Assembly: GCA_013178305.1 (NCBI GenBank)
Contig: JABLXB010000002.1
Span: 248,001 to 312,000 of the forward strand
Direction: 5' to 3'
DNA length: 64,000 bases
Origin: Bacillota bacterium
GTDB taxonomy: Bacteria; Bacillota; Sulfobacillia; JABLXB01
Under the pieces are notes generated by a model. It was not told the origin of the DNA. It did not search any database and saw nothing but the letters and a program-made list of their open reading frames with translations. Below, piece after piece: positions 1 to 64,000 of this stretch. A program made the position numbers and the translations under genes. Each line of letters starts with the position of its first letter. Within the stretch, counting starts at the first letter, position 1.

Positions 1-747
1 AAGACCTGGAGCGGGCGTGATTCCTTGCGCCGGCATCGTCAGCGCCTCCCAGTATTCCGCCCGCATATGCTGCCAGGACCACAGACTGTGCCCTGGCAAT
101 CCGCGGCCAGCGACCAGTGAGCGGAACAGCGCGATCTCCGCGGCGCCGGCAAGGTCGTATGCCTGCCCTGCGGGGGCGATTGGCCTCTTCAGCCCCAGGT
201 CGGCGTGCGACCGGAGCGACTTCTCAAGGCACGCGGCTGGGTCCGTCCCGATCGTCGCCCAGTATACCTGCGGGATTGCCACGTCGCAGAGGGCATCGTA
301 CACGGCGTATGGCAGCCGGCGGTGCAGGATTGGGTAGGCGAACGACGAGTACCCAACGCACGCCTGCGGTGCCTTGTTCCTGATTGCCTCCAGGAATCTC
401 CTGGCCAGGTCGACGTTCCCCTGCGCGCGCTCGATCTCCGCTTCGACGTCGGCTATGTACCAGTCCGCGCCGTTCGCCAGGGCATCCAGGGCCAGCGCAG
501 CTTCTCTATCGGGATACGAGTGATAGAGATATCCCCAGGCGCCCACCACGAGGCCGGCCGCCTTAAACACCGGGAGAGCGCGGAGGAACGGTTCTCTGAA
601 CTGCTGGGGACCGCCGCCCTCGTGGAACTTCACCAGCAGGCCACGGATGCCGTGCTCCCGTGCTTTTTCGGCTATGGCACGGGCGTCGCCACCCTCGCAC
701 TTCTCCAGTTCCCAGATCCAGACATGCCCGCCCTCATAAGGCTTCAT
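1..747 (-). CDS. Endolysin-like glycoside hydrolase, TIM-barrel type (C-terminus cut by window edge)
   Basis: At least 249 residues from ATG 747 with no stop before base 1. The start reads MKPYEGGHVWIWELEKCEGG. The pattern of repeated beta strands followed by charged residues (GLLVKFHEGG, VVGAWGYLYH, GADWYIADVE, VGYSSFAYP, VAIPQVYW, then SLWSWQHM) is what a GH25-like or DUF4015-like barrel shows. The DVEAE segment near residue 97 and the IPQVYW segment near residue 170 are plausible catalytic strands. It is the last visible gene of the late region after the fibres, the usual place for a lysin. It could instead be a virion glycosidase that digests the host envelope on entry. Family membership is inferred from fold-like motifs only. 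Confidence 0.65.
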   Translation of the reverse strand, partial: MKPYEGGHVWIWELEKCEGGDARAIAEKAREHGIRGLLVKFHEGGGPQQFREPFLRALPVFKAAGLVVGAWGYLYHSYPDREAALALDALANGADWYIADVEAEIERAQGNVDLARRFLEAIRNKAPQACVGYSSFAYPILHRRLPYAVYDALCDVAIPQVYWATIGTDPAACLEKSLRSHADLGLKRPIAPAGQAYDLAGAAEIALFRSLVAGRGLPGHSLWSWQHMRAEYWEALTMPAQGITPAPGL

Positions 748-752
748 GGAGT

Positions 753-944
753 TCACTCCTGTCTCCGTTGCAGCCCCTGCGGCGGGTCTGGGACGCGGAA
801 CTGCGGGTTCTTCCGCCGCGCCTCGGCCTCCAGGGCCTCCAGGCGGGCGAGCAGGTCCTGGCGCTCCAGTTCCTCCTGCGTCGGCTCGCGGTTGATCTTC
901 ACGGCCACCCTGCCAGCGGCTTTCATAATCACCTGCTTTTTCAT
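753..944 (-). CDS. Small hypothetical phage protein (63 aa)
   Basis: 63 residues, starting MKKQVIMKAAGRVAVKINRE. The middle is strongly charged and helical (EELERQDLLARLEALEAEAR), probably a short coiled coil, and the tail is proline-rich. The start overlaps the stop of the upstream gene as ATGA (941-944), so translation is coupled. It lies between a fibre-associated protein and the lysin-like gene, a position often used for short tail-tip or holin-accessory proteins. I see no membrane segment, so a holin role is unlikely. Function unknown. Confidence 0.6.
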   Translation of the reverse strand: MKKQVIMKAAGRVAVKINREPTQEELERQDLLARLEALEAEARRKNPQFRVPDPPQGLQRRQE

Positions 945-1453
945 TCAGCCCTCACCTCCACACCCGCACGCCCGTGTCTGGCAGATATCGCCTCGATGCC
1001 ATACACCCCGGCTTCCGCACTCGAAAACTCAAGGGTCGCCATGCGATTGACCGTTGTCGTCACAGCAGCCTGCTCTCCGTTGACCTCGAAGATAACCTCG
1101 CCGTCCTCTGCCCCATCCGGCAGCATGACGGTCACTGTTGCGGTATCCACGCCATCTGCAACGATCTGTGCCTTGTCAGTGACCACGGCCAGCCGCTCGT
1201 AAATGATGACGCCGGATGGTTGCCCCGCCTCGTCGAAGGTCAAGTCATACGAGCCGCTGGCGAGAATCGCGGCGACAGTCTCAGCACTCTCGTTGTCGTT
1301 GAGCCGGTATTCCCCATAGTCCTGGGCGGTTCCGCCGAGCTTGCGGATAGCGTTCTGGACCTCGGCCTCGAACGCAGGGCCGTCGGGCAAATTGGAATTC
1401 GTGCCCGAATTGGAGGCAATCGCTCCATCGGTCCTGCGATAAACGACAAGCAT
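941..1453 (-). CDS. Tail-fibre accessory protein with C-terminal Ig-like (invasin-type) domain
   Basis: 170 residues from ATG 1453. That start is preferred because GGAGGG lies 7 bases upstream, whereas the open frame extends back inside the fibre gene. Residues 1-85 are a small alpha/beta region ending in a strand (GVIIYERLAVV). Residues about 88-170 (DKAQIVADGVDTATVTVMLP onward) match the pattern of bacterial Ig-like group 1 domains used in invasins and phage decoration or adhesion proteins. The location directly after the tail fibre suggests a host-binding or fibre-tip role, which is inference. Confidence 0.65.
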   Translation of the reverse strand: MLVVYRRTDGAIASNSGTNSNLPDGPAFEAEVQNAIRKLGGTAQDYGEYRLNDNESAETVAAILASGSYDLTFDEAGQPSGVIIYERLAVVTDKAQIVADGVDTATVTVMLPDGAEDGEVIFEVNGEQAAVTTTVNRMATLEFSSAEAGVYGIEAISARHGRAGVEVRAE

Positions 1454-1464
1454 CGGTATCCCTC

Positions 1465-2643
1465 CTAGCCGAATGCGACCCAGCTGTATGTCTTTCCGCT
1501 GTAATTCGTCCACCCGCTGCCGCCCACACCGTCAACTTGAAAACCGTTGGCAGTAATGATAGGAGCCTGTGTGTCGATCACTTCTCCGGCCGTCACCGAA
1601 CCAGTGGTGCCGGTGGTACCAACCGCATACATACCGCAAGAGACCCCCGTATCAGATCCCAACCCCCAGTAGAATCCAGCACCGCCCCAATCAGAACCGA
1701 GGACTACGAGTTTCGGCCGGAAACCCACTGTAATCACCCTATCCGCAGCGCCATCCCCGACGTATGAACCGCTCGCCTGCCTGCAATAGGCAGAGGCCGC
1801 GACCCCGCCGAGCTGATCCGCAGTCGCCGCCGCCCCCACCCTCCCGCTCGCGTTGGTCACAGGGATCCTTCCCGCCTCGGTCCCGCCGGGGGAGGTCAGA
1901 GCTGCCGACGCGATCTTCGCCAAAGTCACCGAGCCGTCGGGGTGGTCGATGGTGGCAGCGGTCTTATGAGTCGTCAGACTGGTAGACACGGCGTCCACTG
2001 TATCCTTCCTCGCAATATCGTCCGCCGCCGCCGGCGCCGCCACCTTGGCCCGGCCCTGGGCGTCGCGCTGCATGATTGCTCCAGCGGTCGCCGCCGATGT
2101 GGAGGCATCCAGTTTCGCCTTGTCGGCGGCCGCCATGAAGCCGGCAACCGATCCAGTCGCGGCGGGATGCTCGGAGCCGCCGGCAGTCCTGTGACTCTGC
2201 AAGTCGGAGTCAAGGGCGTACTGCGGGTGCGGGTCGCCCGCGCCAATATGAGACTCAACAACATCGAGGGCCTTCCTGCCCATGGCGTCAGGCAGCATGC
2301 TCCGACCATCTGCAACGGTGATCTGGGAGAGCGTCGCGCCTGTGGCCACCGTCCCGAGCAGCACGCACCCTGTAGCGGCCGCCGCGTTCGTCGTGTACTG
2401 GAATGTGGAGTCGCTCAACCGGAGCCATATGTAATAAGTAGTATTGGGGGCCGGAGCATTGATATCCAGGGTTGAGACGGCCGCCTTGGACACCGTGACA
2501 TCTCCATACCTGGCGCGCCCACGGCCGATCGTGACGACTATCTTCGAGCCGTCATAGGCAGCCGAGCGGACATCGAACGGCTCGTTCAGCCGCTCAGCCG
2601 ATATTCCCGGTGCTCCCCCGTTTGTGAACCTGTCGAAGAACAT
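1465..2643 (-). CDS. Phage tail fibre protein
   Basis: 392 residues. The N-terminus (about 1-120) is a beta-rich adapter resembling the start of many Firmicute phage fibres (FFDRFTNGGAPGISAERLNE). A long Ala/Thr-rich shaft follows, containing repeated SHRTAGGSEHPAATG and AAADKAKLDAS elements with HPDG/HPQYALDS turns, the pattern of repeated fibre segments. The C-terminal 110 residues (SASGRVGAAATADQLGGVAA onward) form a Gly-rich tip with FRPKLVVLGSDWGG. It probably mediates receptor recognition. The stop overlaps the SD of the next gene. Confidence 0.8.
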   Translation of the reverse strand: MFFDRFTNGGAPGISAERLNEPFDVRSAAYDGSKIVVTIGRGRARYGDVTVSKAAVSTLDINAPAPNTTYYIWLRLSDSTFQYTTNAAAATGCVLLGTVATGATLSQITVADGRSMLPDAMGRKALDVVESHIGAGDPHPQYALDSDLQSHRTAGGSEHPAATGSVAGFMAAADKAKLDASTSAATAGAIMQRDAQGRAKVAAPAAADDIARKDTVDAVSTSLTTHKTAATIDHPDGSVTLAKIASAALTSPGGTEAGRIPVTNASGRVGAAATADQLGGVAASAYCRQASGSYVGDGAADRVITVGFRPKLVVLGSDWGGAGFYWGLGSDTGVSCGMYAVGTTGTTGSVTAGEVIDTQAPIITANGFQVDGVGGSGWTNYSGKTYSWVAFG

Positions 2644-2654
2644 GGCCGCTCTCC

Positions 2655-3140
2655 TTATGGCGCAACGCGCCTGAGATAGTCACGCCTTGTTATGGTGAGG
2701 CTTTCCTGGTCGGTCTTGTTGATGTCCACAATGGCCCTGGCCACCAAGATCCCACTGTTCGGGTCCAGGGTCGCACTGGCCCCGCCGAAAAGGCCGATCT
2801 CCCGTATGTGCACGTTCGCTTCACTATCAAGGTAGAAGACCGTTCCGAGCAGTTCTCCGAAGGTCGACTCGAATGACATCTGCTTTCGGGTACCCGCGAC
2901 CTCGGCGCCCAGACGTGTATCTCCATCGGCCGCCGGCGTCGGGTCTGTCCCGACCGCTATGTACTTGAACCCTTCGGCTGCGGTTCCGGCCCATAGGTCC
3001 TGGGTCAGCTGGATGCCGGCATCGGTGATGTGATTGGCCACCCGGTAACGTCTAATCTCACCGCATGGCCCCCAGAGCGTTATCTCGAACGCCCCTCGCC
3101 AGGCCCATCGCTCGCTGAACCCCAGTCTCCGCCTCAGCAT
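2655..3140 (-). CDS. Tail-tip / fibre-attachment structural protein
   Basis: 161 residues. It contains the motif HITDAGIQLTQDLWAG and then YIAVGTDPTPAADGDTRLGAEV, typical of the short virion proteins encoded between hub and fibre in transposable and other siphophages of Firmicutes. The C-terminal part (VHIREIGLFGG, GILVARAIVDINKT, LTITRRDYL) is the recurrent strand pattern of phage tail-collar or fibre N-domain proteins. It overlaps the hub gene by 7 bases. A structural role is inferred from pattern and position. Confidence 0.7.
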   Translation of the reverse strand: MLRRRLGFSERWAWRGAFEITLWGPCGEIRRYRVANHITDAGIQLTQDLWAGTAAEGFKYIAVGTDPTPAADGDTRLGAEVAGTRKQMSFESTFGELLGTVFYLDSEANVHIREIGLFGGASATLDPNSGILVARAIVDINKTDQESLTITRRDYLRRVAP

Positions 3141-4615
3141 GGTAGCAACTCCTCCGACGGATAGAGATCCTCTGACGGGATCGGGCAGGCGTGCCTCACA
3201 TAGATAACCTCACCGGCCCATCCCCAGTCATCCGACACGTCCATGTAGCGTTCAATCCGCTGGTTGCGGCTTGTCTCCTTTGCCTCCAATCGGTTGACCC
3301 TCTGAAAGAGGTCGAATACTGCATCCTCATCGGTCACCGGGGCCTGGTTCAGAGTGACGGTTATGTGGAGCTGCCCGCCAGCGGTCTCCCTGGTGACCGA
3401 AACACACGGCATGAGATGATCGATGCCCTCGGAGGGAATCCGAACCTGAGCATACATACCCGACCTCAGCCCGAACGCCGTTATTCCCATGCCAACCGGC
3501 CTGATGGGATAGGCGCGCTCACGCAAGAACGCGTCGGCGATCTGCTCCGCCTCCGCTCTGACTGGCCGGGGGTCCTTGACGACCTTCTCATGGCGCTCAC
3601 CAAACAGCGCGATGCTACCGGCATCCTCCCGGCGCACGATAACCGGCATCTCAGCAGTGTAGACCGCCTTGACTTCCTGGCCGTCTACCGCCGGCGCCAC
3701 AGCGAACCGGATGAACCGGTTCTCCACGTTATAGACCACCTGGGCGGTAGCCGCGTCGGCGGACCCGTCCTCGGCGACCGTCTGTTCGACCCCTCCGAGA
3801 TATACCTGGGGCGGGGCATCCAGGTAGACAGTCTGGCCGCCTGCCTGGAATTGTCGGATAAGGGGCTGGTACTGAAGCATATATTGCGCCTGGCCAGCCT
3901 TCGAGGCTTGTAGGTCCTCGAAATCCGTATCCCTGACTTTCGCCGGCACAAAGACGACGTTTGCGACCTGGGGCATCTCCTCGGTTATCACTAGGGAGTC
4001 TGGTACGATGTTCATTTCCTCGTCCAGGACGGTCCCGAAGACTGACCTCTGGGGATCCCAGAATTCTAGAGCGTCGTTCCGGATGCGCCAGGCCCAACCG
4101 GTTCGCCGGCATATCTCCTCCATGAAATCAAACAGGGTATCGAGGTTCGAACTGATAGCCCCGATTCTCTTGGAGCAGACTCCAACGCTCGCTAGGCTCA
4201 CGCTGGCAGGGCCGTACCGCGTCCAGGCGTCGATGACGATATCGGAGGCGGTCTGGACATCCTGCTTCGGCCACGAGTCGATGAACCTGTAGTGGGAAGC
4301 AAGTATGGTGTCATCCACGCAACTCAGTTCAAGGACGGGGACCCCTTCGAGTCGCTTTCTCGGCTTTGTGACGACAGTGCCGGTGAATTCGTCAATGGCG
4401 GTCCCGACCTGCTGGAAGACCTTGACCCGCGCATTCAGCGTGAGCGCGTTCCATACCTCATCAGGCACGTCGGGAGTCTTCACCACGCTGAAGGAAAACG
4501 CCGACACGCGGCTCTTGGTGCTGTCCTCTATCTTGAGACCTTGAGCCGGGATCGCCGCCCACGCGCCGGCGACGTAGACTGAGACTATCTCGGTAAACGG
4601 TTCAGTCACCGGCAT
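3134..4615 (-). CDS. Tail hub / baseplate protein (gpD- or gp27-like)
   Basis: 493 residues. The N-terminal part carries EIVSVYVAGAWAAIPAQGL and KVFQQVGTAIDEFTGTVV, typical of phage tail hub proteins (P2 gpD / T4 gp27 type). The middle has the hub motif WRIRNDALEFWDPQ. Residues around 340-440 (DPRPVRAEAEQIADAFLRE, HLMPCVSVTRETAGGQLHIT) belong to the late-protein-D style domain. It directly follows the tape measure with no separate distal tail (Dit) gene, so the tail tip is minimal. A C-terminal tail of about 60 residues is unique. Confidence 0.75.
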   Translation of the reverse strand: MPVTEPFTEIVSVYVAGAWAAIPAQGLKIEDSTKSRVSAFSFSVVKTPDVPDEVWNALTLNARVKVFQQVGTAIDEFTGTVVTKPRKRLEGVPVLELSCVDDTILASHYRFIDSWPKQDVQTASDIVIDAWTRYGPASVSLASVGVCSKRIGAISSNLDTLFDFMEEICRRTGWAWRIRNDALEFWDPQRSVFGTVLDEEMNIVPDSLVITEEMPQVANVVFVPAKVRDTDFEDLQASKAGQAQYMLQYQPLIRQFQAGGQTVYLDAPPQVYLGGVEQTVAEDGSADAATAQVVYNVENRFIRFAVAPAVDGQEVKAVYTAEMPVIVRREDAGSIALFGERHEKVVKDPRPVRAEAEQIADAFLRERAYPIRPVGMGITAFGLRSGMYAQVRIPSEGIDHLMPCVSVTRETAGGQLHITVTLNQAPVTDEDAVFDLFQRVNRLEAKETSRNQRIERYMDVSDDWGWAGEVIYVRHACPIPSEDLYPSEELLPC

Positions 4616-4619
4616 GCGC

Positions 4620-6443
4620 TCACCCCGCTACTCCGTAGCCCAAGCGAATTCCACGCCTACCAAGACCTCGCACGATCTGGTTTGCCGCGTCGCGTCCATC
4701 CTGGAAGGTCGAGCCCCTCATATCGATGTAGACTTCCGTCGCGCTGCCGGCAGCCCTCACGCCCTCGGCCACAATGGGCACGATCCTGTCGAGCGGGAGG
4801 ATCGCCTCATCGCCAGCCTCACCCATCATGCCGAGGACCGGCTGTGTAGCAATACCGCCCGCGGCGAGGAGAGGGATCTCGCGTATATTGAAGCCCCACG
4901 ACCTGCCCCCGAGGACGGGAACCCAGTCCGGAATGGAGAAATGCACTCGGTTGAGGCCCCTGATCATAGAGTTAATGGCCCCGACAATTGAGTTAATGAC
5001 CGACTTGATTGACGAGAGAATGCCGTTCCAGACGCCGGCGGCAGTATCCTTGATTCCCTGCCAGGTCTTGCCCAGGAAGGCGCTGATGCTGCCCCAGGCA
5101 TTGACGAGCCAGTCCCAGGCCCCCTTTACCGGCGTGATGATGTGCTCCTTTATCTCGCTCCATACAAGGGCGGTCTTCTCCTTGATCCAGTCCCAGTTGG
5201 CGACGATGAGTGCGACGAGGCCGATGACGGCCGCAATTACCAGCGCCACCGGGTTGGTGGCCAGGGATACCAGCGAAGCGCCCATGCTTTTCACCGCAGG
5301 TATAACGCTTTTCCCGATTCCACTTGAGAAGAACTCATGAGCCTGGTTGGCCGCGAGGATCGCGGGACCCAGGGTTGTCATTGCCTGGCCGACGTCGTCC
5401 AGCGGCTGCAGGTAGTCACCCATGGCGACCTTTGCGATGTCAAGTTTAGCCTTCAGCGCATCGTACCAGCCGAGGTTCTTCTCATTTGCCGCGGACAGCC
5501 TCTCGGTCATGCCGGCGGTCTGTTCGAGGCTTGCCCTTTGCTGGTCGATGATGGGTTGAGCGATCCCGAGCGAGGCCCAGAACTGCTCACCACTGCCCTT
5601 CGCCTCTGTGAGCGCCTGGCTGAGGAGAGTGATTGCCGGCCGGCCTCGAATGCCGCTGGCCTCGATGGATGCCAGGGCCACCGCGACATCCTCCATGGAG
5701 AGGTTGGCCGCCTTGATGTCGGGTGCCACCCTCGACATGTACATGCCGAACTCCTGGACCCCCACGCTGGTCTTCTTTTGCAGGAATGTGAAGGTGTCCA
5801 AGTGCTCGTTTATCTGCGTGAGAGGGATATCGAATGCCGAGAGGGCCCGGTCGGCGCTGTCGAGGTTGGCCGCCATCTCGCCGCCCAGGGCGTCCGTCAT
5901 GAGGTCCACCGCGTTGACCATCGACTCAATCTCCTGGGCAGTGAAGTTGCCGCGGCGTCCGATCTCCTCGATGGACATGGCGATCTCGCCTGCGGACAGT
6001 CCGGCGTTGGCATTGCTGTAGGTGAGCTGCCTTATCTGCTCGTTAGTCATACCCGTAACGATTGCCGCCCGGTCCATCGCCGAGCTCACGTCGAAGGTAT
6101 CGGAGGTGAGCTTGCCCAGGCCCACTCCAAGCGCGGTGACGCCGGTACCCAACTGGTTGATCGGGTCGCTCAGCCACTGCTTTATGACATCACCCAGGCC
6201 CTTCGCGCTGTTGCTGGCCGTGCCCATGGCGTCCGACATCTGTTGCCCGGCGCCCTGAGTAGTGTCTCCGACGTTCCGAATGGCCTCGGCTGCCGTCGCG
6301 GAGGCCTGGTCAATCTCGCTGCCGGCTTTTGAGTAAGCATCAGAAGCAGTGCGCGCCGCGTCGGTCGCGTTTCCCATGACCGCCTCGATGGCAGAGGAAG
6401 CCTGGTCTATCGCTCGCAGTGCTATCTCAACGACGGTTGCCAC
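4620..6443 (-). CDS. Tail tape measure protein
   Basis: 607 residues from GTG 6443. Residues 1-90 are an Ala/Ser-rich coiled coil. The TIGR01760-type core follows (DRAAIVTGMTNEQIRQLTYS, EIAMSIEEIGRRGNFTAQEI, MYMSRVAPDIKAANLSMEDV, PAITLLSQALTEAKGSGEQF). A hydrophobic stretch near residue 400 (VALVIAAVIGLVALIVANW) is a likely membrane or channel segment. The C-terminus has the usual GIATQPVLGMMGEAGDEAILPL. At roughly 0.15 nm per residue the length predicts a tail near 90 nm. The start overlaps the frameshift extension of the chaperone gene. Confidence 0.92.
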   Translation of the reverse strand: MATVVEIALRAIDQASSAIEAVMGNATDAARTASDAYSKAGSEIDQASATAAEAIRNVGDTTQGAGQQMSDAMGTASNSAKGLGDVIKQWLSDPINQLGTGVTALGVGLGKLTSDTFDVSSAMDRAAIVTGMTNEQIRQLTYSNANAGLSAGEIAMSIEEIGRRGNFTAQEIESMVNAVDLMTDALGGEMAANLDSADRALSAFDIPLTQINEHLDTFTFLQKKTSVGVQEFGMYMSRVAPDIKAANLSMEDVAVALASIEASGIRGRPAITLLSQALTEAKGSGEQFWASLGIAQPIIDQQRASLEQTAGMTERLSAANEKNLGWYDALKAKLDIAKVAMGDYLQPLDDVGQAMTTLGPAILAANQAHEFFSSGIGKSVIPAVKSMGASLVSLATNPVALVIAAVIGLVALIVANWDWIKEKTALVWSEIKEHIITPVKGAWDWLVNAWGSISAFLGKTWQGIKDTAAGVWNGILSSIKSVINSIVGAINSMIRGLNRVHFSIPDWVPVLGGRSWGFNIREIPLLAAGGIATQPVLGMMGEAGDEAILPLDRIVPIVAEGVRAAGSATEVYIDMRGSTFQDGRDAANQIVRGLGRRGIRLGYGVAG

Positions 6444-6696
6444 GCTTCCCCTGCCTCCCCTTCGCGATTTGCTTCGCTACCTGCTCATGCTTCCAGGCCC
6501 AGCCTTTCAGCAGGATCCGGCGCTGCAACGGGGTCAACTCTGCGGCCGTAGACGCCAGCGGCATCCCCAACTCACTGAGGATCAGCGACTCCTGGACCAC
6601 TGCTGACGCCGCGAAAGGTATCCTCCTCGGCTGCCTCCTGGGCTGCCACCTTGGGACTTGAGACCTGGATACCCGAGATCCGGTAGACGGTCTTGG
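6427..6696 (-). CDS. Frameshift extension of the tail assembly chaperone (gpGT-like T part)
   Basis: Downstream of the 157-aa chaperone, the +1 (equivalently -2) frame is open from 6696 to a TGA at 6427. It encodes a convincing domain, ESLILSELGMPLASTAAELT then LQRRILLKGWAWKHEQVAKQ, ending in KGRQGKRGNRR, with no good start codon and SD of its own. This arrangement just upstream of the tape measure is the conserved G/GT frameshift of long-tailed phages. Most use -1, while Mu uses -2. The exact slip site is not certain. Candidates are CCC AAG near 6654 (for +1) or sites near the frame-0 stop at 6574. Confidence 0.7.
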   Translation of the reverse strand, partial: PRPSTGSRVSRSQVPRWQPRRQPRRIPFAASAVVQESLILSELGMPLASTAAELTPLQRRILLKGWAWKHEQVAKQIAKGRQGKRGNRR

Positions 6697-7045
6697 CTAA
6701 GTCGGCTACCCATCCCGGGGGCCAGGCCGCAGCGATCTCCGCCTCGGTCCATTTGTCATCGCTGACTATGGCCCTGGCGACAGCCTTTCGGGCAGCCAGC
6801 GCCTGGCTCTCGGTGATCTTGCTCAGGTCGCCCTTGACGAGGTTCTCTCCATCCTTCCGGGCGGCAGTGGGGTCTCCGGAAAGCTCGAGTCCGCCGGCGA
6901 GGAGCCCCCGAATGTCATGGGACTCTCCATCGGAGAGAGGACGGACCTGGACCGTCACCTTATCGCCGGTCGCCGGGTGCACGAGCTCGACCGTCTCGAT
7001 ATGCTTGATACCCCCCAAGAAAGCCTTTGTAAGTCTGTTCGTCAT
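6572..7045 (-). CDS. Tail assembly chaperone (G-like frame)
   Basis: 157 residues, beginning MTNRLTKAFLGGIKHIETVE. It has the typical features of a tail chaperone: short, alpha-helical, acidic C-terminus, located between tail tube and tape measure. The part around residues 35-65 (VRPLSDGESHDIRGLLAGG) resembles the XkdN/gp13-like chaperone fold. It should bind the tape measure during tail assembly. A minority of ribosomes probably shift near the end to make the longer GT form encoded in the overlapping frame at 6427-6696. Confidence 0.75.
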   Translation of the reverse strand: MTNRLTKAFLGGIKHIETVELVHPATGDKVTVQVRPLSDGESHDIRGLLAGGLELSGDPTAARKDGENLVKGDLSKITESQALAARKAVARAIVSDDKWTEAEIAAAWPPGWVADLAKTVYRISGIQVSSPKVAAQEAAEEDTFRGVSSGPGVADPQ

Positions 7046-7056
7046 GTCATACCCTC

Positions 7057-7995
7057 CTACACAGCATCATACCTGGCCTGGTCGTTTGTGAGCGTCGCCT
7101 CTATGGGTCCATCTCCCGCGGTGGTTACGAGGGCGCGGAGGCTGCCCTTCTGGACGATCCTGTCACGCCCCGCAAGGGGCTGCCCCATGGCCGTGTACAC
7201 GCACCTGGCTAATTCGATGACCAGCGACGTGCCAAAGTTAAGGGACAGCGGAAACTCAGTCAGGGTGGTGGACGTGGGTCCGGTGGCCGTGCCCCAGAAT
7301 CGCTCAAGTTCGGCGGAGTCGATGAAGGACAGAGTGAGATCACCCGTTACCTCCAGGGCCCCGCGGTACCCGCGCCTGGCGAACCTGGACCCCACTGTCC
7401 TTCCGGACTTCAGGTCCGCGTTGTTCTTGATGGACAACTTCAGATCCTCGACCCTGGCCGACGCGTCAACCGAGTCTATCTCCGCGGTCACCTGATGGGG
7501 AGCGAATATGTTGCCCTCGCTCCAGGCAATCGCCCCGGCGAGCGCTGCCTTCTCATCCTTGGAGGCGAGGATGCCGAGGGTGGCCTTCACGAACTCCGCG
7601 CCGACTTCTATCTGGAGGGAGTCCAAGACGCACCCGGCGAACACATGCTCGAAGATGTCCTTGCCGAGCCTCACGGTGAATGGCGTGAGCAGCGGCGCCC
7701 TGCTCGGCGTGAACACGTGCGTGTAAGGCCCGGTACCGGTGGTCTCGTTCGCGCCCAGGAGCCACTTCAGGATCCATCCGGCCACGACGTCGTCGAGGGC
7801 GACGACCAGATCGCCGTCCATGACGTATGGCGCGGGGGCCACCTGGCGGTCAAGACCGGAGGCGCCTGGCCAGAAGAGCGCCTGATCTCCCGGGCTGTCA
7901 AGGCTACTCGACTCCGGATCCACGGTGACCGCGCCAGCCACCGCAGTGCCGTGCACCGCTTCCTCTCCCAGTTTCGCGTAACGCAGATAATTCAT
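7057..7995 (-). CDS. Major tail tube protein
   Basis: 312 residues. The sequence MNYLRYAKLGEEAVHGTAVA, then VDPESSSLDSPGDQALFWPG and YVMDGDLVVALDDVVAGWILKWL, with GPYTHVFTP and LTPFTVRLG, is the usual layout of the tail-tube family found in siphovirus-type transposable phages. The protein is beta-rich and lies between the tail terminator and the chaperone. No sheath gene is nearby, so it forms the whole non-contractile tube. Confidence 0.85.
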   Translation of the reverse strand: MNYLRYAKLGEEAVHGTAVAGAVTVDPESSSLDSPGDQALFWPGASGLDRQVAPAPYVMDGDLVVALDDVVAGWILKWLLGANETTGTGPYTHVFTPSRAPLLTPFTVRLGKDIFEHVFAGCVLDSLQIEVGAEFVKATLGILASKDEKAALAGAIAWSEGNIFAPHQVTAEIDSVDASARVEDLKLSIKNNADLKSGRTVGSRFARRGYRGALEVTGDLTLSFIDSAELERFWGTATGPTSTTLTEFPLSLNFGTSLVIELARCVYTAMGQPLAGRDRIVQKGSLRALVTTAGDGPIEATLTNDQARYDAV

Positions 7996-8010
7996 GCTGT
8001 TCCCTCCTGT

Positions 8011-8469
8011 TTACTCGCGCCGGCGCACTATGGCGTTGAACACGGCGGCCGCCGCGAAGGTGTTCTCCGAGAGCTGGTCGCCGTAGGACTGATCGAAACG
8101 AGCGGGCTTAAAGTCATGAACGGTGTTCCCGAGGAGCCTGTCCTCCAGCAGGACGGTGTACGCGCGCGCGGCCAGGTTGTTGGCCGCCTTCTGACCCTCC
8201 TCCGGGTCCGTGTTGCTTACGAGTGCAACGATGATGTACTCGATTTTGTGGACGTTCGTCGTCCCGCCGGCGCTCTCGATGTTGTCAGGACTGGGAAATA
8301 CCCACAATGATGGCGGTCTAACCTTGCTCGTGCGCACCCTATCCCCTCGCACGATATGAAGGACATCGCTAAGAGCGCCTCCCGCCTGGCGGGCAGCCTC
8401 CAGGCGGTCCAGGATCGCCTGTATTATCTGCTCAAGATGCTGGTCCAGCGGGGTCTCAACGGTCTGCAC
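8011..8469 (-). CDS. Tail terminator / head-tail joining protein
   Basis: 152 residues. It starts with a helix (LDQHLEQIIQAILDRLEAAR) followed by strands SLWVFPSPDNIES and VHKIEYIIVALVSNTDPEEG. That pattern is seen in tail terminator or tail-completion proteins of the lambda gpU/SPP1 gp17 type. Its place between the gp10-like protein and the tail tube supports this. It should cap the finished tail tube before docking to the head. Confidence 0.65.
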   Translation of the reverse strand: MQTVETPLDQHLEQIIQAILDRLEAARQAGGALSDVLHIVRGDRVRTSKVRPPSLWVFPSPDNIESAGGTTNVHKIEYIIVALVSNTDPEEGQKAANNLAARAYTVLLEDRLLGNTVHDFKPARFDQSYGDQLSENTFAAAAVFNAIVRRRE

Positions 8470-8473
8470 TCTA

Positions 8474-8905
8474 TCACCCCAGAGAGGCGCTTACCGCGCG
8501 CCCCACAAACTCGTCTATCCGTTTCTCAGTGCGGGAGATCGCCCGGTCTATGTACGGGTTTGCCTCAGTGCCCGGGTGCCTTACCCGCTTGGCGAATATG
8601 ACCTGATTGCCGACCACAAACCGGAGAGACTTGGCGTTCCTGGGCCGGATCTCGTGCGGCTTCGACCCCTGGTTGACGGCCAGGGCATAGGAGACCGCGC
8701 TCCGGATCCGCCAGTCCAGATCGTCCACCTGTTCGATTTCCCAGGAGCCGGCCAACCGGCCATGTCTCACTGGAGCCTCCTCACGGATGTTGCCCCAGAG
8801 GTCGAGGGCCATCATCCGGAAGGCGCCGCCCAGGGCCCCCATGACCTTCTCCCTGAGGGCCCCGAGCTCGGACAGATCGATTTCGATGCCAAAATCAAGG
8901 CTCAT
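8474..8905 (-). CDS. HK97 gp10-like tail-completion protein
   Basis: 143 residues. The signature is MMALDLWGNIREEAPVRHGR, LAGSWEIEQ, VSYALAVNQGSKPHEIRP and TEANPYIDRAISRTEKRI. This is the HK97-gp10/putative neck family: a helix ending in APVRTGxL, then a strand leading to Y and HxI, then a PF(I/L)xxA helix. It overlaps the upstream connector gene by 4 bases (ATGA). It acts at the head-tail interface. Confidence 0.85.
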   Translation of the reverse strand: MSLDFGIEIDLSELGALREKVMGALGGAFRMMALDLWGNIREEAPVRHGRLAGSWEIEQVDDLDWRIRSAVSYALAVNQGSKPHEIRPRNAKSLRFVVGNQVIFAKRVRHPGTEANPYIDRAISRTEKRIDEFVGRAVSASLG

Positions 8906-9309
8906 AGCGTCTCCTCGTCGGGCTGGCCAACCAGGTAAAGCCCGATCCTGCTGCGCTTCTTGAACGGGGCCAGATCCCTCCGGAGCGCGGGCGTAAAGAC
9001 GTCGTCTCCGCTTATCTGGATCTCGAACTGGCCCATCTGCACGACCGGGCTCCTTCTCCGCTGCAGGGAGACCGCGACCATGTTAGCCACCAGGCGGACG
9101 GCGACATGCTTGACGCCGCGAGGGACTTCCGGAATTGTCCCGGCCGCGACCTCGGCGTCGAAGTCCCTGCGGGTCTCCGCGTCAATAAGCGCCTTGGCGT
9201 CTTCGAGCCAACCGCCAATGAGCGTCTCCAGGGCGGCCTGGTCAGCGCACTCCAGGTCCTCGGGCTTGACGCCTGTTATCGCGATTACCTCCGCCTGGCT
9301 GCCGTACAT
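8902..9309 (-). CDS. Head-tail connector, DUF1320/gp36-like
   Basis: 135 residues. Helical N-terminus (ADQAALETLIGGWLEDAKAL) followed by DAETRRDFDAEV and a long helix GVKHVAVRLVANMVAVSLQR. This is the pattern of Mu gp36/DUF1320-type adaptor proteins that bind below the portal. The C-terminal tail is basic then acidic. The stop overlaps the start of the gp10-like gene, a typical packed connector operon. Confidence 0.7.
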   Translation of the reverse strand: MYGSQAEVIAITGVKPEDLECADQAALETLIGGWLEDAKALIDAETRRDFDAEVAAGTIPEVPRGVKHVAVRLVANMVAVSLQRRRSPVVQMGQFEIQISGDDVFTPALRRDLAPFKKRSRIGLYLVGQPDEETL

Positions 9310-9312
9310 GCT

Positions 9313-9570
9313 CTACTCCTTGCCGGTGTCGTCGCCGGCCTTCTCGTCGGTTGGTTCACTGGCCGCCTGAGCCTTGGCAGGCCCGCGCTGACCCTTCCCC
9401 TTGACCGCGGGCTTCTCGGGGACCGGGCGAACCTCGAGGCGGACAACAGCCTTGAGCGCGCGGTACTCGGTATCCGTGACATCAAGGGTGGTCTCCGACT
9501 TCGGCGGGAACTGCTTGCCGAGCCTGAAGACCGGCCGCTTCTCGTCCTTGTTCCTGACGGTCACTTTCAC
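9313..9570 (-). CDS. Small head-associated protein (85 aa)
   Basis: 85 residues, MKVTVRNKDEKRPVFRLGKQ then FPPKSETTLDVTDTEYRALK. Residues 1-55 form a small beta/alpha domain. The C-terminal 30 residues are Lys/Ala/Glu/Pro-rich and probably disordered. Many Mu-like phages encode a small protein between capsid and connector genes that may decorate or line the head (compare Mu gp35/gp38 neighbours). I cannot assign a specific function. Confidence 0.6.
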   Translation of the reverse strand: MKVTVRNKDEKRPVFRLGKQFPPKSETTLDVTDTEYRALKAVVRLEVRPVPEKPAVKGKGQRGPAKAQAASEPTDEKAGDDTGKE

Positions 9571-9610
9571 GCCGCTTACCTCCCGGTTGAGTCGCCTATG
9601 CTAGAGATGC

Positions 9611-10780
9611 CTAAACCCTGGGCGGGACCTCGTAGCCGGAGGCCACGACCGCGCCGTCCTCCTCCTCGTAGTTCGCGCCGGCCCTGAGGGACGCGACGAA
9701 GTCGGTCTGGAGGAGCTTGGCCTCGCGCTCGGGCTCAATCCTGACATCCCGGTAGACGCCGTAGGCCATGTTATCCGGATGGGCGAGGAGAGCCTTGCCA
9801 GCGGGCACTGAAGCGCAGGCCCTGATGGGCACGCCCTTGAATGCGAGCGGCGCCGAAGCCTGCTGCGCCTGGTCCCCGAGAGCCGTGCCGCGCGCGCGGA
9901 GCTTGTCGCGGTATGCGTTCTCGGTTGCCCACGGTACCCAGAACCGAAGCTGAGACGGGTCGGCCTTGTACTGCTCCGGAAGAGCCGAGAGCATCGCGTC
10001 AAACATGTCCTCCACGTCGTAGAGGTTGAAGTCGGGGAGCTCGGTGATCTCCACGACGGCCTCGCCCACGTAGTGAGCATGCTTGAGCTCCGAGGTGAAC
10101 GTGAGGACCGCGCCAGCGACGCCCTGGATCTTGGCGTACTCGCGAGTGAGCCCCGCGCCGATCCGGACGAAGTCGTCCGCCGCGAAGTTGGCCGCGTCGG
10201 CGACTGTCATCTGCCTATCGCCCTTGGCGGTAGCCACGGCCACGGTCGAGTTCCCGCCGCCGACCTTGTCGGTGACCGCACCGCTCACGGCGTTGCCCGC
10301 GAGCTTCAGCCACCCGTCGAACTGCGCGAGGAAGGTGTCGCCCGAGCCTGTGTCACCCTGGAAGCAGACTTCCTGCAGATCCACACCGCAACGGTTGCCG
10401 ATGAGCTCGTTCAGGCTGTCGGCGAAGTCGGCCTTCTCGATGTTGTCCTCCATCGTGGAGTCCTTGACTCCGACTACGGCCATGAACTCTTTTGCGACGA
10501 TCTGGTTGGTGCCGATGGTCGGCTTTCTGTCCTCCGGGGCAACGCCCGCTGCGGGCGGTACCTGAAGGATCCTTGACCCGAACCCGATGCGGTCGATGTC
10601 CGCCGTATGCGACTTCATGTCGAGCCGGCGGCATTCGGCCAGTGCGACGGCCTTGGCCTCCATCGCCCGCACGAACTTCTGCTGTTTCTCGGGCTGGAGG
10701 ACGGCCGATCCAAGGTCAGCCACCGTTATCGCCTTGATTGCGGCGTTGACCTTGGCCAGCAACTCTTCAGCAGTGTACAT
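9611..10780 (-). CDS. Major capsid protein, HK97 fold, with inserted beta domain
   Basis: 389 residues. The N-arm helix region (1-75) is followed by IGFGSRILQVPPAAG, the motif GTNQIVAKEFMAVVGVKDST (E-loop/P-domain strand) and DSLNELIGNRCGVDLQEVCF, which fit the HK97-like coat protein of P2/Mu-type siphophages. Residues about 190-255 (DRQMTVADAANFAADDFVRI onward to VGEAVVEITELPDFNL) look like a separately folded beta insertion. The A-domain follows with a conserved FVPWATENAYRDKL-like stretch. It lies directly after the protease/scaffold gene. Confidence 0.88.
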   Translation of the reverse strand: MYTAEELLAKVNAAIKAITVADLGSAVLQPEKQQKFVRAMEAKAVALAECRRLDMKSHTADIDRIGFGSRILQVPPAAGVAPEDRKPTIGTNQIVAKEFMAVVGVKDSTMEDNIEKADFADSLNELIGNRCGVDLQEVCFQGDTGSGDTFLAQFDGWLKLAGNAVSGAVTDKVGGGNSTVAVATAKGDRQMTVADAANFAADDFVRIGAGLTREYAKIQGVAGAVLTFTSELKHAHYVGEAVVEITELPDFNLYDVEDMFDAMLSALPEQYKADPSQLRFWVPWATENAYRDKLRARGTALGDQAQQASAPLAFKGVPIRACASVPAGKALLAHPDNMAYGVYRDVRIEPEREAKLLQTDFVASLRAGANYEEEDGAVVASGYEVPPRV

Positions 10781-10845
10781 GCGCTTGATACCTCCATTGG
10801 GCCATCTGGCCCGATTCTCAGTGCCGATACCTCCGAGCCGGAACC

Positions 10846-12126
10846 CTAGCGAATCTTGCGGCCGAACCCGTCACGGTCTGGGGCCGCGGACTTCTTCGCC
10901 CCGCCGGCAGCGTCGCCAGTGACGCCGCCGTCCTGGCCTACGAGACCCTTTGTCGCCGGCGTGATGAGCCTTGACAGCTCATCGACCTTTGCCGAGAGCT
11001 CCTTGAGCGGGTCGTCCTGAGACTTCCCTGCGGCGCCGGCGTTCCCGGCCGCCCCAGCGGTACCCGCAGCGGCGCCATCCTGGCCGGCGGGCTTCCCTGC
11101 GGCCTCAACCGCCTTGAGCCTGTCGTCCAACGGCTTCAGGGCGGCCTCGACTGCCTGCTGAACCATGGTCTGGACCGTCTGCTGGACCGTCGCTTGAACG
11201 GTCTGCTGCACGAGCGCCTTGATTTCATCCGGAGTCACTGTCTCTACCTCCCCTGTGGACTTCTCTGCTCTTTCCGCTTCCGCGTCGGCGAGCAGCTCAC
11301 CGATCAACCGGGCCGCCTCCTGCAGTTTCGAAAAGTCCTTGTCGCTGTACTTGCGGCCCGCCTTCGACGCGCCGGTACCCACCACGGCCGCGACCGCCTT
11401 CGTTATCCTGGCGAGCAGGCCGTCCTTTCCGGTCTCCTCCTGATGCTTCACGGCGATCCATTTTGCCTTGGGTACCGCCGGGGTCTTGACCAGCGACACG
11501 TGCGTCGCGATCCAGTCCGGACCGAGGTCCCTGAGAAGCACCCGTTTTGGCTGTGGCTGTGCGCCCGCCTTGGTGGCTCTCGACTGGGGCACTCCCATCA
11601 CGCTGAATCCGGTCAACTCTCCGGATTCGACCCGCGCCCAGGTGGCGTCATCATTCACCTTGACGCCGAGCATCCACGACCCCTTGGGCACCAGGTAGTT
11701 GCCGAAGGTGAGGTCCATCGGCGTTATGTACGACTGGCAGGGCTTCCCGACGTTGTTGAGGCTGTGGATGACATCCACATTGCCATAGTCGGTGAGCCAC
11801 GTCTCCGCGACCTCCGCTATCTTCTCGGCGGTGACGGTCTCGCCATCGGTGTCCGGCTCGCCCGGTACCAGCACCGGTCCGTAGACTTTCCGCTGCGCCG
11901 CGTCCTTGTGGACGATGGGGCCGGCAAGGGCGGCGCCCTGGGCGGGTACCCACTTCCCGTCCACGAGCTGGTATCCCATCTCGGCCACCGCTGCCCAGGC
12001 CGCCTTCTCGGCGACCGCGGGTTCGACCCCCTCCGGGATCCCGTTCGCAACCTCCAGCCACAGCGCCTGGATGTCGCCCGGGAGCGACCGCGCGCTATCG
12101 GGGAGCTTGTCCGCCGCGAATCTCAT
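10846..12126 (-). CDS. ChaB domain + XkdF-type prohead protease + scaffold fusion
   Basis: 426 residues in three parts. Residues 5-60 (ADKLPDSARSLPGDIQALWL, then AWAAVAEMGYQLVDGKWV) match the ChaB domain pattern. Residues 70-225 (VYGPVLVPGEPDTDGETVTA, DVIHSLNNVGKPCQSYITP, SWMLGVKVNDDATWARVESG, then SVMGVP) match XkdF-like putative serine proteases. Residues 230-426 are a charged coiled coil with QQTVQATVQQTVQTMVQQ and a Gly/Ala-rich linker, as in phage scaffolds. One gene therefore probably supplies both maturation protease and scaffold for capsid assembly. Confidence 0.82.
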   Translation of the reverse strand: MRFAADKLPDSARSLPGDIQALWLEVANGIPEGVEPAVAEKAAWAAVAEMGYQLVDGKWVPAQGAALAGPIVHKDAAQRKVYGPVLVPGEPDTDGETVTAEKIAEVAETWLTDYGNVDVIHSLNNVGKPCQSYITPMDLTFGNYLVPKGSWMLGVKVNDDATWARVESGELTGFSVMGVPQSRATKAGAQPQPKRVLLRDLGPDWIATHVSLVKTPAVPKAKWIAVKHQEETGKDGLLARITKAVAAVVGTGASKAGRKYSDKDFSKLQEAARLIGELLADAEAERAEKSTGEVETVTPDEIKALVQQTVQATVQQTVQTMVQQAVEAALKPLDDRLKAVEAAGKPAGQDGAAAGTAGAAGNAGAAGKSQDDPLKELSAKVDELSRLITPATKGLVGQDGGVTGDAAGGAKKSAAPDRDGFGRKIR

Positions 12127-12139
12127 CGCATCTGCCTCC

Positions 12140-12979
12140 TCATGGCACGTAGGGGGTGGAGGTGATTACCTCGCCCGCCCCGGGTATGTACGGCCTCTGC
12201 CTGCACCGGCAGTTGATCCACTCCTCAATCGGGCCTGACCGGTCGCCCGGGTACATGAGCCCGTTGGGATAAGGCTCGTCCATCCGCATGACCACGCCGT
12301 GGAGCATGATGTGGGCGCTCCGGACATCGTCATCGACTGCCGTGAGCCACTGCTTGTACTCCACGCCGTAGTCGCGCATCGTCGTGTTTGCCGCCTCGTT
12401 CTGGTAACCGTTTATCTCAGTCCGCGCAATCGCGGTCAGCCGGTTCTCTCGGAGTCCCTGGAAGACCTCGGCGAGTTTGTCCGCCGCCTCGTCGATCCCC
12501 AGCCCTTCCCGCACGATGCGCTGGAACATCTCTCCCGCGTCACCTTTCAGCCGCTCCATAGTGGCCTTGGAGCCCTGGAATACGTAGTCCTGGAACTTCT
12601 CAAGGACCATCGAGTTGAAGTCCCCAAACCGGATCCGCATCCCGGCCTTGGCTAGCTCCTGCTGAACAGAACGCCTCGCGGAACCCGCCACTCCCAGCGC
12701 CTCTTCGACCATCGCGTCCGGCGCCTTCCGTTCGAGGTCGGCCACCAGGTCGGCGGCCATGCTCTCCCTCTCCGCCGATCCCGCCGGCATCCCTCGCCGC
12801 TTGACCTCGGCAATGACCTTCTCCGCGCCTTTCTGGAACAACGCCTGGAGCCTCCGGGCCAGGCGCTTCTCGGCTTCGTCGGCCCAACGCGCCTTCTCAG
12901 CCCAGGGAGGCATCGCGCCCTGCTCCACCAGGAACGCGACCACCCTGGCGTCTACCTTCACCGCCACGTCGCGCCTCAT
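12140..12979 (-). CDS. Phage head morphogenesis protein (Mu gpF / SPP1 gp7-like)
   Basis: 279 residues. The C-terminal domain has the family hallmarks: RLTAIARTEINGYQNEAANT, EYKQWLTAVDDDVRSAH and an ending WINCRCRQRPYIP with the conserved Cys pair. The N-terminal 130 residues are helical and charged. In Mu-like phages the product is a minor head protein that sits inside the head near the portal and is needed for assembly. It overlaps the portal gene by 4 bases. Confidence 0.88.
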   Translation of the reverse strand: MRRDVAVKVDARVVAFLVEQGAMPPWAEKARWADEAEKRLARRLQALFQKGAEKVIAEVKRRGMPAGSAERESMAADLVADLERKAPDAMVEEALGVAGSARRSVQQELAKAGMRIRFGDFNSMVLEKFQDYVFQGSKATMERLKGDAGEMFQRIVREGLGIDEAADKLAEVFQGLRENRLTAIARTEINGYQNEAANTTMRDYGVEYKQWLTAVDDDVRSAHIMLHGVVMRMDEPYPNGLMYPGDRSGPIEEWINCRCRQRPYIPGAGEVITSTPYVP

Positions 12980-14409
12980 GACGCCTTCACCGCGGCGACC
13001 AGGTCCCGGTGGAGCCCCTTGATAGCGTCGAGAAGAGCCGCCGGCGACTGTCCCGTGATGGGCTGGCCGTTGAGGTAGTAGGCGTCCATGGCCGGGTCCG
13101 CCACCCTCTGCTTACCCAGTCGCTCCCGGACGTCATTGGGGCTGAATACAGCGATTCTGCAGTAGCCCTCGCTCATCTTGAGGTCGTGTTCCTCATCGGC
13201 GGTGTCTATCTCGTTGAGTTTCCACTCCCACGACCTGGCCCCAAAGCATCCCCATACCACGTGCCTGTTGAACCGCGTCTCGAGTGTCTCCTGGCGCGGG
13301 CGGATCACGCTGTTCTTGTATATCTCGGTCGTGCCCTTTACGTTGCTGCCGCCCAGATTGCCCGTCTCGCTAATACCCATGCGGTAGGGGGGGACCCCAT
13401 GGGCAGCCAGGATCTCGTCGCGGTTATCCTGCCGGTAGAGCCGGAACGAAACGTCCCGCATCTCGACGTCCAATTTCTCGAACTTGATGTTCACCGTCTG
13501 GCCCTGCGACGTCTGGGCGGTCAATACCAGGGTGGAATGCGGGTTCCCCTTGACCTTATGCTCAAAGAAGTCCTGAATGGTGCGCTCCGTCTCTTCGTCC
13601 AGGTCCGCGCCCTCGACCACCACGGCATATGCCGGGATGGCATGATTCTCAAAGAATTTGAGCGTATAGTCCCGCCTGTATGCGTCGCCGAGAAGCACTC
13701 CCAATGCGGGGAGGACGTCGGGGACGCCGTAATAGGCGCTCTTGCTCGTGTAGTTCAGGAAGTGGATTACCTCGCTGGCCCGCCTCTCGAACGGAATAGA
13801 CCCGAGCGCCGCGAAGGCGCCGGTATACATGTCCACGTCATACGGTACCCCGAACCGCTTGAACCACCGGCGCTGGTTCTCGACAATCTGGCAGTAGCGC
13901 ATACGGTCCCTATGGACCCTCATCGTGTGCGCCGGCAGGTGAGCCAGGCCCGTGGCCGGCCCGTCGGCAAAGACGCGGAGCACCTCCAGATCGCCATTGC
14001 CGCACGCCTCATAGTCCACCATGACATGGTCCAGGATCTCGACGAGCGCCAGTTCGGGATGCGGCTCGTCGAGAAACGACTTCAGGGCCGCGATCTCAGT
14101 CTCTGGAGCGTCGTCGAGTCGCGGCCTGAGCGTCCAGCCAAGGCCGGCGGTGTCCCGGGCCTTGGTCTTGACCGCCCGCATGTGATATGTGTTCGCTTCG
14201 AGCAGGTCCACGAGCGTTTCGAGGTTATGGGGAGGGGCGACGAGGCCAAGCTCACCATATAGGCCGGTGAACCGGTCGGCCGCGAGTTGCTTCGATTCCG
14301 ACGGGCTGCCCTTGACGGCATACTGCTCCAGGACGTCGGCCCGGATGACCTTGCCGTCGCTCAGGACATATGCCTTGACCGCGCTCTGCTTCTCGGCCGC
14401 TTTCGGCAT
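12976..14409 (-). CDS. Portal protein, PBSX family
   Basis: 477 residues. The family pattern is clear: NLETLVDLLEANTYHMRAVK, then LMVDYEACGNGDLEV-like and FLNYTSKSAYYGVPDVLPAL, then FFENHAIPAYAVVVEGADL, DVSFRLYRQDNRDEILAAHG, VPPYRMG, and YKNSVIRPRQETLE. This is the PBSX-type phage portal, forming the dodecameric ring through which DNA enters. The start codon is preceded by GGAGGG, and just upstream of that lies the fivefold AGTAACGC array. Confidence 0.9.
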   Translation of the reverse strand: MPKAAEKQSAVKAYVLSDGKVIRADVLEQYAVKGSPSESKQLAADRFTGLYGELGLVAPPHNLETLVDLLEANTYHMRAVKTKARDTAGLGWTLRPRLDDAPETEIAALKSFLDEPHPELALVEILDHVMVDYEACGNGDLEVLRVFADGPATGLAHLPAHTMRVHRDRMRYCQIVENQRRWFKRFGVPYDVDMYTGAFAALGSIPFERRASEVIHFLNYTSKSAYYGVPDVLPALGVLLGDAYRRDYTLKFFENHAIPAYAVVVEGADLDEETERTIQDFFEHKVKGNPHSTLVLTAQTSQGQTVNIKFEKLDVEMRDVSFRLYRQDNRDEILAAHGVPPYRMGISETGNLGGSNVKGTTEIYKNSVIRPRQETLETRFNRHVVWGCFGARSWEWKLNEIDTADEEHDLKMSEGYCRIAVFSPNDVRERLGKQRVADPAMDAYYLNGQPITGQSPAALLDAIKGLHRDLVAAVKAS

Positions 14410-14421
14410 CCCATACCCTCC

Positions 14422-14471
14422 GCGTTACTATAGCGTTACTTCGCGTTACTGGGGCGTTACTAGGCGTTACT
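14422..14471 (-). repeat. Five helically phased AGTAACGC direct repeats upstream of the portal gene
   Basis: On the + strand GCGTTACT (minus strand AGTAACGC) occurs at 14422, 14433, 14443, 14454 and 14464. The 11, 10, 11, 10-base periods keep all copies on one face of the helix. The array fills most of the short gap between terminase and portal and ends just before the portal SD. The same motif recurs in the left-end region at 26970 and, as GGTAACGC, at 26981, again 11 bases apart. A cooperative binding site for a phage DNA-binding protein is the likeliest reading. Confidence 0.9.
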
Positions 14472-14526
14472 GGCCCGCCCCTGGTATCTCTGTACCCCCC
14501 GAACGCTCCTGGGGCTTTCTAGAGCC

Positions 14527-15816
14527 TCAGAAGGCCACGGCCTTCACCTTGGGAGGCTTCGCCCGCTGCGCCTGGTCGGCCGCGTGGAGCGTGAGAGCCT
14601 TTGCCCAGAACCTGTCCGCGTGGCCGTCCTCGTCGCGCTCGGAGTCATACCGCACGTTTCCTGCCGACGTTGTCATCTTCCGGACCTTGTGAAGATCCTG
14701 CCGGATCTGCTTGTCTATGGGTACCCGCGTCCTCTTGTCCTCGAAGACGCGGAGCATCGTTATCGCCATGTCGCCCTTCACGGCCGGCGAGAACTCGACA
14801 CACTCAACGCGGTACCGCCCGAAGTCCTCCTGGGCCTCCTCCGCGAGCTGCGCGCCGATGCCGGTCGAGTCGATGCAGGCCCTGATTATCCGCGGCATCC
14901 TCAGGAAGCCGTAGAGCTCATCGCGCTGGATCCTGAAGCGGGTCTTCGGCATCTCCACTACTGCCCGGGTCCAGAAGATATCTCCAACCAGTTCGTCCAG
15001 CCAGATGACCGAGAGGTCGCGCTTCCGGCCTATGTCCATCCCGAGATAGAGAGGCCCCGCCGGTTCGAACCCCATAGGCAGCGCCTTCGTGGCTGCCTCG
15101 TGCTCACAGGCGGCGATAAGGTCATATGTCAGTAGCGCCGTTGCCTCGTCGATGAACTTGCATTCGTATTCCTGAGCCCAGTCGTCTTCACACTCAATGC
15201 CAGCGCGCAGTTCCTCGATGTTGACGTCCAGGCCCTCAGCCACCGCCTGGTAGATATCGACCTGGTGCTTGGACCACTTGCCTGACGTATCAGTGCACAG
15301 GTCATAGAACTTGTTGTTCTTGCCTTGCGGCGTTGAGATAACCCGGATCTTGTAGCCCCTCGTGATGACGGGGAAGAGCGCAGTCCATATCTTCCTGCTG
15401 TCTTGGTGGAAAGCGAACTCGTCCAAAACGACGTTTCCCGAGAAGCCGCGGGCGGTGTCCGGGTTCGCCGGCAGGCCGATAATCTTAGACCCGTTCGGGA
15501 ACCTAATCTCCAGAAGCTTGAAGTCCCGGTCGTCCACGGTGAAGGCGGACTCAAGGACGTCCAGGACATAGCCAACGGCCCGGGCGTGCTGCTGACACTT
15601 CTCCATGAGTTCCTTGCTCTGTCGCTCGCCGCGGCTGAGCAGAACCCATGTCGTGCGGTGTTCCAGACCGTCAAGGACCACTTCGAGGGCGACCGCGAAA
15701 CTGAAGCCGGTCTGCCTCGCCTTATTGGCGATCTTGAACCTTGACTGGTCCTGTACCCAGCGCTGCTGGTAAGGGAGCAGCGGGATCGCCGGCGTCACGC
15801 TAGCTGGCAAGCCCAT
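14527..15816 (-). CDS. Terminase large subunit (Mu gp28-like)
   Basis: 429 residues. The ATPase part begins with LLPYQQRWVQDQSRFKIANK and a Walker A-like KARQTGFS, where the usual GKS/T is altered as in Mu-type terminases. It has Walker B VVLDEFAFH and motif ISTPQGKNNKFY. The nuclease part has GMDIGRKRDLSVIWL, CIDSTGIGAQLAEE and, near the end, DEDGHADRFWAKAL, supplying the acidic metal ligands of the RNase H-like fold. It drives headful packaging of host-integrated copies in transposable phages. Confidence 0.9.
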   Translation of the reverse strand: MGLPASVTPAIPLLPYQQRWVQDQSRFKIANKARQTGFSFAVALEVVLDGLEHRTTWVLLSRGERQSKELMEKCQQHARAVGYVLDVLESAFTVDDRDFKLLEIRFPNGSKIIGLPANPDTARGFSGNVVLDEFAFHQDSRKIWTALFPVITRGYKIRVISTPQGKNNKFYDLCTDTSGKWSKHQVDIYQAVAEGLDVNIEELRAGIECEDDWAQEYECKFIDEATALLTYDLIAACEHEAATKALPMGFEPAGPLYLGMDIGRKRDLSVIWLDELVGDIFWTRAVVEMPKTRFRIQRDELYGFLRMPRIIRACIDSTGIGAQLAEEAQEDFGRYRVECVEFSPAVKGDMAITMLRVFEDKRTRVPIDKQIRQDLHKVRKMTTSAGNVRYDSERDEDGHADRFWAKALTLHAADQAQRAKPPKVKAVAF

Positions 15817-16339
15817 AGATCTGCTCCCGGATGTACTTGATGGTTTCGGGGTCGAGCCCGGCCGCGGCGGCCTTCTTCTCGACGTCCTGGGCGACCCTCT
15901 TAGCCTTCTCGCGGATCTCTTGCTTCAGCTTCTCCCTGGCGACGCCGCTCCGCTCCAGTTGTGCGAGGGCCTTCATGGCCTCCACGATCTTGAGGTTGAG
16001 ACCACTTGGCCCCTTGTCGAGGCTTGCCATCATAGCCTCCATGATGAGCTGCATCGCCAGTTGCGAGGCCGCCTCGCCCATAGCGACCTCCGGGTCAGCG
16101 GCGGCCTGGTCGATGATGGCCTTGGCCTGATCCCGAGCGATCCGCAGCCTTTCGAGCCTGGCAAGCCAGTGCTTGCCGTAGCGGCCTACCGCGGACTTAC
16201 TGACTGGATGCCCCATCTGGGCCAGCCACTCCGCGATCTCTCGGTAGGTATAACCCTCCGTGAGCCGCTGATTGACCGCCTCAGTGACCTCCTGGGGCAG
16301 GTCAGTCACGATTTTGGAGTGCCGGCGCCGATCGCTCAT
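15800..16339 (-). CDS. Terminase small-subunit-like protein (Mu gp27/DUF3486)
   Basis: 179 residues from ATG 16339 (a TTG three codons upstream is possible). It begins MSDRRRHSKIVTDLPQEVTE with RLTEGYTYREIAEWLAQMGH and KSAVGRYGKHWLARLERLR, a helix-turn-helix with the DUF3486/gp27 pattern. A long coiled coil follows. Position immediately before the large terminase supports a DNA-recognition small terminase. It overlaps the large subunit gene by 17 bases. Confidence 0.8.
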   Translation of the reverse strand: MSDRRRHSKIVTDLPQEVTEAVNQRLTEGYTYREIAEWLAQMGHPVSKSAVGRYGKHWLARLERLRIARDQAKAIIDQAAADPEVAMGEAASQLAMQLIMEAMMASLDKGPSGLNLKIVEAMKALAQLERSGVAREKLKQEIREKAKRVAQDVEKKAAAAGLDPETIKYIREQIYGLAS

Positions 16340-16341
16340 AG

Positions 16342-16650
16342 TCAACACACCACCGGCAGGAGGATCCCAGGATCCGCCGGGATGTTGCGCTCAAGCAGAT
16401 CGATACCTTTTGCGGTGCAGTAGACAATCGTCCGCGATATTCCGAGGCGTTCGCTGTTCTGCTCCTCAACGCGGACGTAACCCTTCTCCTCCAAATACTC
16501 GATGTCTGCCTTCAACGCGGCAGGTGACGACATGAATTGGTTCTCCTGGAGAGTGATCTGCAGCAACTGCTCACTGCAGCCGTGGGGGTAGTTGATCTGA
16601 CATACGCGCAGCACGAAACCGCGCAATTCGCGGGAGTCACTCAGTCGCAT
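16342..16650 (-). CDS. Phage winged-helix protein (Mu gp26-like position)
   Basis: 102 residues. LRGFVLRVCQINYPHGCSEQ, then LLQITLQENQFMSSPAALKA, DIEYLEEKGYVRVEEQ and YCTAKGIDLLE form a compact winged helix with an 'early stop helix, wing, dimer helix' layout. Transposable phages often have such a protein just before gp27. It may bind DNA during packaging or regulate late genes. No closer family is recognised. Confidence 0.7.
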   Translation of the reverse strand: MRLSDSRELRGFVLRVCQINYPHGCSEQLLQITLQENQFMSSPAALKADIEYLEEKGYVRVEEQNSERLGISRTIVYCTAKGIDLLERNIPADPGILLPVVC

Positions 16651-16988
16651 CTCGCGCCCTCCTTGCCCCTCAGCTCCGCCACGAGCCTGCTGGTGTTAGT
16701 GACCTCTCGCATCACCAAATCCATCTTTCTATCCAGCCCTGCGACGGCGCGCAGAAAGTCATCCCGCATGACAAACTTCTCAGGTAGCGTAGCCTTGAGA
16801 TTTGACAGGTCCTTTGCCAGGCCATCGATCGTGTCATCCTGTTTCTGCTGCCCTCTCTCGAATGACAGCTTGAAATCCCGCAGGAGGTAGCCGATTACCG
16901 AGGCGGCAGCAATCAACAGCGCCATTAGTACCACGATGATGAGCGGATAGAGCGAACTCGGCGCGGCTGCCAGGATATCGCGGGCCAT
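16641..16988 (-). CDS. Membrane-anchored coiled-coil protein (DUF2730-like)
   Basis: 115 residues. One transmembrane helix (SLYPLIIVVLMALLIAAASV, residues 12-36) is followed by a long heptad-rich cytoplasmic coiled coil. The arrangement and neighbours (before the winged-helix and gp27 genes) match the DUF2730/Mu gp25 family, whose function is unknown. Anchoring of packaging or lysis proteins is possible but not shown. SD AGGGGTGAG precedes the ATG. Confidence 0.72.
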   Translation of the reverse strand: MARDILAAAPSSLYPLIIVVLMALLIAAASVIGYLLRDFKLSFERGQQKQDDTIDGLAKDLSNLKATLPEKFVMRDDFLRAVAGLDRKMDLVMREVTNTSRLVAELRGKEGARCD

Positions 16989-16992
16989 GTAC

Positions 16993-17226
16993 TCACCCCT
17001 TTGCGTTAAGGAGCAGGGATCTCTCCACTTCCATTATGGGTCGATTCATCAGGTCTGTTGGCTGCGGATTATTCGGACACCTGCGCCGGAATTCTCGCTG
17101 CTTACAGGCCGATTTATGATTGGATTTCGGCGCTGCCGTGTCTCCAAACGACTCCTCAATGTTGTCCGCTAACTCTGTCTTTGCTCCTGGGCAGGAATAG
17201 CCGGCACATCTCGCAGGTCCCGGCAA
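16993..17226 (-). CDS. Doubtful small cysteine-containing protein
   Basis: The open frame ends GCA AAG GGG TGA exactly within the SD of the next gene, a typical phage coupling, and has Cys residues (RCAGYSCPGAKTE, SACKQREFRRRCPNNPQ). The only start is a TTG inside the 45-aa membrane ORF, without an SD. The real product may be shorter or absent. Confidence 0.3.
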   Translation of the reverse strand: MPGPARCAGYSCPGAKTELADNIEESFGDTAAPKSNHKSACKQREFRRRCPNNPQPTDLMNRPIMEVERSLLLNAKG

Positions 17227-17293
17227 TCAGCACGAGCCCCACAGTCCAGGCCATCGCGATCAGGATGATCCAACCCGCGATCTCCTTCTGCAT
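17156..17293 (-). CDS. Small single-span membrane protein (45 aa)
   Basis: 45 residues starting MQKEIAGWIILIAMAWTVGL, with one transmembrane helix (residues 5-27), then TCEMCRLFLPRSKDRVSGQH. A strong SD (AGGAGGG) lies 6 bases before ATG 17293. The C-x2-C just after the membrane span is notable. It sits between the nucleoside-transferase-like gene and the DUF2730-like gene. A lysis accessory or membrane-modifying role is possible. Confidence 0.6.
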   Translation of the reverse strand: MQKEIAGWIILIAMAWTVGLVLIAGTCEMCRLFLPRSKDRVSGQH

Positions 17294-17484
17294 AGCCACC
17301 CTCCTTCTGACTAATCTGATGGGCGGGAGCCGGTCCTACCCCGGCCTGCCGTCTCACGACGGCGTTCCCGCGGTTACTAACGGAGTCATCGCCGCTCTTC
17401 TGCTCCCGCAGCGCATTCAAGCGTGCTCCGACTTTCCCGCGGCACTACGCGGGTCATCTCGCCACGCCGCCCCGCCCAAAACGA

Positions 17485-17886
17485 CTACACACAAACCGTC
17501 TGACTGAGCCATTGAATGAGAGAATCACCGGATTCGAGAATGGCATGAGCCCAGCAGTGAACGGGACTCCTATCGCCAGGCCGTGGGTTACCGACTACGG
17601 CGGTGGTCTTGCCGCGGCCAACTGCATAACCCCAGTCGGCGTGAGCGTCACTGCCCGCCGGCAGCAGCAACACGGCCACATCGCAGCGGTCAATCGCTCG
17701 TTTGTTGTCGAACACGGCATCCCTGAACTCCTGGCGTGTGATGTAATCACGATAGACATGCTGTGCAGGATCGAACTGCTCCGGGAATGCCTCTGGAGGG
17801 AGTTCAGGAGTCGTGCGGCACCTGGCGTCCGTGAAGTCGAAGACCTCATGGCCGGCTTCTCGAAGAGCCTCCGCAAGCGCCCGCAC
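17485..17886 (-). CDS. Nucleoside 2-deoxyribosyltransferase-like protein (true start probably upstream)
   Basis: 133 residues from GTG 17886. The core EALREAGHEVFDFTDARC, RDAVFDNKRAIDRCDVAVLL and LPAGSDAHADWGYAVGRGKT follows the nucleoside 2-deoxyribosyltransferase/DUF4406 pattern (aspartate and Glu/Asp in the sugar-binding loops). The first beta strand of the fold, VAILSSWKNRHEV, is encoded in frame upstream of GTG 17886 but lacks an ATG/GTG/TTG. The well-placed ATG at 17933 (SD GGGGTG) is in another frame, so a non-standard start or a small indel is likely. It may salvage bases for phage DNA synthesis. Confidence 0.7.
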   Translation of the reverse strand: MRALAEALREAGHEVFDFTDARCRTTPELPPEAFPEQFDPAQHVYRDYITRQEFRDAVFDNKRAIDRCDVAVLLLPAGSDAHADWGYAVGRGKTTAVVGNPRPGDRSPVHCWAHAILESGDSLIQWLSQTVCV

Positions 17887-17940
17887 CTCGTGGCGGTTTT
17901 TCCACGATGACAGAATGGCTACGTTCGTACCATCACCCCA

Positions 17941-18081
17941 TTATCTTGGGCGGGCCCCGGCCGACTCCAACCCGCCCGCACTCGCCGATACCTGGATCCG
18001 GTCATGCTGGTCTATCTCCCCATGGCCCAGGAGCGGATGCTCCCTGGGACCCCCTCGGATCGACCGGGTACAGCGCGTCAT
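17941..18081 (-). CDS. Possible small basic protein (46 aa)
   Basis: 46 residues from ATG 18081 with AGAGGG 7 bases upstream. The sequence MTRCTRSIRGGPREHPLLGH is basic and Gly-rich and has no recognisable domain. The stop TAA lies 4 bases before the candidate SD of the next gene, which fits the operon packing. Low information content means it may be a chance frame. Confidence 0.35.
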   Translation of the reverse strand: MTRCTRSIRGGPREHPLLGHGEIDQHDRIQVSASAGGLESAGARPR

Positions 18082-18193
18082 CGGGGGTCCCTCTGCCCGT
18101 GCTATCACGTCAGCGCGGCGCCGCCGTCAAGCCTTCACCGGCAAACCGCCCCAACCGCCCCCAGTCGCGGACGGCACCGCCTCATCCGGGTTG

Positions 18194-18400
18194 TCAGTTG
18201 TGTTCCGTTTCCGCGCACCTGCACTCCTTGTCCGATGCGCCACACTCGCAACGAGCCCACTCACCACCGCACTCGGGACAGACGCCCCTCGTGCCATGGC
18301 AGGGCGGATCATTGCAGCACATGAAGTGCACTGGTCTGCTCCGCCGCTCGAACACCATCTCTGCACGAACATCCGGATCGTCATCGAGATACCTGTCCAT
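18194..18400 (-). CDS. Small cysteine-rich (zinc-ribbon-like) phage protein
   Basis: 68 residues from ATG 18400 with SD GAGGAG. Acidic start (MDRYLDDDPDVRAEMVFERR), then a Cys-rich C-terminal half: CCNDPPCHG, CPECGGEWARCECG, ASDKECRC. The CPECG-x4-CxC arrangement suggests one or two zinc-binding knuckles. It is an early/middle gene following GemA. Function unknown. Confidence 0.65.
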   Translation of the reverse strand: MDRYLDDDPDVRAEMVFERRSRPVHFMCCNDPPCHGTRGVCPECGGEWARCECGASDKECRCAETEHN

Positions 18401-18451
18401 GTGTCACTCCTCTGAGACGAATCGTTCGACAATTGGAAGGGGCTGACAGGT

Positions 18452-18955
18452 TCATGCCGAACTGATTGCATTGGGCGCCGGTTCGGGGGTCTCGCCGGGA
18501 GCGGGCGGGGCCCCCATCTCATCCACCCGGTAGCGCTCCGCTTTCTGGGCCCAGACGACCGCATCCACGCGTTCGAAGTCCTCTGCGGCATGCGCCAAGT
18601 CGAACGACGCCATGACGTGCTGGTGGCGGTCTAGATCCTGGACAGGCCCAAACCCCCAACTGACTGGCGAAAGCGGACGGGCAAACCCCTCATAGCGTTG
18701 GATGTAGAGGCTCTCTATCGTCTTGGGGTCGACCCACGCCTGATCTGCGATGGTTCGATGTTCCGGAGGGCAGTAGATGTTGAGCCGACGGACCTCGACC
18801 CACCCCTCGATGGGCCCCAGGGAATAGTGCAGTCCGAGCAGGTCGAGGTAGCCCTCGCACTGGACCGGCTGGATATGGTCCGCCCGGCCGGGGGCTGGAC
18901 TGGCCGCTAACGTCGGTTCTGGGATGGGAAGGCTCATTTGGTTGGGGCTACGCAT
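18452..18955 (-). CDS. Hypothetical phage protein (167 aa)
   Basis: 167 residues from ATG 18955, SD GAAGGTG at 7 bases. The middle contains EGYLDLLGLHYSLGPIEGWV, EVRRLNIYCPPEHRTIADQA and RHQHVMASFDLAHAAEDFER, suggesting an alpha/beta fold. The C-terminus is Pro/Ala-rich and flexible. It lies in the small-gene stretch between GemA and the late genes. No family recognised. Confidence 0.6.
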   Translation of the reverse strand: MRSPNQMSLPIPEPTLAASPAPGRADHIQPVQCEGYLDLLGLHYSLGPIEGWVEVRRLNIYCPPEHRTIADQAWVDPKTIESLYIQRYEGFARPLSPVSWGFGPVQDLDRHQHVMASFDLAHAAEDFERVDAVVWAQKAERYRVDEMGAPPAPGETPEPAPNAISSA

Positions 18956-18973
18956 TGACGTACACCTTCGTCA

Positions 18974-19195
18974 TCACTCCACCTTCGCCCCGATCTCTTT
19001 CAAACCGCGCCTGGCCGCGTAAGCGTCCAGGGCGCACTCGGCCTCGACCCTGTCCTCATAGACCGGCACCGCTTTGACTCGCTGGAGACGGCCGTTGGCC
19101 TTCCGCTTGAACGCTCCCCACCATCGCCCGTCGCTTATGCCATCGTGCACGAATACCTCGCGCCCGTCCTTGTCAATGAACCGTTTGTCTGGCAT
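18974..19195 (-). CDS. Small phage protein (73 aa)
   Basis: 73 residues, MPDKRFIDKDGREVFVHDGI then SDGRWWGAFKRKANGRLQRV and AECALDAYAARRGL. A single compact beta-rich domain with an ending helix. It overlaps gemA by 23 bases and is presumably coupled to it. Not assigned to a family. Confidence 0.6.
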   Translation of the reverse strand: MPDKRFIDKDGREVFVHDGISDGRWWGAFKRKANGRLQRVKAVPVYEDRVEAECALDAYAARRGLKEIGAKVE

Positions 19196-19631
19196 TGCCG
19201 GCCCTCCGATCGGTCTCCTGTCTCACCAGCGACTTCAGCCCCTCAATCACTGATGCTGCCTTGTCCCGCGTCAGCCACTCGATGCTGTCCGTGCCGGCGT
19301 ACTTCTGGAGGAACCCCTGGAGCCGCTTGGGATCTTCCCAACCGAGCCGCGACGTCAGCGACTCTATGTAGCGTCTTTGCGGCCTCGTGGCCAACGGGAT
19401 GTGACGGGGAAGCCGGTTGGGCCCCACGTCGTGCACGATGACGGATCGTGGCGGCTCCAACCGGTCCATCAAGTGCTCAATTACGAAGTGGGCCTGGCGC
19501 CTGGTGAGTTCAGAGATATGGTCGCGGCCGGTCATCTCCCTGACCAGGGCGTGAAGGAGGTCACTGTCAAAGCCCAGTTCACGCGCCGTAACCCATATCT
19601 TCTTGAGTTGGCCTTTCGTTACGCTCGCCAT
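19173..19631 (-). CDS. gemA: GemA-like regulatory protein (Mu gp16, DUF1018)
   Basis: 152 residues. The conserved GemA pattern is clear: KGQLKKIWVTARELGFDSDL, LHALVREMTGRDHISELTRR, QAHFVIEHLM, then PRHIPLATRPQRRYIESLTS and IEWLTRDKAASVIEGLKSL. In Mu the product affects host DNA supercoiling and gene expression. It overlaps the next upstream gene by 53 bases. No Mor/C-type late activator is evident next to it, unlike in Mu. Confidence 0.85.
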   Translation of the reverse strand: MASVTKGQLKKIWVTARELGFDSDLLHALVREMTGRDHISELTRRQAHFVIEHLMDRLEPPRSVIVHDVGPNRLPRHIPLATRPQRRYIESLTSRLGWEDPKRLQGFLQKYAGTDSIEWLTRDKAASVIEGLKSLVRQETDRRAGNARQTVH

Positions 19632-19878
19632 CCCACTGCCCCTTCAGTATCGTTATCCCAATCCACCAGCCACCCTCGAACGCCAGGATCGCGACGCGGC
19701 TACTGCCGCGGAGTCTCAGCGAATACTTGCCGTCTTTCTGTCGGCGCGGCCGGCGGCGAGCCAGGGAGTTGCGGATCCAGGCCGCCTGCTGGCGATATCT
19801 TGCCGGGCCGAACCTCTCCGCGCAGGCATCCATATAATGGTCGGTAAGCACCGCCCGAACATTGGCCGAGCGTCCCAT
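19579..19878 (-). CDS. Basic phage protein upstream of gemA (99 aa)
   Basis: 99 residues from ATG 19878, chosen because GGGAGG stands 7 bases before it; the frame is open further upstream. It starts MGRSANVRAVLTDHYMDACA with RFGPARYRQQAAWIRNSLAR and a very basic RRRPRRQKDGKYSLR, followed by a hydrophobic strand RVAILAFEGGWWIGITIL. Basic helix plus strand suggests nucleic-acid contact. No family recognised. Confidence 0.6.
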   Translation of the reverse strand: MGRSANVRAVLTDHYMDACAERFGPARYRQQAAWIRNSLARRRPRRQKDGKYSLRLRGSSRVAILAFEGGWWIGITILKGQWDGERNERPTQEDMGYGA

Positions 19879-19892
19879 AGCGAGACCTCCCG

Positions 19893-20009
19893 TCAAGGCA
19901 GAAGTCCGCGAGCCCGCGCGATTACCAGTTCGAAGAAAAGGAGTCCGAGAAACCAACCGCAGCAGGAGGCCACCACGAGTTCAGCCAGGGAATACCGGCG
20001 CCCTCCCAT
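19893..20009 (-). CDS. Small membrane protein (38 aa)
   Basis: 38 residues from ATG 20009 with a near-perfect SD (AAGGAGGTC). MGGRRYSLAELVVASCCGWF continues to LGLLFFELVIARARGLLP, a single hydrophobic helix flanked by Arg. It fits exactly between Gam and the next gene, so it is probably real. Function unknown. Confidence 0.6.
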   Translation of the reverse strand: MGGRRYSLAELVVASCCGWFLGLLFFELVIARARGLLP

Positions 20010-20011
20010 GT

Positions 20012-20509
20012 CTAGACCTCCTTCAGGGCCTCACGCTTTATCTCGTACCAGAAGACTTCATCCGTCTTCCGCTTCGCGCCGACAGCCTCGATGGTCGCGT
20101 CGTCGTACTTCTTGAGTTCCTCTTTCATGATGCTCTCCGTGGTCTTGATGCACTCCAGGAGGCCCCTGGCCTTCAGGGCCGCGATGGTTGCCTTCACCTT
20201 CTTGATGACCACCTGGGTCGACCGACGCAGTCCGACGGTCCCGAAGTTCAACTCGCGCGACTTCCCCGCCAGGCCCTCCTTGTTCGCCTCAACGAACTCG
20301 CGCAGGAGATGTCCGAGGAGGTCACGACGGTCCATCATGGGCTTGGCCTTCCTGGCCGTCTCGTCTTTCATCTCGGCGATCCGGCGGTTAAGGTCTCCCT
20401 CCAGCGCCTCGATCTGGATCTCGATCAGCCCGACTTCCCTGAGCGCCTGGTCCACGTCCTCCCAGGTCTTAAGGGCAGGGGCGTCGAACCGGACTCTACC
20501 CTTTGCCAC
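20012..20509 (-). CDS. gam: Gam-like DNA end-protection protein (host-nuclease inhibitor)
   Basis: 165 residues from GTG 20509, with GGAGGGAGGG upstream. Matches the Mu Gam pattern: DVDQALREVGLIEIQIEALE, DLNRRIAEMKDETARKAKPM, RRDLLGHLLREFVEANKE, GKSRELNFGTVGLRRSTQVV and a C-terminal GLLECIKTTESIMKEELKKY with DEVFWYEIKRE. Mu Gam is a Ku-like dimer that binds double-strand DNA ends and blocks RecBCD-type exonucleases. Its start overlaps the preceding gene by 14 bases. Confidence 0.9.
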   Translation of the reverse strand: MAKGRVRFDAPALKTWEDVDQALREVGLIEIQIEALEGDLNRRIAEMKDETARKAKPMMDRRDLLGHLLREFVEANKEGLAGKSRELNFGTVGLRRSTQVVIKKVKATIAALKARGLLECIKTTESIMKEELKKYDDATIEAVGAKRKTDEVFWYEIKREALKEV

Positions 20510-20954
20510 CTGACACCCTCCCTCCGGATTGCACATCCACCACCAGACGCTGCCCGTCCCTGTAGCACGGATACTCACCGGCAGTGATGGCCCGATCTGA
20601 CAGCCATGCCACCAGGAGCCGCCCGCCTACTGAGCAGGTCCGGTCCGGACTGATACTCAGCCGATAGCGCCCGTGCTCGGCCGGCTGGATCACCAGCCTG
20701 CGCGCCGCGCCCTCGTACCCAATATCAAGGCGCATTCTCTCGCCGCCGATCTCCCTGAGCAGCGCCGCCGCCGCCTTGTTCAACCGCAGTTTGCCTTTTA
20801 GCGAAACCACGGGCCTGGCCGCCGATGGGCTACGCCGGCAGTTTGGGCACCACTCGACGTCGCCAGGCTTGTACACACGAACAGGGGAGGAGGGCCCCTC
20901 CGCTCGGAGGTCGCATCCGGTCCCCCGCGCGAACTTGGAATACACCCGCTTCAT
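20496..20954 (-). CDS. Hypothetical early phage protein with CPNC motif
   Basis: 152 residues. An N-terminal segment with CDLRAEG and EWCPNCRR could bind zinc. The middle RPVVSLKGKLRLNKAAAALL and GGERMRLDIGYEGAARRLVI resembles a swapped-hairpin or AbrB-like strand/helix pattern. It lies between Gam and the small early genes and overlaps both neighbours slightly. No confident family. Confidence 0.6.
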   Translation of the reverse strand: MKRVYSKFARGTGCDLRAEGPSSPVRVYKPGDVEWCPNCRRSPSAARPVVSLKGKLRLNKAAAALLREIGGERMRLDIGYEGAARRLVIQPAEHGRYRLSISPDRTCSVGGRLLVAWLSDRAITAGEYPCYRDGQRLVVDVQSGGRVSGGKG

Positions 20955-21187
20955 CTCACGCGTGACCTCCCGAAATAGTCTCGGAGTGTTACCTTATCCC
21001 GCTTGCGCCTCACTCGCAGCGCCCAGCAGCCGAAATCCTTCCGATGGTAGACGCCTCGATGGGACCGCCCAAGCATGTCCGCGACTTCAATAATGGCTTC
21101 TCTGCAGGTACTGACCACGTAGTAGTTGCCACCCAAGCCTACGTATAGGGTTGCTTTGGGCGTAACCATGCTCGCCAGCACGCTCAT
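20951..21187 (-). CDS. Small early phage protein (78 aa)
   Basis: 78 residues from ATG 21187 (GAGAGGT upstream). The frame is open further back, but the extra part reads as a low-complexity basic run. MSVLASMVTPKATLYVGLGG, NYYVVSTCREAIIEVADMLG, RSHRGVYHRKDFGCWALRV and a basic tail suggest a small DNA-binding or regulatory protein. It overlaps the upstream gene by about 100 bases. Confidence 0.55.
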   Translation of the reverse strand: MSVLASMVTPKATLYVGLGGNYYVVSTCREAIIEVADMLGRSHRGVYHRKDFGCWALRVRRKRDKVTLRDYFGRSRVR

Positions 21188-21353
21188 CAAGCACCTCTCC
21201 AGTTCGCACGGTCTTGAGGATGTGCTGCAGCCGGGACTCTGCGGCCTTGATTTCGTAGATCGCCGCATTGATGAGGTCCTCTCCTTCGGCGCAGTTGAAC
21301 CGGTTTTCCGCTGCTTCCCGGTCCGCAATAGCCTTCACGATCTCTGGATTCAC
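21087..21353 (-). CDS. Small early protein with YaaL/DUF2508-like helix pair
   Basis: 88 residues. The first 55 (MNPEIVKAIADREAAENRFN, EGEDLINAAIYEIKAAESRL, QHILKTVR) resemble the DUF2508/YaaL pattern (a helix, then DLIDxAIYELKAAExRY). The last third reads over the start of the next gene. It is probably a small early-region accessory protein. The resemblance is by eye only. Confidence 0.55.
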   Translation of the reverse strand: MNPEIVKAIADREAAENRFNCAEGEDLINAAIYEIKAAESRLQHILKTVRTGEVLDERAGEHGYAQSNPIRRLGWQLLRGQYLQRSHY

Positions 21354-21760
21354 TGCGAATCACCGTCCCACGAATCAAACACAAACCGTATCTGTTCCGA
21401 CCTCGACCTCCGGAGACCCAGGCGGGCCGCGGCCGCATCAAACGTCCTCGCCACGACTGCGGTCTCGCGCACGCGGGCCCATAGGTGACGGCTGCACGCG
21501 TCGGCTTCTTCCTGGTTTGTCGGGATGAAGAAGCCCGATGGGGGTTCGACCGTCGACCCAACGAGAACGCCGGATACGCGGAGGTCATGGATGCATGAGC
21601 GGACATACCGCTCGGGGAGTCTCAGCGCCCGGGCAAGCCCCTTCGCCCCCACGGCGCGCTTCCGGCCGCGGGCCCGCGCCTGGAGGTACCCGAGCACGGT
21701 GCCGTGGTCCATCGTCAACGCTGGGGCGGTCTTGCCGGCGTGTTTCACTGAGCCACCCAA
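21350..21760 (-). CDS. Winged-helix early protein
   Basis: 136 residues. MDHGTVLGYLQARARGRKRA and VGAKGLARALRLPERYVRSC, IHDLRVSGVLVGSTVEPPSG, FFIPTNQEEADACSRHLWAR have the order helix, recognition helix, wing seen in phage replication/regulatory winged helices (compare DUF977-like or RusA-neighbour proteins). Start may be TTG 21760 or GTG 21748. It sits between B and the Gam cluster. Confidence 0.65.
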   Translation of the reverse strand: MGGSVKHAGKTAPALTMDHGTVLGYLQARARGRKRAVGAKGLARALRLPERYVRSCIHDLRVSGVLVGSTVEPPSGFFIPTNQEEADACSRHLWARVRETAVVARTFDAAAARLGLRRSRSEQIRFVFDSWDGDSQ

Positions 21761-21915
21761 CCGGGATCCCCCTTTCGTGGCTTATGCGCGCGTCTGGACG
21801 GCGCTGGGGGTCTCTGCCTTCTCCCGCGCTCAACGCCTCGCATGTACTCGACGAATGCGCGTTCGGATGGGGTGAGTCCAGGCTTGACAGGCTTATCGCG
21901 CTGAGTCACTGGCAT
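21745..21915 (-). CDS. Small basic early protein (56 aa)
   Basis: 56 residues from ATG 21915 with a strong SD (GGAGGG, 7 bases). MPVTQRDKPVKPGLTPSERA then FVEYMRGVERGRRQRPPAPS and a basic proline-rich end. Its stop overlaps the start of the winged-helix gene. The good SD and tight packing argue that it is translated. Unknown function. Confidence 0.6.
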   Translation of the reverse strand: MPVTQRDKPVKPGLTPSERAFVEYMRGVERGRRQRPPAPSRRAHKPRKGDPGWVAQ

Positions 21916-22022
21916 CGACCGTCCCTCCAGTTGCCTCCATCCTGGCCGCCTGGTGGCGGCGCCGGCCGAGGACTTCGCACCGGTCTTCTCCGATGGCTTG
22001 GGCCGGTTGTCCGGCCCGGGGA

Positions 22023-23009
22023 CTATCTGAGCGTCAACCCGTCGGCCGCCTCGACCATGTCCCGCGTGACATATCCTCCCTTCGCCTGGGCAACCGCCAG
22101 GGAGCGAGAGAGAAGGGTCGTCAGCCGGCGCATGCCGCCCTGGGCGTGATTGGTGGCCACCGTCACCAGGAGATCGCGCGCCCCGTCGGTCAGCGGGTAA
22201 TCGGCCAGGATGGTGGCGGCCTCGTCGCGGCTGAGGCCGCGCAGCTCCCGGATGTACCCGACGCGGGAGTATAGCTGCGCCAGGTTCTCCTTGAGGGACG
22301 GGCCCTTCACCAGGAGGGCCTTCAGCCTGGGCATGCCCACGAGGACAATCGCGATGTGCGCCTGGTCATGCAGCGCCCGAAGGATCTCCATCTTCCGGAC
22401 CGTGTACGACACGAGGATGTCTGCCTCGTCGATGATAATCATCTTGGGGTCCTGCTGGAGCCTCGCAACGATTCGTCTCAGCATGGGCCTGAGAGAGCCG
22501 GACTGCTCGACTCCGACAGCAGCCGCGATCTCCTCGACCAGGCTCTTCGCGGTCATGGTCACGTCGGCGGATATGTAGATGATGTCCTGGTGGGTGTCGC
22601 AGAACTGCTTCAGCGCGCTGGTCTTGCCCGCGCCGCTGTGCCCAATGACAACACCGATGGCCTTCTCGGCCTGGCATGCTTCGCAGACCCCGATCACCCG
22701 CCGGGCATCCTCTGTCCAGACCCAGTCCACCGAGGTCTTCATGGATCGGAGCAGGCGCTCCTGAACGGGCGGGGTCTCCTCTTTGGGGGTCGCCATGATC
22801 CGGTCCCTGAGCGCCAGGACCGCCACCCCGATCTGCTCTGAATCCTTCCTGCCGTGGAGGAATTGGGAAATCGCTGGCCTGCTATAACCTAACTTCCGCG
22901 CGACCTCGCTAACCTGGATGCCGTGGTTCTCGACCTGGTCCTTCAGCCATTCCCTCGCAACACCCTGAATGCCGATGTCCGTCGCCGCCGTTGCTCCCAT
23001 CTTCAGCAC
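22023..23009 (-). CDS. B: MuB-like target-DNA activator ATPase
   Basis: 328 residues. An N-terminal Cro/C1-type helix-turn-helix (residues 15-60: VENHGIQVSEVARKLGYSRP) precedes an AAA+ domain with Walker A GHSGAGKTS (123-131) and Walker B MIIIDEAD (190-197). The later segments IVLVGMPRLKALLVKG and MRRLTTLLSRSLAVAQ are typical of phage transposition protein B. MuB polymerises on target DNA, stimulates the transposase and gives target immunity. It starts 5 bases after the transposase stop. Confidence 0.93.
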   Translation of the reverse strand: MLKMGATAATDIGIQGVAREWLKDQVENHGIQVSEVARKLGYSRPAISQFLHGRKDSEQIGVAVLALRDRIMATPKEETPPVQERLLRSMKTSVDWVWTEDARRVIGVCEACQAEKAIGVVIGHSGAGKTSALKQFCDTHQDIIYISADVTMTAKSLVEEIAAAVGVEQSGSLRPMLRRIVARLQQDPKMIIIDEADILVSYTVRKMEILRALHDQAHIAIVLVGMPRLKALLVKGPSLKENLAQLYSRVGYIRELRGLSRDEAATILADYPLTDGARDLLVTVATNHAQGGMRRLTTLLSRSLAVAQAKGGYVTRDMVEAADGLTLR

Positions 23010-23014
23010 CCCTT

Positions 23015-24907
23015 TCAGTGTTTGTTGGCCTCAGCCCGACGAATCGCACGCTCGGCGTAGGCCATAATCAACTCGTCCGCCATGTCACGGCCCTTCCTGG
23101 CCCTCGCCGGCGCGATATCAATAGGCAACCGGCTGCGCCCCGCGCGCTCCAGGCCGGTGAGCCGTGTCACCTTCGAACCCTTGTCCACGACTGGACCACA
23201 GAGAGCCGTCGCGCCGGCGTCCTGGGCCACGGCCACGATGTCCTCAAGGCCCCGGCGGTATCCCTCGATCTCCTTGCGGATCCGCCGTATCTCAGCCCGC
23301 TGCATCCTGCAGTGTTTCGCCAGTTGTTCCTCGGTCGCGTTCATGGAGAGCAGCTCATTGCAGGTGGCGGTGCAGAGATACTGCCTGCCCTCAAAGACCA
23401 GGAGTTCGCCGATCCGGTTCGGGTCGAAACGTATTACTAACTCGCGGCCCACGTGGTTGGCCAGCTCGTCCGCCCAGAAGACATGATTGAATCTGCGTAT
23501 GCCCTGCGGGTAGACGGCAGCCCGATCGGTCTTCATTAACAGAACGTCCAGAGCGCGGGCGTCAGGCATATCCTCGCGGGCTTTCTTTGTCGTCTCGTAT
23601 GCCTGCAGTGGGGGCATGTGAAGTTCCGAGTGGATCCTGACATGATAGTCCGTGCTGAGCCACTTCCCAAACGACTCCACGACCTCGGGAAGGGTGACGA
23701 GTTCGCCCTTGGCGTCCATCTCCTTGATTCTGGCGTCGTTGTTGCAAGCCGGTCGCTCCTTGGGATTGCCCCCCAGGAAGCCTGGTTGGAAGCGCGAGAA
23801 TCGCTCCTTGACCGTCCCGAAGAAGCGTTCGATTGCCTTCGCCTCTGGGTAGTAAGATTTGCAGTGATGTACCTCGATGTCGAGCATGGAGAAAACCCCA
23901 TCGAGGTCGTTAAGCCTGTGGCTCTTATAGTCGTTGCCGTTGTCCATATATGCGCAGGCTGGCAATCCGCTGAAGGGAACTCCAGGCTTTGCGAGAACCC
24001 CATGCCGGAATGCCATGCATATCGTCTCGGACGACGGTTGCAGGTTGATACACCAGCCGACTATGACCCTGCTCCGAAGATCCATCCAGGCGGTGAGCGA
24101 AGGCCGGATAATACGTCCGCCGTAGCTTACAGGAAAGTCAAACTCGTGATGGTCACCGACCCACCACTCATTGACCGCGAGGTCATCATAGGTGCGCCGG
24201 CATTTCGGCATGCACTTGTGCTTATATGCTTCTTCGCCCTCGCGGCCCATCACCATGAGTGGCTTGGGCTGGCTGGCGACAAAGCGGAATACCGTGGCTC
24301 GGCTGGCGATCGGCCAGCCTCGTTCTTGCGCTTCCTTTATATACTGCTCATACACCCACTGGATGGGGGGTTGCAGTTCCTGGAGTGCGTGGCCCAGGAT
24401 GAACTTGCGCGCCTCTTCGGTCAGGGTACGGGCCCCGTGTCCCGGTCTGTCAGGGAGGTTGGGCAGCATGGCTATGAACCCGCCTTCCTCATATTCGCTT
24501 ATCCACCGGTAGAGAGTCGCCAGACTTATCCCCGCCTGGGCGGCCAGGGCGGCCTTACCCTCCCGGCCGGTGCTCATCGCTATCTTCACGGTCCGCTCGC
24601 GCTGGAGGGCCTCTCCGATCACCTGGTCCCCCAGGCGGTCCTTGTACTCCGCGAGGTTGACGGTCCGGATCGGCTTCGGCTCAGGGTCGCGGCCACCGTT
24701 CAGGTACCGCGCGCGGATCGGTTCGGGCAAGCTCGAGAGTGCGATCTCGTATCGCTTGCCACTTGAGCCGCCGCGCCCCAGGGCGCTCCGGACTTCGAAT
24801 TCACCCAGCCGTCGTTGAATCGTCCATCTGCTCCATCCGAGGAGCCGGGCCACTTCTTCGGTTGGCAGCCAGGCATCGGATTGTCTCGGATTGCCGGACT
24901 CGGTCAT
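23015..24907 (-). CDS. A: Mu-like transposase (DDE integrase)
   Basis: 630 residues from ATG 24907 (GAGAGGGC upstream). Residues 11-70 form the MuA N-terminal winged-helix (LPTEEVARLLGWSRWTIQRR). The segment at 105-210 is the end-binding I-beta/I-gamma-like region, with LAAQAGISLATLYRWISEYE. The catalytic RNase H core has D252 (WVGDHHEFDF), D322 (AYMDNGNDY) and E360 (AKAIERFFGTVKERF). The C-terminal region (430-630) is the Mu-transposase beta barrel and the B/ClpX-contact tail. It carries out replicative transposition. Confidence 0.95.
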   Translation of the reverse strand: MTESGNPRQSDAWLPTEEVARLLGWSRWTIQRRLGEFEVRSALGRGGSSGKRYEIALSSLPEPIRARYLNGGRDPEPKPIRTVNLAEYKDRLGDQVIGEALQRERTVKIAMSTGREGKAALAAQAGISLATLYRWISEYEEGGFIAMLPNLPDRPGHGARTLTEEARKFILGHALQELQPPIQWVYEQYIKEAQERGWPIASRATVFRFVASQPKPLMVMGREGEEAYKHKCMPKCRRTYDDLAVNEWWVGDHHEFDFPVSYGGRIIRPSLTAWMDLRSRVIVGWCINLQPSSETICMAFRHGVLAKPGVPFSGLPACAYMDNGNDYKSHRLNDLDGVFSMLDIEVHHCKSYYPEAKAIERFFGTVKERFSRFQPGFLGGNPKERPACNNDARIKEMDAKGELVTLPEVVESFGKWLSTDYHVRIHSELHMPPLQAYETTKKAREDMPDARALDVLLMKTDRAAVYPQGIRRFNHVFWADELANHVGRELVIRFDPNRIGELLVFEGRQYLCTATCNELLSMNATEEQLAKHCRMQRAEIRRIRKEIEGYRRGLEDIVAVAQDAGATALCGPVVDKGSKVTRLTGLERAGRSRLPIDIAPARARKGRDMADELIMAYAERAIRRAEANKH

Positions 24908-25386
24908 GCCCTCTCCCTCATGTGCTGCAAGAACTCGCGAATTGCCCGCTCCTTTTGAGTGAGCTCGCGCTTGGTCTGATCGATGCGGCCGATCTCCGCC
25001 AGCAAGGCTTCCTCGCTTTCGAGGACATAACAAGAGACGAGCTCCGCCATGAGACGCAAAATCTCACTGGAGCCCGTCACCTTGAGAAACGCCGGCAGGT
25101 ACTCGGCGGGGAATCGATGGAACTCTTTACTCTCGGCAGTCCAGGAATCCAGTTGAGCCTTGGTGATCTCGGCGCCCACGAGTTCGCTCATGCGGGCGGC
25201 CGCCTCGTACCGGCTGAAGGGGCATTCTTTGAGGGCCTGGCTAAGCATCTCCCGGAGTCTGCTGGAGATATTAAAACTACCGGGGGCGCTGTGGCCGCAG
25301 GCCGCCAGGTGGCGGGCCCGGACTACGTCAAAAAGACTCATCTGCGCAGACGACGGCTTGCCTAAAACCCGTGTCCTCCTAGACAT
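24904..25386 (-). CDS. Conserved protein upstream of transposase (helical DNA-binding-like)
   Basis: 160 residues from ATG 25386. The central part SRLREMLSQALKECPFSRYE, AAARMSELVGAEITKAQLDS, WTAESKEFHRFPAEYLPAFL, KVTGSSEILRLMAELVSCYV is a Cro-like four-helix pattern that I recognise as recurring in genes between ner and A of siphovirus-type transposable phages. The C-terminus is a charged coiled coil. It overlaps A by 4 bases. A regulatory role in the early operon is likely but unproved. Confidence 0.7.
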   Translation of the reverse strand: MSRRTRVLGKPSSAQMSLFDVVRARHLAACGHSAPGSFNISSRLREMLSQALKECPFSRYEAAARMSELVGAEITKAQLDSWTAESKEFHRFPAEYLPAFLKVTGSSEILRLMAELVSCYVLESEEALLAEIGRIDQTKRELTQKERAIREFLQHMRERA

Positions 25387-25419
25387 TGCCACCCTCACCT
25401 CGGACGACTATAATCGGAG

Positions 25420-25677
25420 TTAAGATGTTGACTTAGCGGATCGCCCACGAGAGGCGGCCGGGCCGAACACCTGCTCGACGGTCAGGCCCAGCCGCCTGGC
25501 GATGGCCAGCCTGATCCTGTCGTTGCACCGGTATGAGGGAGACCGGCGCAGGACTTGGCTGACCGCGCTTAGGGTGACGCCGCACTCATCCGCGATCTCG
25601 GCGAAGGGTATGCCGCGCCGGATGAGTTCGGCTTTGATTTCGTTCTTGGACATTGGCCGGGACTCGCTGCGAGTCAC
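25420..25677 (-). CDS. Ner-like early regulator (helix-turn-helix)
   Basis: 85 residues from GTG 25677, which has GGAGGT 8 bases upstream. KNEIKAELIRRGIPFAEIAD, ECGVTLSAVSQVLRRSPSYR and CNDRIRLAIARRLGLTVEQV match the Mu Ner/Nlp fold. In Mu, Ner represses the early and repressor promoters after induction. It is the first gene of the leftward early operon, divergent from the repressor. Confidence 0.85.
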   Translation of the reverse strand: MTRSESRPMSKNEIKAELIRRGIPFAEIADECGVTLSAVSQVLRRSPSYRCNDRIRLAIARRLGLTVEQVFGPAASRGRSAKSTS

Positions 25678-25709
25678 GGAGCGACACCTCCATGTCTATC
25701 CTACAACCC

Positions 25710-25739
25710 AATATAGACTATCCATAGAGGGCATGTCAA
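25710..25739 (-). promoter_or_regulatory. Early promoter (Pe-like) of the leftward transposition operon
   Basis: Read on the minus strand: TTGACA (25739-25734), an 18-base spacer, then TATATT (25715-25710). The start of ner follows about 33 bases downstream of the -10. An ATTGGGT element (25711-25705) overlaps the -10. Position between ner and the repressor is as in Mu. Confidence 0.7.
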
Positions 25740-25748
25740 GTACATGAA

Positions 25749-25763
25749 TGGGTACAGTACCCA
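25749..25763. promoter_or_regulatory. Candidate repressor operator, perfect 15-bp palindrome
   Basis: TGGGTACAGTACCCA, a 7+1+7 perfect inverted repeat, lies between the early promoter -35 and the repressor start. Its right arm continues as ACCCAAT, the same element found at the early -10 region and three times in the left-end region. A binding site for the repressor and/or Ner is likely. In Mu such sites also act as the transpositional enhancer. Confidence 0.65.
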
Positions 25764-25791
25764 ATGATATGTGAGAGGGGGGTGATGGGAA

Positions 25792-26421
25792 GTGACTCAG
25801 GATCTGCGCGACCGCTTACGCGAGGCATTGACGAGAGCAGGTTTAACCCAGAAGGAACTCGCGGAGAGGGTTGGCATTCAACCTTCCTCTATATACAACA
25901 TCAGCAAGGGTAAGAATGCATCGGAGCTACTGATCCGCGCAATGGCCCGCGAACTCGGTATAAGCCCTGACTGGCTACGCGATGGCACCGGGATACCTGA
26001 AGTGCCGGTCGGCAGCGCCCTCCTGGATGTCATCAAGAGGTATGGGCTGGAGGCGACGACTCAGGCTTTCGAGGCACTCGTGAAGCCTCGGGTTTCGGTG
26101 CGCGGCGTCTTCGAGCCCGATATCGTCACAATGACTGAGCAGTTGAAGGCTCTATGGATAGCAGCAGACGAGGATACCCGGACGTGGATCAAAGTGCAGT
26201 TTAGGAAAGCCTTCGGCGACAGCCTTCCGCCATTGGGGCCAGGCACGCACAGGGACTATATGATGCCTGTAGTACATAGACGGCTCGACCGGCTGCCACC
26301 GGGCGATCTGGCGCGAGTGGCCGAGGGTGCTGAGGGATACGAGGCGACAGTGGTACCTAACAAGGCCGACGGGTCCCCATCCGGCGACCTCAAGAAAGAA
26401 GGGCAAGAAAGTGGGGTCTGA
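25792..26421 (+). CDS. Phage repressor (Cro/C1-type helix-turn-helix)
   Basis: 209 residues from GTG 25792 (GGGGGGTGA upstream). The N-terminal helix-turn-helix RLREALTRAGLTQKELAERV then GIQPSSIYNISKGKNASELL is followed by RELGISPDWLRDGTG, the normal C1-like order. Residues 80-209 are a distinct helical domain without an S24/LexA peptidase motif, so inactivation would not be by autocleavage. It is the only phage gene known to face the host side, as expected for the lysogeny repressor. Confidence 0.88.
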   Translation: MTQDLRDRLREALTRAGLTQKELAERVGIQPSSIYNISKGKNASELLIRAMARELGISPDWLRDGTGIPEVPVGSALLDVIKRYGLEATTQAFEALVKPRVSVRGVFEPDIVTMTEQLKALWIAADEDTRTWIKVQFRKAFGDSLPPLGPGTHRDYMMPVVHRRLDRLPPGDLARVAEGAEGYEATVVPNKADGSPSGDLKKEGQESGV

Positions 26422-26422
26422 G

Positions 26423-26686
26423 TCAGCCAGTGAGGTCGGCCATCACCTGATATATCACCTCTCCGAGGATAGTCGTGTCTCTGTGATCCAGGCCGATCCT
26501 ATATATAGTGGAAGCTAAATCGAGGACCTCGTGTAGAAACGCGGATTCTTGCAGCGATTTCGGCCATCCGGAGTTTACGACGATCTCACCATCCAGCAAT
26601 GAACTGCGGCTCCCAGACTCCGGTGGTAGCTCTGCGAGGTGGACGGTGAATACATGCCCCCCAATCTTGACATCTGGAGGCAGCAT
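26423..26686 (-). CDS. ImmA/IrrE-like short metallopeptidase-like protein with altered motif
   Basis: 87 residues, MLPPDVKIGGHVFTVHLAEL then LLDGEIVVNSGWPKSLQESA and FLHEVLDLASTIYRIGLDHR. The 'DGEIVVN...Q..AFLHE' order is that of short phage ImmA-like peptidases, normally HExxH. Here the third position is Asp (HEVLD), so zinc binding may be lost or use another ligand. It is convergent with the repressor, with 1 base between their stops, so a regulatory link to the repressor is plausible. Confidence 0.65.
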   Translation of the reverse strand: MLPPDVKIGGHVFTVHLAELPPESGSRSSLLDGEIVVNSGWPKSLQESAFLHEVLDLASTIYRIGLDHRDTTILGEVIYQVMADLTG

Positions 26687-26766
26687 TCTGATTCACCCCA
26701 GTATGCGTAGGTGCATATCTTCGCTGAGTTTTTATGCAATGAGCGCCCATCTTCTGGGTGCCGGAG

Positions 26767-26776
26767 TGCACCCAAT
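26767..26776 (+). repeat. TGCACCCAAT copy 1 (left-end region)
   Basis: First of three exact TGCACCCAAT direct repeats. The preceding GGGTGC at 26756 pairs with its GCACCC to form a dyad with a 6-base gap. Confidence 0.8.
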
Positions 26777-26885
26777 GACTTTATGGGCACATTCAGCCCT
26801 GGCCGCCGTCTCCATGCCTGCTACATGCCTATATTCCTGCTCCGCCGTCTCTCGTAACCATACCCCTCCCCCCGTATCACCGGGC

Positions 26886-26895
26886 TGCACCCAAT
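26886..26895 (+). repeat. TGCACCCAAT copy 2 (left-end region)
   Basis: Second exact copy, 119 bases after the first, preceded by CGGGC. Confidence 0.8.
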
Positions 26896-26969
26896 CGCCC
26901 TGTCACCGTCCGTTACTCAGTGCCAACACCTACCACGCCGATCTCAACATCCACCTGGCCGAATACTCC

Positions 26970-26988
26970 AGTAACGCCCGGGTAACGC
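26970..26988 (+). repeat. AGTAACGC / GGTAACGC pair, 11-bp period
   Basis: AGTAACGC at 26970-26977 and GGTAACGC at 26981-26988. It is the same motif and period as the fivefold array before the portal gene at 14.4 kb, here on the opposite strand orientation relative to phage transcription. An inverted CGTTACT lies at 26911. Confidence 0.75.
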
Positions 26989-27062
26989 TCCGGCCCTCTC
27001 TCCCTCTAATGTCGTCCGCTCTGCCCGAGAGTTCCCTTTTTTTCGTCACTCTCATGAGATCC

Positions 27063-27072
27063 TGCACCCAAT
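27063..27072 (+). repeat. TGCACCCAAT copy 3 (left-end region)
   Basis: Third exact copy, 177 bases after the second, 115 bases from the proposed phage terminus. Confidence 0.8.
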
Positions 27073-27097
27073 GCCAAGTAGCTGGCACTTCCCGATC

Positions 27098-27144
27098 TCT
27101 CCATATGTCCCGCTCAAACCCTCAAAATCTCGGGTTGTCCCGCT
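27098..27144 (+). repeat. Tandem TCTCnnnnTGTCCCGCT repeats, candidate transposase end-binding sites
   Basis: Two 17-bp copies, 27098-27114 and 27128-27144, exactly 30 bases apart with identical TCTC and TGTCCCGCT parts and different inner 4 bases. Paired imperfect 20-22 bp sites near each terminus are typical of Mu-type ends. They lie 43-89 bases from the proposed terminus. Confidence 0.6.
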
Positions 27145-27187
27145 TTCTATCAGGTACCCCCATTCTCATTCCGTGTGAGACTTGACA

Positions 27188-27530
27188 TTCATCCTTGCTG
27201 GCATCAGCATTGGGATTTGAGCCCCCATAAAGGACCGCGTAGGACGACCCGGCGCAGTTGGGTTGCCCGTGCAGTCTTAGAATCGTACAATGAGAGTGGG
27301 CGCCGCACATGGTGAAAGTGTGTCAGTATGCAATTAGGTCTTGATCCAAGTGTACTCCAAGATCGTTTGGGCCGGAACACACATGAAGTCGGTCAAGACC
27401 CCGGGTCGTCATGAGCGACGTCCGCTGGCTCTGCGAGAAAGGATACGCAACTGTATGTTGAGTGTGGCGGACTGAGGCCGGCCTCATACTTCATCCTGGG
27501 GGGTCTTACCTTACGCGGCTGAGCGCTGGC
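27188..27530. other. Host intergenic region between prophage end and radical-SAM gene
   Basis: About 340 bases without a convincing gene. Only frames of about 30 residues or less occur, none with a good SD. TTGACA at 27182-27187 spans the proposed junction but has no matching -10. A GGGGGG tract (27498) lies too far from ATG 27531 to serve as its SD. Nothing marks an interrupted host gene. Confidence 0.5.
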
Positions 27531-28421
27531 ATGCTGAAATCTTGCAGGTTGTGCCCGAGACGCTGCGGGGTCGACCGCACGCAAGGGCAGGTGGGATTCT
27601 GCGGGGAGGGCGAACTCCCGCGCGTGGCCAAGGCGTGCCTTCACCACTGGGAGGAACCGTGCATAAGCGGGACCGCGGGGTCGGGCACGGTGTTCTTCTC
27701 GGGCTGCAACATGCGGTGCGTATTCTGCCAGAACCACCCCATCAGCCAGGGCGGTGCGGGGATCGAGGTCAGCGTCGACAGGCTCGGGGATATCGCCGCG
27801 CGGCTGTTGAGCATGAATCCGCACAACCTCAACCTCGTCTCGCCCTCGCACTTCCTCCCCCAGGTCGCGGAGATGCTTTCCCGCATCCGGCGCCGGCATC
27901 AAGTCACGGTGATCTGGAACTCGAACGGCTACGAATGCGTGGATGCCATTCGCCGCCTCGACGGCCTGGTTGACGTCTACCTGCCGGACTTCAAGTACTT
28001 CGACGACGGGCCGGCCGTGCGACTTTCATCCGCCCCCGGGTACTTCGAGGCGGCCACCGCCGCGATAGCGGAGATGCTGAGGCAGGCCGGAGAGCCGCGG
28101 TTCGACGCGGACGGGATCGTCAGGCGCGGGCTGATCGTCCGGCACCTCGTCATCCCCGGCCATACCCGCGACTCCCTGATGGTGCTGAGATGGATCGCGG
28201 ACAACCTGCCACGCGGGGTCTACGTGAGCCTGATGGCGCAGTACGCCCCGATGAACCGCGCGAGGGAGTTTCCCGGGGTAGATCGCGCCCTCACGCAGGA
28301 AGAGTACGACGAGGTGGTCGACGAGTTCTTCAGGCTAGGCCTCGAAAACGGCTACTGCCAGGAGACCTCGTCGGCCACCCAGGAATATACCCCCGCCTTT
28401 GACCTGGAGGGGATAACGTAG
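27531..28421 (+). CDS. Radical SAM protein, pyruvate formate-lyase activase-like
   Basis: 296 residues from ATG 27531; the frame opens at GTG 27462, but the family starts near MLKSCRLCPRRCGVDRTQGQ. The N-terminal CRLCPRRCGV and VGFCGEGE Cys residues and the core SGCNMRCVFCQN (CxxxCxxC binding the SAM [4Fe-4S] cluster) define it. Later WNSNGYE and DVYLPDFKYFD are typical of the PflA-like group of anaerobes. It probably installs a glycyl radical or similar on an unknown partner not present in the window. Confidence 0.88.
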   Translation: MLKSCRLCPRRCGVDRTQGQVGFCGEGELPRVAKACLHHWEEPCISGTAGSGTVFFSGCNMRCVFCQNHPISQGGAGIEVSVDRLGDIAARLLSMNPHNLNLVSPSHFLPQVAEMLSRIRRRHQVTVIWNSNGYECVDAIRRLDGLVDVYLPDFKYFDDGPAVRLSSAPGYFEAATAAIAEMLRQAGEPRFDADGIVRRGLIVRHLVIPGHTRDSLMVLRWIADNLPRGVYVSLMAQYAPMNRAREFPGVDRALTQEEYDEVVDEFFRLGLENGYCQETSSATQEYTPAFDLEGIT

Positions 28422-28433
28422 GTCTTCCTCAGT

Positions 28434-28462
28434 GCCGCCGGCTGCCGGCAGCGCCCGGCGGC
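28434..28462. terminator. GC-rich hairpin between convergent genes
   Basis: GCCGCCGG (28434-28441) pairs with CCGGCGGC (28455-28462), with an inner CTGCCGGCAG palindrome. It lies between the stops of the radical-SAM gene and thioredoxin. There is no T tract, so terminator function is uncertain. Confidence 0.45.
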
Positions 28463-28488
28463 GGCGCAATTCCAGCAGTCTGTGGCGG

Positions 28489-28821
28489 TTACGCCGTCGG
28501 GGCCAACGAGTCAATTCTGCGCTCGAGTTCCTGCTTCGACACCACGCCGACCATCTGCGACACAGGCTTCCCGTCCTTGAAGATGAGCAGCGTAGGTATG
28601 CTCATTATCCCGTACTTCCTCGCGAGCGCGGGGTGCTCGTCGACGTTCACCTTACCCACCTTCACCTGGCCGTCGTACTTCCCGGCCACCTGATCGACCG
28701 TGGGACCCATCATCCTGCAGGGCATACACCATGACGCCCAGAAATCCACGAGCGCGACGCCTGCGCCCTGCAGGATCTCCTGTTCGAAGTTGTGGAGCCC
28801 GAGTTCCAAGGTCCTCGACAT
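28489..28821 (-). CDS. trxA: Thioredoxin with WCMPC active site
   Basis: 110 residues, normal length. VALVDFWASWCMPCRMMGPT contains the redox pair C32/C35. The next conserved parts are VKVGKVNVDEHPALARKYGI, the cis-Pro MSIPTLLIF and GVVSKQELERRID. The usual Gly-Pro between the cysteines is Met-Pro, a change expected to shift redox potential and partner choice. It reduces disulfides in the cytoplasm. Convergent with the radical-SAM gene and divergent from the MFS exporter. Confidence 0.93.
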   Translation of the reverse strand: MSRTLELGLHNFEQEILQGAGVALVDFWASWCMPCRMMGPTVDQVAGKYDGQVKVGKVNVDEHPALARKYGIMSIPTLLIFKDGKPVSQMVGVVSKQELERRIDSLAPTA

Positions 28822-28878
28822 GTTCGTTCCCTCCGTTCGGTGTGCGCCACCGGGGCCCTCCGGCCCGCGGTTGGCCTG

Positions 28879-28896
28879 ATACCATACCAGGGTATC
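28879..28896. promoter_or_regulatory. Inverted repeat in the thioredoxin/MFS divergent region
   Basis: GATACC (28879) and GGTATC (28891-28896) flank ATACCAG in the 238-base gap between the two divergent genes. It may be an operator. No strong promoter pair is seen near it. Confidence 0.35.
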
Positions 28897-29059
28897 CTAC
28901 TACGAGTATAGCGCTGAGTGCTTCGCCTGTAAATAGGGGTCTCGCAGAAGGAAAACGATACTCCGGCCCAATAGTATAGGTAATCCAGAGCCGGTTATCA
29001 GAGGCCGGCGAAATGGGGCCGGGCCGCTCGAGCCCGACCGTACCGAGGCGAGCGAGCAA

Positions 29060-30406
29060 TTGGTGTCGAACGAATCCCCACAACCCGCACAGAGACCCAG
29101 CGCCTTTTCGGCGTTCAAGCACCGCGACTACACGCTCTACTGGTTCGGGATGTGCATTTCCACCATCGGCACGTGGATGCAGGTGGTCGGCCAATCGTGG
29201 CTCGTCCTGGAGCTGACCGATTCGGCATTCCTCCTCGGGCTGCAGACCGCGTTGCAGAATATACCAGTTGTGATCCTGTCGCTCCCCGCGGGATGCATCG
29301 CGGACCACGTATCGAAGCGCCGGATCCTCGTTGTCGCCCAATCCGTGATGATGGTGTGCGCGTTCGTCCTGTCTGCCGTGACCTACCTCGGACGCGTGGA
29401 GTTCTGGCACGTGGCGGTGCTTTCATTCATAACGGGTGCGGCGACGGCGTTCGACGTCCCCACGAGGCAGTCTTTGATGATCCAGCTCGTGGGGCGCGAC
29501 GACCTGATGAGCGCCATATCCCTCAACTCAGCGATGTTCAACGTGGCGCGGACGCTGGGTCCGGCCCTGGCGGGACTTGTGCTGGCAACGTACGGTGCGG
29601 CAACCGCTTTCCTCTTCAACGGGATTAGCTTCCTGGCGATCATCTTCGCGCTGCTGATAATGAGGTCATCGGAAATCGCGACGGTAAACACGGGGAAGGG
29701 ATGGGCTCAGGACCTGCGAAACGACATCCTGGAGGGCGTGCGATTCATAACCTCCAGCCCGGTCCCACTGTTCGCGATATCCGCACTGTTCCTGGTGAGC
29801 GTGTTCGCGTTCAACTTCCAGGTGCTCACGCCGATAATCGCAAAGCAGGTGCTCGGGGAGGGCGCGTCCGGATACGGCATGCTCATGTCGGCACTGGGGG
29901 CGGGAGCGCTGGTTGCGGCGCTGATCATGTCGTACCTGAGCCACAGGGGACCGCTGCCATCCATGATGATAGCGGGGGCTTTCGCGGCTCCACTTACGCT
30001 TACCGCGATTGGGTTCGCTAATTCGCTCCCTGCGGCCATGGGCCTCATGGCCGTCTACGGCTGGTGGATGATAGCGTTCGTATCGCACGCGAACAGCCTG
30101 CTGCAATACAACACCCCCGATCACCTGCGGGGGCGCGTGATGGGGATATACTCCATTGTGCTGCTGGGTTCCGCCCCGGCGGGCGCGCTTTACGTGGGAG
30201 CTGTATCGGGGTTCCTGGGCGGAAGGGCCGGATGCTTCGCCGCAGCCTCCGGGGGTTTCGTGTCCGCCACGCTGCTAGTACTCTGGGTCCGCCGGAGAAG
30301 CATGTTCTCGCGGTCTGACAGCGATGGCCTTCTTCCTCCAACCACCCCTGAGGTAGTAAGACCATGCCAGGACCATACCGACGACCTGGCCGGCGGCGAC
30401 AGATAG
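29060..30406 (+). CDS. MFS efflux transporter (EntS/TMEffluxer type)
   Basis: 448 residues; start TTG 29060 or GTG 29063. KHRDYTLYWFGMCISTIGTW and MQVVGQSWLVLELTDSAFLL are the typical beginning of MFS_3 exporters. The inter-helix loop ADHVSKRRILVVAQ is the conserved GxxxDRxxRR-like motif, and FDVPTRQSLMIQLVGRDDLM the next signature. About 12 membrane helices. The last 45 residues are hydrophilic and lie in DNA that encodes the end of the MATE gene on the other strand, so the tail may be a read-through of a lost earlier stop. Substrate unknown. Confidence 0.88.
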   Translation: MVSNESPQPAQRPSAFSAFKHRDYTLYWFGMCISTIGTWMQVVGQSWLVLELTDSAFLLGLQTALQNIPVVILSLPAGCIADHVSKRRILVVAQSVMMVCAFVLSAVTYLGRVEFWHVAVLSFITGAATAFDVPTRQSLMIQLVGRDDLMSAISLNSAMFNVARTLGPALAGLVLATYGAATAFLFNGISFLAIIFALLIMRSSEIATVNTGKGWAQDLRNDILEGVRFITSSPVPLFAISALFLVSVFAFNFQVLTPIIAKQVLGEGASGYGMLMSALGAGALVAALIMSYLSHRGPLPSMMIAGAFAAPLTLTAIGFANSLPAAMGLMAVYGWWMIAFVSHANSLLQYNTPDHLRGRVMGIYSIVLLGSAPAGALYVGAVSGFLGGRAGCFAAASGGFVSATLLVLWVRRRSMFSRSDSDGLLPPTTPEVVRPCQDHTDDLAGGDR

Positions 30407-31693
30407 CCATATTCCCGAGCTGCCGAGGGACGGAAGCCTCGACAGCACCCAGGCGAGCGGGACCCTGACCAGCCACAGGGCCGCGAGGCTGTTGAACATC
30501 GTCGGCACGGTGTCGCCGGCCCCGCGCAGCGCACCGTTCGCCACAAACATCAACGCGAATGGTATGTAGCTCGCTCCGACTATCCTCAGGTAGTTGCTGC
30601 CGACCGTAAGCACTTCCCGGTCCTGTGTGAAAAGCGCGAGGAGGAGAGTCGGCCTTATAAGCGCCACGACTGCGACCGCGGCGGCGATGGACGCCGCGAG
30701 GATGCTGGCGACCCGCACCGTCTCTCCCACCCTGTCGAACCGCCCGGCCCCGATGTTCTGCCCGACCATTGTGGACACCGCGAGCGAGATCGACATCGAC
30801 GGCATCAGGGCGAACTGGTCGAGCCGCGTGCCGGCGCCGAACGCCGCGAGCACGGACGAGCCGAACGAGTTGACTACCCCCATGACAGCCATCGCGCTCA
30901 GGGCCACCAGCGTCTGCTGAGCGCCCGACGGCAGCCCGATCCTGAGGATCAGCCTGATTATGCCGCGATCTATGACCCAGCCGTCGCCGCACGGGTCACC
31001 ACTGAGTGAGACGGGATACCCCAGCCTGCCGAGCCGCCTCAACAACAGGTAGACGGAGAACGCCTGCGAAATTACCGTGGCCCAAGCGGCCCCGGCCACC
31101 CTCATCTCCGGGAACGGAAACACCCCGAATATCATGAGGGGATCGAGTATCATGTTGAGGACCGTCGCATAAGCGAGCACCTCGACAGGCGACCGCGAAT
31201 CCCCGAGGCCCCGGTAAATCGCACCCAGCACGTTGTAGAGGAACGTGAACGTGAGTCCCGCGGAGTAGATCCACAGGTAGCCCGCCGCCATGGGCATCAC
31301 GTCGGGCGGCGTGTTTACGAGGCGCAGGAGCGGCCGGTGCACCACGACACCGATCACGGATGTCACCGCCCCAAGCACCCCGAGGAAAGCTATCGACGTA
31401 TACACCGTACGCCGGACCATTGCCGTGTTGCCGGCGCCGAAATGCTGCGACACGAGTACAGTCGTGGCCATGGATAGCCCGACGGCAAGCGAAATGAGCG
31501 TGAAGACGATCGGGAAACTCAAGGACACCGCGCCGAGAGCGCCCGCTCCAAGAAACCGGCCTACCCAGATACTGTCAACGGTGTTGTAGAGCGCCTGCAG
31601 GAGGTTGCCCAGGAAGAGCGGGGCCGAGAAGGTCAGAAGGTGCCGCATGATGCTTCCGCTGGTGAAATCGGTGATTGTGCGTTCCCTCGACAC
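30275..31693 (-). CDS. MATE-family multidrug/Na+ antiporter
   Basis: 472 residues from GTG 31693 (AGAGGGG 7 bases upstream). SIMRHLLTFSAPLFLGNLLQ, ALYNTVDSIWVGRFLGAGAL and GAVSLSFPIVFTLISLAVGL are the MATE N-terminal signature, repeated in the second half (LIPSGAQQTLVALSAMAVMG type). Twelve membrane helices. The gene overlaps the end of the convergent MFS gene by 132 bases. It expels cationic compounds using an ion gradient. The -10-like TATAAT lies upstream near 31735. Confidence 0.92.
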   Translation of the reverse strand: MSRERTITDFTSGSIMRHLLTFSAPLFLGNLLQALYNTVDSIWVGRFLGAGALGAVSLSFPIVFTLISLAVGLSMATTVLVSQHFGAGNTAMVRRTVYTSIAFLGVLGAVTSVIGVVVHRPLLRLVNTPPDVMPMAAGYLWIYSAGLTFTFLYNVLGAIYRGLGDSRSPVEVLAYATVLNMILDPLMIFGVFPFPEMRVAGAAWATVISQAFSVYLLLRRLGRLGYPVSLSGDPCGDGWVIDRGIIRLILRIGLPSGAQQTLVALSAMAVMGVVNSFGSSVLAAFGAGTRLDQFALMPSMSISLAVSTMVGQNIGAGRFDRVGETVRVASILAASIAAAVAVVALIRPTLLLALFTQDREVLTVGSNYLRIVGASYIPFALMFVANGALRGAGDTVPTMFNSLAALWLVRVPLAWVLSRLPSLGSSGIWLSVAAGQVVGMVLAWSYYLRGGWRKKAIAVRPREHASPADPEY

Positions 31694-31771
31694 TGGCACA
31701 CCCCTCTGTGAAATTGACAAATACCTTTTCCCATTATATCACCAACCTGCCGCTCAAACCCCCGTTCGTTT

Positions 31772-31788
31772 GGGGGGGGAGGGGGGGG
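31772..31788 (+). other. G8-A-G8 tract upstream of the cotE-like operon
   Basis: Eight Gs, one A and eight Gs lie between the divergent MATE and cotE-like genes. It could form a G-quadruplex or slip during replication, and may affect expression. It is also a typical sequencing-error site. Confidence 0.6.
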
Positions 31789-31879
31789 CCGCGCAGTCGC
31801 AACGCCGGGCCGAGGTTCATATTATGTTGTAACAGCGAGGGGTCTCGCCGCCTATTTCTGATTCAGGGGGTGAACCGGG

Positions 31880-32383
31880 TTGGCGGAAATCATGGGGCGC
31901 AGGTCCGGGCCGTATACGACCCGCGAGATCATAACCAAGGCCGTCTGTGGATTCGGGGAGAAGTCGTTCCAGTACATGAAGTTGCTCAGGCTCCCGGAGA
32001 ACGAGGTCCTGACGAGAGTGCTGGGCGCTTCGATCACCCGGGTAGTGCTGCCGGAGCCGAAAGAAATGACCCTGCCGACGAGGGGCGAGATGTACGTCCC
32101 GGTAGCAGGCTCCTTTGACATCAACGTCTGGTATGCCTACAACGACCATCTGGACACGGCGGTGTTGAGGGACCGCGTCACGGTCTCGGAGATGTTGCCC
32201 ACTACCATAACGAGTACCCTTGCGGGCGACGAGGTACGCGCGCGGGTGGCGCTCACACGGCCTCCCGAGTGCACGCTGGCGGAGGCGGAGGACGAGGGCA
32301 CGATCAAGGTCGTCGTGGTTTTCGACGTTCAGGCGGAGATTATCGCGGAAACCAAAGTGGCGGTGCAGGTTATAACGGACTAG
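31880..32383 (+). CDS. cotE: CotE-like outer spore coat morphogenetic protein 1
   Basis: 167 residues from TTG 31880 (GGGGGTGA upstream). TREIITKAVCGFGEKSFQYM and VAGSFDINVWYAYNDHLDTA, then VLRDRVTVSEMLP and ECTLAEAEDEGTIKVVVVFD with IAETKVAVQV align with Bacillus CotE throughout its length. CotE scaffolds outer coat assembly around the forespore in the mother cell. First of two tandem paralogues. No clear sigE/sigK promoter recognised. Confidence 0.88.
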   Translation: MAEIMGRRSGPYTTREIITKAVCGFGEKSFQYMKLLRLPENEVLTRVLGASITRVVLPEPKEMTLPTRGEMYVPVAGSFDINVWYAYNDHLDTAVLRDRVTVSEMLPTTITSTLAGDEVRARVALTRPPECTLAEAEDEGTIKVVVVFDVQAEIIAETKVAVQVITD

Positions 32384-32431
32384 CGCTGCCCGCTCGGGCG
32401 GCCGGTTTCACAACTGGGAGGACGCTGGAAG

Positions 32432-33091
32432 GTGGGTAATATGAGCGGCGTCGGGGTAGGGGGAGCCACGACACAGAGTTTCAAGGAGATCATTACGAAG
32501 GCGGTTTACGGCCGGGGCGAGGGAACGGCTCACGGGGTAGTGACCTTTCCACACCTGGCTGACGTCAAGAAAGTGCTCGGCGCCACCGCAACCGAGTTCC
32601 GCGTGGGCGACGTGTCCATAGACAACACCGGGGGTGACGTGGTCGCGTCGGTCAACGGACAGTTCAACGTGCACGTGTGGTACATGTGCGGCGAGGACAC
32701 CGCAGTCGCGAAGCAGGTGGTGTCGGCCACGGTCGAGATCCCGGTCAAGCCCATGGGCAGGGAGCAGTATAACGGCCTGTCCGTGCGTGTGTGGGTCGTG
32801 AAACAACCGGAATGCGGCACAGCCACGATCAGCGCGGTGAAAGACAGCGTGGAAGTGGAAGTCGATGCCACCCTCGCCGCCGAGCTGACCGGAGAGACCA
32901 AACTCAAGGTCGCGCTGTTGCCACCGGCGGGCCTGGAGCCGGTGAGTTCGGACCGCGCGGTGGAACGCGGGTCCGCGAAACCCAGGCCCACGGGTTCACC
33001 GCCAAACCCGCGCGGGCCGGCGCCGCAGCCCTCGCCGCCACCGCTGGACTGGGACGACGAGGTACCGAAGAGTACGGACCACGATGACTGA
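32432..33091 (+). CDS. CotE-like spore coat protein 2 with proline-rich tail
   Basis: 219 residues (GTG 32432; ATG 32441 also possible). Residues 15-175 repeat the CotE pattern: SFKEIITKAVYGRGEGTAHG, VNGQFNVHVWYMCGEDTAVA, KQPECGTATISAVKDSVEVE, then LTGETKLKVALLPP. The C-terminal 45 residues are Pro/Gly/Arg/Asp-rich (PRPTGSPPNPRGPAPQPSPP) and disordered, unlike the first copy. It probably forms a mixed coat scaffold with its neighbour. It follows the first copy by 48 bases. Confidence 0.85.
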   Translation: MGNMSGVGVGGATTQSFKEIITKAVYGRGEGTAHGVVTFPHLADVKKVLGATATEFRVGDVSIDNTGGDVVASVNGQFNVHVWYMCGEDTAVAKQVVSATVEIPVKPMGREQYNGLSVRVWVVKQPECGTATISAVKDSVEVEVDATLAAELTGETKLKVALLPPAGLEPVSSDRAVERGSAKPRPTGSPPNPRGPAPQPSPPPLDWDDEVPKSTDHDD

Positions 33092-33232
33092 AAACAGCGA
33101 CACGCAGCGACCTGTGACGGTCACGAGCCATGACGGTTGAATTCGGCGGCGAATTTACACAACGTGTCGACATATTCGGGCCGGGCGGCATATATATGAT
33201 TAACCGCGGGAGGCGAAGGGAGGAGCCCAGTC

Positions 33233-33451
33233 GTGAAGTGGACCGATGAATACGTGGGGAGTAAGTCGGACCTTATCCAATACCTGAAGGCGTTCGTGGG
33301 ACAGGTGAACAGCAACACGCTCTCCGTGCAGGCACAGCCGGTATCGGTTCCGGACGGCACAGAGATTACCTTCAAAGTGAAGTACAACGAGGATGAAGAG
33401 GAAGGCCAGCTCTCCATCAAGGTGTCCTGGTCGAAGGTACCGGAAGAGTAA
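33233..33451 (+). CDS. Amphi-Trp domain protein
   Basis: 72 residues from GTG 33233 (GGGAGGAG upstream). SKSDLIQYLKAFVGQVNSNT, then VSVPDGTEITFKVKYNEDEE and GQLSIKVSW show the amphi-Trp domain: one helix, three strands and a final conserved Trp. Function of the family is unknown. Its place between coat genes suggests a spore envelope role. Confidence 0.75.
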   Translation: MKWTDEYVGSKSDLIQYLKAFVGQVNSNTLSVQAQPVSVPDGTEITFKVKYNEDEEEGQLSIKVSWSKVPEE

Positions 33452-33475
33452 CCGAAGGGACCCGTGACGCACTGA

Positions 33476-33501
33476 GGCAGGGGTTTCCCCTGCCCCTTTT
33501 T
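33476..33501 (+). terminator. Rho-independent terminator after the coat genes
   Basis: GGCAGGGG (33476-33483), loop TTT, CCCCTGCC (33487-33494), followed by CCTTTTT. The perfect 8-bp stem separates the coat genes from the glycosyltransferase operon. Confidence 0.85.
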
Positions 33502-33538
33502 GTCGGCACGCCAAGGCACTGACCATGGAGTGAGGTAG

Positions 33539-34726
33539 TTGAAAGTCGCGCTGGTCTGCACCGAGAAGCTGCCGGTCCCGCCCGTTAAGGGCGGGGCAAT
33601 CCAGCTGTATATAGACGGGGTGCTCCCGTACCTCTCGAACAAGCACGACCTCACGGTTTTCGGGATCGAGGACCCATCGCTTCCCGGCAGGGAGGCCGGG
33701 CCATACGCCGAGTTCGTACGCCTCCCCGCAGGCAGCACTACGGAATACCTTTCCGAAATAGCGAGGGCGCTGGAGTCCACGCCGTCCGACATCGTACACG
33801 TTTTCAACAGGCCGAAATGGGTCCCGGCGCTCAACCATGCGTCGCCCGAATCAACATGGCTGCTCAACGTGCACAACGAGATGTTCAACAGCGGTAAGAT
33901 AAGCCGCACCGACGCCGAGAACTGCATCGCCCTGGTACGCGGGATAGCCACCGTGAGCGACTTCATCAAGAGATCCATCACGGCGCTCTATCCCGAGGCA
34001 GCCTCGAAATGCCGGGTCGTGTATTCGGGGGTAGACACTCTCCTTTACCGGCCCGCGTGGGAATCGGAGCAGGCGGCGGCCCGGCGGCGTGAGGTAAGGT
34101 CGAGACTCGGCCTGGAGGACCCCTGGGTCCTCCTGTTCGTCGGCAGGCTCACCGACAAGAAGGGCGCCCACATCGTGCTCAAGGCGATGCACGAGATTCG
34201 CCGGCTCCACCCCCGCATAGCGCTGGTCGTGGTGGGCAGCAGGTGGTACGGCGGAAATACGAGCGACGACTATGTGCGCTACCTCGACCGAGAGGCCGCC
34301 AAACTGGGCAAATCCGTAGTTTTCACGGGTTTCGTTCCGCCGTCCGAGGTGCCCGCCTACTACGCGGCGGCGGACGCGTTCGTCTGCGCGTCGCAATGGA
34401 CCGAGCCTCTATCGAGGACCATATACGAGGCCATGGCGTCGGGGTTGCCCGTGATCACCACGTCGAGGGGCGGGAACGCTGAGATTATCCGCGGGACGGG
34501 CGCCGGCCTCATAGTAGACGACTACACGAACCCCGGCGAGTTCGCCCACCACGTATCCTACCTCTACAGCAACCCCGCCCACGCGGAAAGGATGGGCCGG
34601 ACCGGTCGACAGCTCGCAGAGGGCTGGTACGGCTGGGAGCGGGTGGCCGCCGACCTCGACGAGATGTACCGGTGGGCGGCCCCGGCTAAACGGCCAGGCC
34701 GCGCGGCGGTGGGGATAACCGTATGA
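33539..34726 (+). CDS. GT4-family glycosyltransferase, CotSA-like
   Basis: 395 residues from TTG 33539 (GGAGTGAGG upstream). N-terminal Rossmann half LVCTEKLPVPPVKGGAIQLY, and a C-terminal half with RVVYSGVDTLLYRPAW, LLFVGRLTDKKGAHIVLKAM and AFVCASQWTEPLSRTIYEAM, where the E-x7-E (EPLSRTIYE) is the GT4 nucleotide-sugar motif. With the following CotS-like genes it resembles the Bacillus cotSA/cotS pair. It probably builds a spore-surface glycan. Its end overlaps the next gene by 4 bases. Confidence 0.9.
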   Translation: MKVALVCTEKLPVPPVKGGAIQLYIDGVLPYLSNKHDLTVFGIEDPSLPGREAGPYAEFVRLPAGSTTEYLSEIARALESTPSDIVHVFNRPKWVPALNHASPESTWLLNVHNEMFNSGKISRTDAENCIALVRGIATVSDFIKRSITALYPEAASKCRVVYSGVDTLLYRPAWESEQAAARRREVRSRLGLEDPWVLLFVGRLTDKKGAHIVLKAMHEIRRLHPRIALVVVGSRWYGGNTSDDYVRYLDREAAKLGKSVVFTGFVPPSEVPAYYAAADAFVCASQWTEPLSRTIYEAMASGLPVITTSRGGNAEIIRGTGAGLIVDDYTNPGEFAHHVSYLYSNPAHAERMGRTGRQLAEGWYGWERVAADLDEMYRWAAPAKRPGRAAVGITV

Positions 34727-36048
34727 ACGTGGCGGTGATCGGGTGCGGGTACGTCGGGCTTACGACGGGCGCCGCCCTCGCCTGGATGGGGCACCGCGTC
34801 TACTGCGCCGACAGAGACCCCTCCGTCGTGGGGCTGCTCAACGACGGGAAAATACACTTGTACGAGCCGGACCTCGACAGGCTGGTGTCGTCGGCGGCCG
34901 GAGCCGGCAGGCTTCGTTTCACAACATCCACCGCAGAGGCCATCGTGGGGGCCGAGGTGGCGCTCGTGTGCGCCGGCACTCCCTCGTCCCCTGACGGTTC
35001 GGCGGACCTGTCCCAGGTGAAAGACGCATACGAATGCATCGCGCGGGCGCCGGGTCCACGGCGAGGCGCGCTCGTGGTGGCGACAAAGAGCACTGTGCCA
35101 CCGGGAACGTGTTCATCGTTGGCGGCCAGGTACGGGTCCTACGGGATGCGGATCTGCTCCAACCCGGAGTTCCTCAGGGAGGGAACGGCCGTCCGTGACG
35201 CCCTGCACCCCGACCGCGTGGTCATCGGCTCCGATGACCCGGTTTCTACCCAGGTGTTATGTGAGCTGTATATGTCGCTGGGGCGCCCGTTGTTTGTCGT
35301 CTCTCCCATCGAGGCGGAACTGATCAAGTACGCCGCCAACTCCTTCCTTGCCGCCAGGATATCGTTCATTAACGAATTCGCGGAGTTGTGCGAGGCCGTC
35401 GGGGCGGACGTTACCAGGGTGGCGGCCGCGGCCGGCGCGGACCCGCGCATCGGAGCCTCGTTCATGCAGGCGGGGATCGGGTTTGGGGGGCCGTGTCTCC
35501 CGAAGGACCTGAAGGCTCTCGTGTCCGCCGGCAGGGACCACGGGGTGGCAATGGACATTCTCGAACAGGTAGAGAGGCGAAACTCCAGGCAGCGCGCCAG
35601 GGCGGTCGAACGGATAGCGCGCGCGCTGGGCGGGCTCGAAGGCAGGATCGTTGCGGTCTGGGGAGTGACGTTCAAGCCGGGCGCGGGCGATACGAGGGAA
35701 TCACCGCCCGTGGACGTCGCGCGGGTCATTATGGAGTCAGGGGCGTCGGTCAGGTTCTACGACCCGGCAGTCGAGACCCCCGTCCCCGGCATTGAGGGCG
35801 CCGTGTGCTGCGATAGCCCGTATGAGGCAGTCCGCGGCGCGCACGCGCTGGCGTTGCTTACCGAGTGGGACGAGTTTCGCTGGGTCGATTGGGGCCTCGT
35901 CAGGCGCCTGATGGAGGGCGACTTCGTGTTTGACGGGAGAAACGCCCTGTCCCCCGCCGTCGTGCGGGCAATGGGGTTTGAGTATGCCGGCGTTGGCCGG
36001 CGAACCGGAGGTACTGAATTCCGCCATGTCCATCCCGGAACGCCTTGA
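34723..36048 (+). CDS. ugd: UDP-glucose 6-dehydrogenase
   Basis: 441 residues. NAD site MNVAVIGCGYVGLTTGAAL, then YEPDLDRLV, CAGTPSSPDGSADLS and KSTVPPGT. The catalytic C258 lies in GFGGPCLPKDLKAL, and the substrate Lys in IKYAANSFLAARISFINEF (K202). C-terminal UDP-binding domain has VWGVTFKPGAGDTRESP. It oxidises UDP-glucose to UDP-glucuronate. The ATGA overlap with the glycosyltransferase and the downstream epimerase point to glucuronate/galacturonate-containing surface polymers. Confidence 0.95.
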   Translation: MNVAVIGCGYVGLTTGAALAWMGHRVYCADRDPSVVGLLNDGKIHLYEPDLDRLVSSAAGAGRLRFTTSTAEAIVGAEVALVCAGTPSSPDGSADLSQVKDAYECIARAPGPRRGALVVATKSTVPPGTCSSLAARYGSYGMRICSNPEFLREGTAVRDALHPDRVVIGSDDPVSTQVLCELYMSLGRPLFVVSPIEAELIKYAANSFLAARISFINEFAELCEAVGADVTRVAAAAGADPRIGASFMQAGIGFGGPCLPKDLKALVSAGRDHGVAMDILEQVERRNSRQRARAVERIARALGGLEGRIVAVWGVTFKPGAGDTRESPPVDVARVIMESGASVRFYDPAVETPVPGIEGAVCCDSPYEAVRGAHALALLTEWDEFRWVDWGLVRRLMEGDFVFDGRNALSPAVVRAMGFEYAGVGRRTGGTEFRHVHPGTP

Positions 36049-37066
36049 ACCGGTGCTGAGGCTGTACCCGTTCGCCGTAGAATCCATCACCGTCGAAAAC
36101 TTGAAAGAGAAGAAGTCGGTGTGGTGGCTTGACACGGACATCGGCCGCCTCGTGATGAAGTTGTCCCCGAACCCGCCGCGGCAGATGAGGTTCGTGCTCG
36201 CTGTCGCACGTCACCTGCAGGAGCGCGGAGTGAGGATTCCGGAAATGCTGCCCACCCGCGCCGGTGAGTTTTGCGCCGAACTGGACGGGGCCTGCTACGT
36301 CGTCTCGCGGGCCGCCGGGGGCCGCACGCCGAGCTATTTCGTGAAGCGCGAACTCGAGGCGATCATTCGTGGCTTGGCCGGTTTCCACAGGGCCTCGAGG
36401 GGGTTTGCGGCGCCGGACGGCGCTTACGTGAGGTCTCACCTTGGCACGTGGCGGCACGAGTACGCCGGACGGCTCGCCGACCTGGAGCGCTTCGCCGCGC
36501 AGGCCTCCCCGGGGGGCTCCGAATTCTCGAGTATAGTCAGCCGCGAGTCGGTCGTAATGGTCGACCAGGCGCGTCGCGCCCTGTCCGGCCTGGACGGCCC
36601 CGCGTACGAGCGGTGCGTCAAGAGGGTGGCGTCTGGGTGCAACATCTGCCACCAGGACTTCGCCGCCGGGAATCTTGCGCTCGCGGGGAACGACCTGTAC
36701 ATCTTCGACCTGGATTCCGTGACAGTGGACCATGAGGCGAGGGACCTCAGGAAGATAGTGAACAAGGTGATGAAGAAGTCGGGCGGGTGGGACGCGTCGC
36801 TTCTCAGGGAGATGCTCGTCTCATATCACGCGGTCAATCCCCTCGGTCGCGACGACTACGAGGCGCTGAAAACAGACCTCGCGTTCCCCCACCTGTTCCA
36901 CGGTGTGGTCAGCAAGTACTACGAACGGCGCGAGTCCGAATGGTCTCCGTCCAAGTTCCTGAAGCGCCTGAAAGACATAGTCAGGCTCGAGAAGGCGAAA
37001 GGCTCCGTGCTCGCCCGGTTTGACGAGATCGTCGATTCGCTCGGGTGCACTCACCGCGGGGGATGA
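36026..37066 (+). CDS. CotS-like spore coat kinase-fold protein 1
   Basis: 346 residues from ATG 36026, inside the end of ugd; earlier in-frame starts at 35984 and 35930 read through ugd and lack CotS similarity. KEKKSVWWLDTDIGRLVMKL is the first strands, and NICHQDFAAGNLALAGNDLY with IFDLDSVTVDHEARDLRKI is the APH-like catalytic loop (HQDxxxxN and DLD metal site) of the CotS/YutH family. The family is associated with spore coat. The substrate is unknown, possibly a sugar. Confidence 0.85.
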   Translation: MSIPERLEPVLRLYPFAVESITVENLKEKKSVWWLDTDIGRLVMKLSPNPPRQMRFVLAVARHLQERGVRIPEMLPTRAGEFCAELDGACYVVSRAAGGRTPSYFVKRELEAIIRGLAGFHRASRGFAAPDGAYVRSHLGTWRHEYAGRLADLERFAAQASPGGSEFSSIVSRESVVMVDQARRALSGLDGPAYERCVKRVASGCNICHQDFAAGNLALAGNDLYIFDLDSVTVDHEARDLRKIVNKVMKKSGGWDASLLREMLVSYHAVNPLGRDDYEALKTDLAFPHLFHGVVSKYYERRESEWSPSKFLKRLKDIVRLEKAKGSVLARFDEIVDSLGCTHRGG

Positions 37067-38136
37067 AGCACATGAAACCAGTCGAAAACGAAGCGGAAAC
37101 CGCCCTGGAATCCCTGGCAACCGAGGCGCTGGGGTACTATGGGTTGGGGTGCGATTCCCTGACCCTGACCCCGATCCAGTCGGGTGGGCCGAAGGCGCTG
37201 TGGAAGGTAGCCTCGGGGAAGAACACCTACGTATTGAAGAAGTTCCGCCACGCTCCCGCGAAGGTGGCTTTTACGACGGCGGCCCAGAGGTACGCGCACA
37301 GGATGGGAGCCAGGGTGCCCGCCGTAATCAGATCGCGGGCGGGCGGGGATTACGTCATGGCCGGAGGGCAAGTGTTCGCCCTCTACGAGTTCATCCATGG
37401 GAGGCCGGTGTCCTGGAGCAATCCGGCCCAGTTCAGGCGCGGCGTGGAAGCCCTGGCGGAATTCCACGTCAGGTCGCGCGGGTACGCCCCGCCACCCGGT
37501 TGCCAGGTGTCGTCGAAGCTCGGCCGTTGGCCTCACCAGTACCGGAGCATAATCGACCGGTCCAGGGAGTGGTCGGTTGCAGCGAGAGGCTCGACGGAGC
37601 AGTTTTGCCGCCTGTTCGAACAGAACTCCGGCTGGGCGGTTGCGCTGGCGGAGTTCGCGTCCCGCCTCCTGGAGCGGTTTGACTACACAGGATGGGTCCG
37701 CGAGTTCGAGAAGCGACCCGGCATTTGCCACCAGGACTACGGAGAGGGCAACTGCATCGACCGGGGCGGTGACATATACATCCTGGACCTGGACGGCGTG
37801 ACGTTCGACATTCCGGCGAGGGACATCCGCAAGGTCGTAGTCAAGACGACGGCCGGCTGCGGCCGCTGGGACCAGGACCACGCGGATGAGGTTTTCTCAT
37901 GGTTCCAGAGAGTGAACCCGCTCCGCCCTGCGCAGGAAGCGGTGGCTTTCGCGGACATTCTCTTCCCCCACACCTTCCACGACGTCGCCAAGAACAGATT
38001 CCTCAAGGGCAAGCCAACATCGTCGGGGAAACTCGCTGAGGCGATCGGGCTCGAACTCGCCAAGGCGTCCTCGCTCAAAACCGTCTTCCGTGAGCGATTC
38101 GGCGTGCCCGCGGCCGAGTGGCCCTCCCTACCGTGA
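37063..38136 (+). CDS. CotS-like spore coat kinase-fold protein 2
   Basis: 357 residues from ATG 37063, which overlaps the previous stop as ATGA; ATG 37072 has a better-spaced GGGGGA. YYGLGCDSLTLTPIQSGGPK and ALWKVASGKNTYVLKKFRHA resemble CotS. The catalytic loop is ICHQDYGEGNCIDRGGDIYI with LDLDGVTFDIPARDIRK. It is only distantly similar to the preceding copy, so the pair is an old duplication. Two such proteins with a CotSA-like transferase suggest phosphorylated-sugar steps of a coat glycan. Confidence 0.85.
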   Translation: MKHMKPVENEAETALESLATEALGYYGLGCDSLTLTPIQSGGPKALWKVASGKNTYVLKKFRHAPAKVAFTTAAQRYAHRMGARVPAVIRSRAGGDYVMAGGQVFALYEFIHGRPVSWSNPAQFRRGVEALAEFHVRSRGYAPPPGCQVSSKLGRWPHQYRSIIDRSREWSVAARGSTEQFCRLFEQNSGWAVALAEFASRLLERFDYTGWVREFEKRPGICHQDYGEGNCIDRGGDIYILDLDGVTFDIPARDIRKVVVKTTAGCGRWDQDHADEVFSWFQRVNPLRPAQEAVAFADILFPHTFHDVAKNRFLKGKPTSSGKLAEAIGLELAKASSLKTVFRERFGVPAAEWPSLP

Positions 38137-38170
38137 CGGCGCTGGCCCCGCGCGAAAGGTGTGGTGACGG

Positions 38171-39181
38171 ATGCCGAGGTGCGTTGTGACGGGCGTAGCG
38201 GGGTTTATAGGGTCTACACTGGCCCGGCGGCTACTGGCTGATGGGTGGGGCGTGACGGGGATCGATTCGTTCGACCCTTATTACCACCGGCCGCTCAAGG
38301 AGAACAACGTCCGCGACGCGGTCACAGCCGCGGCCGGCGCTGGTGAGACAGGACGGTTCACCTTCGTCGAGGGCGACGTAACAGGCATGGACCTGGAGCC
38401 GTATTTCGACGGATGTGACGCCGTCTTCCACCTCGCGGCTCGCCCCGGCGTCAGGGAAAGCTGGGGGCGTGATTTCACCCTCTACGACAGGAACAACATC
38501 CTCGGAACCCAGCGCGTGCTGCTCGCCGCCGCGAGCCTATCATCACCCCCGCGCAGGATGGTGTTCGCGTCATCGTCGTCGGTGTACGGCTCCGCCCAGG
38601 GTGGCGCCTCACGCGAGGACGACCCGTTGCGCCCCGCCTCCCCTTACGGCGTGACGAAGCTCTGCTGCGAGCACCTGTGCCGGGTTCACGCCGACGCATT
38701 CGGCCTCAGCGTCGTGATGCTGCGGTACTTCACGGTGTACGGGCCGCGGCAACGGCCTGACATGGGGATCCAGAGGTTCATCGCGGCGGCCCTCTCGGGC
38801 GAGCCGGTGACGCTGTTCGGCGGCGGGGATCAGGTGAGGGACTTCACGTACGTGGACGACGCCGTGGAGGCAACCGTGCGGGCCGCGACGAGCGACCGGA
38901 TCCCCGCAGGAGTGGCCTTCGCGCTCAACGCCGGCGCCGGGAGTCCGGCGACCCTGAAGCGCGTCATCGATCTGGTCGGCGCCGCCACGCGACGCCGCCT
39001 GCGAGTGGAATACGGGCCCCCGCAACCCGGCGACGTCGATGCGACGATGGCGGACACGTCTCTCATGCAGAGAGTGCTGGGATTTCGCCCGGCCACCCCT
39101 CTCCCAGATGGCATTGCGGCCCAGGTTTCGTGGGCGGAAAGGGCTATGGGCGGCGAAGGACGATGTCCTGCAGGGCGATGA
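38171..39181 (+). CDS. NAD-dependent nucleotide-sugar epimerase (UDP-glucuronate 4-epimerase-like)
   Basis: 336 residues. CVVTGVAGFIGSTLARRLLA (GxxGxxG), GIDSFDPYYHRPLKENNV, FHLAARPGVRESWG, SSSSVYG and the catalytic YGVTK place it in extended SDRs. The DPYY motif and PGVR-S are typical of UDP-glucuronate 4-epimerases. Fits with ugd upstream to give UDP-galacturonate. Last gene of the glycan operon. Confidence 0.88.
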   Translation: MPRCVVTGVAGFIGSTLARRLLADGWGVTGIDSFDPYYHRPLKENNVRDAVTAAAGAGETGRFTFVEGDVTGMDLEPYFDGCDAVFHLAARPGVRESWGRDFTLYDRNNILGTQRVLLAAASLSSPPRRMVFASSSSVYGSAQGGASREDDPLRPASPYGVTKLCCEHLCRVHADAFGLSVVMLRYFTVYGPRQRPDMGIQRFIAAALSGEPVTLFGGGDQVRDFTYVDDAVEATVRAATSDRIPAGVAFALNAGAGSPATLKRVIDLVGAATRRRLRVEYGPPQPGDVDATMADTSLMQRVLGFRPATPLPDGIAAQVSWAERAMGGEGRCPAGR

Positions 39182-39418
39182 TCTTCACCTGGTGTCCGGA
39201 AAACTCCGCGCACTTCAGGAGCTCGGGGTTTCTCCAATTCGCCCTTCGAGAAGCGACGCGGCCTCCGGCCGTCAACCTGGGGTGGGGTGTATCCTCGCAG
39301 CCGTGCCAGGTTGCTCGTCAGGTTACTCGTTCGAAGTCCTACCTGCAAATACGCTTGTAAACCAGCGCCCCCGCCGTGTATCCTGGAGACGTCAGTCGAT
39401 GGAAGTGGAGGAACGAGC

Positions 39419-40066
39419 GTGGGTCGCACACTTGCCAGGTATGCCGTCATGATCGCGGGATTCTTCGTTATCGCCGTTGGAATCGTCCTCAGTGTCAGGG
39501 CCGGTCTCGGCCCCGGGCCGTGGGACGTGTTTCACGTCGGGGTGTCCGGCGCTACGGGGATCCCGCTCGGGCGCACGATTACATACGTCGGGCTCGTGGT
39601 GATAGCGCTCGGCCTGCTCATCAGGGTCAAGCCCACCCTGTGCACCGTGCTGAACATGCTGCTCATAGGGCAATTCGTGGACCTCGTGGCGGCGTTTCTG
39701 CCTCTAGACACGCCCGCCACGTTGGCAGGGCGCCTCGTGATGCTCTGCGGCGGGATCGTGGTCCAGGGTCTCGGAGAGGGGCTGTATCTCGGGACTCGCG
39801 TGGGCGCGGGGCCGCGTGATGGCTTCATGCTGGGCATCGTGAAGTTGACGGGGAAGAGGATATGGGTCGTGCAAACCGCAATCGAGGTCACGTTGGTCAT
39901 GCTGGGCTACGCGCTTGGGAGCCCGCCGGGAGCAGGCACGCTCATATTCGCCGTGAGCGTGGGATACTTCATCGAGTTCTTCCTGAATCTGTTGACTCCG
40001 GTCATCTCACGCCTGACGGCTCATCTCGTCGACCAGCAGAGGGCCCCTGCTGGTGCCGATTCTTGA
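39419..40066 (+). CDS. YczE/YitT-type integral membrane protein
   Basis: 215 residues from GTG 39419 (GGAGG 7 bases upstream; the frame is open earlier without an SD). ARYAVMIAGFFVIAVGIVLS, VRAGLGPGPWDVFHVGVSGA, TGIPLGRTITYVGLVVIALG and EGLYLGTRVGAGPRDGFMLG show the repeated 'G-x-G-PWD' motif of the YczE family. About five membrane helices. Function unknown. The end overlaps deoC on the other strand by 60 bases. Confidence 0.82.
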   Translation: MGRTLARYAVMIAGFFVIAVGIVLSVRAGLGPGPWDVFHVGVSGATGIPLGRTITYVGLVVIALGLLIRVKPTLCTVLNMLLIGQFVDLVAAFLPLDTPATLAGRLVMLCGGIVVQGLGEGLYLGTRVGAGPRDGFMLGIVKLTGKRIWVVQTAIEVTLVMLGYALGSPPGAGTLIFAVSVGYFIEFFLNLLTPVISRLTAHLVDQQRAPAGADS

Positions 40067-40699
40067 GGCCCCCGCCTCGATCATGGCCTTTGCCTCGGCT
40101 AACGTCTGTATCCCGCCGGCGGCCTTGACGAGTGCTCGCCCACCCACCGCGCGGCTCATCAACCGTACGTCCTCGACCGTGGCCCCCGACGGACCGAAAC
40201 CGGTGGATGTCTTGACGAATTCCGCCCCACCTTCCACTGCCAGCCGGCACGCCTCGACTTTCTCCTCATCGGTGAGATAACACGCTTCGATGATGACCTT
40301 CAGGATGACGTCCCGCCCCAGCCCTCTCGCCCTGGCCCGCGCGGCGTCATTCACAGCCGCAATGTCGCGCACGACACCGGCGCAATCGCCGCCCTTGAGA
40401 AGGCCGATGTTCATGACCATGTCGAGCTCCGCGGCACCCGAACCGACGGCTTCGGCGGCTTCGGCGGCCTTGGCGGCGGTTGAGCACGCCCCGAGCGGGA
40501 AGCCGATCGTCGCGCAAATGCTCACGCCGCTCCCCTCCAGCTCCCTTGCGGCTACGTGGACCCAGGAGCTGTTGACGCAGGCGGCGGCAAAACGGAAGGC
40601 GCGCGCCTCACCACAGATCTTCACGATCTCGGATTCCACGACCCACGGCTTGAGAAGCGTGTGGTCTATCATCTTACATAGCTCGTCACGTGTAAACAA
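40007..40699 (-). CDS. deoC: Deoxyribose-phosphate aldolase
   Basis: 230 residues, normal length for the short DeoC group. Catalytic D93 (ELDMVMNIG), Schiff-base K163 (EFVKTSTGFGPSGAT) and K192 (ALVKAAGGIQT) are all present. Converts 2-deoxyribose-5-phosphate to glyceraldehyde-3-phosphate and acetaldehyde. It is 52 bases after the second histidine kinase in the same direction and may be co-transcribed. No other nucleoside-degradation genes are nearby. Confidence 0.95.
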   Translation of the reverse strand: MFTRDELCKMIDHTLLKPWVVESEIVKICGEARAFRFAAACVNSSWVHVAARELEGSGVSICATIGFPLGACSTAAKAAEAAEAVGSGAAELDMVMNIGLLKGGDCAGVVRDIAAVNDAARARARGLGRDVILKVIIEACYLTDEEKVEACRLAVEGGAEFVKTSTGFGPSGATVEDVRLMSRAVGGRALVKAAGGIQTLAEAKAMIEAGASRIGTSRGPLLVDEMSRQA

Positions 40700-40751
40700 A
40701 CGAACCCCTCCGTTCGCACTGCGGCTCAGCCCATTGCCCCGGCCGGCCCGC

Positions 40752-42584
40752 CTAGTGTGCTGGACTGTATGAAGGCAACTCTATGGAGCAGAGCACCCCC
40801 GCCGCCTCGTTGACTATGGAGATCCTTCCGCTGTGGTCCTCCACTATCCTCTTGCAGACGGCCAGGCCGAGGCCCGTCCCCGACGGTTTCGTGGAGAAGA
40901 ATGGTTCGAACACCCTCTCGATGTCCTCCCCGAGTATCCTGCTGCCCGAGTTCCGGACGCTCAGGCCCACCCTGCCGCGTTGGGGGTCAACCCATGTCTC
41001 AACATCTATGGAGCCCCCCGTCTTCACCGCTTCGAGGGCGTTCTTGACGACGTTGGTCACGACCTGCTGCAGGCGGCGCCGGTCCGCGAAGGCCTCGTCG
41101 CCGGGCGCAAGCCGGATGTTCACGACCACCCCTTTACGCGCGATCGCCGCCCTGTGGATCTCGACCACCTGCTGCGCTATCTCCCCGAGGCTCACCCGCT
41201 GCAACTCCAGGTTCGCGGGGGCCTGGAGGAACTTGAGGTCGCGCATGAGCGATTCAAGTCTCTCGAGTTCACGCACCGACAGCCGCAGGTACTCCAGCGC
41301 CTCACCATCTGCCGCGGCGAGACAAGAGAATAGACCCTGCTTTATCCTGTCGAGCGGCCCTGCAAGACGCGTCGACACGGCCTGGGCGACACTCCCCGCG
41401 ATGGCCAGCCGGCCGCTGCGCTTGAGTTCTTCCTCGAGGCGCTTCTGTTCGGTCACGTCCCTCACGATGATCGCCACGCCGCTTGCGACGCCATCGCCCG
41501 ACACCAGCGGGTATGCCGCTCCGGACATCATGCGCTTCCCCTCCGCAATCTCGATTGGGGTCCCGGTCAGGGCCCTGTCCGGCGCGGCCCCACCGGGCGG
41601 GGATCCGACGTGGTCCAGCGACAGACCATTTACGACTTGGTGTATTCGCCTGCCCACGACATCGGACTCCGTAACCGAAAACACGCGCTGAAGCATCCGG
41701 TTGAACGTCTCTATCCGGCCGTTCTTGCCCACGGAACAGACTCCGATCGGGACGCTGTCAAACGCCGCTCTGTAGGCCTGGGACTCCCTGGCCAGCCTTT
41801 TCTGTTCGTCCAGCACGTCGCCGCTTTCGAGGAAGATCGCGTACAGGAGGCTTATGGCGGCCATCAACCTGGAAACCCGCGACCACATGAGCGCCTGGGC
41901 GAACTTGCCGCTCCATACGACCGCGAGTTCTCCGACCGCGGCTATAGCCTGCGACATCGAAATCCTGCGATTGAGGCGCCCGCCCGCCCTCCAGCACAGC
42001 ACCGAGACAGCCGCCGAACCGGTCCCCGCAACGAGGCTCGACATGACCGGGCCGGTCAGCCGGTATTCCGCAACCATGCCGGCGCCCGGCGCCACGAGGT
42101 CCATTATGCCCGCGGAGCCCGCCGCCGAGAGCAGCGCCACGCCGACCGTCAACCCGACAAGCGATCCCTGACCAGCGCGCGGCGGCCGCCTCGCAAACGC
42201 GCTTCCGACAGTCATGAGCATGGAGAACGCAAGGGCGCCGGTCATCCCCGAGAATATGCGGACGTCCCCGAGGTCCCCGACGAGCAACAGGAGGGGGGCT
42301 ATGACCATCAGGAACGTCGCGGCTATGGTCGGTGACAGGTAGGCCATGCCCATCAGCAGCGCGGGTCCCTCTCCCCCCGCACGGTAGTACAGGTAGCCGA
42401 ACACCATTATCAGCACGGCCAGCACACCCGAGGCAAATTCCATGAGCAGGGACCAGTTCGCCTCGTGCACTTCCGGCGCCCGCCCACCGAGGGCGGCTAC
42501 CATCGCCAGCGCCGCAGGCAGAAGCACTGCCCAGTCGGGACTACCGCCCGCCTGCCGCCTCTCTTTTCCCGGCGACTCAATCAA
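40752..42584 (-). CDS. Membrane histidine kinase lacking the phospho-acceptor His (ATP domain intact)
   Basis: 610 residues from TTG 42584, overlapping the preceding kinase by 8 bases. The N-terminal 250 residues have about 7 membrane helices (MASE-like). PAS domain 265-380 (YRAAFDSVPIGVCSVGKNGR, AIIVRDVTEQKRLEEEL). In the dimerisation helix, GRLAIAGSVAQAVSTRLAGP aligns with the usual 'LAAGVAHEIRNPL', so the His is Thr405 and the next Glu is Arg406. The ATP domain keeps N515 (NVVKNALEAV), a G1 box with Asn545 (VRNSG, a common variant), FEPFFSTK and GTGLGL (569-574). It can presumably bind and use ATP but cannot phosphorylate itself. Confidence 0.88.
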   Translation of the reverse strand: MIESPGKERRQAGGSPDWAVLLPAALAMVAALGGRAPEVHEANWSLLMEFASGVLAVLIMVFGYLYYRAGGEGPALLMGMAYLSPTIAATFLMVIAPLLLLVGDLGDVRIFSGMTGALAFSMLMTVGSAFARRPPRAGQGSLVGLTVGVALLSAAGSAGIMDLVAPGAGMVAEYRLTGPVMSSLVAGTGSAAVSVLCWRAGGRLNRRISMSQAIAAVGELAVVWSGKFAQALMWSRVSRLMAAISLLYAIFLESGDVLDEQKRLARESQAYRAAFDSVPIGVCSVGKNGRIETFNRMLQRVFSVTESDVVGRRIHQVVNGLSLDHVGSPPGGAAPDRALTGTPIEIAEGKRMMSGAAYPLVSGDGVASGVAIIVRDVTEQKRLEEELKRSGRLAIAGSVAQAVSTRLAGPLDRIKQGLFSCLAAADGEALEYLRLSVRELERLESLMRDLKFLQAPANLELQRVSLGEIAQQVVEIHRAAIARKGVVVNIRLAPGDEAFADRRRLQQVVTNVVKNALEAVKTGGSIDVETWVDPQRGRVGLSVRNSGSRILGEDIERVFEPFFSTKPSGTGLGLAVCKRIVEDHSGRISIVNEAAGVLCSIELPSYSPAH

Positions 42585-44406
42585 CTGGTGGGACTCTCCG
42601 GGTCTGATCGTCGCCCACGTCGTCAGCCACCCCTCCCGGCGCCGGCGGCATCTTTATGAGTAGCGTAAAGCCCTTGTCGGCAGCCAGCGCTTCTACGCGC
42701 GCGCCGCATTCCTCGAGGAGCTTCTTACCCACCGAGAGGCCGAACCCCAGGTGCGCGCCTCTAATGGTGAACGCCGGATCGAAGACCGTTTCGACGCCAC
42801 CACCAGGGATTACAATCCCCGGGAACTCGAGCCTCAGCACCACCCACTCCTGCTCAGGCAGCGTGTCCGCCGTGACCGTGACCGACGCGCCCGCGGGCAG
42901 GGCCTCAGCCACGCCCCCGACGATGTTCACGAGGGCCTGCCGGAGCGCTTCCTCGTCGACCATCACGGGCCGGCTACGAGCGTCGCAGGTCCACTTCACA
43001 CCCCTCGAGGCGTATCGCCCCAGAAAGTCGGAGAGTACGGCCTCGATGAGTCCGCCGGCCTTGACCGGGCCGAGCACGGGCACCCTCGGCCGGACCAGCG
43101 ACAGGACCTGCGACACAACCATTTCAACCTCGTCTATGAGGCCCGCGCATGCCTGGATCGAACCGGCCATCCGGCGGGGGACCGTGGGAACCGCAAGGTG
43201 AAGAAGGCCCTTGATCGCGGCCAGGGGGTTCCTTATCTCGTGCGCCACCGAGGCTGCCAGGTGGCCTATCGACGCGAGTCGCTCGCCGGCCGCTACCCTC
43301 GCGGAGAGCTGCTTCCGATCGGTGAAGTCCTCGAGAACCACGACGGCGCCCTCGACCGCGCCGGCGCCCTTTCCGATCGGTCTTGCTGTAAGAGACCAGT
43401 ACCGCGGACCGGACGCGCACCGGACCTCGATCTCGGCGTCATGGTACTCCGTCCCCTGAGAGAGCACCTGTCCGATGAGGTCGAACTCTGCGGGTAGACG
43501 GCCGGCAAGATCACCGAGGCGCTGACCGAGGATTTCCGGCGCCGGAATACCTAGCAGGCGTTCCGCGGCCGGATTGTAGATCGTGACGGCACCGGACCCA
43601 TCCAGCAGCATGAAACCGCACGGAATCCGGTCAATGACCAGTCTCGACCTCCTGTTGTAATCGGCCACTTCGCGCTCGACCTGCATGAGGTTCATCACGT
43701 CCCATCCGGCGGACAGCAGGAGGAACACCGCGCCGAACGTGTTGACCAGGAAAGCCCCGCCGGGCGCGACGACTTTGAACGGGTTCACCTCGACCAGAAC
43801 GGACGTCCACCCGTACAAAGAGAATGTGACCGCCAGTCCGGTATCAAGTATGCTGTCCCGGGATACGTGCTCGTGAGAGGTCAGGAAGAACAGGATCGTG
43901 GCAATCGCTGGAGTAAACGGGAGCGGCGCGCCCAGCGACGACTCCACCGCCCCGAAGTCGACCGCTGCCCACGCGCGGCCGAGCATTATCGAAAAGGTGA
44001 CGACCATACCCGCTACCCACGGCGGGATTACTCGTTCACCGACCGATCTGCGGCTGCTCACGAAAACAAACGCCGCCAACCATAGCGACCTACCGTACCC
44101 ACCCTGGATCGGGTCAGTCAACTGATCCGATACCTGAATCATCGTCACGACCAGGAGTGAGGCGTATGCGGCCCCGAGCAACAACCTGCGGGCAGTCCTC
44201 TCAACGGAGTACCGGGTGAGGGCGAAGAGGGCGAACAGGCCTATGGAAACCAGTCCTGTAAAGCTGATGGGTGTGCGCCACGCCCGCGTAGACGGGATCC
44301 ACACGAATCCAACCAGGAGGGTCAGGCCGGCGCCAAGGCCCGTTGCGGCCCAGATCCAGAGGAATCGCTTAAGGTGTCTGGTTGCCTGCCTGGTCTGCGG
44401 TGACAT
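42577..44406 (-). CDS. Membrane histidine kinase with intact H-box but degenerate ATP domain
   Basis: 609 residues from ATG 44406 (GGGGGGAG upstream). About 7 membrane helices (15-235), PAS domain 250-365 (IDRIPCGFMLLDGSGAVTIY, AVVVLEDFTDRKQLSARVAA). The H-box is perfect: LASIGHLAASVAHEIRNPLA with H389. The catalytic domain is decayed: the N-box reads RQALVNIVGGVAEAL, with Gly498 where the Mg-binding Asn belongs. The G1 box reads LEFPGIVIPG (Phe528 for Asp, Gly-x-Gly lost) and the G2 box HLGFGLSVG. It should accept phosphate but not bind ATP normally. Complementary to the next gene. Confidence 0.88.
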   Translation of the reverse strand: MSPQTRQATRHLKRFLWIWAATGLGAGLTLLVGFVWIPSTRAWRTPISFTGLVSIGLFALFALTRYSVERTARRLLLGAAYASLLVVTMIQVSDQLTDPIQGGYGRSLWLAAFVFVSSRRSVGERVIPPWVAGMVVTFSIMLGRAWAAVDFGAVESSLGAPLPFTPAIATILFFLTSHEHVSRDSILDTGLAVTFSLYGWTSVLVEVNPFKVVAPGGAFLVNTFGAVFLLLSAGWDVMNLMQVEREVADYNRRSRLVIDRIPCGFMLLDGSGAVTIYNPAAERLLGIPAPEILGQRLGDLAGRLPAEFDLIGQVLSQGTEYHDAEIEVRCASGPRYWSLTARPIGKGAGAVEGAVVVLEDFTDRKQLSARVAAGERLASIGHLAASVAHEIRNPLAAIKGLLHLAVPTVPRRMAGSIQACAGLIDEVEMVVSQVLSLVRPRVPVLGPVKAGGLIEAVLSDFLGRYASRGVKWTCDARSRPVMVDEEALRQALVNIVGGVAEALPAGASVTVTADTLPEQEWVVLRLEFPGIVIPGGGVETVFDPAFTIRGAHLGFGLSVGKKLLEECGARVEALAADKGFTLLIKMPPAPGGVADDVGDDQTRRVPPVD

Positions 44407-44791
44407 CCGCTCCCCCCGGCGCGGACCCCCTGACCGCGTTCAGAACGACCGTAATGAGGTCCACAAGGTCGAAAGGCTTGTGAAGCACACCCACGACGGG
44501 CGCGGCGCCGATTGCGTCGAAGTCCGCCGTGTCATCAGTGCCGCTGATTACTATCACCGGAATGCGTCCCGACGGGTCCCACGTACTGCGCCTCTTGAGC
44601 ACCTCGATACCGTCGATGACCGGCATGCGCAGGTCCAGGAGGATCGCGTCTGGAGCCCCGGACGCCGCCACCGCCATGCATTCGGCTCCATCCTGCGCCG
44701 TGATGACCTCGAGCCCCTCCCTCTTGAGGGCGACCTCGATTACGAACCTTACTGCAGAGTCATCGTCGGCGACAAGGACCACTGACCTCAA
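44369..44791 (-). CDS. Single-domain response regulator (receiver only)
   Basis: 140 residues from TTG 44791; a GTG at 44824 would add 11 residues that do not fit the family. RSVVLVADDDSAVRFVIEVA gives the acidic pair D9/D10, the phospho-acceptor is D53 (ILLDLRMPVIDG), S83 (VIVISG) and K105 (VLHKPF). No output domain follows; the last 30 residues are flexible. It overlaps the kinase gene by 38 bases, so the three genes form one operon. It must act by protein interaction or relay to another protein. Confidence 0.9.
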   Translation of the reverse strand: MRSVVLVADDDSAVRFVIEVALKREGLEVITAQDGAECMAVAASGAPDAILLDLRMPVIDGIEVLKRRSTWDPSGRIPVIVISGTDDTADFDAIGAAPVVGVLHKPFDLVDLITVVLNAVRGSAPGGADVTADQAGNQTP

Positions 44792-44963
44792 ACCAGCACC
44801 CCCGGGATAGAAGTGACAGTCCACAGGCGGGCCTCATTACAGGCCGGGGCGATGAATATGATAGTGACTACTACACACCGCTAGAAATATCCTCCATTTG
44901 TCGAAGCGTGAAGCCCGTGCTCCATGAGCCACATACGCGGCGGGCGGGGCGGAGGAACGTGCG

Positions 44964-45962
44964 ATGGAGTTCGGATCCCTGTCGGACGCCGCCCGGGAGT
45001 CGGCCGCGACGGTTATCCGCGCGTGCCTCAAGGTGAAGGGCGGGGAACGGCTCACGATCGTGGCCGACCAGGGCGGCGAGGAGGTCGCGAAGGACATTTG
45101 GACCTTCTGCGCCGGCGAAGGCCTCGAACCGGCGCTCGTGTTGCCGGGTGGTTGGGCCCCCGGGGCGGACGAGCCACCCGCAGTCCTCGCGGGGTTCATG
45201 GCTGTCTCCGACGTGGTGATATGCGTTACTCCGCGGCCGGTGGCGCACACGCGCGCCCGTCGCGAGGCTTGTGAGAGAGGCGCGAGGGTCGCAATCCTCC
45301 CGGGTGTGACGAGGGACGGGTTCGAGAGCGAGGCGATGCGGACCGACTACGGCTACGTGTCCCGGCTGGCGGCTCACCTCGCGGGCCTCCTTACCCGCGC
45401 TCAACGGGTTTCTGTCGTGACCGGCGACTCCCACCTCGAGATGACGGTGGTGGGGCGCAAGGGATACGCAGATACGGGGGTAATCGACCTCCGCGGACGA
45501 GCGGGGGTGCTCCCCGGCGGCGAGGCATTCGTTGCGCCGCTCGAGGGCACGGCCGAGGGCGAAATCGTCGTGGATGGCTCTATTCCTGGGCGGGTACTCG
45601 AAACGCCCCTCTTGCTGAAGTTCCGCTCCGGGAGGCTGGTGTCAGCCGAAGGCGAGGCTGCCGGCGAATTCACCGGCATCCTGGAGGGCATCCCCGAGGC
45701 CAGGACCCTCGCGGAACTGGGGATTGGCTGCAACCCCGGGGCCGCTATCCGCGGAGCGCCTCCCGAAGACGAGAAGGTACTCGGCAGCGTGCATGTCGCG
45801 CTGGGCACCAATTCGACATTCGGGGGACTCGTATGGGCAGGTGCGCATGTCGACGCGGTGATACGCTCCCCCGACCTGTACCTCGACGATCTCCTCGTGG
45901 TTTCCGGAGGCCGGTTCGTGAACGACCCCGGGGAATCTGAAGTAGGAGAGGAATACGCATGA
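44964..45962 (+). CDS. M29-like (thermophilic-type) aminopeptidase family protein
   Basis: 332 residues. VIRACLKVKGGERLTIVADQ, GGEEVAKDIWTFC, RAGVLPGGEAFVAPLEGTAE and GEIVVDGSIP are the M29/leucyl-aminopeptidase pattern (the Gly-Glu of LPGGE and later E as metal ligands). ELGIGCNPGA, GSVHVALGTNSTFGG and GAHVDAVIRSPDLYLDD complete it. Somewhat shorter than typical M29 (about 370-410). Cytoplasmic peptide degradation, or a related unknown hydrolase. It is followed by the Rrf2 gene. Confidence 0.8.
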   Translation: MEFGSLSDAARESAATVIRACLKVKGGERLTIVADQGGEEVAKDIWTFCAGEGLEPALVLPGGWAPGADEPPAVLAGFMAVSDVVICVTPRPVAHTRARREACERGARVAILPGVTRDGFESEAMRTDYGYVSRLAAHLAGLLTRAQRVSVVTGDSHLEMTVVGRKGYADTGVIDLRGRAGVLPGGEAFVAPLEGTAEGEIVVDGSIPGRVLETPLLLKFRSGRLVSAEGEAAGEFTGILEGIPEARTLAELGIGCNPGAAIRGAPPEDEKVLGSVHVALGTNSTFGGLVWAGAHVDAVIRSPDLYLDDLLVVSGGRFVNDPGESEVGEEYA

Positions 45963-45996
45963 GCCGGAGAAGGATTTCCCCACGCGGTGTCGTACT

Positions 45997-46022
45997 TATA
46001 ATGTGGACTGAATTACTCCACA
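45997..46022 (+). promoter_or_regulatory. Promoter -10 with overlapping Rrf2-type operator
   Basis: TATAAT at 45997-46002 is followed by TGTGGA (46002-46007), 9 bases, and TCCACA (46017-46022), a 21-bp inverted repeat. It begins at the last base of the -10 and lies just before the Rrf2 gene, so binding would block transcription. Autoregulation with the CooS-like gene is likely. No good -35 is seen. Confidence 0.7.
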
Positions 46023-46044
46023 ATATGGGGATGGGGGCATCTGA

Positions 46045-46452
46045 ATGCAGCTTACGCGACAGGCAGAGTACGCGGTATGGATCATGCTCGAGCTGTCGCT
46101 CCAACCCACGAAAGGCTATCTGGCCGTGCACGAAATCGCAAACAGGTATGCGATCCCCATAGCATTCCTTCAGAAGACCGCGCGCCTCTTACTGAAGGCG
46201 GGTCTGCTCGAGGCGCAACGGGGGCCTCATGGGGGACTGCGCCTGAAGAAGGAGCCGTCGAGGGTCTCGCTTCTCGACATCATCACGGCGGTTGAGGGTG
46301 ACATAGCGCTGAATCCCTGTCTGCGAGCGGGCGCGCGCTGCCCGCGCATGAAAGCGTGCAAGGTGAGAGAAGCGCTCTCGAGGATCCAGGAAATGCTTGC
46401 GCGGGAACTCGCCTCCCACCGTCTGGACGACCTTGCGGGGGCTGAGCCATAA
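46045..46452 (+). CDS. Rrf2-family Fe-S transcription regulator (NsrR/IscR type)
   Basis: 135 residues. MQLTRQAEYAVWIMLELSLQ, VHEIANRYAIPIAFLQKTAR and GLLEAQRGPHGGLRLKKEPS are the Rrf2 winged helix, and the cluster site is C92, C99, C105 (NPCLRAGARCPRMKACKV), the usual three-Cys arrangement. It probably senses redox, iron or NO and represses its own operon through the palindrome at 46002. The stop is 26 bases before the CooS-like gene. Confidence 0.92.
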   Translation: MQLTRQAEYAVWIMLELSLQPTKGYLAVHEIANRYAIPIAFLQKTARLLLKAGLLEAQRGPHGGLRLKKEPSRVSLLDIITAVEGDIALNPCLRAGARCPRMKACKVREALSRIQEMLARELASHRLDDLAGAEP

Positions 46453-46477
46453 TACCAGTTCACAGGGAGGGGCCAGT

Positions 46478-48361
46478 ATGCTGGACAAAGTGAGTGTTCA
46501 CGAATCCATTAACGCGATGCACGACCACGTGAGGTCGGACGGCCTGAAGCCGATCGCGGACAGGTTTGACGAGCAGGAGAAGGTCAGGTGCAGGACATTC
46601 TGCGAGAGAGGGCTGAGCTGCCAGCTGTGCAGCAACGGGCCGTGCCGCATAATCCCGGGGAAGGTCGAGCGCGGGGTATGCGGGATCGACGGTAATGGTC
46701 TCGTGATGCGAAACCTGGTGCACAAGCTCAACATGGGCATTTCGGCGTACACCTATCACTGCAAGGAGGCCGCCAAGACCCTGCGCGCAACGGCGCTTGG
46801 TCGCACGCCTTTCACCATCAATGACCCGGGCAAGCTCGACTCGCTGGCGGCCTCGCTCGGAGTAGGCGGCGCGGACAGGGCCGCCAAAGCGGTGGCTGTG
46901 GCGGACACGGTCCTCGCGTCGATCAACCAGGACTCAGACGAGGCGTCGCTGATGGTCGAGAAGTTCGCCCCCGAGGGACGGAAGAACGTATGGCGGGAAT
47001 TGGGGATCCTGCCGGGCGGGCCGGCGCACGAGGTGATTGAATCTACCACGAGGTCTATGACCAACATCGACGGCGACTGGATTTCGCTAGCGAAGACCGG
47101 TCTCCGCCTCGGGATCGCCAGCACGTACGGCGCGCTCGTGCCGCTCGAGTGGATCCAGGACATACTGTTCGGCACCCCAACGCCTCACGAGGCGTTCGTC
47201 GACCTGGGGGTGCTCGACCCCGAGTTCGTGAACATACTGCCAAACGGCCACGAGCCGTTCATCGGGGCGGCGCTGATAGAGGTGGCGAAGAGGCCCGAAA
47301 ACCGGGAAAAGGCGCGGATGGCCGGGGCGAAGGGCATCCACGTGGTGGGCTCGATCGAGACCGGCCAGGAGCTCATGCAGCGGTTCCAGTGCGACGACGT
47401 GTTCGTGGGTCTCACGGGTAACTGGATGAACCAGGAGTACGTCCTGGCCACTGGCGCGGTCGACCTGTTCGCCATGGACATGAACTGCTCGGTGCAGACG
47501 CTCAAGGAGTTCGCGGACAGGTACGGCGCCACGCTCGTCTCGGTATCGAGGCTCGTGAACATCACCGGCGTCCCGAAACACATCGACTATCAGCCGGAGA
47601 AGGTCGACGCTCAGGCACAGAAGCTCATCGACCTCGCTATCGAGAACTTCGGCAGGCGGCGCGGCAGGCCGGCGAGGACAGGGTTCCCGCGCAGGAAGAT
47701 CGTCACCGGGTTTTCGACCGAGGCGGTCCTGCAGGCGCTCGGAGGGACGCTCGACCCGCTCCTCGGCGCTATCAAGGACGGTTCGGTCAAGGGCGTTGTC
47801 GCGCTGGTCAGCTGCACCACCTTCAAGAACGGCGCCCACGACGAGATAACCGTCGCGGTGGCGAAAGAACTCATCAAGCGGAACATGCTCGTCATATCGG
47901 GCGGCTGCGGGAACGCCGCCTGCCAGGTGGCGGGCCTGAACTCCATGGAGGCCCAGGAACTGGCGGGCGAACGGCTGCGCGGCCTGTGCAAGGCGCTTGG
48001 AGTACCGCCCGTGCTGTCGTTCGGCACCTGCACAGACGTCGGGCGCATGGCGATGCTCGTCGGCGCTGTGGCGGGCGCGCTGGGTGTCGACACGCCCGCG
48101 CTTCCCGTCGCCGTGACTGCGCCCCAGTACATGGAACAGAAGGCGACGATCGATGCGTTCGGAGCCGTGGCGCTCGGACTGTACACCCATGTCTCCCCGG
48201 TCCCTCCGGTCACCGGGTCCGAGGACGTGGTGAGGCTACTTACCAGGGACGTCGAGGCGCTCACGGGTGGGAAACTCGCCGTCGAATCCGATCCGGTCGC
48301 GGCCGTCGACGGGATCGAGGCGCACGTAAACTCGAAGAGGAAGTCACTCGGGCTGGACTGA
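46478..48361 (+). CDS. CooS-like CODH homologue with altered C-cluster (hybrid-cluster type)
   Basis: 627 residues from ATG 46478 (GGGAGG upstream; the open frame begins earlier). The B-cluster Cys set is present (C48, C51, C56, C68), and C38/C42 could hold a D-cluster, though Ser47 replaces one usual Cys. C-cluster ligands H258, C337, C446, C477 and C518 are kept, but the motif GICCTGNE reads GSIETGQE (291-298), putting Glu294 where the Cys ligand belongs. Such deviant CODHs (CooS-V of Carboxydothermus) carry an Fe-S-O hybrid cluster and do not oxidise CO. The Rrf2 neighbour suits a stress enzyme. Confidence 0.9.
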   Translation: MLDKVSVHESINAMHDHVRSDGLKPIADRFDEQEKVRCRTFCERGLSCQLCSNGPCRIIPGKVERGVCGIDGNGLVMRNLVHKLNMGISAYTYHCKEAAKTLRATALGRTPFTINDPGKLDSLAASLGVGGADRAAKAVAVADTVLASINQDSDEASLMVEKFAPEGRKNVWRELGILPGGPAHEVIESTTRSMTNIDGDWISLAKTGLRLGIASTYGALVPLEWIQDILFGTPTPHEAFVDLGVLDPEFVNILPNGHEPFIGAALIEVAKRPENREKARMAGAKGIHVVGSIETGQELMQRFQCDDVFVGLTGNWMNQEYVLATGAVDLFAMDMNCSVQTLKEFADRYGATLVSVSRLVNITGVPKHIDYQPEKVDAQAQKLIDLAIENFGRRRGRPARTGFPRRKIVTGFSTEAVLQALGGTLDPLLGAIKDGSVKGVVALVSCTTFKNGAHDEITVAVAKELIKRNMLVISGGCGNAACQVAGLNSMEAQELAGERLRGLCKALGVPPVLSFGTCTDVGRMAMLVGAVAGALGVDTPALPVAVTAPQYMEQKATIDAFGAVALGLYTHVSPVPPVTGSEDVVRLLTRDVEALTGGKLAVESDPVAAVDGIEAHVNSKRKSLGLD

Positions 48362-48395
48362 GCCTCCGGGCGAGTAGCGGGAGGAGGGCCTGCTG

Positions 48396-48446
48396 ATGAA
48401 ATTCAACGTGCTCGTAATCAAGGCGCTCAATCCGAAGCGCCAGTAA
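48396..48446 (+). CDS. Candidate 16-aa peptide after the CooS-like gene
   Basis: MKFNVLVIKALNPKRQ with a very strong SD (GGGAGGAGGG) 8 bases upstream, between the CooS-like stop and a terminator. It could be a true small protein, a relic of a third gene, or a chance frame next to a good SD. Confidence 0.4.
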   Translation: MKFNVLVIKALNPKRQ

Positions 48447-48475
48447 CGCGGGGGTTGACCTATCCATAGGTTCTG

Positions 48476-48505
48476 AGAAGGGGTCCGCTCGCGCGGACCC
48501 CTTCT
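48476..48505. terminator. Strong bidirectional terminator hairpin
   Basis: AGAAGGGGTCCGC (48476-48488), loop TCGC, GCGGACCCCTTCT (48493-48505), a perfect 13-bp stem between convergent genes. T residues are few, but the A/T-ended stem suits both directions. Confidence 0.85.
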
Positions 48506-48512
48506 GTACACC

Positions 48513-49565
48513 TCAGGATCGGAGGAGGAAACGCGCCAGGCCGGCCATCAGGAGCAGGCCGGCGATCCCGACGGACGGGTACAGGAACCGTACCACGTTG
48601 GTGAACCCCACGGATGCCAGGGCCACGGCGGCAGTGGAGGTCAGCACCGCGGCGCGGCGGCCGCGAGGGGACTCGGGGGTCGTTAGGCGTGACACGAACC
48701 CGTACAGTGCGGATATCGCTGTGGTGTAGATCGCGGCCAGTACCACGACGGCGTACAGCGCTCTCGCGAGGGGGTGAATAGCCCCGGCCACAAACAGCAT
48801 CGGGACGCCGTATGCGGCCGCCGCGGGCAGGTGCGAACTCACCGAAACGAACGTCGCCACAGCCGCGGCGCCGAGCCCCGCTCCGCCGACCGTGGCCCCG
48901 CGAATCGCGTCCTCGCGCGAGGCCAGCGCGGCCCCGAGCGGTGAGAGCACAGCCACCGTAAGCACGATGTTGTACGAGGCATACACTACGGCCGATAACG
49001 GCCAGGACGGGATAACGGCCGAGGACGGGCTTCGCCAGACCTCCGGCCGCAGGAAGTAGCCGGTCCGCAGCCCGGATACGACACCGAAAACGACCATCGC
49101 CGCGAACATCAGCGGCACGAGGAACGCCATCGAATCGACGATCCCCCGCAACCCCAGGAGGACCGTGACCGCAGACGCAACCGTCATCAGGATGGCGCCT
49201 GCGAACGGCTGCCAGCCGAGCTGCTCGCTCATGAGCGCGCCCGATCCCGCGACCATAGACACCAGGCCGCCGAACATGAAGAACGTGATGAGGTAGTCGA
49301 CGGCGCGACCGGCGAGCCCTCCCATCGAACGATTGAGGACGTCCCGGTAGGAAAGCGCGCCGGAGCGCCTGCCCAGTTCCATCACGGCATACCCGAAAAC
49401 CCCGAGGAGCAGCGTGGCGAGGGCCACTCCCCACGTCCCCACCGGGCCGAAGTAGCAGAAGAACTGGAGGATCTCCTGGCCGGTCGCGAATCCCGCCCCC
49501 ATTGCAGTGCCGATGTACGTCGCGCCCACCTGGTACGGAGTAACCGAGAGAACCCTGTTCTTCAC
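48513..49565 (-). CDS. YkvI-family membrane transporter (APC superfamily)
   Basis: 350 residues. SVTPYQVGATYIGTAMGAGF, ATGQEILQFFCYFGPVGTWG and SYRDVLNRSMGGLAGRAVDY are the typical N-terminal motifs of the YkvI group (compare Na+-dependent BrnQ/LIVCS-like folds). About ten helices, with a long outside loop missing. Substrate unknown. It is convergent with the CooS operon. Confidence 0.85.
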   Translation of the reverse strand: MKNRVLSVTPYQVGATYIGTAMGAGFATGQEILQFFCYFGPVGTWGVALATLLLGVFGYAVMELGRRSGALSYRDVLNRSMGGLAGRAVDYLITFFMFGGLVSMVAGSGALMSEQLGWQPFAGAILMTVASAVTVLLGLRGIVDSMAFLVPLMFAAMVVFGVVSGLRTGYFLRPEVWRSPSSAVIPSWPLSAVVYASYNIVLTVAVLSPLGAALASREDAIRGATVGGAGLGAAAVATFVSVSSHLPAAAAYGVPMLFVAGAIHPLARALYAVVVLAAIYTTAISALYGFVSRLTTPESPRGRRAAVLTSTAAVALASVGFTNVVRFLYPSVGIAGLLLMAGLARFLLRS

Positions 49566-49772
49566 GCCGGATGCCCCTCTTCCCCGCGCTGCCTGGTATT
49601 AGCCTACGCGGCTCGCCGTCAGGTCATCCAGCGCGCTGGGGCGCGCCTTATGTCGATAACCGTGTGGGGAGCGCCCTCCCCCAACGACACGTTTCTCCGG
49701 ACAGGCCCGGATACAATCCTGTATAGGGCCTCCCCGGAGGCCCCACACATCAGGACCAAGGAGGAGAGGCGT

Positions 49773-52064
49773 GTGCGAAGGTGGTTATCCCTGTTGCTCG
49801 TGCTCTTCTTGGTGCTCGGCCAGGCTGCGGGCGTATCCGCAAAGGTCATTGACAGCGAGCACGAAGAGGGCGCGTACTGGAAGGAGGTCCCGGACTACAC
49901 GGAGCGGCCGACGAGGCCGTACCCCAGTTACACCTACTACTCGGAACTGCCCGCCATTCTGCGCGACATCGACACGAGGAGCAACCGCGTCAAAGTGGAG
50001 GTGATGGGTCATTCGGCGCTGGGTCGCGATATGTTCCTGGTCACCGTAAGTGACCCGACCGCATTGGGACGCCTCGGCCACTACCAGGCGTTCCGCCACA
50101 CGATGCTGAAGGACCCCGATAAGGCGCAGGCAATGCTCGAAAAGGGCGACGATTTCAAGGTCCCCATATTCATCAACGCGAGCATACACGGGGGAGAAAC
50201 GCCCGGAGTCGACGCGGCCCTGCGGATGCTGCGGCGCCTCGCGTTCGACGATGACGAAGAGGTCCGCAAGATCCTGGACAACACGATCGTCCTCATCAAC
50301 ATCGTGCAGAACCCCGATGGACGGATAATCGACACGCGCCCGAACGGGAACGGTTTCGACTGCAACCGCGATTTCATCACGCTGTCGCAGCCGGAGTCGA
50401 GGGCGACCGCCGCGGCGATCGTCAAGTGGAAGCCGATGATATTCCTCGACCTCCACGGGTTCGTCAATCCAATGCTGATCGAGCCGTGCACGGTCCCCCA
50501 CAACCCCAACTACGAATACGACCTGTACATCAAGTGGGCGCTCGAGCAGGCCGAGGCCATGAGGACCTCGGTGGAGGCCAACACCCCGTTCCAGGCCGAA
50601 ATACCATACCTCGACTACGGCGAGGGTTGGGACGACTACCCCCCGATATTCACGCCCATGTACGCGATGTACCACGGCTCCATCGGCCACACGCTTGAAA
50701 CCCCCAAGAAAACCGAGGATGGCGTGAACGCCCACTACTACGCCATCATGGCCGCCGCACGCTTCGCCGCCGAAAACAAGGTCGCCATGTTCAACGACCA
50801 GATAGAGGTGTTCCGCCGCGGGATTGAACGCGTTGTGCAACCCGACATGCAATTCCCATACGCCTACGTCATCCCCGCCGATCCCGCCAACCAGAAGGAC
50901 CCGGTTCAAGCGGCCCGCGCCGTCGAGCACCTTCTCTTCAACGGTATCGAGGTGCAGCAGGCAAAGAAGTCGTTCGTCGCCGGCGGCAGGCAGTATCCGG
51001 CGGGCACGTTCGTGGTGCCCATGAATCAGCCGTTGAGGGCCCTCGCCAACACAATGCTCTGGGACGGCGAAGACATCTCCTACGAGGTCAGCGACATGTA
51101 CGACATATCCGCGTGGAACCTGCCCGAACTTTGGGGGTTCGACGCGGCCGCCGTGGCCGCCCCGTTCGACGCCTCGCTGGTCGGTCTGTCTAAACCGGAC
51201 TACCCCGCGGGCGCCGTGGACGGTGACGGCCCCGTTTACGTGCTCGAGAACCGTACCAACAACGCCGTCAAGGCCGTTAATGAATTGTTGAAGCGCGGCT
51301 TTCTCGTGCAAATAACCACCGCGCCCGTCCCCGCCGGTGGCGAAGCGACGCTGCCCGCAGGCACGTTCGTGATTCCGGCGGACCAGAGCGGCCTGCGCAA
51401 GGAGCTCGTTTCCCTTGCGAATCGCTACTCCATTGCGTTCAAGGGCTCGCCCGGCCCGGCGCCGGGTCTGAAGACCCTCACCACGCCTAAGGTCGCGGTA
51501 CTGGGCGACGCCGCGGTCACGTTCGTCCTGAGAAACCTCGGATTCAACGTGACGACCATCGCGCCGTCCGACCCGCTCGGCGCTTACGACGTGCTGGTGG
51601 CGTCGTCCGCGGCGCCGGCCGCTGCCGTGCGGTCGTTCGTCCAGTCGGGAAAGGGATACGTGGGGATCGGGCGCTACGGCCTGACCGGGGACCTCGGCAC
51701 GATGCTGCCGGTTACGTACGCCTACGGTAACGCCTACGACAACGGTGTAGTCCGCGCCCGCTACGGGCCGGAAGGGGTCGTGGCCGCATACTACGGCCTC
51801 GATGACTATGCGTTCGTTTACCGGCCCCTGTGGTTCACCGGGGTGGGGCCGGGTGTGGCCGTGGACTCGTGGTACGGCAACGGCCAGTTCTTCGTCGCGG
51901 GCTTCTGGCCGAACCGCGAGCCGGCGGCGGGCAAACCCGCGGTCGTCAGCGGCTCATTCGGTCAGGGCAAGGTGGTCTACGTAGGGTTCCAGCCGGCGTT
52001 CCGCGCGCACACCGAGTACACGTTCAGGCTGCTGTCGAACTCGATCTTCCACTGTTTGAAATAA
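49773..52064 (+). CDS. Secreted M14-family zinc carboxypeptidase
   Basis: 763 residues from GTG 49773 (AAGGAGGAG upstream; the frame is open 41 codons further). Signal peptide WLSLLLVLFLVLGQAAGVSA. The catalytic domain has the Zn motif SIHGGETPGVDAAL (HxxE), FDCNRDFITLSQPES, the third ligand in IFLDLHGFVNPMLIEPC and Glu in GHTLETPKK. A second half (about 380-763) has repeated beta segments (ENRTNNAVKAVNELLKRGFL, KGYVGIGRYGL) and probably binds substrate or the wall. It removes C-terminal residues outside the cell. Confidence 0.92.
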   Translation: MRRWLSLLLVLFLVLGQAAGVSAKVIDSEHEEGAYWKEVPDYTERPTRPYPSYTYYSELPAILRDIDTRSNRVKVEVMGHSALGRDMFLVTVSDPTALGRLGHYQAFRHTMLKDPDKAQAMLEKGDDFKVPIFINASIHGGETPGVDAALRMLRRLAFDDDEEVRKILDNTIVLINIVQNPDGRIIDTRPNGNGFDCNRDFITLSQPESRATAAAIVKWKPMIFLDLHGFVNPMLIEPCTVPHNPNYEYDLYIKWALEQAEAMRTSVEANTPFQAEIPYLDYGEGWDDYPPIFTPMYAMYHGSIGHTLETPKKTEDGVNAHYYAIMAAARFAAENKVAMFNDQIEVFRRGIERVVQPDMQFPYAYVIPADPANQKDPVQAARAVEHLLFNGIEVQQAKKSFVAGGRQYPAGTFVVPMNQPLRALANTMLWDGEDISYEVSDMYDISAWNLPELWGFDAAAVAAPFDASLVGLSKPDYPAGAVDGDGPVYVLENRTNNAVKAVNELLKRGFLVQITTAPVPAGGEATLPAGTFVIPADQSGLRKELVSLANRYSIAFKGSPGPAPGLKTLTTPKVAVLGDAAVTFVLRNLGFNVTTIAPSDPLGAYDVLVASSAAPAAAVRSFVQSGKGYVGIGRYGLTGDLGTMLPVTYAYGNAYDNGVVRARYGPEGVVAAYYGLDDYAFVYRPLWFTGVGPGVAVDSWYGNGQFFVAGFWPNREPAAGKPAVVSGSFGQGKVVYVGFQPAFRAHTEYTFRLLSNSIFHCLK

Positions 52065-52122
52065 ACACAGCCTGTAAATATTTCTTAGATAGGTAGACAA
52101 ACGGCCATATCTGGGTTGGGAT

Positions 52123-52153
52123 GTGGGCGACCAGGAGGTCGCTCACTCTTTTT
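52123..52153 (+). terminator. Rho-independent terminator after the M14 peptidase
   Basis: GTGGGCGACC (52123-52132), loop AGGA, GGTCGCTCAC (52137-52146), then TCTTTTT. The stem has one mismatch. It ends the peptidase transcript and insulates the island. Confidence 0.85.
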
Positions 52154-52182
52154 ATGCGTTCCCTTAAAAGGGGTGTTGTTAT

Positions 52183-52199
52183 CGGAATCGTTAATTCCG
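52183..52199. promoter_or_regulatory. Candidate IclR-type operator upstream of the island operon
   Basis: CGGAATCGTTAATTCCG, a perfect 6-5-6 inverted repeat. IclR-family sites are often GGAA/TTCC dyads of this kind. The island ends with an IclR-family gene, so it is a natural candidate target. Confidence 0.5.
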
Positions 52200-52315
52200 C
52201 ACTTGAGTCAAGGAGGAGAACTTCGCAGACTGCAGAACATATCACTCGACGCAAATGATAATTGCACTAAGTGAAACATTTCCGTGGGCACTCGTAAGGG
52301 GTAGGGCGGCGTGGA

Positions 52316-52748
52316 GTGGTCGTCTACGCCGGCGTCGACTACGAGGCAATCCTCCGCCAGGCCGAACGGGAGGCCGACGTGATTGTCTGGGACGGTGGAA
52401 ATAACGACTTCCCCTTCTACAAGCCGGATATCCATATCACCCTGGTTGACCCGCACCGGCCCGGGCACGAGCTGCGTTATCACCCTGGATAAACTAACCT
52501 CCGAATGGCCCACGTCATTATCATCAACAAAGTCGACACCGCCACCCCTGAGGGAGTCGCCACCGTCCGCGACACCATCGCCAACTATTAACACTGCCGG
52601 CTACGATTTGGTGGTTTCGGCGACACCGATCGACTTGAGACGAGTAGCCAACTTCGATAAGCCGGTGCTGAGGGTGCGATACGAGCTCCAGGAAATAGGT
52701 AAGCCGACACTGGATGACGTGCTCGCGCAGCTGAACCCCATCCGGTAG
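52316..52748 (+). pseudogene. Decayed cyclic 2,3-diphosphoglycerate synthetase-like GTPase gene
   Basis: Frame 1 from 52316 reads VYAGVDYEAILRQAEREADV and IVWDGGNNDFPFYKPDIHIT, then LVDPHRPGHELRYHPG, a TAA at 52490, and TNLRMAHVIIINKVDTATPE, ending at TAA 52589. The +1 frame then gives AGYDLVVSATPIDLRRVANF and a family-type C-terminus to 52748. This is the order of cDPGS-like GTPases, but the N-terminal part and the large middle are missing and two stops interrupt it. It is the left edge of the island. Confidence 0.75.
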
Positions 52749-52769
52749 CGGATGAAGAGGAGGGGTATC

Positions 52770-54068
52770 ATGACAAGACGTGGCGCTGATTGGTATCACC
52801 GGGCAGAAATGGGCATATCGGGTAGTCTTGTGCATGACTGGCCCAACGTCCCAATTGAAAGGGCTCAGGGTTGCTACGCTTACGGGCCCAACGGGGAAAC
52901 GTACATGGATTTTTGCGGAGGGATGGCCACTAACAATACCGGTCACTGCCATCCAAAGGTCGTAGCGGCGATAAAGGAGCAGGCAGAAAGGCTTATTCAC
53001 GGGCCTATGGGTGTACTGCTCTACGAGCCGATCGTGCGGCTGGCGGAGGAATTGGCGAAGGTCACTCCGGACGGCCTGAACTCGTTCTTCTTCTTGAACA
53101 GCGGTTCAGAAGCAGTCGAAGGCGCAATCAAGATGGCAAGATATGTCACTTCCCGGCCGGGTATCGTTTCCTTTGTAGGCGGTTTTCACGGAAGAACGAT
53201 GGGTGCGGCCTCGTTGACCACTTCAAAGTCCAAATACAGAAAGCACTATGAACCTCTGATGGGTGGGGTATACCAGATCCCCTACCCGTACTGTTTTCGT
53301 TGTCCATGCGGGTTGACCGAGGGTAGCTGCAATCTGAAGTGCTTTCATTTTGTTCAGGATTTGTTTGACCACTGCATTCAACCGTCGGAGGTTTCATGCT
53401 TCATCATCGAGCCGATCCTCGGGGAGGGCGGTTACGTCGTGGCCCCTCCCGAGTACCTTGCGAAACTAAGGGAGGTATGCACCGAAAACGGCATACTCCT
53501 GGTCTTTGACGAAGTCCAGAGCGGCTTTGGCCGGACAGGGACGATGTTTGCAGCCCAGGGAGTAGGGGTTACTCCGGACATCATGGCTATTGCCAAGGGG
53601 ATCGCTTCAGGAATGCCGTTGAGTGCTACCGTTTCATCCAGGGAACTGATGTCTCAGTGGACAGCAGGGGCTCACGGCACCACCTTTGGCGGCAACCCGG
53701 TATCCTGCGCCGCCGCTCTGGCCACGCTCGAAGTGTTCAGAGAAGAGAATCTCCTTGAGAACACCCGGCGCCAGGGAAGCCGCGCCATGGAGTTTCTTAA
53801 GAAGTTGAAGGCTAAATACACTGTTATTGGCGACGTTCGGGGCAGAGGGCTTATGATCGGGATTGAACTGGTCGAACCTGTCGACGGACATACCCCGAAT
53901 CCCGGAGCGGTTGAGTCCGTGCTGCAACGTTGCCTGGACAGAGGGCTCGTCCTTTACCCGGCAGGCACGTACAGCCAGGTTATTCGCTTCATCCCGCCGC
54001 TGATCGTGGCGGACGACGAGTTGGATAAGGCCCTGGACATCTTCGAGCAGGCTGTCGCATCCCTCTGA
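52770..54068 (+). CDS. Class III PLP aminotransferase (GabT-like)
   Basis: 432 residues from ATG 52770 (GAGGAGGGG upstream). [56 protein letters not shown] and [20 protein letters not shown] are followed by the PLP Lys in [14 protein letters not shown] and by [17 protein letters not shown] Cys-rich stretch ([20 protein letters not shown]) near residue 185 is seen in a subgroup of these enzymes and might bind metal. It transfers amino groups from an omega- or similar amine. The real substrate may be the one imported by the adjacent ECF system. Confidence 0.9.
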
Positions 54069-54085
54069 AAAAGGGAGGTTGATAA

Positions 54086-54133
54086 ATGGAGTACGCTTTA
54101 TACCGTATGGTGACCGATGAAGTGCTCCGGTAG
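54086..54133 (+). CDS. Candidate 15-aa peptide between aminotransferase and ECF genes
   Basis: MEYALYRMVTDEVLR after GGGAGG, 17 bases beyond the aminotransferase stop. It may be a relic or a translational spacer. Confidence 0.3.
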   Translation: MEYALYRMVTDEVLR

Positions 54134-54229
54134 GAGATTCGCCGTCAGTGAAACGTTTCGGCGAGAGTCATCGACCTGCAGTAAGTAATTCGGCCCGAGA
54201 CAGTTGAGAGAAAAAGGAGGCACAGTGAA

Positions 54230-55012
54230 GTGGCCGAGCCGGTCGTCAAGGAAGCTCAAAAGCGGGTAGGGGGAGCATCGGTGGCCTGGATCACTCTGTT
54301 CGGCGCCCTCACTGGCGTGACTGCGCTTGTACCGATCTTCCCCTATGTAGGAGGTGGGGGCTATGTCCCCCTGTTGGTGCCGTTTGCTGCCCTGGCTCCG
54401 CTGCTCCTGGGACCTGTCGGTGGGATCACGTCCTCCATCGTTGGGGGAGGTATCGGAATGTTCCTGGCTCCGGCTGCCTTCCCTCTTGGAGTGGTAGATG
54501 TTTTCGTAACCGCAGTCGTGCCTGCCATCTATACTGCCCTTACAGTGAATAACGATCGTTACTGGAAACTCAACTTGTTGGCAATGGCCATAGGCGGCGG
54601 CATTGGCCTGTTGGTTCCGTACTACATTCCTGGCCCGGCAGCGGGTTTCGAAAGGCCTGCCACGATTGTATATCCCGCCCTGAGTGCCATCTACTGGCTC
54701 CCGTCCCTGCTTATTATTGCCAGCCCTCTAGGTCGGCGCTTTATCCCGGAGTGGTCGCGTTCAGATAACGCCAGGATGCGGTACCTGGGTATCCTGATCG
54801 CGTATCTGGCGTCGCTGTGGGTGTGGTGGAATCCTTGGACTCGACCATATTGGTACCTCCAGAAGTTCCCCCTGGCCCTGGGCATTGCGACCTGCATCGG
54901 GTACTCCTGGTGGATACCCACCCTTGCGGTAGTCATCACGGCGATAACTATCCCAATTCTCGAGGCACTGAAACGAAGCGGGTTGCCCAAGATAGACATG
55001 GCTCTCTGGTAA
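54230..55012 (+). CDS. ECF-type S component (substrate-binding membrane protein)
   Basis: 260 residues; start GTG 54230 with AGGAGG upstream. SVAWITLFGALTGVTALVPI, then LLVPFAALAPLLLGPVGGIT, IVGGGIGMFLAPAAFPLGVV and several later helices, about 7 in total. The N-terminal 'IxALFxALtaV' and the loop GPVGGITSSIVGG fit S components (ThiT/QueT size plus an extra C-terminal pair of helices). It lacks the CbiM/NikM start MHIP, so it is not a typical Ni/Co subunit. Specificity is unknown; context suggests a hydroxy- or amino-acid. Confidence 0.72.
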   Translation: MAEPVVKEAQKRVGGASVAWITLFGALTGVTALVPIFPYVGGGGYVPLLVPFAALAPLLLGPVGGITSSIVGGGIGMFLAPAAFPLGVVDVFVTAVVPAIYTALTVNNDRYWKLNLLAMAIGGGIGLLVPYYIPGPAAGFERPATIVYPALSAIYWLPSLLIIASPLGRRFIPEWSRSDNARMRYLGILIAYLASLWVWWNPWTRPYWYLQKFPLALGIATCIGYSWWIPTLAVVITAITIPILEALKRSGLPKIDMALW

Positions 55013-55023
55013 ATGTTGTATCC

Positions 55024-55056
55024 GGGCGAAGTTCCGCACCTTGCGGAGCTTCGCCC
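55024..55056 (+). promoter_or_regulatory. Strong intra-operon hairpin between S component and ATPase genes
   Basis: GGGCGAAGTTCCGCA (55024-55038), loop CCT, TGCGGAGCTTCGCCC (55042-55056), with one wobble in 15 bp. No T tract follows, so it is more likely an mRNA-stability or processing element that raises S-component output over the ATPase/T genes than a terminator. Confidence 0.6.
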
Positions 55057-55094
55057 GATCGAGCTCTTCACGGGTGGGGAGGGATCAGGTATCT

Positions 55095-56927
55095 ATGAAT
55101 CCCAGCGCCGGCAGTCAATGTGGTAGGGCTTTGGAGCACGAGCCTGTTGTGATGCTTAGAGGCCTGAGCTTTGCGTATGATAGGGATGTTCCAGCCCTGC
55201 GCAACATCGATTTGGAAGTCCACCTGGGGGATTTCGTCGCTGTACTTGGTGCCAACGGCGCTGGCAAGTCCACCCTTTGCTACATACTGACGGGCACCAT
55301 CCCACACATCTACGGAGGCCGGCGAACTGGGGAAGTACTGGTGGACGGCGCCGATCCCTGGGAGCAGCCGATGTACGAGACTGCGAGGGGGTGTTCCATG
55401 GTCTTGCAGGATCCGGAAGCGCAGCTGTTCATGCCGGATCTCTTCATGGAAATGGCTTTCGGGCCGGCCAATCTCGGCCTGGAGAAAGAGGAGATAAAGC
55501 GACGGGTTCAGGACGTAATGGAAATCGTGGGACTTCGCGGAATGGAGAGGCGCAAGCCCCGTGCCCTCTCAGGTGGTCAAAAACAGCGGGCTGCCCTGGG
55601 GAGCGTACTCACCATGTTTCCGCGGCTGCTGGTGTTGGACGAACCCACATCACAGCTCGATCCTTTGGGCTCGGCTGAGGTTGTGCGAGCCCTCGAGAGC
55701 ATCCGACGGACTGTCCAGCTCACCATCGTTATGACTACACATAAGACAGAAGAAATTGTGGGCCTGGCCAACCGCGCCGTGGTACTCAATCAAGGTACTG
55801 TAGAGGCCTGCGGCTCTCTCGACGAGGTGCTGGGGAATGTAAGCATGCTTGAGCGAGTAGGCGTACAGCCTCCGCCCTTGCGCAAGTTCTACTACTTCCT
55901 GCGCGATAAACCTGGTAGCGGTGTTGACGAGTACTTACCAGACCAACCTTGTAGCCAGTTAACGATTCCGGGAGTGGCTCGTTCCGTGAATAACCTCCTG
56001 GATAAAGGAGTACTGCGAGCCAATCCGGTACTCGCTCCCCCTCATATCCTGACCAGCAATGGTGGGCTTTTGCTAGAAGTTGAGAACGTAACCTACTATT
56101 ATCCTGGTGAACCCCCCGTAAAGGCTCTCGACAGGGTAAATCTTGAAGTGCGGAAGGGCGAGTTCGTAGGTATTGTAGGGCAGAATGGCTCCGGCAAGAG
56201 CACTCTGGTAAAAGCTATTGTGGGTCTCCTGCGGCCCTCAGAGGGCACGATCAGGTTTCACGGCGAAGACATTTCCGCGCTTTCCGTGGGCGAGATTGCC
56301 ACTCGAATTGGTTTAGTGCTTCAAAACCCTGATTACCAGCTATTTACGATTTCGGCGGAGGAAGAGGTGAGATTTGGTCTTAGAAACATCAACCTTTCGG
56401 AAGAGGAGACTCGGAGGCGTACGCAGGATGTCCTGCGCCTCACTGGTCTGGAGGCAGCTAGCGATACCTTTCCGTTCAAGCTGAGTTTCGGAGACCGGCG
56501 TAAACTGGCAGTGGCAGCAGTTCTTGCGATAGGACCCGAGGTCCTGATCATGGACGAACCCACCACTGCCCAGGATCATCGCGGCAGATACCTGTTGGCG
56601 GATATTGCTCGCGAGCTGCGGGAACGCGGAGGGCAGACGATCCTCATGATCTCTCACGACATGGAGTTGCTGGCTCAGTATGCAGATCGCCTGGTGGTAA
56701 TGTATAACGGTGGAGTGCTACTCGACGGTCCCGCCCGCGAGGTGTTTTTTCGCACAAAGGAGCTGCAAAAAACCTATCTGGTGCCCCCCGTAGGTTGCGC
56801 CCTGGCCTCGCAATTGACAGGACTCGGCGACTCGTCTGGCATCCTTACAGTGGACGAACTTCTGCAGGCCCTGGAACTAACAACGGGTATCGTCGAAGGG
56901 GACAGAATTGATGCAGACCGCCTTTGA
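55095..56927 (+). CDS. ECF ATPase, two ABC domains fused
   Basis: 610 residues from ATG 55095 (GGGGAGGG upstream). Domain 1 (15-270): Walker A LGANGAGKSTL, signature LSGGQKQRAAL, Walker B LLVLDEPTSQLD. Domain 2 (about 325-590): GQNGSGKSTLVKAIVGLLRP, a degenerate signature LSFGDRRKLAVAA and LIMDEPTTAQD. Both Q-loops (VLQDPEAQLF, VLQNPDYQLF) resemble CbiO/EcfA. It energises uptake with EcfT. The two halves correspond to EcfA and EcfA'. Confidence 0.92.
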   Translation: MNPSAGSQCGRALEHEPVVMLRGLSFAYDRDVPALRNIDLEVHLGDFVAVLGANGAGKSTLCYILTGTIPHIYGGRRTGEVLVDGADPWEQPMYETARGCSMVLQDPEAQLFMPDLFMEMAFGPANLGLEKEEIKRRVQDVMEIVGLRGMERRKPRALSGGQKQRAALGSVLTMFPRLLVLDEPTSQLDPLGSAEVVRALESIRRTVQLTIVMTTHKTEEIVGLANRAVVLNQGTVEACGSLDEVLGNVSMLERVGVQPPPLRKFYYFLRDKPGSGVDEYLPDQPCSQLTIPGVARSVNNLLDKGVLRANPVLAPPHILTSNGGLLLEVENVTYYYPGEPPVKALDRVNLEVRKGEFVGIVGQNGSGKSTLVKAIVGLLRPSEGTIRFHGEDISALSVGEIATRIGLVLQNPDYQLFTISAEEEVRFGLRNINLSEEETRRRTQDVLRLTGLEAASDTFPFKLSFGDRRKLAVAAVLAIGPEVLIMDEPTTAQDHRGRYLLADIARELRERGGQTILMISHDMELLAQYADRLVVMYNGGVLLDGPAREVFFRTKELQKTYLVPPVGCALASQLTGLGDSSGILTVDELLQALELTTGIVEGDRIDADRL

Positions 56928-57723
56928 TTACGTGCCACGAGACACATTCGTCCATCGATTGAATCCAGCCACGAAGATGGTCTTTGTGATTCTAACCCTG
57001 GGTGTCGTGATGATTCCATACGCCCCGCGCTGGCAGGACATGAAAGCTCTCTTGCTTTGGCTTAGCCTGACCGGCATCCTTTGGGCTGTGGCCCACATCA
57101 GTCCAAAACAGTTCTACGGCGTGCTCAAGATCCTTACGGGCACCTTCGTTTTTGTGATCCTTATCCAGGCTTTCATGTACCGTGGGACTCATATCCTGAT
57201 TCGTTTTGGTAAGCTGCAGATACCGGGAGGAGCAGACCTGGGCGTAATTACGCAGGAAGGGTTGTTCTTCGGCATCCTCCTGTGTGTACGCATTCTTGTA
57301 GCGGTTGGGGCCCTGCCGCTATTCGTCGTTACCACTTCTTCATCCAAGATAATGGCCGTACTGCAATCTTTGAAGATACCACCGAAGCTCACCTTCATGT
57401 TTGTGAGCTCACTGACTTTTACCTCCCTCATCTTCGAAATCTGGGAAAGCATTATTGAGGCTCAAAAACTGCGAGCCTTTGACATTGACTCCATGACAAT
57501 ATGGCAAAAAGCGAAGCGCGCTTATGTGCCGGTGCTCGTTCCCATGATCCTTTTGCTCTTCCGCAAGGGCAACGATCTGCAAATTGCTTTGGAATCCAGG
57601 GCGTTCGGATCACCGGCGCAGCCGACACAAATGGAAGAGGTGCCCATGAAAGTGAATGATTATCTTGCGTTCATGGTGATGACAGTTGTGTTTGCCGGTG
57701 TTCTATACCTGAAGTTTCATTGA
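56911..57723 (+). CDS. ecfT: ECF transporter T component (EcfT/CbiQ-like)
   Basis: 270 residues from ATG 56911, overlapping the ATPase gene by 17 bases. DTFVHRLNPATKMVFVILTL is the typical EcfT start, and EIWESIIEAQKLRAFDIDSM with LQIALESRAFGS holds the two coupling 'Ala-Arg-Gly'-like motifs (here AQKLRAF and ESRAF). About six helices. It couples the ATPase to the S component. Confidence 0.9.
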   Translation: MQTAFDYVPRDTFVHRLNPATKMVFVILTLGVVMIPYAPRWQDMKALLLWLSLTGILWAVAHISPKQFYGVLKILTGTFVFVILIQAFMYRGTHILIRFGKLQIPGGADLGVITQEGLFFGILLCVRILVAVGALPLFVVTTSSSKIMAVLQSLKIPPKLTFMFVSSLTFTSLIFEIWESIIEAQKLRAFDIDSMTIWQKAKRAYVPVLVPMILLLFRKGNDLQIALESRAFGSPAQPTQMEEVPMKVNDYLAFMVMTVVFAGVLYLKFH

Positions 57724-59081
57724 ATAGTGGCTTGACATCCAACGGGGACTTCACGGAAGGGACGTTACTCCGGAGGGAGATTGAGAAGACGGTGTCTATA
57801 CAACTGCCGTATGGTAGTAGTCGACTGGACTTTCAGCTGGAGTCAGAGGGGGGCCTCGGTGTGCTGGAACTGGGTAGACAGCCAACGGTAGACCCGGTAT
57901 CGGCGACTCTGTCTGCGCTGCGGCACCCGCTTGACAGCCCTCCCCTTACGCAACTGGTGCAAGCGGGGGATAAGGTGACTATTTTGACCTCCGACTCGAC
58001 GAGGGTGGTACAAGCGAACCTTTTCATGCCGGTCATACTCGATGAGTTGAACTCTTCCGGAGTCCCGGATCGCAACATTACCATACTTTTTGCTAGAGGC
58101 AACCACCGTGCCCTTTCTGAGGACGAAGTGGTGACTCTACTGGGTAAGGCTGTAACAGATCGGGTCCGGACGACTCAGCACGATTCCCACAACGAGGCCG
58201 ATCTTGTGTTGCTCGGCCGAACCATTAGGGGCACTGAGGTATGGGTTAACCGTTTAGCCATCGACTGTAACCTGCTGATCATCACCGGTGCAGTGCAGTT
58301 TCACGATTTTGCCGGATTCAGCGGAGGGTGCAAGTCCATCCTCCCCGGTATCAGCGGTCACCAGACCATCCAGCAGAACCACCGCCTGCTTCTCTACCCC
58401 GTTCCTGGTTGCGGACGGAATCCTCACGCGGTCAGCGGCAAGCTGGATGGCAATCCTGTACACGAGGACATGTTGGAGGCAGCCCTCATGGTTCCCCGTG
58501 CCTTCATGGTCAATTCTGTAGTAACCCCAGAAGGCGGAATAGCCCATATGTTTGCGGGATCGCTTCGCAATGCCCACCATGAGGCTTGCCGGCTAGTCTC
58601 CAGGACCTTCGGGGTATCCATCGGTCAGCAGGCAGAGTTGGTCCTTGTCAGTTGCGGGGGGTGGCCGCGAGATATCAACTACTATCAAGCGACTAAGGCT
58701 ATCTGCAACGCTGGCCAGGCGGTCATGGATGGCGGGGTAATTGTGCTGGTTGCCGAGTGCAGGGAGGGCCTGGGAGCAGAAGGATTCCCCTACTGGTTCG
58801 GGGAGCTAAGGGACGTGGCTGCAGTAGACGCTGTTTTGCGGAGGAGTTTCGATGTCGTGGGCTATTTTGCGTTGATGATCAAAGAATTGCTACAGAGCCG
58901 CAGCGTTACCATCATTGGCGTTACTGGGCTTGGAAGTGAGGAGGCTCGCATGGTGGGGCTGGAACCGGCGACCTCGCCTTTGGATGCACTTGCTAAGGCT
59001 CGGGCAAGGCTGAGGCATGGTTTTAGCTGGTGCGCAATTCCCAACGGATGCGTGACTTTACCGATAGTAGATCAACATTAG
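57720..59081 (+). CDS. LarA-family nickel-pincer racemase/epimerase
   Basis: 453 residues from TTG 57720 (weak SD; a later start near codon 24 is possible). The catalytic pattern of lactate racemase LarA is exact: D92 and R95 (TSDSTRVV), H129 (ARGNHRA), H195, K205 and H221 in FHDFAGFSGGCKSILPGISG onward, with spacings 10 and 16 as in LarA H174/K184/H200. Lys205 would bind the NPN cofactor covalently. Substrate is likely a 2-hydroxy acid other than lactate. LarB/C/E, which make the cofactor, are not in the window. Confidence 0.88.
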   Translation: MNSGLTSNGDFTEGTLLRREIEKTVSIQLPYGSSRLDFQLESEGGLGVLELGRQPTVDPVSATLSALRHPLDSPPLTQLVQAGDKVTILTSDSTRVVQANLFMPVILDELNSSGVPDRNITILFARGNHRALSEDEVVTLLGKAVTDRVRTTQHDSHNEADLVLLGRTIRGTEVWVNRLAIDCNLLIITGAVQFHDFAGFSGGCKSILPGISGHQTIQQNHRLLLYPVPGCGRNPHAVSGKLDGNPVHEDMLEAALMVPRAFMVNSVVTPEGGIAHMFAGSLRNAHHEACRLVSRTFGVSIGQQAELVLVSCGGWPRDINYYQATKAICNAGQAVMDGGVIVLVAECREGLGAEGFPYWFGELRDVAAVDAVLRRSFDVVGYFALMIKELLQSRSVTIIGVTGLGSEEARMVGLEPATSPLDALAKARARLRHGFSWCAIPNGCVTLPIVDQH

Positions 59082-59168
59082 TACGTTATGTTCTGCTCGG
59101 CTCCTATCTGTTAAAATCCAACTCAGGTATTGATCTCATCAGAATATAGAATTGTGAATCGGTGGTGC

Positions 59169-59960
59169 ATGATGCGGTCGGTAGAGCGTACCATCAAAAT
59201 CCTCGAGATATTGGCCGGTGCGGACAACGGAGTCAGGCTGACGGACATTTGCTGCCATACTGGCTTGGACGGTAGCACCGCCTTGCGTTTTCTAAATGCA
59301 ATGGAGAAGCTCGGTTATGCTGCACGAGAGGTTGGGGGCAATCGTTACTACTTAGGGCTGCGGGCCTGCTATCTGGCTGGCGGGCCGGCGTTCACCGTAT
59401 TGCAGAGGGTAGCCAGGGTCCACATGGAGGCGCTGCAACGAGCCTGTGGAGAAGACGTCAACCTTGCAACGATGGATGCCGGCGCCGCCATTTGCCTGGA
59501 AACGCAGAAATCGTCGCATATACTTGGAGTCAACTTCTCGAGCGGCCTGCGTGTGCCCGTCCATGCCTCTTCTATAGGAAAGGCCATGCTGGCCTTCCTA
59601 CCCTTGCAGAAGCGTGAGGCACTGCTGTCAGGAGGCGATCTCGAAAGGTATACGCCCAATACGATCACCTGTCGGGCAGATCTGGAGCATGAGCTGGAGA
59701 TGGTCAGGCGTTGCGGGTACGCTACGGATCGGGAGGAGTTCACCTCCGGGGTGGTTTGCATAGGCACCCCCCTTTTTGATGTAAACGGTCACGTGGTGGC
59801 TGCCTTGAGCATCACCGCGCCTGTTCAGCGCATTTCCTTGCCCGATCTCGAGGCACGGTATGCTGACCTTCTCCTGTGCACGGGCCGGGCCATCTCGCGG
59901 GATCTGGGATGTAAGGAACTGCCGTTCGCATTGAGGCCCAACGCCGTGGGGCCAGGATGA
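59169..59960 (+). CDS. IclR-family transcription regulator
   Basis: 263 residues from ATG 59169 (ATGATG; the frame is open from 59130). Winged helix MRSVERTIKILEILAGADNG, VRLTDICCHTGLDGSTALRF, then the effector domain with VNLATMDAGAAICLETQKSS, LRVPVHASSIGKAMLAFLPL and EFTSGVVCIGTPLFDVNGHV and AALSITAP. It probably controls the island operon in response to a small organic acid. A candidate operator is at 52183. Last gene of the island. Confidence 0.9.
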   Translation: MMRSVERTIKILEILAGADNGVRLTDICCHTGLDGSTALRFLNAMEKLGYAAREVGGNRYYLGLRACYLAGGPAFTVLQRVARVHMEALQRACGEDVNLATMDAGAAICLETQKSSHILGVNFSSGLRVPVHASSIGKAMLAFLPLQKREALLSGGDLERYTPNTITCRADLEHELEMVRRCGYATDREEFTSGVVCIGTPLFDVNGHVVAALSITAPVQRISLPDLEARYADLLLCTGRAISRDLGCKELPFALRPNAVGPG

Positions 59961-60203
59961 CGGATACTCGCGTTCTACAAGCCTGTAGTGTGCCTGCTTG
60001 GAAAGGACATTTACCGGGCGTACGCCGGCCTGAGTCGCTCAACCCCCGTAGACTATGGACGGCAGACCGTCCAGGTGCTGCCGCCCGCTATCGACTTCGT
60101 CGCCCCGAACCCCAGCGGCCGCAGCACCGTTCGCTACGCCGAGAAGCTGCTGTGGTTCAGGAACCTGCGGGACCTCACGGTCACTCTGTCGCCTGATCGA
60201 TGA
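59961..60203 (+). pseudogene. 5'-truncated host gene fragment at the island's right edge
   Basis: The open frame directly after the IclR stop gives RILAFYKPVVCLLGKDIYRA and YAGLSRSTPVDYGRQTVQVL, then NPSGRSTVRYAEKLLWFRNL, ending at 60203. It has no plausible start codon with an SD, and high-GC codon use unlike the island. It looks like the C-terminal 80 residues of a host protein whose beginning was replaced by the island. Family not recognised. The stop overlaps the HlyD gene by 23 bases. Confidence 0.55.
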
Positions 60204-61263
60204 TGCGAACGCCCTCCGCGACATCCCCGCGCGGATCGGTGATGACCTTATCCCCTTCTTTCAAGCCGGAGACGATCTCGACTGCCTCACCGGTTTCCGT
60301 GCCGGTCTGCACCTGGCGCAGCCGCGCCACGCCGCTCTCCACGACGTATACGCACTTGGCCTGGCTCTTCTGGAACACGGAGGCCTTGGGCAATACCACC
60401 ACGTTATCCTTGACGCCGGTCGTTATCCGGACGTCCACGTCATAGCCGGGTCTCAGCGGCCCCGGATCCCCCTCCAGGGAAATGATGACCGGGACTCTTT
60501 GTTGTTCGAGGCCCAGGCTGGACACACGCGTGATCGCCTTCGGGTAGACCTGCTTGACAACCCCTTCGATCACCCTATCGCCGAGGACGGCCCCGGAAAT
60601 GGCCACCTTCTGTCCAGGCGACACGCCCACGGCGTCGTACGTCAGGAGCTCCGCCCTCACCTCGAGGCGCGACAGGTCACCCATGCTCAGGACCGGCGCG
60701 CCGGGGGAAAGCACCTGCTGGTCCTTGGCGAATACCTCCAGCGCGATCCCGTCATCGGGGGCGACGAGGGTCGTCTGCCCCAGCTTCGATGCGGTGCCGT
60801 ACTGGGTCGTGGCAATCCTCAGGTCGTCCTCGGCCATCCTGAGTTCCGCCCTGGCCTGGTTGTACTCGTTCTCAGATATGGCGCCCTTCTCAAAGAGGCT
60901 CCGCGAGGATTCTTCAAGCCTGCGCGCCTCGCTTACCCTGAGCTGGGCCTTGGCGAGGCCCGCCTTTGCTATGGCCTCCTGGTCCTGGGTGATGTAGGCC
61001 ACCGGCTGCCCCTTCTTGAGGGAATCACCGACCCTGGCGGGCAGTCTCTCGACGCGGCCTCCGAGCGGGGCGTACACGACGAGCTCGTCCACAGTCTGGA
61101 CCTTTGCCGTGTCCTCGACGTAAACCTGAAGGGAGCCCCTGGCGACAACCATGGAAGGGGCGGCGACCCGTTTCCCAAGACCCCTGGCAGCGTACAGCGC
61201 GCCGCCGATGAGTCCCGCGACGATCACTATCACCAGTATCCTCTTGCCACGAGACAGCCTCAC
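60181..61263 (-). CDS. HlyD/RND-type membrane fusion protein
   Basis: 360 residues. N-terminal membrane anchor (RILVIVIVAGLIGGALYAAR), then DTAKVQTVDELVVYAPLGGR and VERLPARVGDSLKKGQPVAY (lipoyl half-domain), a coiled-coil hairpin (AKAGLAKAQLRVSEARRLEE, ELRMAEDDLRIA), second lipoyl half TTLVAPDDGIALEVFAKDQQ and a beta-barrel KVAISGAVLGDRVIEG. It links a MacB-like ABC permease to export. First recipient of substrate from the permease at 61294, which lies upstream in the same operon. Confidence 0.9.
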   Translation of the reverse strand: MRLSRGKRILVIVIVAGLIGGALYAARGLGKRVAAPSMVVARGSLQVYVEDTAKVQTVDELVVYAPLGGRVERLPARVGDSLKKGQPVAYITQDQEAIAKAGLAKAQLRVSEARRLEESSRSLFEKGAISENEYNQARAELRMAEDDLRIATTQYGTASKLGQTTLVAPDDGIALEVFAKDQQVLSPGAPVLSMGDLSRLEVRAELLTYDAVGVSPGQKVAISGAVLGDRVIEGVVKQVYPKAITRVSSLGLEQQRVPVIISLEGDPGPLRPGYDVDVRITTGVKDNVVVLPKASVFQKSQAKCVYVVESGVARLRQVQTGTETGEAVEIVSGLKEGDKVITDPRGDVAEGVRIIDQATE

Positions 61264-61293
61264 GATTATCCCTCCACCCGGAGTAACGTGTGC

Positions 61294-63705
61294 CTATTCC
61301 TGAGTCTTCAGTTCAGCGGTCGGTTCGAGCCTGGCGATCCTCCTCGACCCCGCCCAGCGCGCCAGCGTGAGGAACAGCCAACCCCCCGCGGCGGCAAACA
61401 GGTACGTACGCGGGTATATCACGACAGGGAACGTCCACAGGTCACCCGCGGTGGCCGCCATGAACGCCCTGGCCGCCGCGTTGCCCAGGGGGAGTCCGAG
61501 GACTATCCCCAACACCGAAAGGGCGGTGTTCTCGTTGAACACGATCGACGCGGCCTCCGCTGACGTGAGGCCGAGGGCTTTCAAGAAGGCGATCTCCCTC
61601 TTGCGCTCCTCAATACTTATGGATGACACCGTGTACATGATCGAAAAGCCCATTCCGACGCCAAGCGCGGTCATGATGCCAACCGAGAAGATCAGCGCAC
61701 CCGTCATCTTGTCGAAGTCCCGCGCCTGGTCGGCCGGGCTCGTCATGCCTATGACCACCGGCGACTGGGAAAGCAGCGCGCGGACCCGGGAGGCTTGGGT
61801 GGACGTTATCCAGGCCGCATTCGCGGTCCCCGACTCTCCCACAAGCGCGTTCACCTGCTCGATCGGCGCGAAGGCGCTGCCCCCCATCAGCTCCTGGACG
61901 ATCCCCCTGACCACCATCGGACGCTTGTTCTGGAGACCATCGAGCGCCTCGACCATGACGGAATCGCCGACGGTAACCCCGAGCTTATCCGCCGTCCGCT
62001 CGGTCAGCAGGATCCCGTCATCCGGCACACCGAGCCTGAGGCCGTCCGGGTCGACGATCACCTGCATCCTCGAACCGGCGGGGAGGCCTTTCAGCGATAC
62101 GTCCTCTTCGACCAACCCCGACCTGAGCCTCGCCGCATACTGGCTGTACATCTCCACACCGGTCACACCGGGCAAACCGCGGAGGAAATGATACGTCTCG
62201 CGCCCCACAGGCTTCCCAAGGGTGACGGCGAGGTCGTACTTCTGCCTCCCAAGAATCCCTTCCACAAACAGGTAGTCCACGGCGTCCACGTTGAACATGG
62301 CCATTACCAGCAAGACCACCGCGAGCGTCGCGCCCATAACGGTCAGCGCCGCCCTGCCCTTGTGCCGGCTGAGGTTTCGCATCGCCATCTTCCAGGAAAA
62401 CGACAGTCTCCGCCAGAGCGCGGGGATGACCTCCAGCAACGCCTTCACGGCCCCCGGCGGGGCCGGCGGCCGCATTGCTTCAGCCGGTATCAGCCGGAGC
62501 ACACTTCCGGCCCCGAAATACCCCGCAACCACCGAGACCGCCACAGTCATAGCGATGGCGCCGGCGATCTCCCCCCAGGCCAGCCGCCCGGTACCGAGGG
62601 GGAGGCTGTAGTACACGCGATATGCCGTCATCATCCCCCTGATCCCCCACGAGGCGCCGAGCACGCCCAGGATAGACCCAGCAAGGCCGCCGAGGACGGC
62701 AAAGCCTGTGTAGTGAGCCAGCACCTGGAGGCTCGAGTATCCAAGCGCCTTCATCACGCCTATCTGGGTGCGCTGATCCCTAACCATCCTGGATATGCTG
62801 ATGTACATGATCGCCGCCCCAACCGCCAGGAATATGGCGGGAAGGGTGGTCGACATCGTCTTGACCTGCTCGAACTCGGATGTTATCACCTGGTGGCTGA
62901 ACTGGTCCTTTCGCTCCAGTGACGATACGCGCCCGTACGGGTCCAGCGCCTTGTCCACGGCGGCCTTGACACTCGAGGTGTCGGCCCCGGGAGAATACCT
63001 CACCAGCACCTGGTTCACTTCGCCCTCGTACCCGAACAGCGAGGCCATGTCCTTTTGAGACATGAACAGAATCCCGAAGGTAAACGGGTCAGGCAGCAGC
63101 GTCGAGGCGTCCTTGGTCGCGTATATGAACTCGGGGCTGGTCGCGGTGCCGCACACCCTCACCCTCGCGACCTTGCCGTGAACGTACATGACGAGCTCGT
63201 CACCCGGTTTAAGGTCGTGTGCCGCCGCGAACTTGGGATCGACGGCGACCTCGCCCGTCGCCACGCGCGGCCTCCGGCCCGAAACGAGTTCTATCTCGTT
63301 CACCGTAACCTGGTGAACATCGGGAACACCGACGACCCGGCCCGTGATCGAGCTTTCCTTACCCTGTGCGGCCGCGCCCCCCGTAGACTTCGGGACGTCG
63401 AGCCGCGCGTCCAGCATCAGGCGCCCCTCGGCCGCGGCCACCCCGTCGATCCGGCGGACGCGGTCCACCGCTGCAGCGGGGGCGCGCCTCACCTGCACCA
63501 TCAGGTCGTTGAACCTGCACCGGTCGTAATAGCGGTACAACGATTCGTGGAGCTCGCGGTACGTCGCGTTCATGGTCGCGAACGCCATGATCCCGATGGC
63601 TACGACCGCCACCATCGAGAGGAACTGCCCGCGCGTCTTCCCGATCTGGCGGAACAGCTTCCTGTAGAGGGTCCCTTTCGCCGTCCTCGCCGGTGCCACT
63701 ACCAT
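61294..63705 (-). CDS. ABC transporter permease, MacB/FtsX type with two MacB-PCD domains
   Basis: 803 residues. [20 protein letters not shown], then [20 protein letters not shown] (first membrane helix). A large periplasmic-type domain (40-250) follows, then the FtsX block [31 protein letters not shown] repeated near the C-terminus as [20 protein letters not shown]. Eight to ten helices. It has the layout of the long LolC/FtsX-type permeases that export lipids, peptides or antibiotics. The 7-base overlap with the ATPase gene and the downstream HlyD make a tripartite exporter. Confidence 0.88.
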
Positions 63706-64000
63706 TCAATCCTTTCGGGATCAACCGGATTCTCGTTCCGCTTCAACGAGACGACCTCGCCGCTTCGAAGCCTAAGCACCCTGTCGCCCATCGCCGCAAC
63801 CGGCTGATTGTGCGTGATCAAGAGCACAGTCCTGCCGTATTCCCTGTTCACTTCCCTGAGGAGCTTCAGCACCTGCCTGCCGGTCTCGTGGTCGAGCGCG
63901 CCGGTTGGCTCATCGCACAGCAGGAGGTCGGGATTCTTGGCAACAGCCCTGGCTATCGCCACCCTCTGTTGCTCGCCGCCGCTGATCTGCGAAGGGAAGT
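63699..64000 (-). CDS. ABC transporter ATPase (N-terminus cut by window edge)
   Basis: Last 100 residues or so of a MacB/LolD-type ATPase: [20 protein letters not shown] (signature), [12 protein letters not shown] (Walker B), [20 protein letters not shown] and the switch His in [17 protein letters not shown]. The beginning is outside the window. It is the energy unit of the exporter encoded downstream and overlaps the permease start by 7 bases. Confidence 0.92.

Follow-up and report, generated by a model that had tools for sequence, protein, structure and literature searches.

In Mu-type phages, the left end of the genome carries operators and a transposition enhancer, and in Mu-like phages packaging starts from that end. 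In lambdoid phages, the origin has its iterons and an AT-rich tract centrally within gene O, which encodes the initiator (PMC7466680). No description of the array family treated below was found in searches of the literature on origins and iterons or among the best 20 of 653 results for GTAACGC (titles and abstracts, mainly of open texts).

The array analysed here lies on the minus strand at 14422–14471 of the window (the whole stretch of DNA under study, 64,000 nucleotides). It consists of five exact copies of AGTAACGC at 14422–14429, 14433–14440, 14443–14450, 14454–14461 and 14464–14471, with steps of 11, 10, 11 and 10 bp. Read along the minus strand, the layout is AGTAACGC-CT-AGTAACGC-CCC-AGTAACGC-GA-AGTAACGC-TAT-AGTAACGC, the spacers differing in sequence and alternating in length. 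If iterons are defined by at least three direct repeats, each roughly a helical turn from the next, these five repeats at 10 or 11 bp qualify. The original prediction had described five exact 8-mers at helical spacing, an arrangement unlikely by chance and placed directly before the SD of the portal gene, and it was borne out in all of this. The last copy adjoins GGAGGG, 8 to 12 bases ahead of the portal ATG at 14409, and the longest 10/11-spaced chain of any 8-mer was 5 in the window, while 50 simulated windows gave no chain longer than 2. The array is thus real and beyond chance, and is explained in outline as an orphan member of a type of iteron array widespread in phages.

The genome carrying the window (3.37 Mb) had 53 exact AGTAACGC 8-mers, so it is only as a single 8-mer that the motif has many copies elsewhere. 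The pair pattern (gap of 3, up to 2 mismatches) matched this genome at 5 places: two belong to the array, one lies at 26970 and has one mismatch, and the other two are elsewhere, with two mismatches each. For GTAACGC N3-4 GTAACGC N3-4 GTAACGC, the window array was the sole occurrence among 154 genomes of the class, and the reversed-pattern control gave 0.

The array belongs to a Mu-like prophage of 28,050 bp, whose ends were mapped at 247138 and 275187 of the contig (C2), corresponding to window positions -862 to 27187. The left terminal base is 27187, and the other end lies 862 bases before window base 1. These are TG...CA ends with 14 of 20 terminal bases matching and a 5-bp target duplication, TTCAT; of three TG/CA end candidates, the mapped pair alone has matching ends. 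They were located by a target-duplication search and were not found by k-mer and local-alignment searches for terminal repeats. The gene set is Mu-like, with a transposase carrying Mu-type domains, an AAA partner, Gam, GemA, Ner-like and repressor-like regulators, a terminase and head genes. Regulators were placed at 25792–26421 (repressor), 25420–25677 (Ner-like) and 24904–25398, and among the subset of prophage ORFs scanned no match to a Mor/C-like protein was found. Just within the right end of the prophage, nested inverted repeats, GGGCGCATACCTATGCAC and GTGCATAAGCATGCGCCC, were observed (L100:13193-13250).

Upstream of the array is the gene for the terminase large subunit (14527–15816, minus strand; phrog_5909, E 2.9e-57), and the first gene after it encodes the portal protein (12976–14409, minus strand; phrog_12, E 1.2e-48). 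The best phage match of the portal was Methanobacterium virus Drs3 (35%). Among 101 related genomes, the portal had matches in 4 besides its own, the best at 44%, and among viral contigs it had 0 relatives. The terminase had 80 relatives in viral contigs, at 47–58% identity, and only distant matches in the 154 class genomes; no matching portal was detected by tblastn in those 80 relatives. In Drs3 and the prophages of two genomes with related portals (G011 and G005), terminase and portal genes overlap by 4 bp, and the 117-bp gap at 14410–14526 that contains the array is therefore read as a module joint. On these comparisons, portal and terminase belong to different lineages, a Mu-type terminase being joined to a portal of foreign lineage in a mosaic joint at the array (window 12976–15816). 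The array was present in 0 of the 80 terminase relatives, none of which is a close relative of this phage. A transposase search likewise returned no close relative: two viral loci matched at a distance, as did 22 other genomes, in which the matches mostly resembled insertion sequences. An archaeal host, considered on account of the methanogen-virus portal match, was dropped: the host genes examined were equivocal, but sigma/ECF-type and spore-coat (CotE) genes point to a spore-forming bacterium. A search with the archaeal rRNA family returned no rRNA of any kind. In the G011 prophage, an initiator-like gene (L096:3420-4466) was seen to have repeats in the linker at the same position, which are GGGAAACCCC-like and ATAACCGGAACCG-like and not GTAACGC.

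The array is non-coding. In the gap, all three minus-strand frames are without a start codon. A stop-free frame at 14255–14518 (minus strand), reading ...GGPVTPSNAPVTRSNAIVTRRVWD..., contains no ATG, GTG, TTG or CTG and is no gene in its present form, so that the array does not lie inside an initiator gene. Within this open frame the array translates as VTPSNAPVTRSNAIVT. When a profile of 51 array-bearing initiators (see below) was run against the whole genome, the sole match was the array's own frame (E 1.1e-4), and the matched stretch includes one TGA. PF09681 had no match in this genome, which thus contains no recognisable initiator gene; phrog_270 gave four weak short matches there, but as it also responds in 10 of 14 controls it carries no information on this point. 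Apart from the array frame, no remnants of an initiator gene were found flanking the array. The tract following it has an AT content of 0.38, compared with a window mean of 0.377, and is neither AT-rich nor richer in purine/AT. When the gap was compared with phages by DNA BLAST, only two short, chance-like matches resulted. An array peptide used as a protein BLAST query gave one weak match and was uninformative.

Arrays of the same kind were abundant in other phages. Among 2.9 million viral contigs, at least 120 stretches had GTAACGC three times in succession with steps of 10 or 11 bp, compared with 49 in total for the reversed pattern. With arrays sharing one repeat sequence counted once, 74 of the 91 distinct GTAACGC arrays among the matches listed (119 viral loci) alternate 10/11, as against 0 of 30 distinct reversed-control arrays. 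The window array has this GTAACGC-class core and the alternating phase. Most of the listed arrays sit in ORFs of 200–450 residues, and the G+C content of the phages concerned ranges from 30 to 69%. The coding frames read V-T-x-[SRGC]-N-A-x, with GTA ACG C.. in one and.GT AAC GC. in another. Comparison of 51 array ORFs, picked for diversity from the matches listed, with PHROGs returned replication initiation protein, DnaD-like helicase loader, replisome organizer and primosomal protein. The top named families had 18, 12, 12, 12, 11 and 10 members, so that the largest single one covers 18 of the 51, and Pfam Phage_rep_org_N was found in 8 of the 51.

In a sample chosen independently of the motif, PF09681 matched at 26 places across 398 genomes of the phylum, and the two best-scoring places have GTAACG arrays in the linker, after the N-terminal domain. 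The other 24 are without a GTAACG array; two of them, L313 and L318, carry repeats of another kind at this position (GGACAAATGTC-like and TGTCGCAAG), and the remaining places have no array by the criterion used. Through protein similarity, Tritos, Evi, Marin and pAEv1818 were found to carry GTCACG sites at 10–11 spacing in the same linker place. With steps of 10-10-10 in Marin and 10-10-11-10 in Tritos, one DNA motif is translated in each of the three frames, and what the initiator-gene arrays share is the DNA and not the protein. The L142 initiator had no match among named phages. Arrays with 11-bp steps were also seen in all three frames on the strand opposite initiator-like ORFs (L193, L208, L230 and L188), again consistent with conservation at the DNA level.

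The tract after coding arrays had a mean AT content of 0.568, compared with 0.46 for the locus, and was above it by 0.05 in 54 of the 70 alternating arrays measured (70 of 74; the others were too short in flank). Iterons in the middle of a gene together with an AT-rich tract are the architecture of the lambdoid origin, by analogy with which we infer that the coding GTAACGC/GTCACGC arrays are origin iterons embedded in initiator genes in the style of lambda O. Free-standing arrays were also observed. At L175:204-240, four GTAACGC at 10-bp steps stop a single base short of the ATG of an initiator-like ORF, which itself contains another array. At L126:2305-2333 and L129:1978-2006, GTAACGC occurs as non-coding arrays of three copies that step by 11 bp and are followed by a purine-rich tract, 150–180 bp upstream of the gene for a terminase large subunit.

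The alternation of the steps was accounted for as follows. GTAACGC contains TAA in one frame, and GTCACGC is free of stops in all three; for the complementary strand the situation is reversed, GCGTTAC having no stop and GCGTGAC one TGA. Because of the TAA, a sense-coding GTAACGC array must alternate 10/11. In the two sets, which are samples drawn from the matches listed (at least 120 stretches each), 63 of 63 sense GTAACGC arrays alternated, although these ORFs form only 4 clusters at 30% single linkage. Sense GTCACGC arrays, which are free to take any step, alternated in 9 of 67 cases and were uniform in 53. With the sense of each ORF taken from the longer open frame, so that some antisense arrays are possibly mislabelled, alternation was found in 6 of 6 antisense GTCACGC arrays (forced) and 10 of 20 antisense GTAACGC arrays (free). 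GTAACGC arrays without a long ORF alternated in 1 of 8 cases. Relatives remain in the sample, the 83 GTAACGC ORFs forming 50 clusters at 40% identity. It follows from these counts (63/63, 9/67, 6/6 and 10/20) that the reading frame, and not strict phasing at one helical turn, sets the alternation. Although non-coding, the window array keeps the alternation through all four of its steps, and so probably descends from a sense-coding initiator gene. Judged against the alternatives (1/8 and 10/20), the alternation favours such descent by a few-fold and is no proof.

Our preferred reading, to which we give a probability of about 0.58, is that the window array consists of orphan iterons derived from an initiator gene and has no present role in replication. 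The tandem GTAACGC sites in the initiator-gene linkers of other phages would most likely be the binding sites of the initiator itself within the origin. The window array would most likely stem from such a gene, retaining the 10/11 alternation that only sense-coding arrays need, and its gene context would have been lost when terminase and head modules were joined in a mosaic Mu-like phage. An initiator of this type would still be expected to bind the array DNA, at sites lined up along a single helical face. With no initiator gene found in the lysogen, the array most likely starts no replication here. Several observations count against this reading. The flanks hold no further remnant of an initiator gene, and the AT-richer tract that goes with coding arrays is absent. 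Five copies comprising 40 bases with zero substitutions are better preserved than would be expected of a relic in decay, and the left-end sites described below point to use of the motif by the phage itself. Of the arrays close to other terminases, the two that lie shortly before the gene (L126 and L129) are also non-coding but uniform in step. A phage-specific late operator or a pac mark, as proposed originally, is not supported as the main reading, as the core and the alternating spacing match those of widespread initiator-gene arrays; with regard to a pac or cos site, the prophage ends map away from the array.

A second-ranked and tentative reading is that the array was co-opted as an operator, a phage protein (e.g. 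the repressor, the Ner-like protein or the 24904–25398 regulator) binding the left end and the array cooperatively and so controlling transcription of the head genes or the spatial arrangement of the prophage. The recurrence of the motif as a pair with a period of 11 at the left end, as originally proposed, was confirmed as a link, but only the first copy is exact: the form at 26970–26988 (plus strand) is AGTAACGC CCG GGTAACGC. Given the left terminal base at 27187, this pair lies about 200 bp inside the end, and it is the only near-exact pair outside the array in the entire genome, located in the same prophage. A single copy with one mismatch, AGTAACGG, lies at 26910–26917 (minus strand). Altogether, the 497-bp left end has three sites with at most one mismatch, compared with 0.24 expected, a number equalled in 1 of 500 simulations, which suggests that the phage itself uses the motif. 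These three single sites leave room for a regulatory role into which the array motif may have been co-opted; the exactness of all five array copies, their place immediately before the portal gene and the presence of regulators in the prophage are in keeping with it. On the other hand, a scan for sigma-70-like promoters found 0 sites in 14350–14650, no regulator is tied to the motif, and an unrelated operator would share the core of the initiator arrays by chance alone. A further repeat, TGCACCCAAT, was noted three times in the left end (26767, 26886 and 27063) and nowhere else in the window or L100; its copies are possibly transposase or repressor sites.

It is unlikely that the array works as an auxiliary origin on which the initiator of a different phage or plasmid, present in the same cell, acts in trans. 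Its copies are exact and phased, and free-standing non-coding arrays do occur elsewhere, before the initiator-like ORF of L175 and before the terminases of L126 and L129. But no AT-rich tract adjoins the window array, the search of the host genome found no initiator, and the phage has a Mu-type transposase and AAA partner for its replication. A broader proposal, which we regard as similarly improbable, is that GTAACGC arrays might be a portable binding code shared by many unrelated phage initiators irrespective of frame; the transposable phage would then keep a gene-free exact copy and the left-end sites for a protein of the replication-initiator type, either an unrecognised one of its own or that of another phage.

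We consider it very improbable that the array is a functionless simple tandem repeat grown by slippage. Exact three-copy AGTAACGC patterns were found in 12 unrelated bacterial contigs, mostly as uniform 10- or 11-bp repeats, but the spacers CT, CCC, GA and TAT differ and are alternately two and three bases long, which is not the pattern of a duplicated unit, and alternation was absent from the reversed control. An RNA-level leader element ahead of the portal gene is the least credible reading: the array directly precedes the ribosome-binding site, but the gap is no more structured than expected by chance (z = 0.41, with 136 of 200 shuffles folding equally well) and no Rfam family matched anywhere in the window.

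If the orphan-iteron reading is right, the 11-10-11-10 step is the imprint of a stop codon on a coding array, and an intergenic array with that step records its own origin. GTNACGC arrays in initiator-gene linkers are also suggested as a test for origins in uncultured phages.

Compared with known systems, the window array may be likened to initiator-embedded origins, from which it departs in three defining features, i.e. location inside a gene, the following tract and an initiator. It is like the origin of lambdoid phages (PMC7466680) in having tandem initiator iterons that lie inside an initiator gene or, in the window, would derive from one; the iterons differ in sequence and length, and lambda has both the AT-rich tract and the gene, whereas the window has neither. 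With arrays in replisome-organiser and DnaD-like initiator genes, it shares the core, the 10/11 alternation and the V-T-x-S-N-A-x reading, but the window copy is non-coding, is located between terminase and portal, and is without a purine/AT-rich tract after it. Mu-type left-end operators and the enhancer may have a counterpart in the left-end motif sites of this transposable phage, whereas the main window array lies in the middle of the genome. The L126 and L129 arrays are similar to it in core, non-coding state and the neighbouring packaging gene; they differ in uniform 11-bp steps, in the purine-rich tract that follows and in lying upstream of the terminase gene, while the window array lies downstream.

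Follow-up and report, generated by a model that had tools for sequence, protein, structure and literature searches.

Does a gene that automatic annotation would label as a CO dehydrogenase (CODH) tell of CO metabolism in its host when a catalytic cysteine has become a glutamate? The question is raised by a cooS-V-like gene at 46478..48361 (+ strand) of a 64,000-nucleotide stretch of a Bacillota genome, the whole of which we call the window. A first-pass annotation, made from the sequence alone, had proposed an Fe-S-O hybrid-cluster enzyme with a role in stress. We describe the ligands of the protein, the regulator encoded beside it and the gene content of its genome, and from these judge that it is probably an HCP-like hybrid-cluster reductase of the CooS-V kind, encoded in an Rrf2-controlled stress operon.

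Protein class and cluster ligands

The gene encodes 627 amino acids of the Prismane/CODH family, and its ATG at 46478 is preceded by a good ribosome-binding site (GGGAGGGG, 46465-46472, + strand); the open reading frame, coordinates and residue numbers of the first-pass annotation were all correct on re-checking. Automatic annotation would indeed say CODH, as had been foreseen. The protein scores 476 bits against the Pfam Prismane model and 766 bits against the NCBIfam CODH equivalog TIGR01702 (cut-off 478), and only 42.9 bits against the HCP equivalog TIGR01703, whose cut-off is 360.8. By sequence its best match among solved structures is CooS-V of Carboxydothermus hydrogenoformans (7b7q; 737 bits, with the runner-up at 409), to which it is 54% identical over the full length. 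CooS-V also ranks first in the fold comparison of an AlphaFold2 model (pLDDT 87.9, pTM 0.90), with a TM score of 0.97 and an rmsd of 1.4 Å, the Ni-CODHs reaching at most 0.95. Sequence match, fold, ligand positions and tree all bear out the earlier assignment to the CooS-V kind: the protein is a member of the known structural group D-1, and the kind of enzyme is not new.

Alignment confirms the motif GSIETGQE at residues 291-298, in which Glu294 (codon 47357..47359, + strand) takes the place of a C-cluster cysteine (Cys295 of CODH-II; Glu295 of CooS-V). Glu294 aligns with the second cysteine of CCTGNE in CODH-IV, the D. vulgaris enzyme and the Thermococcus enzyme, and no cysteine of the window protein stands near the ligand position, the nearest, C305, being 11 residues off. 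The complete C-cluster set of a Ni-Fe CODH (His and five Cys) was thus not found in this protein, one Cys being Glu294. Glutamate at this position is invariant in all of the approximately 60 D-1 relatives aligned, so Glu294 is not a chance substitution. The ligands that the first-pass annotation had listed as kept (H258, C337, C446, C477 and C518) each align with a remaining C-cluster ligand. It had overlooked Glu553, Tyr91 and the pair C38 and C42. Glu553 (codon 48134..48136, + strand; motif YMEQK, continuing as YMEQKA) corresponds to Glu556 of CooS-V, the second carboxylate ligand of the hybrid cluster, and to Glu494 of HCP, while Tyr91 occupies the position of the acid-base His. Judged from the alignment, C38-X3-C42 (46589..46603, + strand) are the presumed ligands of the subunit-bridging cluster, a type III D-cluster pair (the D-1 type, with an extra Cys and a bridging [2Fe-2S]) with one more spacer residue than the CX2C of CooS-V; C48, C51, C56 and C68 (46619..46681, + strand) form the [4Fe-4S] B-cluster motif. 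The active-site positions of CooS-V, taken from PMC9311411, are all kept; in window/CooS-V numbering they are His258/259 (codon 47249..47251, + strand), Glu294/295, Asn336/337, Cys337/338, Cys446/449, Cys477/480, Cys518/521 and Glu553/556.

The window protein therefore resembles CooS-V (7B7Q; group D-1, clade D) in its fold, both Glu ligands, the Tyr and the B-cluster motif, and differs from it in the CX3C motif, in falling into a separate subclade, in having an Rrf2 operon partner and in the lack of any other CODH in its genome. D-1 proteins share catalytic-site residues with HCP (prismane; classes I and III), as published (PMC6344411), although the window protein, unlike HCP, has a CODH-type length and the B-cluster motif and fails TIGR01703. 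The CX3C spacing is the only deviation from CooS-V that we noted; it is common to L002, L018 and Methanomethylicia archaea. We rejected it as the mark of a single lineage, since these and the window protein have it but their sisters lack it, a patchy distribution.

One quick FastTree of 73 sequences supplies the phylogenetic placement that the first-pass annotation had called for: the window protein falls in D-1 (support 0.957), inside the CooS-V clade of CooS-type proteins. Its subclade holds L002, L018 (a Schekmanbacteria MAG), G413, G061, G375, G180, G236, G354, G108, G331, G013 and L013 (an Armatimonadota MAG), and the sister of this subclade is a group in which CooS-V stands with archaeal D-1 proteins and many others from the window's phylum. 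Three CooS proteins (L019, L045 and L049) branch outside; these keep the cysteine (GSMC[TS]GQE) but already have the Glu of the EQK motif (LEQK), which suggests, as far as an order can be read from a single quick tree, that the EQK Glu predates the Cys-to-Glu change. They possibly represent an evolutionary step before CooS-V. In a Methanomethylicota MAG the cooS-V gene is split into two open reading frames of 278 and 347 amino acids (L023:5959-7877), by decay or assembly error.

The Rrf2 partner and its likeness to hcp loci

Directly upstream of cooS, ending 25 bp before it, lies a gene for an Rrf2-family regulator of 135 amino acids (46045..46452, + strand; family models and profile search) with the cysteines C92-X6-C99-X5-C105. 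Only the Rrf2 superfamily model of NCBIfam passes its cut-off for this protein. The NsrR and IscR equivalogs stay below theirs (45 of 182 and 64 of 207.55), the best sub-cut-off scores being those of suf_reg, RirA and IscR, with NsrR lower. The spacing usual in IscR and NsrR is CX5CX5C, which differs from the CX6CX5C found here.

The regulator gene is a real partner of cooS. An Rrf2 gene is directly upstream on the same strand in all seven sister-group D-1 loci (L086, L087, L088 and L090-L093), and the whole genome of the window has only three Rrf2 genes above cut-off, so that a chance position beside cooS is unlikely. What had been a hint in the first-pass annotation, the upstream Rrf2 gene as a sign of a stress role, has become a much stronger argument through these seven loci, the hcp-linked relatives and the palindrome described below. 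The link is established for the window-type subclade only: an adjacent Rrf2 gene was seen in none of 30 loci on the CooS-V side (L084, L089, L094-L101 and L103-L123), some of which end near a contig edge, and L108 alone among them has any Rrf2 gene, several kb distant. The window regulator shares only approximately 33% identity with its sister-group counterparts, so the two pairings may be separate in origin.

Some clade C cooS genes of termite-gut treponemes and clostridia likewise have an Rrf2 gene upstream (PMC3082573), and so an Rrf2 gene beside cooS does not by itself imply HCP-like chemistry. Unlike the window gene, clade C CooS has CooF and NAD/FAD oxidoreductase partners and lacks the D-1 Glu ligand.

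A closer likeness is to hcp, of which we compared 20 loci from related genomes. In these, hcp is preceded by an Rrf2 gene in G001, G015, G004, G057 and G234 and followed by one in G007 and G048. The spacing CX6CX5C (or CX6CX4C) is common to the cooS-linked and hcp-linked Rrf2 proteins examined, whereas a wider Cys spacing is seen in almost every other Rrf2 protein that these genomes encode (G108_C9 is an exception). A tree of the regulators groups the sister-group proteins with the hcp-linked regulators of G001 and G015 (support 0.974) and places the window regulator with its hcp-linked counterpart in G234 (0.872). A profile built from the window and G234 regulators was searched against 398 genomes of the phylum; among its 19 best matches outside the window's genome, 13 immediately precede a co-directional hcp gene and a further one is a partial case, the inclusion of G234 biasing the search toward that type.

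An operator-like palindrome, TGTGGACTGAATTACTCCACA (46002..46022), of the form TGTGGA-N9-TCCACA precedes the window regulator gene, and a -10-like TATAAT (45997..46002, + strand) abuts it with no clear -35; the latter was read from the sequence, and the promoter scan did not list it. The hcp-linked Rrf2 gene of G234, a genome of another family, is preceded by TGTGGATATAATATATCCACA, with the same TGTGGA-N9-TCCACA at the same distance (positions -43 and -44 for the two Rrf2 genes). The perfect form occurs once in each of the two genomes and in none of 100 shuffles of the window. Related forms are AGTGGA-N9-TCCACT at G380 (-40) and G245 (-36). In all seven sister loci a promoter of the TTGACA-TAAAAT type is overlain by a different palindrome, AGGACTAAAATAGTCCT or one nearly identical to it; the G015 hcp locus has TGGACCATAATGGTCTTG, with one mismatch to the searched pattern, and the G001 hcp locus a weaker form. 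Palindromes are therefore common to cooS and hcp loci, and as patterns they are candidate operators. A wider regulon was rejected, with one perfect palindrome in the genome and one-mismatch copies at no more than approximately twice the reversed control.

The third shared element is a ferredoxin family. Its members adjoin eight window-type cooS genes (L002, L018, L085, L086, L088, L090, L091 and L092) and precede hcp in five loci, with the order Rrf2-ferredoxin-hcp in L131. The ferredoxin gene of the window's genome is unlinked to cooS, approximately 98 kb away (L178; contig C2, approximately 392.7 kb, outside the window). The encoded protein, FrdX-like and 65% identical to the cooS neighbour in L091, is a possible unlinked electron donor, and a co-directional Crp/Fnr-like gene lies shortly before its gene. 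A Crp/Fnr-family regulator also occurs near cooS and the ferredoxin gene in L085, and in G375 an AAA ATPase gene and a P-loop-like gene directly 3′ of Rrf2-cooS replace the ferredoxin gene (L087:5167-6771).

In clostridia and delta-proteobacteria hcp occurs with the ferredoxin-like frdX, and it is under NsrR or HcpR control (PMC1274295). The cooS loci resemble such systems in pairing an iron-sulfur enzyme with a regulator of its own and, in relatives, with a ferredoxin-like protein, and resemble the hcp loci of related genomes in Rrf2 type, palindrome and ferredoxin family. They differ in that the enzyme is CODH-derived and the palindrome is neither the NsrR consensus ATGyAT-N5-ATrCAT nor the HcpR motif. 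We found no report of a regulator type and palindrome common to hcp and cooS in the open-licence literature searched.

Two other neighbours were set aside. A gene for an M29/NicX-like protein of 332 amino acids (44964-45962, + strand; weak match to the 2,5-dihydroxypyridine dioxygenase 7cn3) has homologues directly 3′ of cooS-V in Methanomethylicia (Methanosuratincola-type) archaea. As a conserved pair this is probably coincidental: the genome has eight matches to the family, the proteins are 21-29% identical, and the palindrome sits between the M29/NicX-like gene and Rrf2. Three consecutive genes by the cooS region (40752-44824, - strand) encode a response regulator and two PAS histidine kinases. 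The D-1 cooS genes of L018 and of several archaeal loci also have histidine kinase genes as neighbours; the family is a common one, with no conserved position.

Genome content and rival readings

In the window's genome (3.37 Mb, 97.7% complete) the D-1 cooS is the sole PF03063 gene, and no HCP, acetyl-CoA synthase (ACS, PF03598) or second CODH gene was found. The first-pass annotation's point that CO-related genes are absent nearby thus extends from the neighbours of cooS, none of which is CO-related, to the whole genome as regards a second CODH or ACS. Among 60 D-1 genomes checked, D-1 is the only PF03063 gene in eight that are at least 92% complete (G413, G061, G375, G108, G331, G146, G123 and G195); seven of these also lack PF03598, G413 having a partial match, and in single cases missing contigs could hide genes. 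At least seven further D-1 genomes thus resemble the window's in having neither another CODH nor HCP nor ACS. In G180, G236 and G354, CODH and ACS are present in addition to D-1. The occurrence of D-1 without any other CODH contradicts a statement published by Jeoung et al., which fails in this sample; it is a matter of distribution and not a defining trait of the enzyme. No HCP-sized match was found in the 10 genomes of the closest group, and G001, a member of the window's family, carries Rrf2-hcp and lacks D-1.

CooS-V itself has no CO chemistry, contains no Ni and holds a morphing Fe-S-O cluster that rearranges from [4Fe-3S] to [4Fe-2S-S*-2O-2(H2O)], with a channel that is open only in the reduced state; it reduces hydroxylamine slowly (kcat/KM 20 per M per s, kcat 0.13 per s), and NO reduction was assayed and not detected (PMC9311411). 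The window protein, whose ligands are identical, is expected to share this chemistry. That it should be a working Ni-Fe CODH in spite of the Cys-to-Glu change is very improbable. The TIGR01702 score speaks for it, as does a genetic study that, in the account given by PMC6344411, hints at CO oxidation by D-1 in M. acetivorans; but CooS-V with these ligands has neither Ni nor CO activity, the C295E change in CODH-II abolishes or greatly lowers CO oxidation, and the genome has no CODH partner, ACS or second CODH.

More weight, though still small, goes to a hybrid-cluster protein that, instead of detoxifying by reduction, acts as a redox sensor or a very-low-potential electron sink, with lower potentials and a gated channel that serve another substrate. 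The potentials of CooS-V are approximately 300 mV below those of E. coli HCP, a gap that led the authors of the CooS-V work to suggest that the two differ in physiological role, and the hydroxylamine turnover of CooS-V is slow. A large eLife survey, in which clade D showed no clear gene-context pattern and 64% had no operon neighbours, proposes a redox-sensing role for that clade. We consider this unlikely for the window enzyme, given that its subclade carries an hcp-type regulator, operator-like palindrome and ferredoxin family, and that none of the 10 closest genomes has HCP. There is a lesser but appreciable chance that the Rrf2 protein senses iron or Fe-S status in the manner of IscR or RirA, and not NO, the enzyme being made under iron or oxidative stress. 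No NCBIfam equivalog exceeds its cut-off, suf_reg, RirA and IscR score above NsrR, and the cysteine spacing differs from the usual one of IscR and NsrR; against this, the closest Rrf2 relatives precede hcp, a nitrosative-stress gene in studied systems. The regulatory features, which put the gene in the place that hcp has in related genomes, favour a reductase for a nitrosative or related stress compound.

Proposed mechanism and meaning

For the window system we infer the stress role, cluster type, electron donor, repression mechanism, inducer and substrate as follows. The protein would be a homodimer of the CODH fold and CooS-V (D-1) kind, in which Glu294 and Glu553, replacing or adding to C-cluster ligands, would give a redox-restructuring [4Fe-3S-nO] hybrid cluster that is free of nickel and stands in for the Ni-Fe cluster; with such a cluster, no action on CO is predicted. 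Electrons from a low-potential donor, probably a ferredoxin of the kind adjoining cooS in relatives, would pass through the bridging (C38/C42) cluster and the B cluster to the hybrid cluster, which would reduce a small nitrogen- or oxygen-containing stress compound. Rrf2 and cooS would make up a single operon. The regulator, whose CX6CX5C site probably marks it as an Fe-S sensor, would bind TGTGGA-N9-TCCACA over its own promoter and leave it under nitrosative or related stress. The window enzyme would thereby do the job that hcp does in relatives, including a genome of the same family.

More tentatively, and with slightly more doubt than belief, we propose that in the window subclade a CODH-derived hybrid-cluster enzyme took over the hcp regulatory unit (Rrf2 type and operator), hcp itself being absent. 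Such genomes also warn against reading CO metabolism from a CODH label. CooS-V-type proteins have a solved structure and lack an assigned role, and a subclade with a regulator, a palindrome and no other CODH or HCP gives a direct handle on it. If the replacement is true, hybrid-cluster enzymes of two independent origins would be able to replace each other in the cell, and CooS-V-type proteins would have a physiological role.
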